Shown here: positions 1 through 35,417 of the stretch, in pieces
How positions within the stretch are numbered: the first letter of the stretch is position 1
Layout of the letters: each line of letters opens with the position of its first letter
NCBI GenBank assembly: GCA_017467265.1
Contig: JAFTSO010000036.1
Location: 1-35,417 of the forward strand
Direction of reading: 5' to 3'
Length of the DNA: 35,417 bases
Source of the DNA: Clostridia bacterium
GTDB lineage: Bacteria > Bacillota > Clostridia > Christensenellales > Borkfalkiaceae
The notes under the pieces: model-generated
The model's input: the letters and a program-made list of their open reading frames with translations, nothing else
What the model was told of the DNA's origin: nothing
Databases searched by the model: none
Translations under genes and position numbers: made by a program

Positions 1-291
1 CTTGACGGTGGCGTTGATACGCTTGTAATGATTATACACGGCTACGGACAGAACGCGTTTTGCCTTATCCTGCCCGACGATATACTTGTCGAGTTCCGCT
101 TTGATCTCGGCAGGTTTTTTTAAGGGGACTTCTTCGGTGGGTTTGTCGTCCGTTTCCCACTCGTCCACCATCGATTTGCAAATGTCTATGCACTCGTCGC
201 AGATACACGCGCCGTCGGGGCCCGTGATCAAACGACGGGTCTCTTCTTTGGGTTTTCCGCAAAAAGAACAATGCTGATTTTTATTCGCCAT
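1..291 (-). CDS. clpX: ClpX, ATPase subunit of ClpXP protease (N-terminal part only)
   Basis: Only the first 97 residues are in the window; the gene runs off the left edge. ClpX is the AAA+ unfoldase that recognises substrates and feeds them into the ClpP chamber in the cytoplasm. The visible part holds the zinc-binding domain, with cysteines at 8, 11, 31 and 34 in a CxxC...CxxC pattern, followed by the start of the AAA+ module ([12 protein letters not shown], then VAVYNHYKR), which is typical of ClpX. The ATG at 291 has a GGAG site 9 nt upstream. The gene lies 39 bp downstream of clpP in the same direction, the usual tig-clpP-clpX arrangement, so co-transcription is likely. Walker motifs lie outside the window. 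Confidence 0.96.
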
Positions 292-330
292 ACAATACTG
301 CTCCAAAAAAATTTCGTCGCAAACGGAGTG

Positions 331-921
331 TTATCTTCTCACGAACACGCGGTCGATCAACCCGTAGCGCATCGCTTCGTCCGCAGACATATAGTTGTCA
401 CGGTCGGTATCTCTCTCGATCGTCGCGATGTCCTTGCCCGTGTTTTCAGACAGGATACGGTTGAGCTTTGCTTTCGTGCGCAAAATATGCTCCGCCTGAA
501 TTTTGATATCGCTCGCCTGACCTTGTGCGCCGCCGAGAGGCTGATGGATCATAATCTCGGAGTTGGGCAGGGCGTAGCGCTTGCCGCGCGCACCGCTCGA
601 AAGTAGGAACGCGCCCATCGACGCCGCCAGACCGATACAGATCGTCGAAACGTCGCATTTGATATAGTTCATCGTGTCGTAAATCGCCATCCCTGCGGAT
701 ACAGAGCCGCCGGGGGAGTTGATGTACAGGCTGATGTCTTTCGTGGAATCTTTGCCTTCCAAATAGATGAGCTGCGCCACCACCGTGTTTGCGAGCGCGT
801 CGTTAATTTCGCCGCTCAAAAAGATGATACGGTCGTCCAGCAAACGGGAGTACAGGTCGTACGTGCGTTCGCCAGAGGAAGTGCGTTCTACTACGTAGGG
901 GATCAAAACGTTTTTTTCCAT
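331..921 (-). CDS. clpP: ClpP, proteolytic subunit of the Clp protease
   Basis: This 196-residue protein has normal length for ClpP, the serine peptidase that forms a double heptameric barrel and degrades proteins unfolded by ClpX or ClpC. The catalytic triad is visible by alignment with known ClpPs: Ser101 in GLAASMGAF, His126 in MIHQPLGG and Asp175 in DTDRDNYM. The handle helix and the [12 protein letters not shown] oxyanion region (residues 66-77) are intact. It lies between tig and clpX, all on the minus strand, 101 bp after tig and 39 bp before clpX. A perfect 9-bp hairpin lies between tig and clpP, so the two may be uncoupled by RNA processing or partial attenuation. The start at 921 is the only sensible methionine. 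Confidence 0.98.
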
Positions 922-954
922 AAGTTGATTCGTTTATCCTTTTTTAATGTATTT

Positions 955-984
955 GGGCGACCTATGCTATACGTAAGGTCGCCC
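955..984 (-). other. Hairpin between tig and clpP
   Basis: A perfect 9-bp inverted repeat (GGGCGACCT at 955-963 and its complement at 976-984) with a 12-nt loop sits in the tig-clpP gap. On the minus strand no T-run follows, so it is more likely an mRNA processing or stabilising hairpin than a full terminator. On the plus strand only a weak T-rich stretch follows. Confidence 0.6.
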
Positions 985-1022
985 CGAAATTTTGCTGTTT
1001 TTAATTGAAAGGGACGGGGACG

Positions 1023-2321
1023 TTATGCTTCCACGTACATTTCGTTGTTAGCCTTCAACATATCGAAGAGCTTGGTAATGATGATGTCGTTGCGGATATA
1101 ATCGAACTGACGGGGATCCATATTCTTTTTGTATTCTTCCGCCGTCTTGTTCACGGATGCTGCCTGTTCAGCAACTTTCGCGTCCACTTCTTCTTCCGTC
1201 GCCTCGATCTTTTCGTCTTTGATAAGCTGGGAGATGATCAGCTGGCTCTTAACGTTCTTTTCTGCCTGTTCAGCGTAGTTCTTTCTGAAATCTGCGTTCG
1301 TGATCTTCAAGAAATCAAGATAGTCCTGCAATTTCAAGCCTTGATACATCAGCTGATATTCGAATTTCTGTACCAAACCGTCGATTTCTCTTTCGATCAT
1401 CGCTTGGGGAATTTCTACTTCTGCATTTGCAGCGATCGCATCCAAAATGCTGTTTTCCGTCTGGTCGTTCGCTCTACGGTCAGCCTGCTGCTGCAAACGT
1501 TCTCTCGTCTTTGCTTTGTATGCCTCGATCGTTTCGCTACCCGTTGCTTCTTTGATAAATTCGTCCGTCACTTCGGGGAGCTCTTTGCCCTGAATTTTGT
1601 TCAAGGTGACAGCAAATACAGCAGGTTTGCCTTTGAGTGCTTCCGCCTGATAGTTTTCGGGGAAGGTAACGTTGACGTCTTTCTTGTCGCCGACGTTCAT
1701 ACCCACTACCTGATCTTCAAAACCAGGGATGAATTGACCGCTACCGAGGGTAAGGTCAAAGCCTTCCGCTTCGCCGCCGTCAAACTTCACGCCGTCCACC
1801 GTACCAACGAAGTCGATGTTGACGATATCGCCGTTCTGCGCCGCTCTGTCCGTGACTTCCACTTTGCGAGCGTTGCGATCCTGCACACGAGCGATCTCCG
1901 CGTCCACTTCTTCGTCCTTAACAGTATATTCAAATTTCTGGATTTTCATACCCTTGTAGTTGGAAATTTTTACTTCGGGTTTTACGGGAGCGATCGCAAC
2001 GAGCGTCACGCCTTCGTCGTCGAGCTTTTCCACCGTCACGTCGGGATCGCCGACGATGGTGTATTTATCAGCCGTTTTTGCAACGACGGTGGGGTAGCTT
2101 TCCGCGAACATCGTGTTAAGCGCTTCGTCGTAGAATACGCCTTTGCCGTAAACGTTTTCGATTACGTTCTTGGGTGCTTTGCCCTTGCGGAAACCGTTGA
2201 TAGCAAATCTTGCTCTCGTTTTGAGATAAGCCTTTTGCTGTGCCGCTTTCCATTCTTCTGCGTCAAACTTGATGGTAAATTTTACCGTGCTTTTTTCTGC
2301 CGCTTTGCTAGTGTACTTCAT
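1023..2321 (-). CDS. tig: Trigger factor, ribosome-associated chaperone/PPIase
   Basis: This 432-residue protein has the usual three-domain trigger factor layout. The N-terminal ribosome-binding domain carries the signature GFRKGKAP at residues 43-50, which docks near ribosomal protein L23. An FKBP-type peptidyl-prolyl isomerase domain follows at roughly 155-240 (NGDIVNIDFVG, FDLTLGSGQFIPGFE). The rest is the helical C-terminal chaperone domain. It binds nascent chains at the tunnel exit. The start at 2321 is supported by AGGAG about 11 nt upstream. It is the first gene of the tig-clpP-clpX cluster and is divergent from rqcH. The codon use fits a highly expressed core gene. Confidence 0.98.
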   Translation of the reverse strand: MKYTSKAAEKSTVKFTIKFDAEEWKAAQQKAYLKTRARFAINGFRKGKAPKNVIENVYGKGVFYDEALNTMFAESYPTVVAKTADKYTIVGDPDVTVEKLDDEGVTLVAIAPVKPEVKISNYKGMKIQKFEYTVKDEEVDAEIARVQDRNARKVEVTDRAAQNGDIVNIDFVGTVDGVKFDGGEAEGFDLTLGSGQFIPGFEDQVVGMNVGDKKDVNVTFPENYQAEALKGKPAVFAVTLNKIQGKELPEVTDEFIKEATGSETIEAYKAKTRERLQQQADRRANDQTENSILDAIAANAEVEIPQAMIEREIDGLVQKFEYQLMYQGLKLQDYLDFLKITNADFRKNYAEQAEKNVKSQLIISQLIKDEKIEATEEEVDAKVAEQAASVNKTAEEYKKNMDPRQFDYIRNDIIITKLFDMLKANNEMYVEA

Positions 2322-2480
2322 AATTGAAAATTCTCCTGCATCGATTGATGTTTTTATTTTTTGCGTTTTGCGGAGCGGAGTTTTTGCGCGCGATTTTGCC
2401 GCGTTCTTCGCACCGACATATATTTTAGCACATTTAAAAAAGAAAATAAAGCGTTTTTTGCGTATTTTCCGCCGTTTTTA

Positions 2481-2509
2481 TTTACAATTTCATTTTTTTG
2501 GGGTATAAT
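2481..2509 (+). promoter_or_regulatory. rqcH promoter
   Basis: TTTACA at 2481-2486 and TATAAT at 2504-2509 are separated by 17 bp, a near-consensus sigma-A promoter pointing at rqcH. Transcription would start about 55 nt before the ATG. Confidence 0.8.
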
Positions 2510-2571
2510 TATAGGCGTTGGGGCGCGTTTTTGCGCCGCGTTTACAAAAAACGACAAAGGAGTGCCGCCGT

Positions 2572-4296
2572 ATGCCGCAGGACGCTTTTCATATCCGCCG
2601 TTTAGCCGGCGAACTCAACGCCTTTTTGGTGGGCGGTAAAATTAACCGCATTTCGCAGGTCAACAAGGACGAGTTGACCTTTATTATATACACTGGAAAA
2701 GCCACCGTTAAACTCATTTTGAGCGCAAATGCGTCCAATGCGCGCGTTTGTTTGTCCTTGACGGAAAAAGAACCTGCGCCGATCGCGCCGAATTTTTGTA
2801 TGCTGCTTAGAAAGCATCTGCAAAACGCCGAAATTTTGGCGGTGCGGCAGCACGAATTTGAACGCATTATCGAGATCGATCTGCATTGTACCACCGATTT
2901 TTCCGAGAGTACGCGCACGCTGCATTGTGAGCTGATGGGCAAGTATTCGAATATCGTTTTGTCGGAGAACGGCGTGATTTTGGGCGCGCTCAAAACGACG
3001 GCGCTGGAAGACAATTCCCACCGCGTTTTGCTCGCCGGGGCGAGATATTTGTATCCTGCTCCGCAGGACAAAATTTCCGTTTTGGACGGGGACGGGTTGC
3101 GTTCACGGCTGGAAAACTGGGTTTCGCTGCGCGGTGTTGCGCTCGATCGGGAGAGCTTAGCGGCGTTTTTGTTCGAGAACGTTGCAGGGCTTGCGTTGCC
3201 TACGGCGCGCGAGATTGTTAGGCGCGCGGAAGAAGAAAACGGCGGAATTGAAAACTGCCTTTGCTCGGCGGCGAAAACGCCGCTTTGGACGTTTTTGGGT
3301 GATTTTTGCCTGCACGAGCCGTGCGTGGCGTGTTTGCAAATGCAAGGGGGTGTGGCAAAGGACTTTTTCGCGTTCCCCGTGGACGGGGGTGTGCCGATGC
3401 CCTCGCTTTGCAAGGCGGAGGACGAGTTTTTTACGGGACGCGAAAGCGCGAAAGGCTTTGCCGATAAAAAGCGTAAGTTGGAAAACGCCGCGAAGGGCTT
3501 GAAAAAGAAACAAACCAAGCGTTTGCAGGATATTTTGGAGCGATTGAAGGAATCGGACAAAGCAGACGAATATCGTATCAAGGGCGAGCTGCTGACCGCG
3601 AATTTATACCGCATAGAACGGGGTGCGTCGCGTGTGGAGTTGGACAACTGGTATGCGGACGACGGGGGCGTGATCGCGATCACGCTGGATACCACCCTTT
3701 CGCCGTCCAAAAACGCGCAACGGTATTTTAAGCTGTACAACAAGCACAAGCGCGCCCGTGAAGTGCTTACCCCGATGCTGGAAGAGGAAAAACGGGAGAT
3801 TGCGTACGTCGATAGCGTACTGTCCGCAATCGCGGCGAGCGAAACGGCGGACGATCTCAAAGAGATCGAAACGGAGTTGATCGGGCTTGGGTTATTGCGT
3901 GCGCCTATGCAACGGGTGGGCGCAAAGAAAAAGGAAATGGAAATCCCTTTCCGTGAATATGAGCACGACGGTGTGAAAATATACGTCGGGCGGAACAATC
4001 TGCAAAACGATAGATTGCTGCGTTTGGCGAGCGCCGACGACATTTGGCTGCACGCGCAAAAATACCACTCCGCACACGTGATTATTGCCGTAGGTGGAGG
4101 GACGGTACGCGATGAAACGTTGTTATACGCCGCAGAGATCTGCGCGTATTACTCGGACGGACGGGAGAGCGACAAGATACCCGTCGATTATTGCAAGAGA
4201 AAATTCGTGAAAAAGCCGAACAAAAGTAAGGCAGGATTTGTGATTTATACCGACTACAAAACGGTGCTGGTCAAGCCGAATAAACACAGAGAATAA
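2572..4296 (+). CDS. rqcH: RqcH/NFACT family protein (ribosome quality control, alanine tailing)
   Basis: The 574-residue protein matches the RqcH (YloA/FbpA) family. These bind 50S subunits carrying stalled peptidyl-tRNA and direct C-terminal alanine tailing, which marks the peptide for ClpXP-type proteases. The NFACT-N domain is at about 1-210 (MPQDAFHIRRLAGEL, FCMLLRKHLQ). A lysine-rich coiled-coil M domain lies near 290-440. The NFACT-R domain lies near 460-570 (VGRNNLQNDRLLRLAS, DDIWLHAQKYHSAHVII, KSKAGFVIYTDYKTVLVKP). The position of the DR tRNA-binding pair of Bacillus RqcH reads Glu97-Arg98 here. I chose the ATG at 2572 because AAAGGAG lies 9 nt upstream; an in-frame TTG at 2518 lacks a site. 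The frame stays open past the stop into the HEPN remnant. Confidence 0.95.
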   Translation: MPQDAFHIRRLAGELNAFLVGGKINRISQVNKDELTFIIYTGKATVKLILSANASNARVCLSLTEKEPAPIAPNFCMLLRKHLQNAEILAVRQHEFERIIEIDLHCTTDFSESTRTLHCELMGKYSNIVLSENGVILGALKTTALEDNSHRVLLAGARYLYPAPQDKISVLDGDGLRSRLENWVSLRGVALDRESLAAFLFENVAGLALPTAREIVRRAEEENGGIENCLCSAAKTPLWTFLGDFCLHEPCVACLQMQGGVAKDFFAFPVDGGVPMPSLCKAEDEFFTGRESAKGFADKKRKLENAAKGLKKKQTKRLQDILERLKESDKADEYRIKGELLTANLYRIERGASRVELDNWYADDGGVIAITLDTTLSPSKNAQRYFKLYNKHKRAREVLTPMLEEEKREIAYVDSVLSAIAASETADDLKEIETELIGLGLLRAPMQRVGAKKKEMEIPFREYEHDGVKIYVGRNNLQNDRLLRLASADDIWLHAQKYHSAHVIIAVGGGTVRDETLLYAAEICAYYSDGRESDKIPVDYCKRKFVKKPNKSKAGFVIYTDYKTVLVKPNKHRE

Positions 4297-4348
4297 AACA
4301 ACGCTCCCGATTTCCGTTGTGTTCTTAACGGAGAATTTGGGGCGGTAT

Positions 4349-4380
4349 GTACACGGAAGGCGTTTTGCCTTCCGTGTACT
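4349..4380 (+). terminator. Hairpin downstream of rqcH
   Basis: TACACGGAAGGC at 4350-4361 pairs with its complement just downstream around a short GTTTT-type loop, followed by CTGCTTTTTTA. It is a plausible rho-independent terminator for rqcH lying inside the inverted-repeat element. Confidence 0.6.
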
Positions 4381-4398
4381 GCTTTTTTATGGAAACTT

Positions 4399-4668
4399 TT
4401 AATTGACAAGGATAAAGTTACAAAAAATCACGGTATTAAACAAGAAAACATACATAAGCTCTTTTATCCTTTGGGTTACGAAGATAGTGATTTCGATGTT
4501 TCTTTTTTATCGCAGTTAGATAGTTTTGGCGTACAAAGAGGGAAAATCGTACACAGCTCTGCAAAAAAAGCAGTAACGGCATTAGACCAAAAAACAGTTC
4601 TTGACATGGTTGACGATATTACAAAAGCATTAGAGGACTTTGAAACGGTCATATTAAGCAAAATATAA
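4399..4668 (+). pseudogene. 5'-truncated HEPN-domain ORF (RiboL-PSP-HEPN-like)
   Basis: The frame encodes about 90 residues resembling the C-terminal half of HEPN proteins of the RiboL-PSP type: NHGIKQENIHKLFYPLG, then FLSQLDSFGVQRGKIVHSS. The segment RGKIVH fits the R-x4-H motif that forms the RNase centre of HEPN toxins and defence nucleases. No ATG or ribosome binding site precedes it; the best candidate start is a TTG at 4471 that would cut the domain. The frame is open back to the rqcH stop codon, but the upstream part (4300-4395) is hairpin sequence, not protein-like. Codon use (TTA, AGA, AGT, ATA) is clearly more AT-rich than in neighbouring genes, pointing to transfer. I read it as a remnant. 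The family call is from motif memory only. Confidence 0.55.
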
Positions 4669-4673
4669 GTAAA

Positions 4674-4709
4674 TCCCCTGCAAATTCGTTTGAATTTGCA
4701 GGGGATTTC
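4674..4709 (-). terminator. Hairpin at the end of the HEPN remnant
   Basis: CCCCTGCAAATTC at 4676-4688 and its complement at 4692-4705 form a long hairpin with a very short loop. It is flanked by AAAT on the left and ATTT on the right, so it could terminate transcription from either side, although neither T-run is long. Confidence 0.5.
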
Positions 4710-4785
4710 TCGTCCTACTCGGTTAGTGTGATTTCTTCGTTAAGAACATCACGCTTTGTCGGGAGCGTTTTTATATTAGCAAAGA

Positions 4786-6051
4786 TTATTGATGTACGTT
4801 GAGCATTTTGCCGCCTTGCAGGCGCGATTCTTCGGCGCGGATACCCATCAAATGACTCTCTACGGACGCTTCCAAAGACGTTGCCGCCGTGGCGTCGCCC
4901 GACAGAATTTCGTACAGCGCGTTGACGATACCGTTGTCGCCGCCGCCGTGTCCGTACCCTTTTTCCATCAGGTCGGCAATCGGCATAATTTCACGGTCTT
5001 TTCCGTATTGATGGAGCACGATCGAGCCTGCGTCTTCGTCCAAGACCATATCGCCCAGCGTGCCGTGGAAATGGATACGTCTGCCGCCCGTCGCGGTGAA
5101 CGCCGTCATGGTCAGCACCGCTTTGACGCCGTTTTCAAAGACCAGCTCCGTGATCTGATGATCGACCACGTCGTTGTCCGAATAATAGACACATCTGCCG
5201 TAATCGCCGTCGCGCAGCGCCGCCAACAGCTTTTCTTCGGTGATCGGCGCGTTGACGACTACGTTATACGGCCAGCAATCTTCGGGACAGCCGCCTTTTT
5301 TCCAGTTGGTCAGATATTGCGTTTTCGCGCTGTACGGGCAGCTGTCCTGATGAGGGCAGTCCAAACAACGCTTTGCCGCGCCCTCGGGCGCGTTTTCGCT
5401 CTTAAAATACGCCAGATCCCCCACGGACGACACCGTTTTACACTTCGATTTCGCATAGAATTGCAGAAGATCGAGATCGTGACAGCACTTCGCCAAAATC
5501 ATCGGTGCGGCGACCTTGCGGTTGCGCCAGTTGCCGCGGACGTAGCTGTGCGCCTGATGGGACGCGCTCACGCGTTCGAGCGCGCTGATCAATACGAGCT
5601 GACCGATTTTGCCTTGATCGAGTAGCTCCGCCATCTTCATAAACGCAGGAGCGTACCGCAAAACGTGGCAAACGAGCGCTTTCGTGCCTGCCTTTTTCTG
5701 CGCGTCGAGCAGCTGCAAGCACTCGTCCTCGTGTTCGGTCAGCGGCTTTTCCACCATCAGGTCGTAGCCGAGCGCAAAACCTTGGAGCGCGTGGCGCACG
5801 TGTTCGGTGTCGGGCGTGGCGATCAGCAAGAGATCGGCGCGCTTTTCACGCAAAAATTCTTCGTCGTCTAAAAAACAGTTTTCCTTGGGCACGTCGAACG
5901 CTTGGCTGAACATTTCAATGCGTTCGGGTTTGAGATCGCAGAGCGAAACAATCTTAAAACGGTCTTTCGCCTTGTGGATGAGCCAGCCGTACGCATCTGC
6001 GCCTCTGCCGCCCAAGCCGAGAATTGCAACGGTAAAAATTTTCTTTTCCAT
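4786..6051 (-). CDS. Gfo/Idh/MocA family NAD(P)-dependent oxidoreductase
   Basis: The protein has 421 residues. The N-terminal Rossmann fold has the dinucleotide motif AILGLGGRG (residues 9-17). The family signature EKPLTEHED follows near residue 100, with its lysine in the catalytic position. The C-terminal substrate domain contains a cysteine cluster, CLDCPHQDSCPYS, seen in many clostridial members and possibly metal binding. Such enzymes oxidise or isomerise sugars, inositols or glycosides; the substrate cannot be read from sequence. AAGGGG lies 6 nt before the ATG. It is 98 bp downstream of an AraC-type regulator on the same strand, and the gap holds a promoter overlapped by tandem direct repeats, suggesting ligand-dependent activation. 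Confidence 0.9.
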   Translation of the reverse strand: MEKKIFTVAILGLGGRGADAYGWLIHKAKDRFKIVSLCDLKPERIEMFSQAFDVPKENCFLDDEEFLREKRADLLLIATPDTEHVRHALQGFALGYDLMVEKPLTEHEDECLQLLDAQKKAGTKALVCHVLRYAPAFMKMAELLDQGKIGQLVLISALERVSASHQAHSYVRGNWRNRKVAAPMILAKCCHDLDLLQFYAKSKCKTVSSVGDLAYFKSENAPEGAAKRCLDCPHQDSCPYSAKTQYLTNWKKGGCPEDCWPYNVVVNAPITEEKLLAALRDGDYGRCVYYSDNDVVDHQITELVFENGVKAVLTMTAFTATGGRRIHFHGTLGDMVLDEDAGSIVLHQYGKDREIMPIADLMEKGYGHGGGDNGIVNALYEILSGDATAATSLEASVESHLMGIRAEESRLQGGKMLNVHQ

Positions 6052-6092
6052 AATCTTTCCCCTTGAAAGAATGTATTTTGTGCCATTATTCT

Positions 6093-6145
6093 ATCGTACG
6101 TGCTTTTGGTTGTCTTGTCAAAAAGGGTGATTAATATGTCAAAAA
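6093..6145 (-). promoter_or_regulatory. Oxidoreductase promoter with tandem AraC-type sites
   Basis: On the minus strand TTGACA (6121-6116) and TACGAT (6098-6093) are spaced 17 bp. The nonamer TTTTTGACA occurs twice as a direct repeat (6145-6137 and 6124-6116), 21 bp apart, so on the same face of the helix. The proximal copy covers the -35 box. This is the usual layout for AraC-family activators at class II promoters; the regulator gene is immediately upstream. Confidence 0.6.
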
Positions 6146-6149
6146 TTGA

Positions 6150-6932
6150 TTATTTTGAACGCCGGCGGGGCGGCTTACCAAATTCTTTTTTATAGGCGCG
6201 GTAAAAGGTGTTGGGGCTGTCAAAGCCGCAGGCAAGCGCCGCGGAGAGTACGGGCAGATCAGGATCGTTGGAGAGCAACGCCTCGGTGCGGCGTGCACGC
6301 AGACGGTTGACGTACGACGCCCACGTTTCGGGGAGATACTTGTGCAAAATGCGCGAAAGGTGTTCGTGCGAATAGCCAAATTCCTTGGCGATTGCCGTCA
6401 AAGAAAGGTCTTGATTTAGATGCCGTTCGGCATACCGCAAAATGGAACAAACGAGCGAATTTTTGCGTTCCGTTTTATATGAAACGAAAGGCGTGCTTTC
6501 TGCAATTTCACTCAGAATTAGCTGCACCGCGCCCCCAAAGGTGGCGTACCGTGCCTCGTTGTTGGCGTATTTACGCGAGCAACGCTCGTACAATTCGTGC
6601 AGCAGGGTAAAGTTTTCAAAGCGGAAAAACGTGGGTGGTTTTTTGCCCCCAAAAAAGGAAAAGGACGGCGCAAAAAACTCCGCGCTGAACACCAGACAAA
6701 ACGCCTTACCCTCTTTTAGGGGTGGGAGCTGGTGTACGGAAAATCCGTCGCAAAAACACCCGTCGCCGCGCCGCAAAATACGCCGCTGTCCATCGACGAT
6801 GATCTCCTGTTCCCCCTCTTCGACAAAGTGGAATTCCACCGCACCGTGGAAATGTGGCGTGGTTTCATAATCGCCGCGCTCGGCAAAATAAAACCGTTTC
6901 AGATCTTCCGCTTCGCACTCGTAAAAGCTCAT
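6150..6932 (-). CDS. AraC family transcriptional regulator with N-terminal cupin
   Basis: The 260-residue protein starts with a cupin-like ligand-binding half (HFHGAVEFHFVEEGEQEIIVDGQ, given here as HFHGAVEF then EGEQEIIVDG, residues 27-50). It ends with a double helix-turn-helix of the AraC/XylS type (LTAIAKEFGYSHEHLSRILH and LACGFDSPNTFYRAYKKEFG, about 180-255). It probably senses a sugar-like metabolite and controls the oxidoreductase gene just downstream, whose promoter carries two phased direct repeats. Its own promoter is strong. GGGGG lies 5 nt before the ATG at 6932. The effector is unknown. Confidence 0.92.
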   Translation of the reverse strand: MSFYECEAEDLKRFYFAERGDYETTPHFHGAVEFHFVEEGEQEIIVDGQRRILRRGDGCFCDGFSVHQLPPLKEGKAFCLVFSAEFFAPSFSFFGGKKPPTFFRFENFTLLHELYERCSRKYANNEARYATFGGAVQLILSEIAESTPFVSYKTERKNSLVCSILRYAERHLNQDLSLTAIAKEFGYSHEHLSRILHKYLPETWASYVNRLRARRTEALLSNDPDLPVLSAALACGFDSPNTFYRAYKKEFGKPPRRRSK

Positions 6933-6959
6933 AGCGTCCCCCTTTCTCTCTTTTTATCC

Positions 6960-6988
6960 ACTATACCATAAAAAAAGCGAAATGTCAA
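6960..6988 (-). promoter_or_regulatory. Promoter of the AraC-type regulator
   Basis: TTGACA (6988-6983) and TATAGT (6965-6960) on the minus strand with a 17-bp spacer, about 28 nt before the start codon. Confidence 0.8.
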
Positions 6989-7200
6989 TATTTGACGTGA
7001 AATTTTTATTCTGCCGCCGCGCCTTTTTGTTGCGCGCAAAAACGCAACGGGCAAAACCGCCCCGTGACGGCGCGAAAAACGTCGGGTTGTATTCTCCCTC
7101 GACGGAGGCGTGAATGCGCCGCAACGGGCGAAAAGAACGCCCAAAACGGGCAAAGCAAAAATAATTGTCAAAAGGCGAAAAAACTTTTGTTCAAACGCTG
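6989..7200. other. Gene-free region upstream of gyrB
   Basis: No gene is visible here. The stretch contains several short GC-rich inverted repeats, such as GTTGCG with CGCAAC near 7028-7049 and GGGCG with CGCCC near 7125-7145. The latter is followed by AAAA, not T. These could be leader or topology-related structures, but I see no known riboswitch. Confidence 0.3.
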
Positions 7201-7221
7201 TACTTTTGCGAAAAAATATGT

Positions 7222-7235
7222 TATAATGAAAGGGC
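7222..7235 (+). promoter_or_regulatory. gyrBA promoter (extended -10)
   Basis: The sequence TGTTATAAT upstream of gyrB fits the TGn-TATAAT extended -10 class. There is no good -35 box at 17 bp. Such a promoter suits supercoiling-sensitive gyrase control, but that is inference. Confidence 0.6.
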
Positions 7236-7263
7236 AAGACGGTATTTTTCCCTTTTTGCATAG

Positions 7264-9222
<1,959 letters not shown>

Positions 9223-9276
9223 GGACAGGGGCTCTCATAAACCCTCGATAGAAATATAGAAAAAGGAAAAAGAATC

Positions 9277-11910
9277 ATGGCTAAAAAAGAAACAAGCCCG
9301 GAATTAACCGAGGAATTTAGAAGAACACTTGCTATGACAAAAATGCTGGACGTAGAAGTGGACGACGAATTAAAACGTTCGTTCATTGCTTACGCGATGG
9401 CGGTTAATAAATCTCGTGCTATCCCCGACGTGCGCGACGGGTTGAAGCCCGTGCATAGACGTATTCTTTTCTCTATGCACGAAATGGGACTTTATAACGA
9501 TAAGGCGACGAGAAAGTGCGCCCGTATCGTCGGTGACTGTATGGGTAAATATCACCCCCACGGCGACAGCTCGGTGTATGACGCGCTCGTGCGTTTGGCG
9601 CAGGATTTCACCATTAATTTCCCCTTGGTTTACGGTCACGGAAACTTTGGCTCGATCGACGGCGACGGCGCGGCGGCTATGCGTTATACGGAAGCGAAGC
9701 TGACTAAGCTCGCTGCCGAAATGCTGAAAGATTTGGATAAAGAAACGGTAGATTTTATCCCCAACTTCGACGCGACGGAAGAAGAACCGATCGTTCTCCC
9801 TGCAAGATACCCTAACTTGCTTGTCAACGGCGCGGACGGTATCGCCGTAGGTATGGCGACGAATATTCCGCCCCACAATCTCGCCGAAGTTATCGATGGC
9901 ACGATTGCTATGATTGACAATCCCGAAATTACGGTGGACGAGTTGATGGAATATATCCCTGCGCCCGATTTCCCTACGGGGGGTATTATTATGGGCCGCA
10001 GCGGTATCAAAAAGGCGTATAGAACGGGGCAGGGTAATATCGTTATCCGCTCCAAATGCGACATTGAAGAATACGGCACGGGCGGCAATACCCGTTCCCG
10101 TATCGTCGTGACAGAAATCCCCTATCAGGTCAACAAAGCGCAGCTCGTGAAAACGATTGCGGATATGGTCAACGACAAACGACTGGAAGGGATCTCGGAT
10201 ATTCGCGACGAATCGGGCAGAGACGGTATGCGTATCGTCATCGAAGTCAAAAAAGACGCCAACGCACAGGTCGTTTTGAATACGCTGTATAAAAAGACGA
10301 AATTGCAGACGTCGGACGGCATTATTTTGCTCGCGCTCGTGGAAAACGGCACAGAACCCAAGACGTTGAATTTGCGCGAGATTTTGTACCATTATCTCAA
10401 CCACCAAAAGGAAGTGATCACGCGCCGTACCCGTTTCGATTTGAACAAAACGGAAGAACGCGCACACATTATCGCAGGCTTGGTGTTGGCGCTTGCGAAC
10501 GTGGACGAAGTAATCCGCATCATCAAGGCGTCGGCAGATAAATATGCGGCGATCGACGGCTTGACGGCGGCGTTTGCGCTGGACGAAAAGCAGGCGAACG
10601 CGATTTTGGAAATGCGTTTGCAGCGATTGACTTCGCTCGAAGTAGAAAAACTGAAAGACGAGCTCACCGCGTTGCAGGCGACGATTGCCGATCTCAAAGA
10701 TATTCTCGCCAACGAATACCGCGTTTTGGAAATTATCAAAAACGATCTTACGGAGATCAAGGAAAAATACCCGTCCGAGAGAAAATCGGAGATTTCCGTG
10801 GATTACGGCAATATCGACGACGAAGATTTGATCGATCGCGAAGATATCGTAATCACGATCACGCACGGCGGCTATATCAAGCGTCTGCCCGTGGACGAAT
10901 ACAAGGCGCAGGGGCGCGGCGGCAAGGGTATCACCGCGCACAGACCGAAGGACGAGGACTACGTGGAGAAAATGTTCGTTTGCTGTACGCACGATCCTAT
11001 TTTGCTCTTCTCGTCCAAAGGCAAAGTATATTCGATCAAGGGGTACGAAATCCCCGAGGCGAACAGAACGGCGCGTGGGCGCGCGATCGTCAATATCGTG
11101 CAGCTTGACCAAGGCGAAAAGATCGAGGCGGTGTTGCCCGTTCTCGAATACGGCACAGGTTATCTCGTGATGGCTACCGAAAACGGCTTGATCAAGAAAA
11201 CGCACACCGACGAATTTAAGCGTATCCCCAGAAACGGTAAGATTGCGATTAAATTGCAAGAAAACGATCGCTTGATCGCGGTACGGTTCACGACGGGTGA
11301 GGACGAAATTCTGATCGCGTCGCGCGGCGGTAAGTGTATCCGCTTTGCAGAGGCAGACGTACGTCCTACGGGGCGCGGCACGCAAGGCGTGAAGGCGATC
11401 ACGCTCGCCAAGGAAGACATTGTCGTGGATATGCTGATTATCGATCCTGCGTTCGATCTGTTCACGCTGACGTCGCTGGGCTATGGTAAACGTTCAAAGA
11501 TCGACGATTACCGTTTGCAGAGCCGTGGCGGTAAGGGTATCAAGGCAGGCGTGTTCAACGAAAAGACGGGCGATCTGGTTAGCCTGAAACCCGTCACCGA
11601 CAACGACGATATTATGATTATCACGATGGGCGGTACGATTATCCGTATGCACGCGGACACGATCAGCTGTATCGGCAGAAGCACGCGCGGCGTACGCGTA
11701 ATGAACGTCAAGGGTAGCACGATCGCGACCGTCGATATCACCGAACGTGACGACGAGGCGGAAGTGGAAGCGCCCGAAGAAACGGCGGCGGATCTGAGCC
11801 CCGAAGAGTTGGCGGAAGGCGTTGACGAAACGGAAGAAATGGAAGAAACGGTTGTTCTGGACGATGAAAACGACGAACCTGTGGACGAAACGTCTGCGGA
11901 TGACGAATAA
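9277..11910 (+). CDS. gyrA: DNA gyrase subunit A
   Basis: The 877-residue protein is the breakage-reunion subunit of gyrase. The winged-helix domain has the catalytic tyrosine at 137 (AAAMRYTEA). The quinolone pocket reads KYHPHGDSSVYDAL; Ser98 and Asp102 correspond to E. coli Ser83 and Asp87, so neither carries the usual resistance change. The C-terminal beta-pinwheel starts near residue 520 and holds a GyrA-box-like QGRGGKG. A second QSRGGKG repeat follows. The protein ends in about 55 strongly acidic residues (from near 825), a feature that tunes supercoiling in other GyrAs. It lies 54 bp after gyrB, in one operon. The N-terminus is about 15 residues longer than in E. coli. Confidence 0.97.
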   Translation: MAKKETSPELTEEFRRTLAMTKMLDVEVDDELKRSFIAYAMAVNKSRAIPDVRDGLKPVHRRILFSMHEMGLYNDKATRKCARIVGDCMGKYHPHGDSSVYDALVRLAQDFTINFPLVYGHGNFGSIDGDGAAAMRYTEAKLTKLAAEMLKDLDKETVDFIPNFDATEEEPIVLPARYPNLLVNGADGIAVGMATNIPPHNLAEVIDGTIAMIDNPEITVDELMEYIPAPDFPTGGIIMGRSGIKKAYRTGQGNIVIRSKCDIEEYGTGGNTRSRIVVTEIPYQVNKAQLVKTIADMVNDKRLEGISDIRDESGRDGMRIVIEVKKDANAQVVLNTLYKKTKLQTSDGIILLALVENGTEPKTLNLREILYHYLNHQKEVITRRTRFDLNKTEERAHIIAGLVLALANVDEVIRIIKASADKYAAIDGLTAAFALDEKQANAILEMRLQRLTSLEVEKLKDELTALQATIADLKDILANEYRVLEIIKNDLTEIKEKYPSERKSEISVDYGNIDDEDLIDREDIVITITHGGYIKRLPVDEYKAQGRGGKGITAHRPKDEDYVEKMFVCCTHDPILLFSSKGKVYSIKGYEIPEANRTARGRAIVNIVQLDQGEKIEAVLPVLEYGTGYLVMATENGLIKKTHTDEFKRIPRNGKIAIKLQENDRLIAVRFTTGEDEILIASRGGKCIRFAEADVRPTGRGTQGVKAITLAKEDIVVDMLIIDPAFDLFTLTSLGYGKRSKIDDYRLQSRGGKGIKAGVFNEKTGDLVSLKPVTDNDDIMIITMGGTIIRMHADTISCIGRSTRGVRVMNVKGSTIATVDITERDDEAEVEAPEETAADLSPEELAEGVDETEEMEETVVLDDENDEPVDETSADDE

Positions 11911-11932
11911 TCGCTTAAAGAACTAAAAAAGT

Positions 11933-11975
11933 GTGCCCCCGATTGCATTACGCAATCGGGGGCATTTTGTTTTTA
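11933..11975 (+). terminator. Terminator after gyrA
   Basis: A perfect 12-bp stem (GCCCCCGATTGC at 11935-11946 with its complement at 11952-11963) around loop ATTAC is followed by ATTTTGTTTTT. A near-identical copy follows the third XRE gene at 13150-13187. Confidence 0.9.
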
Positions 11976-12004
11976 TGGGCATACGTTCCACGCGAGCGTT
12001 GCGG

Positions 12005-12095
12005 TTCACGCACGACGACGCGTGGCGTGTGTTGTCATTGCGCTCAAATTGCTATTTGGCGCAGCCAAGCGTAGCAATCTCATAGTAAACTCTAC
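12005..12095. repeat. Degenerate dispersed palindromic repeat
   Basis: The stretch contains TTGTCATTGCG near 12033 and AGCAATCTCATAG near 12073 around a degenerate inverted core. This resembles the widespread intergenic repeat with TCATTGCG and GCAATCTC ends. No protein is encoded. The assignment to that repeat class is from memory. Confidence 0.4.
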
Positions 12096-12104
12096 TGCAA
12101 GATT

Positions 12105-12329
12105 TTAATATTCTTTGGGACGTTCTACACACAAAATTTCGTTTGCATCCAAATCCAGAGCGGTGCAAAGACGGGATAACGTGTCGAGTGACGGCAATAT
12201 CCGACCGCGTAAATAATGTGCGATGGTCGATTGACTAACCCCGATTTTTTCACCCAGCTCGGTCTGTTTTATACCACTTTGGCGGATGGCATCAATGATG
12301 GTTTTCTGAATTTTTTCTAATGTGACCAT
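12105..12329 (-). CDS. Small XRE-family regulator (copy 1)
   Basis: The 74-residue protein is almost entirely one Cro/C1-type helix-turn-helix: KQTELGEKIGVSQSTIAHYL at about 22-41. The start is ATG 12329, preceded by AGGGG; an upstream in-frame ATG at 12371 has no ribosome site. Its last 30 residues (from LPSLDTLSRLC to ERPKEY) are identical to those of the neighbouring XRE gene at 12496-12720, while the recognition helices differ. The two are therefore recent paralogues with different DNA targets. The intergenic region upstream has two GAC-N5-GTC palindromes that are likely its operators. No toxin or metabolic partner is adjacent. Confidence 0.88.
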   Translation of the reverse strand: MVTLEKIQKTIIDAIRQSGIKQTELGEKIGVSQSTIAHYLRGRILPSLDTLSRLCTALDLDANEILCVERPKEY

Positions 12330-12358
12330 AAAAATCCCCTTTTTTATAACAATTTTAA

Positions 12359-12408
12359 GACTAATAGTCATATTTTTCTTGACTTATGGTCATTGGTCAT
12401 ATTATAAT
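12359..12408 (+). promoter_or_regulatory. Operators and rightward promoter with no clear gene
   Basis: Two 11-bp palindromes, GACTAATAGTC (12359-12369) and GACTTATGGTC (12381-12391), lie 22 bp apart, followed by a tandem TGGTCAT pair (12387-12400). On the plus strand TTGACT (12379-12384) and TATAAT (12403-12408) are spaced 18 bp and overlap the second palindrome. A ribosome-site-like AGAGGGGAT follows, yet no ORF begins there. The promoter may be left from a lost divergent gene, or make antisense RNA to the next XRE gene. Confidence 0.6.
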
Positions 12409-12439
12409 TATGAACAAGTAGAGGGGATATCATAAAAGG

Positions 12440-12480
12440 ACAAAAATAAAACCCCGACAACAATGGCGGTCGGGGAATTT
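12440..12480 (-). terminator. Terminator of XRE copy 2
   Basis: Read on the minus strand, CCCCGAC and GTCGGGG flank a 10-nt loop, followed by TTTTATTTTTG. It lies 16 bp after the stop codon of the XRE gene at 12496-12720. Confidence 0.75.
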
Positions 12481-12495
12481 AATAATAGTATAGAC

Positions 12496-12720
12496 TTAAT
12501 ATTCTTTGGGGCGCTCCACGCACAAAATTTCGTTTGCATCCAAATCCAAAGCAGTGCAAAGTCGGGAAAGTGTGTCGAGCGACGGCAACGTAATTCCTTT
12601 GATATAACAGGAAATCTGTTGTTGGCGAACGCCGATTTTTTCCGCTATCGTCGTTTGTTTCATACCGCTTTGCTTGATTGCCTCTGCCAACTTTTCCGAA
12701 ATGTTTTGTGTTGTAATCAT
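12496..12720 (-). CDS. Small XRE-family regulator (copy 2)
   Basis: The 74-residue protein has a helix-turn-helix at about 22-41 (KQTTIAEKIGVRQQQISCYI). Its C-terminal 30 residues are identical to copy 1, and the DNA of the 3' half is also highly similar, so the pair arose by duplication. The ATG at 12720 is preceded by GGAG 8 nt upstream; the in-frame GTG at 12729 overlaps that site. It is divergent from a third XRE gene at 12824. The shared intergenic space has two copies of ACACG-N5-CGTGT, so this protein or its neighbour probably represses both promoters. Confidence 0.88.
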   Translation of the reverse strand: MITTQNISEKLAEAIKQSGMKQTTIAEKIGVRQQQISCYIKGITLPSLDTLSRLCTALDLDANEILCVERPKEY

Positions 12721-12749
12721 ATTGCACACTCCGTTTTTTCTTTAATTTT

Positions 12750-12802
12750 ACACGGAATACGTGTTATTATGCTTGATTTACACGTATTGCGTGTAGTGTA
12801 AT
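12750..12802 (+). promoter_or_regulatory. Divergent control region with two ACACG-N5-CGTGT operators
   Basis: Perfect half-sites ACACG and CGTGT flank five variable bases at 12750-12764 and again at 12780-12794, exactly 30 bp apart. The second copy fills the spacer between TTGATT (12773-12778) and TGTAAT (12797-12802), the probable promoter of the XRE gene at 12824. The first lies upstream of the leftward XRE gene. The geometry fits cooperative repression by a dimeric Cro-like protein. Confidence 0.7.
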
Positions 12803-12823
12803 ATAAAATGAGGAGGGAATATA

Positions 12824-13144
12824 ATGACGGAAGAAAAGGTGTTGGAAGTGCTCGTAGGGATACGAAAATGCAAGGGGATAACGAAAAAGGAATTAGCGAA
12901 GAGAATAGGAATTGATGCAGGTTATTTATCAATGATAGAACACAATAAAGCCACGTTGAGCTTGCGACGGTTTTTGCAAATTTGTGATACGTTGAACGTT
13001 TCGCCGCAGGACGTATTGGGGGCTAGGCGGTATTTGGGCAGGCAAGATTTTTTGGGGGAGATTAGTCAAAAATTGTTGCCTGATGAAATGGAGCTGTTGT
13101 TAGGTATTGCACAAATAATGTGCGATAGACGGGATTTACGATAA
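12824..13144 (+). CDS. XRE-family regulator (third, 106 aa)
   Basis: The N-terminal 65 residues form a Cro/C1 helix-turn-helix (ITKKELAKRIGIDAGYLSMIEHNKAT, seen as ITKKELAKRIG then AGYLSMIEHNK). A short helical tail (about 75-106) may dimerise. It is not a close copy of the two smaller XRE proteins. GAGGAGGG precedes the ATG by about 7 nt. It is divergent from copy 2, sharing a control region with two operators, and is followed by a strong terminator. GC is lower than in the flanking core genes. This is a small regulatory switch with no visible output gene in the window. Confidence 0.88.
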   Translation: MTEEKVLEVLVGIRKCKGITKKELAKRIGIDAGYLSMIEHNKATLSLRRFLQICDTLNVSPQDVLGARRYLGRQDFLGEISQKLLPDEMELLLGIAQIMCDRRDLR

Positions 13145-13149
13145 AATTT

Positions 13150-13187
13150 GTGCCCCCGATTGCATTATGCAATCGGGGGCGTTATTT
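13150..13187 (+). terminator. Terminator after third XRE gene (copy of the gyrA terminator)
   Basis: The 12-bp stem GCCCCCGATTGC (13152-13163) with complement at 13169-13180 is followed by GTTATTTTA. It differs from the terminator after gyrA at only one loop base and in the tail. The two copies form direct repeats bracketing the XRE patch. Confidence 0.85.
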
Positions 13188-13226
13188 TACCGTAGTGAGT
13201 TTGCTTTTTTTGCAAGGAAAAAATGA

Positions 13227-13312
13227 TATAATAAGCAAAAAGGTGGGGGACGTGTCGCAACGAACGTAAAAATGGAAAAAACAAGCGTTGTTTTCAACGC
13301 TTGTTTTTTACT
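13227..13312 (+). ncRNA. Possible small RNA, about 75 nt
   Basis: An extended -10 (TGATATAAT, with TATAAT at 13227-13232) is followed by about 40 nt without an ORF. Then comes a strong hairpin terminator: AACAAGCGTTG and its complement around TTTTC, then TTTTTTA, near 13276-13312. The transcript would contain GGTGGGGGACGTGTCGC (13242-13258), a 17-mer found again at 24349-24365. The -35 region is poor. The hairpin can also end the leftward ATPase gene, so its presence alone does not prove a small RNA. Confidence 0.4.
13276..13312. terminator. Bidirectional terminator by the P-type ATPase gene
   Basis: A GC-rich stem is flanked by A-runs on one side and T-runs on the other. It lies 17 bp beyond the ATPase stop codon and can work in both directions. 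Confidence 0.8.
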
Positions 13313-13328
13313 TTGCCCGTAAGGGGAT

Positions 13329-15968
13329 TTATCGATTTTCTTCGGGGGTATCCTCCGCGATATTGATCATATCGAACGCGCGGATTAAGAAACCCGAAAT
13401 AGGGAAGCTCGCCTGTATGACAATGATGATGATCAGCATTTGCGAGAGTGTGAAATCGAGCGTTTTCCAGCCGTCGAGTACCAACGCGTCGCCGATAGGC
13501 TTAATGAGCAGCACGACGAGACACAAGCCCGTCGAAACGATGAACAGTACGCCACGGAGAAGGTTGAACGGCTGACAAATTCTGTACAGCATCACCAACC
13601 CCGAGAAGGTGAGCACGATCATCATCATCGCTTGATAATGCTCCGTTTTGCCCAGCTCGTTGACGAGTGCAAAATCGTTGCCCAAAGGCGTGCGGCTGAG
13701 AATATACAACGTCATAATGGCGATACCCATTGTTAGTGCACCGGGTAGGGCGCGACTCAAAACGTAGGGTATAAATTTGCCTTTCACGCGCGCGGTGTTC
13801 GGCTGTAAGGACATTACGAAGGACGGCAGCGCGCTGATAAACATTTCGAACATCAGCATATTGCTCGTTTCGAAGAAATATTCTTCCTTTACGCAGATAC
13901 ACGTGACTGCCAAAATCAAGGTCAGGAGCGTCTTCATAATGTACAGCGCGGACGAGCTTTTAATGTTGTTGATAACACGGCGACCTTCGTTGACGATCTT
14001 GGGCATAGAGCCGAAATTATTGTCTTGCAAAACAAGGTTTGAAACGTTTCTCGCCGCTTCGCTGCCCGAGGCAACGGACACGGCGCAATCTGCCTCTTTC
14101 ATCGCGAGAATATCGTTGACGCCGTCCCCCGTCATTGCGACGGTGTTGCCCGCTTTTTTAATCGAGCGGATCAAAATAGCTTTCTGTTCGGGCGTCACTC
14201 TGCCAAATACGGTGTATTCGTTGGCGGCGTTTTCCACGTCGATGTCGGACAGACCTTCCAGAGAAATGAACTGCGCGGCGTTGGGAATCCCTGCGCGGCG
14301 CGCCACTTCCGCCACCGTCACGGGGTTATCCCCCGAGATGACCTTGACGGCGACGTCGTTTTGTTTGAACCACTTAATCGTTTCGATTGCGTCGGGACGG
14401 ATATTGTCCGAGAGCGTAATTACCGCCACGGGTTTGATGCCAGAGGGGAGTTTATCGTTTGCGATCTGCCCCGGCGCGTGCGCCAGCACCAGCACGCGCA
14501 AACCCATCTGTGCGTATTGCTTGACGAGCTTTTCAATGCGCGCAGGCATCGGCTTTAACACGAATTCGGGTGCGCCCATCACGAACGTACCTTCGTCCAA
14601 GAAGGTGACTGCGGAGAGTTTTCGCGCCGACGAGAACGGCATCATCGCCACCGGTTGGAGCTTTGACGAGTGCCCAAAACGATCGAACAGCGCGATGTTC
14701 GTTTGGTTGTTATCGGGGAGCGAAGCGAGCATCGAGCCGATGACGTCTTCGATCCCGTATTCGCTGCTGGGTGCGTTGAGCAAAATGCAATCGCTCACTT
14801 TCATACGCCCGTCGGTGATCGTGCCCGTCTTATCCAGACAGAGCACGTTGACGCGTGCGAGCATTTCGAGCGAGTACATATCTTGTACGAGCGTATTATA
14901 CCGCGCCAAGCGGATAATGCCGACGGAGAGTGCGATCGTCGTGAGTAGGAGCAGCCCCGACGGGATCATGCCGATGATAACGGCGACCGTCTTTTGGATT
15001 GCCGAGCCGAGCATTTCCCCCATCGCACCGTCGGACGCGAGTGCTTTGAAGAAACCGCCTGCCTCTTTGATTGCCGCCCAGCTGGTATAGCTGGGGTTGT
15101 TCCGCAGGTTGTTGAAGAACATAAAGATCGCCACAGGCACGATCATAAGACCGATGACCTTGATAAACAGGCTGATCGAGTTCATAATCTCGGAGTTCGG
15201 GCGTTTGTACTTTTTCGCTTTCGCCGTCAGTTTGCTTATGTAGGTGTATTCGCCGATTTTTTCCACGCGTGCCGCCACTTGACCGCTCGCCACGAACGAG
15301 CCTGCGAACAGGTCGTCACCCAAATTTTTCTTGATGGGGACGGATTCGCCTGTAAGAAGAGATTCGTTCAGCTCCGCCGCGCCGCCGATCGCTACGCAGT
15401 CGGCAGGGACTTGTTGGCCTGCGGTGAGCAGGATTACGTCATCGACCACCAGCTGTTCGACGGGGATATCCAGCTTGATACCGCCGCGCACGACCTTTGC
15501 CGTCGGCGACGATAGGATACACAGTCGATCGATTTTGCGCTTTGCACGGATTTCTTGGAAGATGCTCACGAAGATATTGCAAAGGAAAATGACGACGAAC
15601 AGGTATTGATTGACGGGAGCGCGGGCGAGTAGCAGTGCCACCGCGCACAGCAAACACAGCAGGTTGAAGAACGTGCAGATGTTGCCGATAAAAATGCTCT
15701 TGTACGTCTTGGAATATTTTTTCGTGGCGGCGTTCACCAAACCCTGCGCTACGCGTTCGTCCACTTGCTCTTGGGAAAGCCCGACGTTTTCGTCCACGGC
15801 AAAATGCTCGATATTCAGCATTTTTTCTTCCGCTTCGGCGTCAGCGATTGATTTTTTACGGAATAGCCTTGTCAGTAGCGAAGGTTTCTTCGCACCGCCC
15901 TGTTCGGGGCTTGGCGCGGTTTTCTTCGCCTTGCGCTCCTGATCGAGATTGTCCTTGTTCTTTTTCAT
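13329..15968 (-). CDS. P-type cation-transporting ATPase (CtpE/Exp7-like)
   Basis: The 879-residue membrane pump has all P-type ATPase motifs: TGESVP (206-211), the phosphorylated aspartate in DKTGT (Asp379), and GDGVND (614-619). About ten membrane segments are visible, two near 95-140, two near 265-345 and a C-terminal bundle from about 680. The M4 sequence MIPSGLLLLTT and the overall layout resemble the CtpE/Exp7 group, some of which move Ca2+; the ion here is not proven. The N-terminus is a highly charged, basic cytoplasmic extension of about 45 residues. I prefer ATG 15968, with GGAG 9 nt upstream, over ATG 15983, which has none. The gene stands alone between terminator and promoter. Confidence 0.9.
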   Translation of the reverse strand: MKKNKDNLDQERKAKKTAPSPEQGGAKKPSLLTRLFRKKSIADAEAEEKMLNIEHFAVDENVGLSQEQVDERVAQGLVNAATKKYSKTYKSIFIGNICTFFNLLCLLCAVALLLARAPVNQYLFVVIFLCNIFVSIFQEIRAKRKIDRLCILSSPTAKVVRGGIKLDIPVEQLVVDDVILLTAGQQVPADCVAIGGAAELNESLLTGESVPIKKNLGDDLFAGSFVASGQVAARVEKIGEYTYISKLTAKAKKYKRPNSEIMNSISLFIKVIGLMIVPVAIFMFFNNLRNNPSYTSWAAIKEAGGFFKALASDGAMGEMLGSAIQKTVAVIIGMIPSGLLLLTTIALSVGIIRLARYNTLVQDMYSLEMLARVNVLCLDKTGTITDGRMKVSDCILLNAPSSEYGIEDVIGSMLASLPDNNQTNIALFDRFGHSSKLQPVAMMPFSSARKLSAVTFLDEGTFVMGAPEFVLKPMPARIEKLVKQYAQMGLRVLVLAHAPGQIANDKLPSGIKPVAVITLSDNIRPDAIETIKWFKQNDVAVKVISGDNPVTVAEVARRAGIPNAAQFISLEGLSDIDVENAANEYTVFGRVTPEQKAILIRSIKKAGNTVAMTGDGVNDILAMKEADCAVSVASGSEAARNVSNLVLQDNNFGSMPKIVNEGRRVINNIKSSSALYIMKTLLTLILAVTCICVKEEYFFETSNMLMFEMFISALPSFVMSLQPNTARVKGKFIPYVLSRALPGALTMGIAIMTLYILSRTPLGNDFALVNELGKTEHYQAMMMIVLTFSGLVMLYRICQPFNLLRGVLFIVSTGLCLVVLLIKPIGDALVLDGWKTLDFTLSQMLIIIIVIQASFPISGFLIRAFDMINIAEDTPEENR

Positions 15969-16003
15969 ATTTTTCCGCTCCATAAAAGGAATAAGATAAA
16001 TTT

Positions 16004-16032
16004 ATTATAGCATATTGCAAAGCAAATTACAA
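16004..16032 (-). promoter_or_regulatory. Promoter of the P-type ATPase gene
   Basis: On the minus strand TTGTAA (16032-16027) and TATAAT (16009-16004) are 17 bp apart. Confidence 0.75.
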
Positions 16033-16081
16033 GGTTTTTAGAAAAATTTCACAAGAATTTGACAGGACGCTTTGCATTTAA

Positions 16082-16110
16082 TTGCTTTTGTAAGGGAAAA
16101 GTTGTATAAT
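16082..16110 (+). promoter_or_regulatory. serS promoter
   Basis: TTGCTT (16082-16087) and TATAAT (16105-16110) are 17 bp apart. The 75-nt leader contains a simple stem (AAAGGCG at 16121-16127 with CGCCTTT at 16151-16157). No T-box core such as the TGG-containing antiterminator bulge is visible. Confidence 0.75.
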
Positions 16111-16190
16111 GTTGTAAGGAAAAGGCGAGGGCTGTTGGAGTTGTCCGCTGCGCCTTTGCCGAAAAAGTGAAAATTATTCGAGGTGTATCT

Positions 16191-17480
16191 ATGATTGATA
16201 TCAATCTGATCCGTACGAATCCGGAACTCGTAAAAGAAAATATCCGTAAAAAATTCCAAGACCACAAGCTGCCTTTGGTCGAACAGGCTTTGGAGCTGGA
16301 CGCAAAGCGCCGTGCGCTGATTGCCGAAGGCGACGCTCTTCGCGCGGCACGTAATACGCTGTCCAAGCAGGTGGGTATGCTGATGAAGGAAGGCAAGCGC
16401 GACGAGGCGGAACAGGTCAAGGCGCAGGTCAAGGCGGACACAGACCGCTTGGTTGCCATTGAAAAAGAAGGCGAAGAGGTGGACGCGGCGCTCAAAAAGG
16501 CGATGATGAGTATTCCCAACATCGTGGCGGACGACGTGCCCGTGGGCAAGGACGATAGCGAGAACGTGGAATTGCAGCGTTTTGGCGAAGCGAAAGTTCC
16601 CGATTTTGAAATTCCCTATCATCTCGATATTTTAGAAAAGCTGGACGGTATCGACGTCGATTCCGCGCGCCGCACGTCGGGACAGGGGTTCTATTATTTG
16701 ACGGGCGATATTGCGCGTTTGCACTCGGCGGTACTCACGTATGCGCGTGATTTTATGATCGACAAGGGCTTTACGTACGTGATCCCTCCGTATATGATCC
16801 ACGGCGACGTGGTGTCGGGCGTAATGAGCTTTGACGAAATGGAAAATATGATGTACAAGATCGAAGGGGAAGACCTGTATTTGATCGGTACGAGCGAACA
16901 CTCTATGATCGGCAGATTTATGGGGCAGATCATCGACGGGAAAAAGCTGCCGCTGACGCTCACCAGCTATTCGCCTTGTTTCCGCAAGGAAAAGGGTGCG
17001 CACGGTATCGAAGAACGTGGGATATATCGTATTCACCAGTTTGAAAAGCAAGAAATGATCGTTGTTTGCCGCCCCGAAGAGAGCGCGGAGTGGTATGAAA
17101 AGCTGTGGAGCTATACCGTGGAATTGTTCCGTTCGTTGGATATTCCCGTTCGTCAGCTGGGCTGCTGCACGGGCGATCTTGCCGATTTGAAGAACAAGAG
17201 CTGTGACGTCGAGGCGTGGAGCCCCCGTCAGAAGAAATATTTTGAAGTGGGTTCGTGCTCGAACTTGACGGACGCGCAGGCGCGCCGCTTGTCCATTAGA
17301 TACAAGGACGACGACGGCAAGACGAAGTTAGCGCATACGCTCAACAATACGGTGGTTGCGCCTCCGCGTATGCTGATTGCGTTCGTAGAAAACCATTTGC
17401 AGGCAGACGGGAGCGTGACGATTCCCGAGGTGTTGCGTCCGTATATGGGCGGCAAAGCCGTGATTGTTCCCACGAAGTAA
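16191..17480 (+). CDS. serS: Seryl-tRNA synthetase
   Basis: The 429-residue class II enzyme charges tRNA-Ser with serine. The N-terminal antiparallel coiled-coil arm (about 30-100) contacts the long variable arm of tRNA-Ser. The catalytic core has motif 2 (FRKEKGAHGIEERGIYRIHQFEK, seen as CFRKEKGAHG then RIHQFEKQEM) and motif 3 near the C-terminus (NNTVVAPPRMLIAFVENH, about 390-407). The start is ATG 16191 with GAGGTG 5 nt upstream; an in-frame GTG at 16167 adds eight residues not expected in the family. Length is normal. It is preceded by its own promoter and followed by a short spacer and a terminator. Confidence 0.97.
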   Translation: MIDINLIRTNPELVKENIRKKFQDHKLPLVEQALELDAKRRALIAEGDALRAARNTLSKQVGMLMKEGKRDEAEQVKAQVKADTDRLVAIEKEGEEVDAALKKAMMSIPNIVADDVPVGKDDSENVELQRFGEAKVPDFEIPYHLDILEKLDGIDVDSARRTSGQGFYYLTGDIARLHSAVLTYARDFMIDKGFTYVIPPYMIHGDVVSGVMSFDEMENMMYKIEGEDLYLIGTSEHSMIGRFMGQIIDGKKLPLTLTSYSPCFRKEKGAHGIEERGIYRIHQFEKQEMIVVCRPEESAEWYEKLWSYTVELFRSLDIPVRQLGCCTGDLADLKNKSCDVEAWSPRQKKYFEVGSCSNLTDAQARRLSIRYKDDDGKTKLAHTLNNTVVAPPRMLIAFVENHLQADGSVTIPEVLRPYMGGKAVIVPTK

Positions 17481-17570
17481 GCTGTATAAAATAGCGCGAG
17501 CGAAAGGGAGCGCGTATGCCGAGAAATCGGCGTTTGGGCGTACACGGTACGCGATGAAAGGAAAAATATC

Positions 17571-17602
17571 TAAAAAGACCGCAAGAAAATTGCGGTCTTT
17601 TC
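17571..17602. terminator. Terminator after serS
   Basis: The stem AAAAGACCGCAA pairs with its complement around GAAAA, ending in TTTT. The 90-bp stretch between serS and this hairpin holds no convincing gene. Confidence 0.85.
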
Positions 17603-17633
17603 CAAGAGAGAGCAAGGAACGTTTTGAGGCGGT

Positions 17634-18590
17634 ATGAAATATTTATTTTTTGATATCGAGTGTTCGGTGGTGTCGAAATTCGTGGCGAAAATCTGCGCGT
17701 TTGGGTACTGCCTGACCGATGAAAAATTTAATATTCTCGAAAAGGAAGATATTCTGATCAATCCGCAGGGGGGCTTTCACCTGACCGACCGCAAGGGTAC
17801 GCAGGGGCTTGTTTTGCCGTATGAATATTCTAGCTTTAAGAGTTATCCAACGTTCTTGGAAAAGGCGGATAAAATTTACGCTTTGTTAGAAGATAAGGAC
17901 ACTTTGGTGGCAGGACATGCCACGATGAACGACGTGAAATATCTCAATTTTGAGAGCAAGCGTTTTCAGTTGCGTTCGTTCGCGTTCGAGTTTGCGGACA
18001 CGCAATTCGTGTATATGAACCGCGTTGGGGAGTTTTCGCGGCAGTTTGGTTTGGGCTCGATCGCGCAGGAGCTGGGCGTGGAATTTACGGCGCACCGCGC
18101 GGTGGATGACGCGTACGCGACGATGAAGGTCGCCGAGGCGATGTGCAAGGCGGAGAATTGTTCGTTTCCCGAACTGATTGAAAAATACCAAATACGGCTG
18201 GGGCGTATTGAGAATTACGAGATCGAACAGACGACTTCGACGGCACAGATCGCCTATAAAGCGGAGCAGGAAAGAAAGCGCGAAGAACGGGAAAAACGCA
18301 AGGCACAGTTTCATATTTTTGCCGACAGGGAAAAGCGGAAACGCGCTAAGGACGGCAAGCTGAAAAACAAGAGCGTTTGTTTTTCGCACCCGTTGGAGAT
18401 GGATTTGCCCGTGGCAAAGAGGCTGTTGTCCGCGGCGTTCGCGCAGGCGGCGCTGTTCACTTCGCGCGCGGAAGAGTGCGACGTGTACGTTTGCTATGAA
18501 GGTGAAAACGGCGCGAGATGGAAATCGGCGCAGGCAAGGGCGCGGATTTTTACGCCCGAAGAGTTTGAGGAATATCTGCAAAAGGAATAA
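17634..18590 (+). CDS. DnaQ-like 3'-5' exonuclease with C-terminal BRCT-like region
   Basis: The 318-residue protein has a DEDDh exonuclease domain: Asp7 and Glu9 in FFDIE, Asp100 in HATMNDVKYL, and His154 with Asp159 in HRAVDDAY. These residues coordinate two metal ions in the proofreading family. A highly charged helical linker (about 205-240) follows. The last 75 residues (KNKSVCFSHPLEMD to PEEFEEYL) have the size and pattern of a BRCT domain. It is not the replicative epsilon subunit or PolC; a repair or RNA-degrading role is possible. GAGGCGG precedes the ATG. It lies 20 bp before the methyltransferase gene, probably in the same operon. Confidence 0.8.
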   Translation: MKYLFFDIECSVVSKFVAKICAFGYCLTDEKFNILEKEDILINPQGGFHLTDRKGTQGLVLPYEYSSFKSYPTFLEKADKIYALLEDKDTLVAGHATMNDVKYLNFESKRFQLRSFAFEFADTQFVYMNRVGEFSRQFGLGSIAQELGVEFTAHRAVDDAYATMKVAEAMCKAENCSFPELIEKYQIRLGRIENYEIEQTTSTAQIAYKAEQERKREEREKRKAQFHIFADREKRKRAKDGKLKNKSVCFSHPLEMDLPVAKRLLSAAFAQAALFTSRAEECDVYVCYEGENGARWKSAQARARIFTPEEFEEYLQKE

Positions 18591-18610
18591 CGGCGCGTAG
18601 GGGGTACGGT

Positions 18611-19918
18611 ATGTACAATTTACCCGAAAAATTTGTGGAAAATATGAAAAAACAGCTTCCCGAGAACGAGTGGGAAGCCTTTTTCGCCTGTTATGAAAAA
18701 CCGCCCTTTAAGGGGGTGCGTTTGAACCCTTTACGGGGGGACGTGACCGCGATGAAGGCGGTTTTGCCCTTTCTCGGCGCGCCCGTTGCGTGGGAAGAAA
18801 ACGGGTATTATACGAGCGTGGATAAGGTGGGCGCAAGTCCGTACCATTTTGCTGGCGTGATATACAGCCAAGAGCCGTCGGCGATGTGTGCCGCGCCCCT
18901 TTTGGACGTGCGCGAAGGGGAACGGGTGCTCGATCTTTGTTCTGCACCCGGTGGCAAAGGCACGCAGCTCGCCTGTAAAATGAGTGGCAAGGGCGTGATC
19001 GTTTTGAACGAGCCGATTTTTGCCCGTGCAAAGATCCTTTCGCAAAACGTGGAGCGGCTGGGGATCAAAAATGCCGTGGTGACGAGCGAATATCCGCAGG
19101 CGCTTTCTAAAAAATTTAGCGGTTATTTCGATAAAATTATGGTGGACGCGCCCTGCTCGGGGGAAGGGATGTTCCGCAAAAACGCGGACGAGGCTTTGTC
19201 GGAGTGGAGCGAAGAGAACGTGGCGTTGTGCGCGGCGCGGCAGGCAGAAATTCTCGATCACGCAGCGGAAATGTTGGCTGTGGGTGGGTGTTTGGCGTAT
19301 TCGACGTGCACGTTTGCCCCTGCTGAGGACGAAGAACAGGTGCTCGCCTTTTTGTCGGCGCATCCTGAAATGCGCCTACTCCGTCAAGAAAAGCTCTATC
19401 CACATAAGATCGATGGCGAAGGGCATTTTGCCGCGCTGTTTGAAAAGACGGTACGAACGAGTGCGTGGGATTGCCGCTTGAAGAGCGCAAAGCAAAGCGT
19501 GACGTCGGGAGGCGAACGGGCGTACCGTGATTTTGAACGGGCGTTTTTTAAGGAAAAATTTGCCTACCGTCTGTTTGAAAAGGACGGCGTTTTGTATGAA
19601 CTGCCCGAGGACGTGTTCGAGTGGAAAGGGTTGCAGGTGCTGCGCGTGGGCGTGCGGCTGGGTGAAGTGAAGAACGGACGATTTGAGCCCGACCACGCGT
19701 TGGCGATGGCGGCGAGAGCGGCAGAGTGTAAAAACGTTCTCGACTTTACGGCGCAGGACGGGCGCGTAGATAAGTATCTCCGCGGTGAAACGGTGGAGAG
19801 CGATTTGCCGAACGGTTGGTGTTTGGTGTGCATAGACGGGTATCCGTTGGGGCTGGGAAAAGCCGTGAACGGAACGGTGAAAAATCACCTGCCGAAAGGG
19901 ATTAGAAAAGTAGGATAA
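18611..19918 (+). CDS. rRNA cytosine-C5 methyltransferase (RsmF/NOP2-Sun family)
   Basis: The 435-residue protein methylates carbon 5 of a cytosine in rRNA using SAM. The SAM motif LDLCSAPGGKGTQLA is near 116-130. Motif IV, VDAPCSGEGMFRK, is near 177-189, and motif VI, YSTCTFAPAEDEEQV, near 236-250. The cysteines in PC and TC are the release and attack residues of the family. The C-terminal 150 residues match the RsmF-type PUA-like extension (WKGLQVLRVGVRLGE, GWCLVCIDGYPLGLGKAV), which favours RsmF/YebU over RsmB. The exact target base is not known from sequence. It lies 20 bp after the exonuclease gene and ends at a terminator. Confidence 0.92.
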   Translation: MYNLPEKFVENMKKQLPENEWEAFFACYEKPPFKGVRLNPLRGDVTAMKAVLPFLGAPVAWEENGYYTSVDKVGASPYHFAGVIYSQEPSAMCAAPLLDVREGERVLDLCSAPGGKGTQLACKMSGKGVIVLNEPIFARAKILSQNVERLGIKNAVVTSEYPQALSKKFSGYFDKIMVDAPCSGEGMFRKNADEALSEWSEENVALCAARQAEILDHAAEMLAVGGCLAYSTCTFAPAEDEEQVLAFLSAHPEMRLLRQEKLYPHKIDGEGHFAALFEKTVRTSAWDCRLKSAKQSVTSGGERAYRDFERAFFKEKFAYRLFEKDGVLYELPEDVFEWKGLQVLRVGVRLGEVKNGRFEPDHALAMAARAAECKNVLDFTAQDGRVDKYLRGETVESDLPNGWCLVCIDGYPLGLGKAVNGTVKNHLPKGIRKVG

Positions 19919-19922
19919 AAAT

Positions 19923-19955
19923 TAAAAAGCGCCCTTGTAAAAAGGGTGCTTTTTA
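19923..19955 (+). terminator. Terminator of the methyltransferase gene
   Basis: The stem AAAAAGCGCCCTT pairs with AAGGGTGCTTTTT (one G-T pair) around a short A-rich loop, ending in a T-run at about 19950. Confidence 0.85.
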
Positions 19956-19963
19956 AGTGGTAA

Positions 19964-20004
19964 GAAACCCCCGTGGACGAGATATGTCCACGGGGGTTTT
20001 GCTT
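19964..20004 (-). terminator. Terminator of the large lipoprotein gene
   Basis: The stem AACCCCCGTGGAC pairs with its complement around GAGATAT, with A/T runs on both flanks, so it can act in both directions. It lies about 20 bp beyond the stop codon of the minus-strand gene. Confidence 0.85.
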
Positions 20005-20023
20005 ATTTTGTCAATCCAAAGGA

Positions 20024-23000
20024 TTAATCGTTGTAAGGGCTATCTTCGTCGATTTCTTCTTTGGGTTCTTCCGTTTCGACCTTTGCGATCTTCACGCGCT
20101 TGGATTTTTCTTTCTTGGGTTTACGTTTCTTCGAAAGGATATTCTTGCGCGCTTTCTTCCAGATCTTGCGGAAGATGATGCTCGCGATTGCCAGAACGAG
20201 GGCTACTGCGATGACAATCGAGCTTATCAACAGCAAGGGGTTCGTGCCCTGCGTAGTGGGTGCTGTTTCGTCGGGATTGTCCGTCGTCGTGTCGTCCTTA
20301 TCGCTTGCCGACGCGGTCACTACTTGATCCTGCGTTGCATAGTTGACAAGGAAGTTCTGGTTTTCGTTTTCTGCGCCTGCGTACAGATAGAAGGTAGCCT
20401 CTTCCTGCGCCGTCACGTCGTAGTTTTCTTCGTAAAGATTGCCGATTTCGTCCGTATCCAAATCTTCGTTATAGCGGAGGAATTTATCGGTATCGAAATA
20501 GGAGAACACGCTCTTGTACTGTTCGATCGTATCGTCGTCTTCGTACACGCCGAGCAAGTTGTTGTAATACGTTTCTGCGTTGCTAGCAGGGGACGGGTTG
20601 CCGTCGAGCATTACGTACGTGCCTGCGGCGTTGGGGTTGCCCGTTCTCTCGCCGCTCCAAATTTCAAGGCGATAATTCTTCGCCGTCGAACCGGTGTGGA
20701 TATAGAACGTGACCGTCACCCAGTCGTTCGTCGCCGCTACTTTTGCGTGCAGAGCTTTGCTTGCCGCTGCACCCGTACGGGTTGCAACGCCCGTCGCGGA
20801 GAAGTCGCTCACGGGAAGGGTGCAAGCCTTGTCTGCGTAGTACGCACCGTCTTTATGATAGAACGCGATCGCGCGTTTTTCGCCGCTCACTTTCACGTAT
20901 TCTTCTGCGCCCACGTAATCGTGTACGCCGCCGTTCTTCGCAACCAGCTTGTTGTTGTTCGCGTCGAGATCGGTGTATGCGTTCAAGTTTGCGAAATACT
21001 TGCCAGCCATCGTAGCCGCGTCGTAGCCGCTCCACTTCGTATTTGCGATATACAGACCGTTCGCCTGCAAGATAAATGCCTTTTCAGAGCTGCGTTCCGT
21101 AGGATCGCCCGTGTAAACGTCGCCTTTCTTGTCGTACCAGTAGGTCGTCTTTGCGCCGATCGAAAGGACGTTCGTGCGCGTGTCGTCGCTGGTGTCGATG
21201 AGATAGATATGTGCGGAAGGTGCTGCTGCGTTCGTATCCGTGCTGCCTACCTTAACGCGCATAGAAATTGCCGTGTAGGTGTTCGCCGCGATCGAAGTGC
21301 TGTTGCCGATAAAGCCATAGGAGTTGGTCGTATCCGTGCCGTCGTTCCAAATGAACAGGGGCTGCGTCGCATCACCGAACGCCGCGTTCCAAACCGCCGT
21401 CGCGTTCGTGGTATCTACCGCGGAGTTCTTCTGCTGAGCGATCGTCGTGATACCTGCCATCCAAGCGGGAGCGTTCGTCGTCGTGTAATAGCTTTCTTCG
21501 CCTTTCGCGCCCGTGAAATACGTTCTGTTCAAAAGACCTGCGTTCGTGTACGTGTTGATCGCCGTGTTCTCGTTGAACTTGTCGGTCACGTAGTCGCTGT
21601 CGCTGTAAACGCCTTTATAATTCTGCGCCAACGCGATACCCTTTTCAATGCTCGTATGCGTAGCCGATTTGTTGCCAGCCGTATCGAAACCGCTGTTCCC
21701 AGCCGCCGTCACGTCTTCTTCGCCCGTCACCGTCACGAGTTTTGCATACGTGCCGCTCGTCGCGCTCTCGTATTCTTCCGCGCTCATTTCCAAAGTCTGG
21801 AAGTTGGTGAACGCCGCAAAGCCCGTCTGGAAGGAATTGATCGACGAAGTTTCATCGATGGTGGTAGGACCGAAGTTGAACTGCAACTTGAACGACGCGT
21901 TCACATCGTCCGAATCGTTCTTCACGAAGAAGATATATTGCTGCCAACCCTCGTAGATGTCTTCTTTATAGCTGTCCGTGCCTTCCGTGCCGATGTTCAC
22001 AGGCGTGATATCCGTCGTGTCGATCGCGTCGAAGGACGTCTTGTTTCTGCCGTCAATAAGCGTGACGCCTGCACCCGTAAAGCCGTTCATATCCGATGTT
22101 CTTACGAAGAAGGATACCGCCATATATTCCACGTCGCTGTTGAAAGCGAAGGTGTAATCGGATTTCGCCGTGTACGCTACGCCGCGCGCGCTCATCATCA
22201 AAAGGACTTTGTGGTTTGCGCCAGGATATTCTACGTCGGTGAGATAGTTCGCATATACCGCATCGACAAACGATTTCTTGTCCGCGCCGTCCGCATCGCC
22301 GGAGTCGGGGGTGTAGTTGCCGATTGCCGCAATATTATCAAACACTTTGATCACGTCGGCGTTGCCGTTTCTGCCCCCTTGGAGCGTGGGCATCGTGTTG
22401 TTGCCCGTCATCGACGTGTAGCCGTCTTCGCTCTTCGTTGCGAAATGGCTGATGCTGTTCAAAACGCCGTCCGCGTTCGAGAATTCACCGTAGAAATCGA
22501 TGGGGAATACGTCAAAGCCCTGACCTGCTACGTAGCCGAGCGTTTCTGCGTTTGCATATGCATTGGCGTTATATTCCTTGGAAACGTCGATTGTCTTCAA
22601 CGCCTTGGGATCTTCGAATTTTGCAGCCTGCACTACGTTTGCCGTGGGGTGTGCGTTTACTTTGCCTGCAAATTCTTCCTGCGAGAAGATATTGCATTGA
22701 ATATCGTCGAAGAACGCATAGCCGTTGACAAGCTCCGTACGGGAGTTGGACGTGCCTTGACCAAGACCGAGCGTGAGCGTCAGCGTCGTCGATGCGTACG
22801 ACGAACCCTTCACGTAGAAGGTGTACTGTTTCCAGCCGTTCGTATCTTCCAGCCCCATATACTCGGTGTTGATATTCTTCACTTCGTAAGCGGGCATAGA
22901 CGCGCCGCCAACCGTCTGCGACAGGGTGATATACGCGCCCTTGTCCACGGCTTCCTGTGCCGTACCGTCCGAGCTGGACGACATCAGATCTTGCGTTTTT

Positions 23001-23788
23001 ACCCAAACGGAGATCTCTGCCGCTGCGCCTGCCTGTACCGTGACGGTGGAAGACGAAGTGTATTTCTGCGCCGAACCGATGGACTGAATAACCTTTTCGC
23101 CCTCGTCCGTTTCGGGGTTCTTGTTGTGAATCATCAGGACGTTGTGATCGCTAAACCCTTCCGCCGCTTTGTCCGCTGCGGAGTGGTGTGTGCCGGGATT
23201 TGCGGTGTCGGGAACGTCAACAAGCGCGAGCGAGCCGCCGTTAAAGCTCTCGTACTCGTCAAAATCTTCGGAAATTTTGCCGTCTTCGTTCGCGTCTTTC
23301 CAAACTTCGTAATATTTGAGCTTGTCACGCGTGGTGAAATTGTCCCACAGCGCGATCGCGTCTTCTTCGGAGAGTGCCTCGATGAGCTTGTCCGCAGCCG
23401 CGACGTCTGCCGCTTCGCCGTTATCCACGTAGTACGAGCCGGTCAAATTGTTCCAAGCGTCGTCGCTAGTATCCAAAATACCGCTGTCTGCCTTGGACGA
23501 AGGCGCGCTGTTCGTGCCGTCCGAGAACAGGGAGCGCGACCAGTTGGAAACGGTCATACCGATCACGTTCAAACCGTCGTTGGTGTCGAAAACTTCGAAA
23601 CCTGCGTTTTTGATAGGGCCTTTATCGGTGACCGTCGTTTCCGTTTTTTCTTCTTCGGAAGAGCTTTCCGACGAAGTGCCGCCGTTGCCGCCTTTGCAGG
23701 CTGCCAAGGACGCGACGGAGATCGCCATCATTGCCGATAAGAACAATGCAAGAAGTTTTTTCTTGCGGTTTTGGGTAGAATCTTTCAT
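20024..23788 (-). CDS. Very large lipoprotein with repeated beta-sandwich domains and C-terminal membrane anchor
   Basis: The 1254-residue protein starts with a signal peptide (KKKLLALFLSAMMAIS) and lipobox SLAAC, so Cys31 would be lipidated. A Gly/Ser/Glu-rich linker follows. The body contains at least four segments of carbohydrate-binding-like jelly-roll pattern: AEISVWVKTQDL with GWKQYTFYVKG (about 255-345), YMAVSFFVRTSDM with WQQYIFFVKND (about 550-640), YTAISMRVKVG, and WVTVTFYIHTG with YRLEIWSGERTG. Near residue 1184 a single hydrophobic helix begins, followed by a long Lys/Arg-rich tail and an acidic end. Double anchoring is unusual. It may bind surface glycans. An EF-like DANEDGKISEDFDEYE segment is near 165-180. 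Function is unknown. Confidence 0.85.
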   Translation of the reverse strand: MKDSTQNRKKKLLALFLSAMMAISVASLAACKGGNGGTSSESSSEEEKTETTVTDKGPIKNAGFEVFDTNDGLNVIGMTVSNWSRSLFSDGTNSAPSSKADSGILDTSDDAWNNLTGSYYVDNGEAADVAAADKLIEALSEEDAIALWDNFTTRDKLKYYEVWKDANEDGKISEDFDEYESFNGGSLALVDVPDTANPGTHHSAADKAAEGFSDHNVLMIHNKNPETDEGEKVIQSIGSAQKYTSSSTVTVQAGAAAEISVWVKTQDLMSSSSDGTAQEAVDKGAYITLSQTVGGASMPAYEVKNINTEYMGLEDTNGWKQYTFYVKGSSYASTTLTLTLGLGQGTSNSRTELVNGYAFFDDIQCNIFSQEEFAGKVNAHPTANVVQAAKFEDPKALKTIDVSKEYNANAYANAETLGYVAGQGFDVFPIDFYGEFSNADGVLNSISHFATKSEDGYTSMTGNNTMPTLQGGRNGNADVIKVFDNIAAIGNYTPDSGDADGADKKSFVDAVYANYLTDVEYPGANHKVLLMMSARGVAYTAKSDYTFAFNSDVEYMAVSFFVRTSDMNGFTGAGVTLIDGRNKTSFDAIDTTDITPVNIGTEGTDSYKEDIYEGWQQYIFFVKNDSDDVNASFKLQFNFGPTTIDETSSINSFQTGFAAFTNFQTLEMSAEEYESATSGTYAKLVTVTGEEDVTAAGNSGFDTAGNKSATHTSIEKGIALAQNYKGVYSDSDYVTDKFNENTAINTYTNAGLLNRTYFTGAKGEESYYTTTNAPAWMAGITTIAQQKNSAVDTTNATAVWNAAFGDATQPLFIWNDGTDTTNSYGFIGNSTSIAANTYTAISMRVKVGSTDTNAAAPSAHIYLIDTSDDTRTNVLSIGAKTTYWYDKKGDVYTGDPTERSSEKAFILQANGLYIANTKWSGYDAATMAGKYFANLNAYTDLDANNNKLVAKNGGVHDYVGAEEYVKVSGEKRAIAFYHKDGAYYADKACTLPVSDFSATGVATRTGAAASKALHAKVAATNDWVTVTFYIHTGSTAKNYRLEIWSGERTGNPNAAGTYVMLDGNPSPASNAETYYNNLLGVYEDDDTIEQYKSVFSYFDTDKFLRYNEDLDTDEIGNLYEENYDVTAQEEATFYLYAGAENENQNFLVNYATQDQVVTASASDKDDTTTDNPDETAPTTQGTNPLLLISSIVIAVALVLAIASIIFRKIWKKARKNILSKKRKPKKEKSKRVKIAKVETEEPKEEIDEDSPYND

Positions 23789-23862
23789 ATAACCACCTTT
23801 TGGTTTTGATTTTCTTCTTCACTTTGCGCTCATACGCGTATGCGCGCATAATGCACTATATT

Positions 23863-23891
23863 ATTTTAATACAAAAATCCGTCCTTGGCAA
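23863..23891 (-). promoter_or_regulatory. Promoter of the large lipoprotein gene
   Basis: On the minus strand TTGCCA (23891-23886) and TAAAAT (23868-23863) are spaced 17 bp. The 65-nt leader contains ATACGCGTAT and TATGCGCGCATA, two self-complementary stretches that may fold. Confidence 0.7.
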
Positions 23892-23977
23892 GCGTTTACG
23901 GCTGGAAAAGAAAGAAAAAGTTTGATAATTTGAAAAAAATTTGCCGATACTGACGTGAAAGGGAGTAGAAACGGGGT

Positions 23978-24346
23978 ATGGAAGGAAAAAAAACGGCGAA
24001 TTTGCGGCGGATTGTCTGCGGTGGCGTAGTGGGTGCGGCGAACAGTATTTTGGGGGGCGGCGGCGGTATGATTGCCGTGCCGATGCTCGCTAAAACGGGG
24101 TTGGACGAAAAGAGGGCGCACGCGACGGCGATTTTGGTGATCCTGCCCGTGTCCCTTTTTTCCTTTCTGCTGTACGCGGTAAAGGGCACGTACGATCTGT
24201 CCGTGCTAATCCCCACGTCGATCGGCGTGACGGCAGGCGGATTGTTAGGGGCAAAATTACTCGGCAAATTGCCGACGAAAGCGGTGGAGCTAACCTTTGC
24301 GTTTTTGCAGCTGATCGCAGGGGTATTTTTGTTCTTTTTTCGCTAA
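23978..24346 (+). CDS. Half-length TauE/SafE (TSUP) membrane protein, first of a pair
   Basis: The 122-residue protein has four hydrophobic helices and the glycine-rich TSUP signature VVGAANSILGGGGGMIAVP near 17-35. Full TauE/SafE proteins are about 250 residues made of two such repeats; this is one repeat. A second half-length TSUP gene lies 430 bp downstream, so the two probably form a heterodimeric transporter of sulfite, sulfonate or another organic anion. The ATG is preceded by ACGGGGT, a weak ribosome site. No clear promoter is seen; a weak -10-like TGATAAT lies at about 23922-23928. Confidence 0.8.
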   Translation: MEGKKTANLRRIVCGGVVGAANSILGGGGGMIAVPMLAKTGLDEKRAHATAILVILPVSLFSFLLYAVKGTYDLSVLIPTSIGVTAGGLLGAKLLGKLPTKAVELTFAFLQLIAGVFLFFFR

Positions 24347-24348
24347 AC

Positions 24349-24365
24349 GGTGGGGGACGTGTCGC
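24349..24365 (+). repeat. 17-bp sequence shared with 13242-13258
   Basis: GGTGGGGGACGTGTCGC occurs here, just after the stop codon of the first TSUP gene, and again in the possible small RNA near 13242. It encodes nothing obvious. A chance repeat of this length in a window this size is unlikely but not excluded. Confidence 0.6.
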
Positions 24366-24384
24366 GATGAAAGGGGAAAAGGGA

Positions 24385-24494
24385 GTAATTTGAAAGGCGT
24401 TGCCTTTCGTGATTTGAACGCTATGCGTTCGTGAATTGAAAACCTGCGGTTTTCGTGATTTGACGGCTACGCCGTCGTTGCGGTGAGCCACCGC
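24385..24494 (+). repeat. Left mini-hairpin array (5 hairpins, spacer GTGAATT/GTGATTT)
   Basis: Five perfect mini-palindromes with 3-nt loops occur in a row: 24392-24408, 24416-24430, 24438-24454, 24462-24476 and 24480-24494. Their stems all differ (arms AAAGGC, AACGC, AAAACC, ACGGC, GCGGTG); the first four are closed by an outer G-C pair. The first four are separated by a strict 7-nt spacer, GTGATTT or GTGAATT; the last spacer is shortened to GTT. A related TAATTT precedes the first. No ORF covers the array. Confidence 0.9.
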
Positions 24495-24602
24495 TGGCAT
24501 ATCTTACTATCTTTTCCACGTGTATGTATGCGCCCCACATTGGTTTGAACACGTAATCGACCGTGTTTTGTGGCAATGACCTACTTATAATATTCCCATA
24601 AC
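24495..24602. other. Central segment between the two hairpin arrays
   Basis: About 108 bp separate the arrays. They contain one larger inverted repeat: AACACG and CGTGTT around an 8-nt loop (about 24549-24568), inside weaker outer arms GCCCCAC and GTGGC. An AT-rich TTATAATATT follows near 24586. No ORF or known motif is visible. Confidence 0.5.
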
Positions 24603-24765
24603 GCAAAGCACAGCTTTGCAATTCACACGCCGAAAGGCGCAATTCACGCCCCTTTGGGGTAATTCACGTTTTGCAAAAACAATTCACGCAACTACGTTGC
24701 AATTCACGCCCCTTTGGGGCAATTCACGTTTTTCGGAAACAATTCACGCAACCACGTTGCAATTC
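24603..24765 (+). repeat. Right mini-hairpin array (8 hairpins, spacer AATTCAC, 20-bp period)
   Basis: Eight mini-palindromes start at 24603, 24628, 24648, 24668, 24688, 24708, 24728 and 24748. From 24628 on the period is exactly 20 bp: a 13-nt hairpin (5-bp stem, 3-nt loop in most, outer G-C pair) plus spacer AATTCAC. Arms include CGCC, CCCC (twice), TTTT, and CAAC (twice, with loops TAC and CAC). One hairpin has a GAAA tetraloop and one contains a G-T pair. The spacer is the reverse complement of the left array spacer, so the two arrays face each other. Confidence 0.92.
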
Positions 24766-24776
24766 CCCCCCTACAT

Positions 24777-25148
24777 ATGCGCTTTTATCTCTATTTATTA
24801 TTAGGTTTTTTAGGGGGAATACCTGCCGGGATGGGTATGGGCGGCGGGACGGTGACGATCCCCTTGCTCGTGCTCGTCGGAGGCGTGGGGCAAAAGATCG
24901 CCCAGAGCGCCAACCTGTTTTCCTTTCTGCCGATGAGTGTAGGTGCGTTAAAGACGCACGCGGACAACGGATTGCTCAAAACCGAAGGGGTGGGGTGGGT
25001 GATTTTGCCGGCACTGCTCTCTTCCGCGTTGGGGACGAGCCTTGCCGTCGCGCTCCCGTCCGCGCTCTTGAAACGTGCGTTCGGCGCGTTCCTGATCGGC
25101 TTATCCGCCGTTGGATTTTATCGTACTTTATCGAAAAAGACGGCTTGA
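24777..25148 (+). CDS. Half-length TauE/SafE (TSUP) membrane protein, second of a pair
   Basis: The 123-residue protein has four hydrophobic helices and the glycine-rich TSUP motif GGIPAGMGMGGGTVTIPLLV near 13-32. It is the partner of the half-length TSUP gene at 23978. I chose the ATG at 24777; the open frame extends upstream, but that part is translated hairpin-array DNA. There is no clear ribosome site, only a run of C and ACAT before the ATG, so translation may be weak or the mRNA structure may matter. The stop codon overlaps the -35 box of the downstream HAD gene. Confidence 0.78.
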   Translation: MRFYLYLLLGFLGGIPAGMGMGGGTVTIPLLVLVGGVGQKIAQSANLFSFLPMSVGALKTHADNGLLKTEGVGWVILPALLSSALGTSLAVALPSALLKRAFGAFLIGLSAVGFYRTLSKKTA

Positions 25149-25173
25149 CAAAGCCGCCCCGTTGTGTTATACT
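25145..25173 (+). promoter_or_regulatory. HAD phosphatase promoter, predicted leaderless
   Basis: Consensus TTGACA (25145-25150), 17-bp spacer and TATACT (25168-25173). The start codon at 25181 begins 8 nt after the -10 box, where transcription should start, so the mRNA would have no or almost no leader. The -35 overlaps the stop codon of the preceding gene. Confidence 0.85.
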
Positions 25174-25180
25174 ACTGTGT

Positions 25181-25840
25181 ATGAAGAGATACAGATACGT
25201 TTTATTTGATTTGGACGGAACGCTGGTGCACTCGCATCCGGGGATTTTTGCCGGCATACGGTACGCGTTGAAGGCGATGGGGCGTACGGATACGCCGTCG
25301 GACGAGTACCTGCGGCAATGCATCGGGCCGTCGCTGGTATATTCCTTTTCCAACTTCTTTGGCATGAACGAGCAGGACGCGCACACGGCTACGGCGAAAT
25401 ACCGTGAGTGGTACGGTGTGGAGGGTTTGTTCCGTTGCGAGCTTATCGAAGGGGCGGTGGAGGCACTCAAAGCCTTACAAGAGGCAGGGTATATCTTGGC
25501 GATGGCGACTTCAAAACCGATCGAGTATGCCGAGCGGATTGCGGAGCGGTTTGGCTTTGCGAAGTATCTTACGGTGAAGGTGGGGTGCGGTCTGGATGGA
25601 AGATTTCCAACGAAAGCGTCGGTGATTGCGGAAGCGCTGCGCAGGCTGGGCGCGGACAAAGCCGAGTGCCTGATGGTAGGAGATCGTTTTCACGACGCCG
25701 AGGGGGCGCAGGAGCAGGGCGTAGATTGTGCGTTGCTCGCGGTCGGGTATGCCGCGGACGGCGAAATTTCGGCGGCGCAGCCGCAATATGCGTTCGAAAA
25801 TTTTGCTGAGCTGACGGAATTTTTAACGAGAACAGAATAG
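25181..25840 (+). CDS. HAD-superfamily phosphatase, phosphoglycolate phosphatase-like
   Basis: The 219-residue protein carries all HAD motifs: FDLDGT with nucleophile Asp10 and acid Asp12, ATSKP (motif II with Lys region, about 108-112), and MVGDRFHDAEGA (motif IV, about 166-177). A helical C1 cap at about 16-85 resembles Gph/PGP enzymes. The likely substrate is a small phosphate ester; pyrophosphatase PpaX is an alternative. No Shine-Dalgarno precedes ATG 25181 and the promoter sits so close that the mRNA looks leaderless. An upstream extension of the frame is only hairpin-array DNA. A strong terminator follows. Confidence 0.9.
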   Translation: MKRYRYVLFDLDGTLVHSHPGIFAGIRYALKAMGRTDTPSDEYLRQCIGPSLVYSFSNFFGMNEQDAHTATAKYREWYGVEGLFRCELIEGAVEALKALQEAGYILAMATSKPIEYAERIAERFGFAKYLTVKVGCGLDGRFPTKASVIAEALRRLGADKAECLMVGDRFHDAEGAQEQGVDCALLAVGYAADGEISAAQPQYAFENFAELTEFLTRTE

Positions 25841-25848
25841 AAAAAACG

Positions 25849-25872
25849 GAGCGCTGGGGCGCTCTTTTTTTC
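25849..25872 (+). terminator. Terminator of the HAD gene
   Basis: GAGCGC (25849-25854), loop TGGG, GCGCTC (25859-25864), then a run of T. Confidence 0.9.
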
Positions 25873-26049
25873 GCGGCGAAGAGAAAAATAGACGGCGCAG
25901 GTATAAAAAAGCGCATATTTGTATAAATAATGTTTACGCGCATACGCCTGCGCGAAAGGGTGCGTTGTCAAAATGCACGAAAAATCTGTCGCAAAATATC
26001 CAAAATGAAAAAATTTGAAAAAAACGGAAAAAAATTTTTCAAAAGGGTA
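25873..26049. other. Gene-free AT-rich spacer upstream of ppx
   Basis: No gene is visible. The stretch has scattered A-runs, including GAAAAAAATTTTTC-like inverted A/T tracts near 26020-26043 that may bend DNA just upstream of the ppx promoter. Confidence 0.4.
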
Positions 26050-26078
26050 TTTACAAAACATGTTTTATGTGTTAAACT
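26050..26078 (+). promoter_or_regulatory. ppx promoter
   Basis: TTTACA (26050-26055), 17-bp spacer, TAAACT (26073-26078). The leader is about 145 nt. Confidence 0.75.
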
Positions 26079-26190
26079 ATGGGAAACAAAAAATGGGATA
26101 TAAGGTGCGTGCGCGTTGTGTCGGGAAAGGCGAGCGCGGTGCGTGAAAATATCTGTGATAGGGTAAAGGAAAAGCAGAGAAATACACATA

Positions 26191-26213
26191 AGACCGCACG
26201 GGAAAGGCGGTCT
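26191..26213 (+). promoter_or_regulatory. Hairpin just upstream of the ppx ribosome site
   Basis: AGACCGC (26191-26197) and GCGGTCT (26207-26213) form a 7-bp stem with a 9-nt loop. It ends 17 nt before the GTG start and adjoins the ribosome site AGAGG. No T-run follows, so it could affect translation instead of ending transcription. Confidence 0.45.
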
Positions 26214-26230
26214 GGACAGAGGTAGTAGAA

Positions 26231-27742
26231 GTGGAAAAGATTGGTATTATTGATTTGGGTTCGAATACGGCGCGATTGCTCATCGTGGATATGTTCACGG
26301 AAGGGCACTACGTCGTAGTGGACGAATTGAAGGAAAGCGTTCGTCTTGGTCAAGATATGGATCGTGATGGGTTTTTGAAACCCCAGCGTATTGCGGAAAC
26401 GATCAAAACGCTGAAAATGTTCAAAAAACTTTGTGATGCACGCGGCGTGGAACGGATCATCGCTGTGGGTACGGCGGCGGTACGCCGCGCAAAAAATCAG
26501 CGCTCCTTCTTGGATGAAATTCAGGTGAGCTGCAACATCAGCATCCGCGTGTTGTCCGAGGAAGAAGAGGCGCTACTCGTCTATCGTGGCGTGATTAACT
26601 CGATGGATATTCCCAAGGGTTTGATTTTGGAAATCGGCGGCGGCAGCACGAAGATTATTTATTACAACCGCAGAAACGTGTTGGGATATGCGAACCTGCC
26701 GTTCGGTGCGGTCACGCTCACCGACCTGTTCGTGAGCGATGCCACCCCCCAAGAGGCGGCGGCGCACGTGGAAGAATTCTTTACCGAGCAGCTGAAGAAA
26801 CTGCCTTGGCTTAGCGATATCGATCCCGAAACGCAGATGATCGGCGTGGGCGGTTCGTTCAGAAATTTGTTCAAAATCAGTAAGCTGGTACGCAAATATC
26901 CTTTGGATATGGCGCATAATTATAAGCTCGCGACCGAAGATTTCACGGGTATTTACGATATGCTCAAAGCGCTGGACGTAGATAAGCGCAAGAAGATCAA
27001 GGGGCTGTCCCCTGCGCGCGCGGACATTATGCCTGCTGCGATGGCGATCGTGAAATCGTTTGTTGATTATATGCACGTGGAAAACTTCACCATCGGCGGT
27101 TGTGGGTTGCGCGAAGGCTTGATGGTCAATCAGGCGTTGCCGATCACGACGGAAAAACCTATCTCCGACGTGTTGGGATATTCGCTCGATCGCTTGGTGA
27201 AATATTACGATTGCGATCCCAAGCACGTGGAACACGTGATGTCGCTTTCCGTGCAGCTGTTCAAACAGCTCCGCGTGTTGCATAAGTTCTCCCGTCAGTA
27301 TCTCAAAGTATTGAAGATCGCGGCGAGCCTGCACGACTGCGGTATGAAAATGAAATTTTACAGCCATGCAAAGCATAGCTGGTATACGATTTTGAATTCG
27401 TCTATTTACGGTGCGACGCACCGCGAAATCGTGTTGGCGGCGTTCGTGGCAGGTTGTCACAACCGCGAGGATGTGCCGATGATCGAGTGGCAAAAATACA
27501 AGGAAATCGTCACGGAAGAAGATCTCGACGCGGTGAAAAAGCTGGGAGTTTTGCTCCGTATTGCGGAGAGCCTTGATCGCACCCATTGCGGCGTAGTGAC
27601 GGGCTTGAACTGTGACGTGCTGGGCGATTCGGTGATTATGAAAACGATCGTGTCGGGCGACGCGGCGCTGGAAGTTCGCGACGCCGAGGCGGCGAATCCC
27701 GAATTCAAAAAGGCGTTCAGAAAGAATCTCGAAATTTTGTAA
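26231..27742 (+). CDS. ppx: Ppx/GppA family exopolyphosphatase/guanosine pentaphosphatase
   Basis: The 503-residue protein begins with the actin-like ATPase fold of the Ppx/GppA family: IGIIDLGSNTARLLI (4-18), then AVGTAAVRRAKN and the EIGGGSTKI phosphate loop (about 139-147). The C-terminal half (from about 310) is HD-domain-like, with LHDCGMK and a downstream histidine cluster. It hydrolyses polyphosphate or pppGpp, linking it to stringent response and phosphate storage; which one is preferred is unknown. The start is GTG 26231 with AGAGG upstream. It leads a ppx-maf-mreB stretch. A terminator hairpin follows the stop. Confidence 0.92.
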   Translation: MEKIGIIDLGSNTARLLIVDMFTEGHYVVVDELKESVRLGQDMDRDGFLKPQRIAETIKTLKMFKKLCDARGVERIIAVGTAAVRRAKNQRSFLDEIQVSCNISIRVLSEEEEALLVYRGVINSMDIPKGLILEIGGGSTKIIYYNRRNVLGYANLPFGAVTLTDLFVSDATPQEAAAHVEEFFTEQLKKLPWLSDIDPETQMIGVGGSFRNLFKISKLVRKYPLDMAHNYKLATEDFTGIYDMLKALDVDKRKKIKGLSPARADIMPAAMAIVKSFVDYMHVENFTIGGCGLREGLMVNQALPITTEKPISDVLGYSLDRLVKYYDCDPKHVEHVMSLSVQLFKQLRVLHKFSRQYLKVLKIAASLHDCGMKMKFYSHAKHSWYTILNSSIYGATHREIVLAAFVAGCHNREDVPMIEWQKYKEIVTEEDLDAVKKLGVLLRIAESLDRTHCGVVTGLNCDVLGDSVIMKTIVSGDAALEVRDAEAANPEFKKAFRKNLEIL

Positions 27743-27749
27743 AAGGCAA

Positions 27750-27782
27750 AACAGCCGCTCGGCGATGAGCGGCTGCTTTCAT
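27750..27782 (+). terminator. Hairpin after ppx
   Basis: CAGCCGCTC (about 27752-27760) pairs with GAGCGGCTG around a short loop, followed by CTTTCAT. The T-run is weak, so read-through into maf is likely. Confidence 0.6.
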
Positions 27783-27792
27783 AGTTAGGGTT

Positions 27793-28377
27793 ATGGAGTG
27801 GATTTTGGCGAGCGCGTCTCCGCGGCGCAAAGAACTTTTGGCGGAGCTGATCAAGGATTTTTCCATCGTACCGTCGCAGGCGGACGAGAGCGTGGACGAG
27901 AATCCGTCTGCGAAAAAGCTGGTAAAAATACTCGCTGAGCGTAAGGCGACGGAAGTGGCGCTCCGCTCGGAAAGCGTAGGCAAAACGGTGCTTGGTTCGG
28001 ACACGGTCGTGGCGCTTTGCGGCAAAGTGCTGGGAAAACCGCGCGACGAGGCGGACGCGGCGCGTATGCTCCGTGCGTTATCGGGAAGAAAACACGCCGT
28101 CTATACGGGGGTGTGTATTGCGTGGACGGAGAAAGGAAAGCTGCGTTCGATATGCGGCGTTGCCAAGACGGACGTGTATTTTAACGCGCTGACGGAAGAG
28201 CAGATTGCTGACTATATTGCGAGCGGCTCGCCGATGGACAAAGCAGGCGCGTACGGTATCCAAGACGGCGGCTTGGTAGAGAAAATCAAGGGGAGTTTTT
28301 CGAACGTCGTGGGATTGCCCTTGGAGCTTTGCAAAAAGCTGATTAAAAGAGCGAAAAATAGAGTAAAAACGCGTTAA
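27793..28377 (+). CDS. maf: Maf-type nucleoside triphosphate pyrophosphatase
   Basis: The 194-residue protein matches the Maf family, which hydrolyses dTTP, UTP or modified nucleotides to monophosphates and is linked to division arrest. The start MEWILASASPRRKELL carries the SASPRR substrate loop. GSDTVV (near 68) holds the catalytic aspartate, and GKPRDEADA (near 80) and GAYGIQDGG (near 152) are family motifs. Length is standard. It is followed after 45 bp by an MreB-family gene, as often seen in Bacillota. The start is ATG 27793, with a weak TTAGGG upstream. Confidence 0.93.
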   Translation: MEWILASASPRRKELLAELIKDFSIVPSQADESVDENPSAKKLVKILAERKATEVALRSESVGKTVLGSDTVVALCGKVLGKPRDEADAARMLRALSGRKHAVYTGVCIAWTEKGKLRSICGVAKTDVYFNALTEEQIADYIASGSPMDKAGAYGIQDGGLVEKIKGSFSNVVGLPLELCKKLIKRAKNRVKTR

Positions 28378-28422
28378 ACGCGTACCTGCCCCCACTCTTT
28401 GGGGGAGTTTGGGAGGAAAGCA

Positions 28423-29433
28423 ATGATAAAATTGGCTATTGATCTCGGATCGTCGATGACGAAAATTTACCGTGCGGACACGAACAGCGGCGTGGTGCTT
28501 GCCGAGCCGTCGTGCGTGGCGGTCGTGGGTGGCGAAGAAACGGTGAAAGCAATCGGCAAAGACGCCAAAAACCTGATCGGGAAAACGGCGGAACGCACCA
28601 CCATCGTCTATCCTGTCTATGAGGGCGAGATCGTCAATATGCGCCTTGCGGAAGTGATGCTGAAAGAATTTTTATCCCGTATTGGGCTCAAAGCATCGGC
28701 GCTTAAACGTGCGCAGGTGCTTTTTTCCGTACCTTGCGGCGTGTCCGAACGGGCGCTGGCGGCGTACGTCAATTTGGTGGAAGAGTGCGGTTTGAAAAAA
28801 GTCTGGTTTGTGGAGCAGCCCTATTTGGCGGCGTTGGGCGCAGGGGCAGTACTCACCGACGCAGACCCCGTGTTCTGTTTGGACGTGGGCGGCGGCGTAT
28901 CCAACGCGGCGGTGGTGTCCGCGGACGGGATCATCGCAGGGATTTCGATGAACGTCGGCGGCAACAATATGGATGCGAATATCATTTCGAAAATCGCCAA
29001 CAATAACAAGCTGCTCGTTGGCGCTTTGACGGCGGAGAAGATCAAGAACGAAATCGGCTCGCTCTCGCCCAGTGCGTTGGGTACGGTGGTGGCGGAAGGC
29101 AGCTCGCTGGAAACGTGTAAACCGTCGGCAGCGTCCGTGCAGGCAGGCGATCTCACCGATTGTATTCGCGTGTACGTGAATAAAATTATGGAGTACGCGG
29201 TGGAAGTTTTGCGGATCTTGCCTGCGGAAGTGGCGGCGATCGTGAACAGAAACGGCGTGTTCCTGTCGGGGGGCGTGATGAAAATTCCCCACGTGCCGCA
29301 GTATATCGGCGCGAATCTCGGTATGCGATATCGGGTATGCGAAGAGCCGCAGTTTGCCACCGTTTTGGGGGGCGGCGTACTGCTCCGCGATCCCGTTCTG
29401 CTCAAACATTTTGCTAAAAAAATCGAAGAATAA
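28423..29433 (+). CDS. MreB/Mbl-family actin-like protein
   Basis: The 336-residue protein has the MreB actin fold. Phosphate 1 reads AIDLGSSMTKIY, where classic MreB has DLGTANT. VFSVPCGV is the family middle motif. Phosphate 2 reads FCLDVGGGVSNAAVV, and the adenosine motif is NGVFLSGGVMKIPHVPQYI. MreB forms membrane-bound filaments that guide cell-wall synthesis. The changed first loop suggests a specialised paralogue. It follows maf, the standard neighbour, but no mreC or mreD follows; a large ncRNA and ftsH come next. ATG 28423 has GGAGG 7 nt upstream, better than an in-frame start at 28399. Confidence 0.88.
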   Translation: MIKLAIDLGSSMTKIYRADTNSGVVLAEPSCVAVVGGEETVKAIGKDAKNLIGKTAERTTIVYPVYEGEIVNMRLAEVMLKEFLSRIGLKASALKRAQVLFSVPCGVSERALAAYVNLVEECGLKKVWFVEQPYLAALGAGAVLTDADPVFCLDVGGGVSNAAVVSADGIIAGISMNVGGNNMDANIISKIANNNKLLVGALTAEKIKNEIGSLSPSALGTVVAEGSSLETCKPSAASVQAGDLTDCIRVYVNKIMEYAVEVLRILPAEVAAIVNRNGVFLSGGVMKIPHVPQYIGANLGMRYRVCEEPQFATVLGGGVLLRDPVLLKHFAKKIEE

Positions 29434-29440
29434 ACGTAGA

Positions 29441-29472
29441 GCCGTCGCGAAAACCGCGGCGGTTTTTGCTTT
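29441..29472 (+). terminator. Terminator of the mreB-like gene
   Basis: CCGTCGCG and CGCGGCGG pair with one bulge or mismatch around AAAAC, followed by TTTTTGCTTTTGG. Confidence 0.75.
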
Positions 29473-29578
29473 TGGTGCGCGGATTTTTCTGCGCGACAAA
29501 ATTCCGTTATGGCGTAGCCATAAAAATAGCACGCAAAAAATTTTTTTGCCGATTTGCAAAATTTTTTTCAAAAACCCC

Positions 29579-29606
29579 TTGACAAACGAAAATTATCTGC
29601 TATAAT
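29579..29606 (+). promoter_or_regulatory. Promoter of the large ncRNA
   Basis: Consensus TTGACA (29579-29584), 16-bp spacer and consensus TATAAT (29601-29606). It is the strongest non-rRNA promoter in the window and drives a unit with no sizeable ORF. Confidence 0.85.
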
Positions 29607-29751
29607 AAAGGTACAAAAGAAAGAAACGAACAAAAAATGTTTGAAACTTTCAAATAAAAACGGAGAACACCCCAATGAACAATTAGGTTTAGCCGAAGGA
29701 TCGGCACAAGGGCCGTAGGGATACGGCGAAAAAATACGATAAAAGGAGGGT

Positions 29752-29826
29752 ATGAAAAGCGATGATTCCTTCCCATTTGGAGGCAAGAGCCTAAAAAAGA
29801 ATAACCAAGTGAACCCAGCGGTTTGA
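29752..29826 (+). CDS. Tiny ORF inside the ncRNA (24 aa)
   Basis: ATG 29752 follows AAGGAGGG directly and encodes 24 residues (MKSDDSFPFGGKSLKKNN, then a short tail). It overlaps predicted hairpins. It may be a chance ORF or a small peptide; no family is recognised. Confidence 0.2.
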   Translation: MKSDDSFPFGGKSLKKNNQVNPAV

Positions 29827-29897
29827 AAAAACCACGGCATACTTCGAAAGCGCTCCGCCAAGCGATAGCGGCGGATAGAAAAAGGAGGAGGTCCACT

Positions 29898-29951
29898 ATG
29901 AGAAAAATGAAAAAGAAGGATACTCCGACGTACGGCGTTAGCCGGTGTTAA
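29898..29951 (+). CDS. Tiny ORF inside the ncRNA (17 aa)
   Basis: ATG 29898 has GGAGGAGG about 6 nt upstream and encodes MRKMKKKDTPTYGVSRC. The strong ribosome site is notable for a presumed non-coding RNA, but purine-rich RNA gives such sites by chance. Confidence 0.2.
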   Translation: MRKMKKKDTPTYGVSRC

Positions 29952-30007
29952 GGCATCGGGATCCGTATAAAGAGAAAAATGAAAAAAGTTAAAGGGGGTA
30001 GGATAAG

Positions 30008-30058
30008 ATGACTTGTCGCTACGAAAGGTACTTTAACAAAGAAGAAAAAGGAAGGTAA
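30008..30058 (+). CDS. Tiny ORF inside the ncRNA (16 aa)
   Basis: ATG 30008 follows AGGGGGTAGGATAAG and encodes MTCRYERYFNKEEKGR. A nine-codon ORF (MNDHFEGVK, 30066-30095) follows closely, its own GGAAGG overlapping the end of this one. Neither is recognised. Confidence 0.2.
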   Translation: MTCRYERYFNKEEKGR

Positions 30059-30205
30059 TAGTCCAATGAACGATCATTTCGAGGGCGTAAAATAAGAAAG
30101 TAGCCTGAAAGGTTTAGCGGCGAAGAGCCGGCACGCAACGTATGGTTTGCAAAAAACAGGCGAAAAGGAAAAGACGATACGCCTATAAAATTAAATATGA
30201 AAATA

Positions 30206-30240
30206 ACGACGCTCGGTGGGATACTGGGCGTTTTCTTTTT
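30206..30240 (+). terminator. Terminator of the large ncRNA
   Basis: ACGCTC and GGGCGT pair (one G-T) around an 11-nt loop, followed by TTTTCTTTTT. Confidence 0.8.
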
Positions 30241-30301
30241 GCGGTAAATGTGTAAAGTTTGTGAACATTTGTTAAATGTTTATAAATCGTCGCGGAAATG
30301 C

Positions 30302-30330
30302 TTGAAAAAGAAAAATGCTTGTGGTAAAAT
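30302..30330 (+). promoter_or_regulatory. ftsH promoter
   Basis: TTGAAA (30302-30307), 17-bp spacer, TAAAAT (30325-30330). The leader is about 130 nt and contains short GC-rich inverted repeats around 30385-30440. Confidence 0.75.
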
Positions 30331-30469
30331 AATACTGCTGTGAAAAGTTTCACGGACAAAAATAGGAAACAATCGTAAAAAAGGTATCGCGGCGGCGTTT
30401 TTCGCGTAAACTTTATGTAGGCGGCAACAAACGGCGCGGCTTTTTAGCGAAGGAAGGAGTGTAAACACT

Positions 30470-32506
30470 TTGAAAAAGAAAACAAAAGTATGGATTTGGG
30501 TGATTATTGCGGTTGCGGCGGTTGCGCTCATCGCGATTTTGCTCTCCGACGTGTTCGAAAAATCGGTGAGTTATAGTACATTCATAGAATATTTGAAGAA
30601 CGATGTTGCGAGTGGTAAAGTGGTAGGAATTACCTTTGACGCTTTTAAATATTCTGCGATTGACAGCAAAGGAGATGTGGTATATAGCTGTATTGGTCCT
30701 AGTGTGTTTAATGGGACTGACTTTGCTGTCATAAAAGAAGACTTGTCAGCGGCGGGGGTAAATATCAACAATCTTGATTTTTCATTTGAAAACCCCAACG
30801 CAGGGAGCTGGTTATCGAGCTTGCTGCCCTTTTTGGGTATCGGCGTCGTAGCCTTGATTTTCTGGCTGATTATGCGCAACGCTTCGGGCGCGAACAGCGC
30901 TGCAATGAACATCGGCAAGAACAAGGCGCATATGCAGAGCAATCTTCACGTTCGGTTCTCGGACGTGGCTGGCGCGGAAGAAGAAAAGGAAGAGCTGCAA
31001 GAAATCGTCGAATTTTTGAAAGCGCCGAAGCGCTTTGCCAACCTTGGTGCGAGAATCCCGTCGGGCGTTTTGCTCGTAGGCCCTCCGGGCACGGGTAAGA
31101 CTTTGTTTGCAAAAGCGGTGGCTGGCGAGGCTGGCGTGCCCTTCTTCTCGGTGTCGGGCTCGGACTTCGTAGAAATGTACGTGGGCGTGGGCGCGAAACG
31201 TGTGCGCGATCTGTTCGATATGGCGCATAAGAATAAGCCGTGTATCATTTTCATTGACGAAATCGACGCCGTGGGGCGTCGCAGAGGCGCAGGGCTTGGT
31301 GGCGGCCATGACGAACGTGAGCAGACGTTGAACCAGATTTTGGTGCAGATGGACGGCTTTGAAGAGAGTGAAGGCGTGATCATTATGGCGGCGACCAACC
31401 GTGCGGATATTCTCGATCCTGCGTTGCTCCGTCCCGGTCGTTTTGACAGACAAAATCAGGTGAACCTGCCCGACGTGAAGGGGCGTGAACAGATTTTGAA
31501 GGTGCACGCACGCAACAAACCGATGGCGACGGACGTTAATTTTAAGACGATTGCGCGTATTACGGCAGGATTCTCGGGTGCGGAGCTTGCCAACCTGTTG
31601 AACGAAGCCGCGATTTTGGCGGCGCGCAAGAACAAGCGCACGATCGGCAATCTCGAGCTGTACGACGGTATCAACAAAGTGCTGATGGGACCTCAGAAAA
31701 AGAGCCGCGTCGTCACCGAATCGGACAAACGCTGTACGGCGTACCACGAGGCTGGCCACGCGATTTTGGCGTGCCTTTGCGATCATTGTGATCCCGTGCA
31801 CGAAGTTTCGATTATTCCGCGTGGGCGTGCGGCAGGCTATACGATGACGCGTCCTGAAACGGACGACAACGATATTTCGTATAACAAACTGGTAGATAAT
31901 ATTTGTATGTCGTTGGGCGGCAGAGTTGCGGAAGAGCTGGTAATTCAAGACGTGACGACGGGTGCGAGCGCGGACATTCAGCACGTATCCGAGATTGCGC
32001 GCCGTATGGTGACGCAATGGGGTATGAGCAAAAAGCTCGGGCTCGTGGCGTATGACAGCGACCAACCTGTGTTTATGGGTATGGAATACGGCAATCAGAG
32101 CCGTGGCGGCTATTCGCAGCTGACGGCGGCGACGATCGATTCGGAAGTGCGAGCTTTGGTGGCGAACGCGCACAAGCGCGCGACGAAGTTGCTCAAAGAC
32201 AACCGCCCGATTCTCGATAATATGGCGCGCGTTTTGGTGGAAAAGGAAACGATCTACACCGAAGAAGTGGCAATGCTGATGAAAGGCGCGGACTATAAAG
32301 CGGTGATCGCCGCGATGGAGCAAACGGAAAGCGAGCACAACGCTAATCCCTTTGCGCGTGCGACGAAAACGCAGAAGGAACACGTGATTGCGGACGAAAC
32401 GGACGATAAAACGAGCGTGAAAGCGGAAACGCAAGCGGCGGACCAAGCGCCCGTAGCGAGCGAGCTGAAAACGGAAGAAAAGCCCGAAGAAAAAACGGAA
32501 GAATAA
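30470..32506 (+). CDS. ftsH: FtsH, membrane-bound ATP-dependent zinc metalloprotease
   Basis: The 678-residue protein has two membrane helices (about 7-25 and 117-135) flanking an extracytoplasmic domain. An AAA+ module follows with Walker A GPPGTGKT (204-211), Walker [11 protein letters not shown] (258-267) and the second region of homology [20 protein letters not shown] zinc protease domain has HEAGH (426-430). It extracts and degrades membrane and short-lived proteins. The C-terminal 45 residues are acidic and repetitive. The start is TTG 30470 with GGAAGGAG about 10 nt upstream. DNA encoding the outer domain (residues 33-108) uses markedly more AT-rich codons than the rest. The gene has its own promoter. 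Confidence 0.97.
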
Positions 32507-32508
32507 CC

Positions 32509-32543
32509 AAAAACGGGGCTGCGGCAGAGTAGCTCCGTTTTTT
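32509..32543 (+). terminator. Terminator after ftsH
   Basis: AAAACGGGGCT and AGCTCCGTTTTTT pair with one mismatch around a 10-nt loop and end in a T-run. Confidence 0.75.
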
Positions 32544-32588
32544 GATAAAGCATAGACGCAAAAGAAAAAGGATAGGGGCGTGTACGCG

Positions 32589-33425
32589 ATGAAACGGATA
32601 AAACGCAGAAAAAATTTGGATTTTGATTACGAAAAGCGGACAATGCCGCTTTCGCTAATTCAGACGGAAAAGACAATCGACGAATACGATAAAAAGGAGC
32701 TGAAAACGCGAGCGGCGTATTTTTTGCTCAACGGCTTGCCTGAATTTTCGGTGAACGAGCAGGAGGGCGGCGGTTATCGTCTGTTGGCGGCAGAACGCGA
32801 CCTGTTCGCGGCAAAAACGATGGGTGCGACGGAAGCGGAAGTCCGCATTTATCACTTTACCGAGCAAAACGCGGAAATTTTTTCGTGCATTGAAAGGCTG
32901 AAAGGTGGCAATCTCGGTGCGATGGAAGAGGCGTATTTGATGGAGCGGCTCGTGAAAGAATTTCAGCTTACGCAGGACGACGTGGCGGCGCTCATCGGCA
33001 AATCGCGTCCTGCGGTGGCGAACACGTTGCGCCTTTTGACGCTTGCGCCAGAAGTCGTGGGTTTGGTGGAGAGCGGCGCGCTGTCGGCAGGGCATGCACG
33101 AACGCTAGTACGTGTGCCGAGCGAACAGCAATATGCGTTTGCGGAAGAGGCACTCAAACGCGGATATTCCGTGCGAGAGATGGAACGTACGGTAAAGGCG
33201 TTCTTAACGCCCCCCGAAGTGTTGCGGCAGGAAAAGGACGCTTTGGCGGCGGCAAAGAGCGCGGAGCTGAAAGCGTTTGTCGAGCGTATGCGCGGCATTT
33301 TCCGCACCAAGGTGTCGCTGATTGGCAACGATAAAAAAGGGCGCATTTATATCGATTATTATTCGCCCGAAGATTTGTACCGTTTTGAAGAGCTGTTGGA
33401 GATGATCGAAAGCTACGAGCGGTGA
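32589..33425 (+). CDS. Divergent ParB/Spo0J-like DNA-binding protein
   Basis: The 278-residue protein follows the ParB layout: an N-terminal ParB/Srx-like domain (about 20-105), a central helix-turn-helix domain (LTQDDVAALIGKSRPAVANTL, about 118-210, with AGHARTLVRV) and a C-terminal dimer region with YIDYYSPEDLYRFEELLEMI. The CTP-binding motif that usually reads GERRxRA is AERDLFA here (in YRLLAAERDLFAAKTMG). The following ENLQR box reads ERLKG. It may therefore have lost CTP gating, or be a Noc-like specialist. No parA is next to it. ATG 32589 has AGGGG 10 nt upstream; a GTG at 32580 is too close to that site. Confidence 0.85.
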   Translation: MKRIKRRKNLDFDYEKRTMPLSLIQTEKTIDEYDKKELKTRAAYFLLNGLPEFSVNEQEGGGYRLLAAERDLFAAKTMGATEAEVRIYHFTEQNAEIFSCIERLKGGNLGAMEEAYLMERLVKEFQLTQDDVAALIGKSRPAVANTLRLLTLAPEVVGLVESGALSAGHARTLVRVPSEQQYAFAEEALKRGYSVREMERTVKAFLTPPEVLRQEKDALAAAKSAELKAFVERMRGIFRTKVSLIGNDKKGRIYIDYYSPEDLYRFEELLEMIESYER

Positions 33426-33436
33426 AACACCGCAAA

Positions 33437-33477
33437 GAAAAAGCCCCGTTTGGTTTAACACCAAGCGGGGCTTTTAA
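33437..33477. terminator. Bidirectional terminator between convergent genes
   Basis: AAAAGCCCCGTTTGGT and its near-complement flank a short loop, with A-runs on the left and T-runs on the right. It serves the ParB-like gene and the small membrane protein gene at 33486. Confidence 0.88.
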
Positions 33478-33485
33478 TTAAACTT

Positions 33486-33710
33486 TTATTCTAATTCAAA
33501 TACAGGTTTTTCCATCAAAAGGAAAACGATATCCAAAATCCAACCGATAAAAGAACCGATAAAAAACCAAACGATACCAAGAATAATGCCAGACGTCGTA
33601 CCCTTACAAATACGATAAATACCGTAAATGATACCGTCAATAATAGGCAACGCCAAAAGGATCTTTACGATAAGGGGCAGAGCATTGAGCCATTTTCTAT
33701 AAGCTTCCAT
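33486..33710 (-). CDS. Small two-helix membrane protein
   Basis: The 74-residue protein has two to three hydrophobic segments (about 12-32 and 41-66, LPLIVKILLALPIIDGII and IILGIVWFFIGSFIGWILD). I do not recognise a family with confidence; it resembles short YqaE-like or integral membrane stress proteins only in size. GGAGG lies 9 nt before the ATG, and a consensus promoter lies upstream, so it is a real gene. Base composition is AT-rich compared with neighbours. Confidence 0.8.
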   Translation of the reverse strand: MEAYRKWLNALPLIVKILLALPIIDGIIYGIYRICKGTTSGIILGIVWFFIGSFIGWILDIVFLLMEKPVFELE

Positions 33711-33742
33711 TGAATTATACCTCCATAAAAATTCTTAATATC

Positions 33743-33771
33743 AGTATAATATACTTTTTCTCTTTTGTCAA
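33743..33771 (-). promoter_or_regulatory. Promoter of the small membrane protein gene
   Basis: On the minus strand consensus TTGACA (33771-33766), 17-bp spacer and TATACT (33748-33743). Confidence 0.85.
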
Positions 33772-33854
33772 GGGGTTAAGATGAAAATCTTGTGAAAAAA
33801 TAAAAAATCGCCTTGTGCGATTTGTTGCAAAAGGCGGTTTTTGCCACGGCTGCA

Positions 33855-34184
33855 TTATTTCTTTTTGCGTTTATATTTAGGCGGCGCGTTTTTTGCGCTG
33901 GCAACGGTTTTTTGCGGCGGCATCTTTGCTTGCGTCTGATCGTCCGCGCTGTCTGCGCTGCCCGTGCTATCCGCGTCATCGTCATCGGTTTGTGCGAGCC
34001 GTTCGGCTTTCTTTTCCGCGCTTTCTTGACTTTGCTTGCAAAGGAGCATCAACATAAAGAAAATGCCTGCGCCGATCAGCGCGCCGAACAGTCCTGGATA
34101 ATCGAAAAGCATACCCATAGGGATCACAGCGGCAAGGCAGATTGCCGATAATATCGTGAAAATGATGCGTAAATTCTTGTACAT
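33855..34184 (-). CDS. Two-helix membrane protein with charged tail
   Basis: The 109-residue protein has two hydrophobic helices (about 6-25, IFTILSAICLAAVIPMG, and 30-49, GLFGALIGAGIFFMLML). A long hydrophilic tail follows, first acidic (DDDDAD) and then Lys-rich at the end (PPKYKRKKK). No family is recognised. The ATG at 34184 has GGAG 5 nt upstream; a GTG at 34190 overlaps that site. It is divergent from the PHP-domain gene. Confidence 0.75.
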   Translation of the reverse strand: MYKNLRIIFTILSAICLAAVIPMGMLFDYPGLFGALIGAGIFFMLMLLCKQSQESAEKKAERLAQTDDDDADSTGSADSADDQTQAKMPPQKTVASAKNAPPKYKRKKK

Positions 34185-34270
34185 TACCACTCCGAGCGCC
34201 CTTTCGGCGCACTTATTTATATATTATATATATTGTATCACGCGCGCGCGTGCGAAGTCAAGAAAAACCG

Positions 34271-34299
34271 TTGACTTTTTTCGCGCGAAGGCGTATAAT
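34271..34299 (+). promoter_or_regulatory. Promoter of the PHP gene
   Basis: TTGACT (34271-34276), 17-bp spacer, TATAAT (34294-34299); transcription would start about 15 nt before the ATG. Confidence 0.85.
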
Positions 34300-34320
34300 G
34301 TTTTTGCTTTGGAGATGAAT

Positions 34321-35028
34321 ATGGCAGAGAAAATGTTAAAAATCGATCCGCACGTGCACTCGAACGGAATTAGCCATTGTAGCCACGTGACTTGCGAAGA
34401 GATCATCGACGAAAAAATCAGGCTCGGTTATGACGGGGCGGTGCTCGCCAACCATTGTCAGGCATGGTATTATCCGCAGGAAGAGCACGGAGCGTTTATC
34501 GAACGGGTGATCGAGGATTTTGCGCGCGGCAAAGCGTATGCGGACAAAAAGGGTTTTCGGTTTTATTTGGGGCTGGAAGTGACGTTGGACGAGCCGCACT
34601 ATGCCGACTGGCTGTTGTACGGCGTGACGGAAGACTTCCTGCGCAAAACGCCCTGCTTATATACGCTCACACAAAAGGAGCTGTTCGAGCTGTGCGAAGA
34701 GAACGGTGTGCTGCTCGTGCAGGCGCACCCCTTTCGGCAGAGCCCGTGCGACCCGAATTTTATGCACGGCGTCGAAATTAATTGTTCGGACGGGGACTTG
34801 GATAAAATTCCGCTCGTAGAAGAGTATGCGAAACAGCACGCGCTTTTAATCACCTGCGGCACTGATTATCATTTTGTCGAGCGGACGTACTGCGGCGGCG
34901 TGTATTTGCCCGAGAGCTGCCATACGGCGGTGGATATGGCTAAATATATCCGCGAGAAAGGCAGCGTGACCGTTTTTTACGAGGGTAAAGACCACGAATA
35001 CGCCCCCGCGCGCTTTGTAAAAAAGTAA
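34321..35028 (+). CDS. PHP-domain metal-dependent phosphoesterase
   Basis: The 235-residue protein has PHP metal-binding motifs: HVH at 11-13 (KIDPHVHSNGISH), a histidine in LANHCQ, QAHPFR (about 138-143) and the C-terminal CGTDYHF with the DxH pair (about 179-185). The family covers histidinol phosphatase, polymerase-linked PHP domains and nucleotide phosphoesterases; the substrate here is unknown. GGAG lies 6 nt before ATG 34321. An upstream extension of the frame covers the promoter, so it is not coding. It precedes the rRNA operon without a clear terminator. Confidence 0.88.
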   Translation: MAEKMLKIDPHVHSNGISHCSHVTCEEIIDEKIRLGYDGAVLANHCQAWYYPQEEHGAFIERVIEDFARGKAYADKKGFRFYLGLEVTLDEPHYADWLLYGVTEDFLRKTPCLYTLTQKELFELCEENGVLLVQAHPFRQSPCDPNFMHGVEINCSDGDLDKIPLVEEYAKQHALLITCGTDYHFVERTYCGGVYLPESCHTAVDMAKYIREKGSVTVFYEGKDHEYAPARFVKK

Positions 35029-35085
35029 AAAACAGATTTTTTGGAAAAATTTTGTAAAAATTTCAAAAAAAGTATTAAAAATCGT

Positions 35086-35114
35086 TTGACACGGGCATAA
35101 TAAAGTGGTAGTAT
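35086..35114 (+). promoter_or_regulatory. rRNA operon promoter P1
   Basis: TTGACA (35086-35091), 17-bp spacer, TAGTAT (35109-35114). The start region ATACAAGCTGTCGC is shared with P2. Confidence 0.85.
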
Positions 35115-35196
35115 ATACAAGCTGTCGCGAGTCGAGCAGAAAAGGAAAACTTTTGAAAAAAACTTTGAAAAAAGTAAAAAAAGTTAGAAAAAATGC

Positions 35197-35226
35197 TTGA
35201 CAACGGTAAATAGTTTGTGGTATTAT
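35197..35226 (+). promoter_or_regulatory. rRNA operon promoter P2
   Basis: TTGACA (35197-35202), 18-bp spacer, TATTAT (35221-35226), followed by the same ATACAAGCTGTCGC as P1. Two such tandem strong promoters 112 bp apart are typical of rrn operons. Confidence 0.85.
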
Positions 35227-35417
35227 ATACAAGCTGTCGCCGAAAGAGCGGACGGCACCGGGCTGTAGCCTGGTAGAAGAAGATTAAAAATGGAATAAGA
35301 AAGAAATGAGATTTTATTTGACAAACAAGCAAATGAAAGGTAATTTCCGTTAATTTCAAAGAAACTTGTAAAGCAAGTGACCTTGAAAGCAAGTCAGCAA
35401 AGAGATAACAAAAAATA
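35227..35417 (+). other. rRNA operon leader (16S gene expected just beyond the edge)
   Basis: This transcribed stretch has no ORF. It contains a small hairpin (ACC-GGCTGTAGCC-GGT-like, about 35257-35274). Near 35380 it has the phrase ACCTTGAAAGCAAG, which resembles the region that follows antitermination boxes in rRNA leaders and spacers. No 16S sequence is present; the window ends first. The assignment rests on the tandem promoters and this leader style. Confidence 0.65.

Follow-up and report, generated by a model that had tools for sequence, protein, structure and literature searches.

The window analysed here, a stretch of 35,417 nucleotides that forms the whole of contig C15 of genome G000 (1.39 Mb, 79% complete), contains an array of small palindromes spanning 24385-24767 between two half-length TSUP genes. 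The upstream gene (23978..24346, plus strand) matches the TauE profile PF01925 with E 2.3e-19 at profile positions 125-237 of 237, and the downstream gene (24777..25148, plus strand) matches the same profile with E 2.1e-13 at positions 2-111 of 237. Both genes flank the element and lie outside it. The left arm (24385..24476), whose arm orientation reads on the minus strand, is composed of the heptamers GTAATTT, GTGATTT, GTGAATT and GTGATTT, in this order, each followed by a hairpin (24392-24408, 24416-24430, 24438-24454 and 24462-24476, respectively). It is followed by a centre of the form GTT...AAC (24477..24602) and by the right arm (24603..24767, plus strand), in which eight hairpins are followed each by AATTCAC and the last by AATTCCC. 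A 60-bp tandem duplication with 92% identity (24639..24758, plus strand, copies at 24639-24698 and 24699-24758) expands the right arm by three units, and an insert of about 110 bp enlarges the centre. The window copy is therefore atypical in both parts, as canonical arms have four hairpins (see below).

The first-pass annotation of this DNA had reported palindromes, 7-nt spacers and two opposed arrays, all of which are present in the sequence of the window as claimed. The 20-bp period that it gave for the right array is exact for the spacers from 24641 on, while the first interval (24620 to 24641) is 21; four of its five left palindromes belong to the array, and the fifth (24480-24494) sits in the insert of the centre. 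That this copy departs from the usual form could not be recognised in the first-pass annotation. The word CAATTCAC occurs 7 times in the window against 1.57 expected, and an Rfam scan of the window gave zero matches. Elsewhere in the window, two ORFs with about 1255 codons apiece overlap in antisense (20024-23788 on the minus strand and 19973-23740 on the plus strand); no more than one of the two is a likely gene.

The array is not confined to this locus. The pattern AATTCACN{10,16}AATTCAC has 20 matches in G000, 6 of them in the window, and its reversed control has 0; the 20 matches are distributed over the window, eight further loci, several of which agree in the contents of their slots, and a solitary match at C16. 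All four left-arm stems of the window are found in the same order at three other loci of this genome (L014, L016 and L018), with single stem differences in each of the last two. Short centres occur elsewhere in G000 (GTTGTTGTTATATTTCCACAAC at L016, GTTATTGTAATATTTCCACAAT at L014), and the centre insert of the window is related to repeats at L010, L012 and L018, in tandem at the last. A repeat of about 90 bp containing GGTGAGCCACCGCTGGCATATCTTACTATC is dispersed in G000 (window 24480-24590; L010; L012; in tandem at L018, ~1150-1400) and is found within some array centres. The centres at L012 and L018 contain, between the arms, a third repeat with GTAATCTCGCAAAACGG / TCATTACGAACGGAGCGCAAGCGAAG.

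Among the 61 genomes searched, G000 included, 18 carry the AATTCAC pattern, several of them by one match only that may be due to chance, and the reversed control gave 1 match in total. A longer pattern was found in 15 of 396 genomes of the order and was absent from the other 381, its control matching none. Nine matches on viral contigs were inspected and all nine lacked clear hairpins by eye; likewise, no clear hairpins were seen by eye at 19 non-clostridial loci inspected among the matches listed, and both sets were rejected as chance.

The canonical plan was parsed from elements of eight genomes or named isolates. The commonest element is composed of four heptamer-hairpin units, a GTT..AAC centre of mostly 21-32 bp and four hairpin-heptamer units in reverse. 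Exactly four hairpins are present in 105 of 196 parsed arms and the complete 4+4 arrangement in 41 of 112 parsed elements or lone arms, many four-hairpin arms of G022 having been split in two by the parser because one unit (TGAGCGNNAGCGAA-like) is an imperfect palindrome. G051, which belongs to another family of the order, has single arms that stand by themselves, and the arm was therefore taken as the unit of the element. The palindromic units, which vary, measure 9-27 nt, and the constant unit between them measures 7 nt. Stems are perfect in 586 of 624 folding units, and 487 of 645 segments bounded by exact heptamers are perfect hairpins versus 1.1% of shuffled segments. A linker-blind search for two perfect hairpins at a fixed distance revealed 340 pairs at a gap of 7; each of the other gaps between 3 and 12 gave 42-74 pairs, and shuffled sequence gave 8 pairs at gap 7. 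At G402:C6:1559-1658, in a different family of the order, five consecutive AATTCACG units with short stems and a period of 18-19 bp were seen.

Besides AATTCAC, the linker-blind search revealed the 7-nt linkers ATTTCAC, ATATCGC, ACTTCAC and ATATCGA, their shares being biased because AATTCAC had been used to retrieve most of the loci. Sister families of the element, which lie outside the window and hence beyond the reach of the first-pass annotation, use the heptamers ATATCGC, ACTTCAC, AATTCAT and more. The ATATCGC pattern is present in 24 of 61 genomes, with a reversed control that is not zero (13 matches in 12 genomes). It is rich in G017 and G022, with 2-4 matches each in G004, G028 and G036; the 1-4 matches in each of the remaining 19 positive genomes are mostly unstructured-looking, and hairpin-like ones are seen in G019 and G045. 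At L288:7164-7464 (G022) an ATATCGC-type element is nested within an AATTCAC-type element.

Each genome has a limited vocabulary of stems, which are reused across slots, mostly with varying loops. For most stem words the loops are not constant within a genome, and the copies therefore look old. Stems differ by slot and by species yet stay paired, while the heptamer and the 7-nt spacing recur. Orthologous sites, in which both flanking genes are shared, number 3 for G000-G022, 4 for G035-G022 and at most 2 for other pairs. At such sites two species have the same plan with different stems, which bears out the earlier proposal that the structure is kept while the stem sequence turns over. The first-pass annotation had named two outcomes that would speak against its reading, namely hairpins without turnover and a pattern confined to this DNA; the stems do turn over and other genomes do carry the pattern. 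The same-site elements with different stems may be either inherited or independent insertions. A target-site duplication was not apparent in 47 elements, the flanks of which have no excess of shared k-mers (mean 2.0, shuffled 1.9). Of the 32 species inspected, 7 have an array at the TSUP site itself, of the AATTCAC type in G000, G008, G014, G020 and G022 and of an ATATCGC-like type in G017 and G036; 25 species have no array there, 18 of them with a gap of 86 bp or less. This survey left out G001, G002, G013 and G028, which matched and whose locus was not fetched, and G015, which had no match.

A protein partner was suggested by L200:2951-3534 of G028, where an ORF of 117 codons lies between two arms and matches PF05635 (23S_rRNA_IVP, E 2.1e-26) and TIGR02436. 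A profile search of 48 genomes of the order, a set that included genomes chosen for carrying arrays, yielded 41 PF05635 matches, distributed over 23 genomes; one match is below the family cut-off. The arrays are associated with these genes, a link that lies outside the window and could not be seen in the first-pass annotation. At least two heptamer-bounded hairpins were found within 380 bp at 33 of the 41 PF05635 loci versus 2 of 300 control windows from same-order loci, and at least three at 28 of 41 versus 0 of 300; the call at L335, among these 33, is based on a run of A and is probably spurious. PF05635 loci from other Bacillota had at least two such hairpins in 2 of 30 cases. With a stricter count, which required at least two links of the same heptamer, 15 of 41 loci were positive versus 1 of 400 controls. 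The strict count gave 17 loci at a gap of 8 nt and 15 at 9 nt versus the 15 at 7 nt, and it does not separate the 7-nt gap from 8 or 9 because the stems could be trimmed. Two PF05635-like genes were found on viral-class contigs, and one of these, L390 (IMGVR_UViG_3300031555_007195), has by eye an ATTTCAC-type array upstream.

At the 33 IVP loci labelled by eye, the array is positioned only 5′ of the gene in 23, on both sides in 9 and only 3′ in 1. In 8 IVP loci solely reverse heptamers precede the gene and solely forward heptamers follow it, which means that the gene lies within the centre of the element. The heptamer also co-segregates with the IVP. Labels were read by hand for these 33 loci, variant heptamers being merged in some and 8 of the 41 loci without an assignable heptamer being left out. 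On the IVP tree the labels change 14 times, the minimum for 15 states, while 300 shuffles required at least 22 changes; the count is lenient because 16 of the tree's 38 inner branches are open. Automatic labels (21 loci, 12 states) gave 11 changes, again the minimum, while shuffles required at least 13. IVPs that share a heptamer and come from different host families have a mean identity of 75% (15 pairs), and those with different heptamers one of 47% (495 pairs). The former value would fit a joint transfer of gene and array.

Solved relatives of the IVP are 2rld and 2gsc, each with five chains per file. PMC4990558 describes an S23 protein of Xanthomonas as a homopentamer built from four-helix bundles and reports that IVP/S23 proteins have no known function. 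Arrays and gene do not always coincide. By means of a model built from array-linked IVPs, no PF05635 relative was found at E up to 10 in seven array-bearing genomes, G000, G008, G014, G022, G033, G035 and G036. Incompleteness of the genomes can hardly be the cause of all seven absences (G035 is 93% complete), and therefore the gene is not needed now for the arrays, unless it was missed in every one of them. In G051 the dispersed arrays are of the AATTCAC and ACTTCAC types while the heptamer of its only IVP gene is ATTTCTC.

The loops of the hairpins follow a rule of their own. A C-G closing pair with an R..A loop, or the complement, was observed for 363 of 497 hairpins inside arrays versus 158 of 1210 outside. 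Counting only loops of 3-4 nt on stems without mismatches, the hairpins in arm orientation (hairpin 5′ of AATTCAC, n = 545) comprise 351 R..A, 67 T..Y and 127 other loops. Read on the transcribed strand in same-strand gene contexts, 5′ arms have T..Y 128, R..A 36 and other 53, while 3′ arms have R..A 130, T..Y 16 and other 38. The direction of the loop thus follows the arm and not transcription, which favours folding of DNA, and the loop rule as a whole favours selection on folded DNA, although the same polarity would be expected if transcription started in the centre and ran in both directions. According to PMC4496689, extrusion of phage N4 hairpins at physiological supercoiling requires a C:G closing pair and a loop with 5′ G and 3′ A. 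The loop rule of the arrays resembles this requirement; in the 3-nt loops observed here A is almost as frequent as G at the 5′ position.

Compared with shuffled sequence, one canonical element has a far better predicted fold, with z −7.8 as RNA and z −7.6 as DNA. The centroid fold of the window copy consists of separate hairpins. Long-range pairing of the arms (GTGAATT with AATTCAC), which forms a rod of four-way junctions, was seen in the minimum-energy fold of the single canonical element that was folded. It is not relied on, since the arms in G000 and G022 partly differ in heptamer (AAATCAC and ATTTCAC versus AATTCAC).

We consider that the arrays, the window copy included, are probably non-coding copies of a dispersed element that encodes an IVP. 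Our confidence in this reading is restrained by the seven genomes without IVP, the heptamer mismatch in G051 and the lack of a target-site duplication. The unit of the element is taken to be the arm, a half-centre ending in AAC and then four short hairpins, each with the family-specific heptamer after it, and two facing arms form the usual element. Coding members of the related families carry the gene for the IVP, a four-helix-bundle protein, between the arms or directly downstream of a complete array. In single-stranded or negatively supercoiled DNA, the hairpin-AATTCAC strand would be expected to fold into a row of stable mini-hairpins, with purine-N-A or GNNA loops closed by C-G, leaving the heptamers single-stranded between the hairpins. 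An oligomeric IVP of the matching family might then recognise heptamer and hairpins and use the array for its spread, for control of its own gene, or for both, and the AATTCAC copies in G000 may owe their spread to such a protein. Gene-less copies would persist like MITEs or REPINs, some perhaps being kept by the host.

There are hints of mobility in the patchy TSUP site, at which two of the seven arrays have another heptamer, in the nested element at L288 and in the viral-class locus L390. The long upkeep of arrays without IVP points to host selection or to a repair mechanism. Much more tentatively, and with some doubt, we propose a new class of mobile element, in which an oligomeric IVP, without any transposase or reverse transcriptase, recognises rows of folded DNA mini-hairpins through a clade-specific heptamer and drives its own copying as well as that of gene-less 4+4 arrays; in that case the rRNA IVSs would be members of the same system that became stranded in rRNA genes.

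The main rival, which we regard as unlikely, is a DNA element maintained by the host, in which extrudable intergenic hairpins take up supercoiling, serve as binding sites for a nucleoid or single-strand protein, or act as insulators between transcription units in the manner of BIMEs, the link to IVP being secondary. It would account for the strong conservation of structure in genomes where no IVP gene was found, for the filling of the same intergenic site with different stems in different species and for the likeness of the loop rule to the N4 requirement (PMC4496689, in part), and some elements abut terminator-like hairpins by eye. However, an element serving the host is difficult to reconcile with the patchiness of the longer pattern in the order, and the co-segregation of heptamer and IVP would be left unexplained. 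The arrangement of the flanking genes speaks against it as well. Genes around 97 elements (10 of 107 were dropped at contig or locus edges) are tandem in 75, convergent in 13 and divergent in 9 cases, while the background (n = 370) is 284, 38 and 48, so that there is no sign of a bias to transcription ends; some rows of this count are wrong because the simple gene model missed the second TSUP gene. Five of the 107 elements (4 in G051, 1 in G014) overlap a called gene by more than 60 nt, which we take as miscalls. The same absence of a tandem bias over background weakens a second, improbable explanation, in which the array is transcribed and its hairpins set the stability, processing or translation of the mRNA of the next gene. 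Most elements do lie between same-strand genes, often near a stop codon and the next start, whole arrays stand directly 5′ of many IVP genes, and the canonical element folds well as RNA, though about equally well as DNA. On the mRNA strand, however, loop polarity flips between the arms, as outward transcription from the centre would also predict. Stems with one mismatch show no clear excess of G-U (G-U 12, A-C 8, other 7) and are uninformative on RNA selection, the third base of the GNNA loops listed (Y 43, R 35) indicates no GNRA preference, and the window has no Rfam match. Control of the second TSUP gene by RNA structure, offered in the first-pass annotation, is accordingly not upheld as a general role, since loop polarity follows the arm and gene orientations equal the background.

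Two further explanations are less probable still. In one of them, which we rate as very improbable, the arrays are a mutational by-product: template switching during replication makes and keeps palindromes, and duplication multiplies them, without selection. Template switching has been reported to create and mend perfect stems (PMC8794818, in part), and a 60-bp duplication is present in the window. This explanation fails on the 7-nt spacers, the shared heptamer, the arm-wise loop rule and the presence of an IVP link, and it is already disfavoured by the modal number of four units per arm and by heptamer-IVP co-segregation. The other, which has the least to recommend it and which we scarcely credit, is that of REP-like elements moved by RAYT or an IS200/IS605-type Y1 transposase. 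Intergenic palindromes, inverted pairs and the lack of a target-site duplication would agree with it, and a Y1 gene is present in some array-bearing genomes. Y1_Tnp matches were obtained for 16 of 48 genomes, some of which have arrays and some of which do not; the array-bearing G012, G014, G022, G036, G102, G121, G241 and G402 each have at least one. Nevertheless, PF01797 is missing from the array-bearing G000, G028, G035 and G051 and is present in G030 and G031, which are free of the AATTCAC pattern. The dependence on RAYT or TnpA that the earlier annotation had suggested finds no support in this distribution, which does not follow the arrays. As regards a TnpA gene in or near the element, a feature of IS200/IS605, there is no Y1_Tnp match in G000 and the centres inspected are too short for such a gene.

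Taken together, these results suggest that an element scattered through some gut bacteria is a new kind of mobile or selfish DNA. The IVP/S23 proteins here are accompanied by specific and repeated nucleic-acid partners, the heptamer of which follows the protein clade. As it does so, a direct binding test is possible. Moreover, the arrays form a natural library of mini-hairpins with an extrusion-like loop and closing pair, and could therefore reveal whether extruded DNA hairpins are in use at many sites in bacterial chromosomes. A literature search, covering the leading matches and few subscription journals, returned no report of arrays of this type or of hairpin repeats linked to PF05635.

Among the known systems, CRISPR arrays also alternate a constant short sequence with variable units. 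Their constant repeats are of ~21-48 nt and their spacers are unique and non-palindromic, while here it is the variable units that are palindromic and the constant unit is a mere heptamer. The likeness to REP, BIME and REPIN sequences is greater, as these are dispersed intergenic palindromes in inverted pairs, with a repeat type linked to the clade of a partner gene and with gene-less copies, all of which applies to the arrays. REPs have a conserved stem and a GTAG/CGTC tag; the arrays differ by variable stems on a constant linker, by four hairpins per arm and by needing no RAYT. The earlier statement that the element is neither a CRISPR nor a normal REP can thus be retained. Target-site duplication, the feature of DDE-type MITEs, was not found in the 47 elements mentioned above. 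The accessory protein Avd of DGRs is a four-helix-bundle protein considered related to IVP. With the early promoters of phage N4, described in part of PMC4496689 as short stems with a 3-nt loop and a C:G closing pair that extrude from supercoiled DNA, the array hairpins share stem length, loop and closing pair; the N4 hairpins differ in being single promoters for the virion RNA polymerase and not arrays.

The intervening sequences (IVSs) of 23S rRNA share with the elements described here the protein family, PF05635/TIGR02436. In PMC4990558 the IVS is an ORF flanked by inverted-repeat DNA and is called selfish, and the PF05635-centred elements have the same layout of an ORF between inverted repeats. 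The Coxiella IVS lies within a helix of the 23S rRNA, from which RNase III cuts out one long stem (same source, in part); the present elements are instead intergenic, consist of rows of mini-hairpins with heptamers and have many gene-less copies. It may be added that tandem heptamers (GACAGAT) are described just upstream of the S23p ORF in the Coxiella IVS (PMC4990558, in part). The IVP is encoded in 8 related elements and not in the window copy, with none found in G000, and the window copy lies between two TauE genes, not inside a 23S rRNA gene. The features tested for REP/RAYT do not hold, and those of the IVS hold for the protein, in related elements only, and not for the location. Should the arrays turn out to be no more than the ends of IVS-like elements, they would represent a variant of the IVS rather than a new kind of element.
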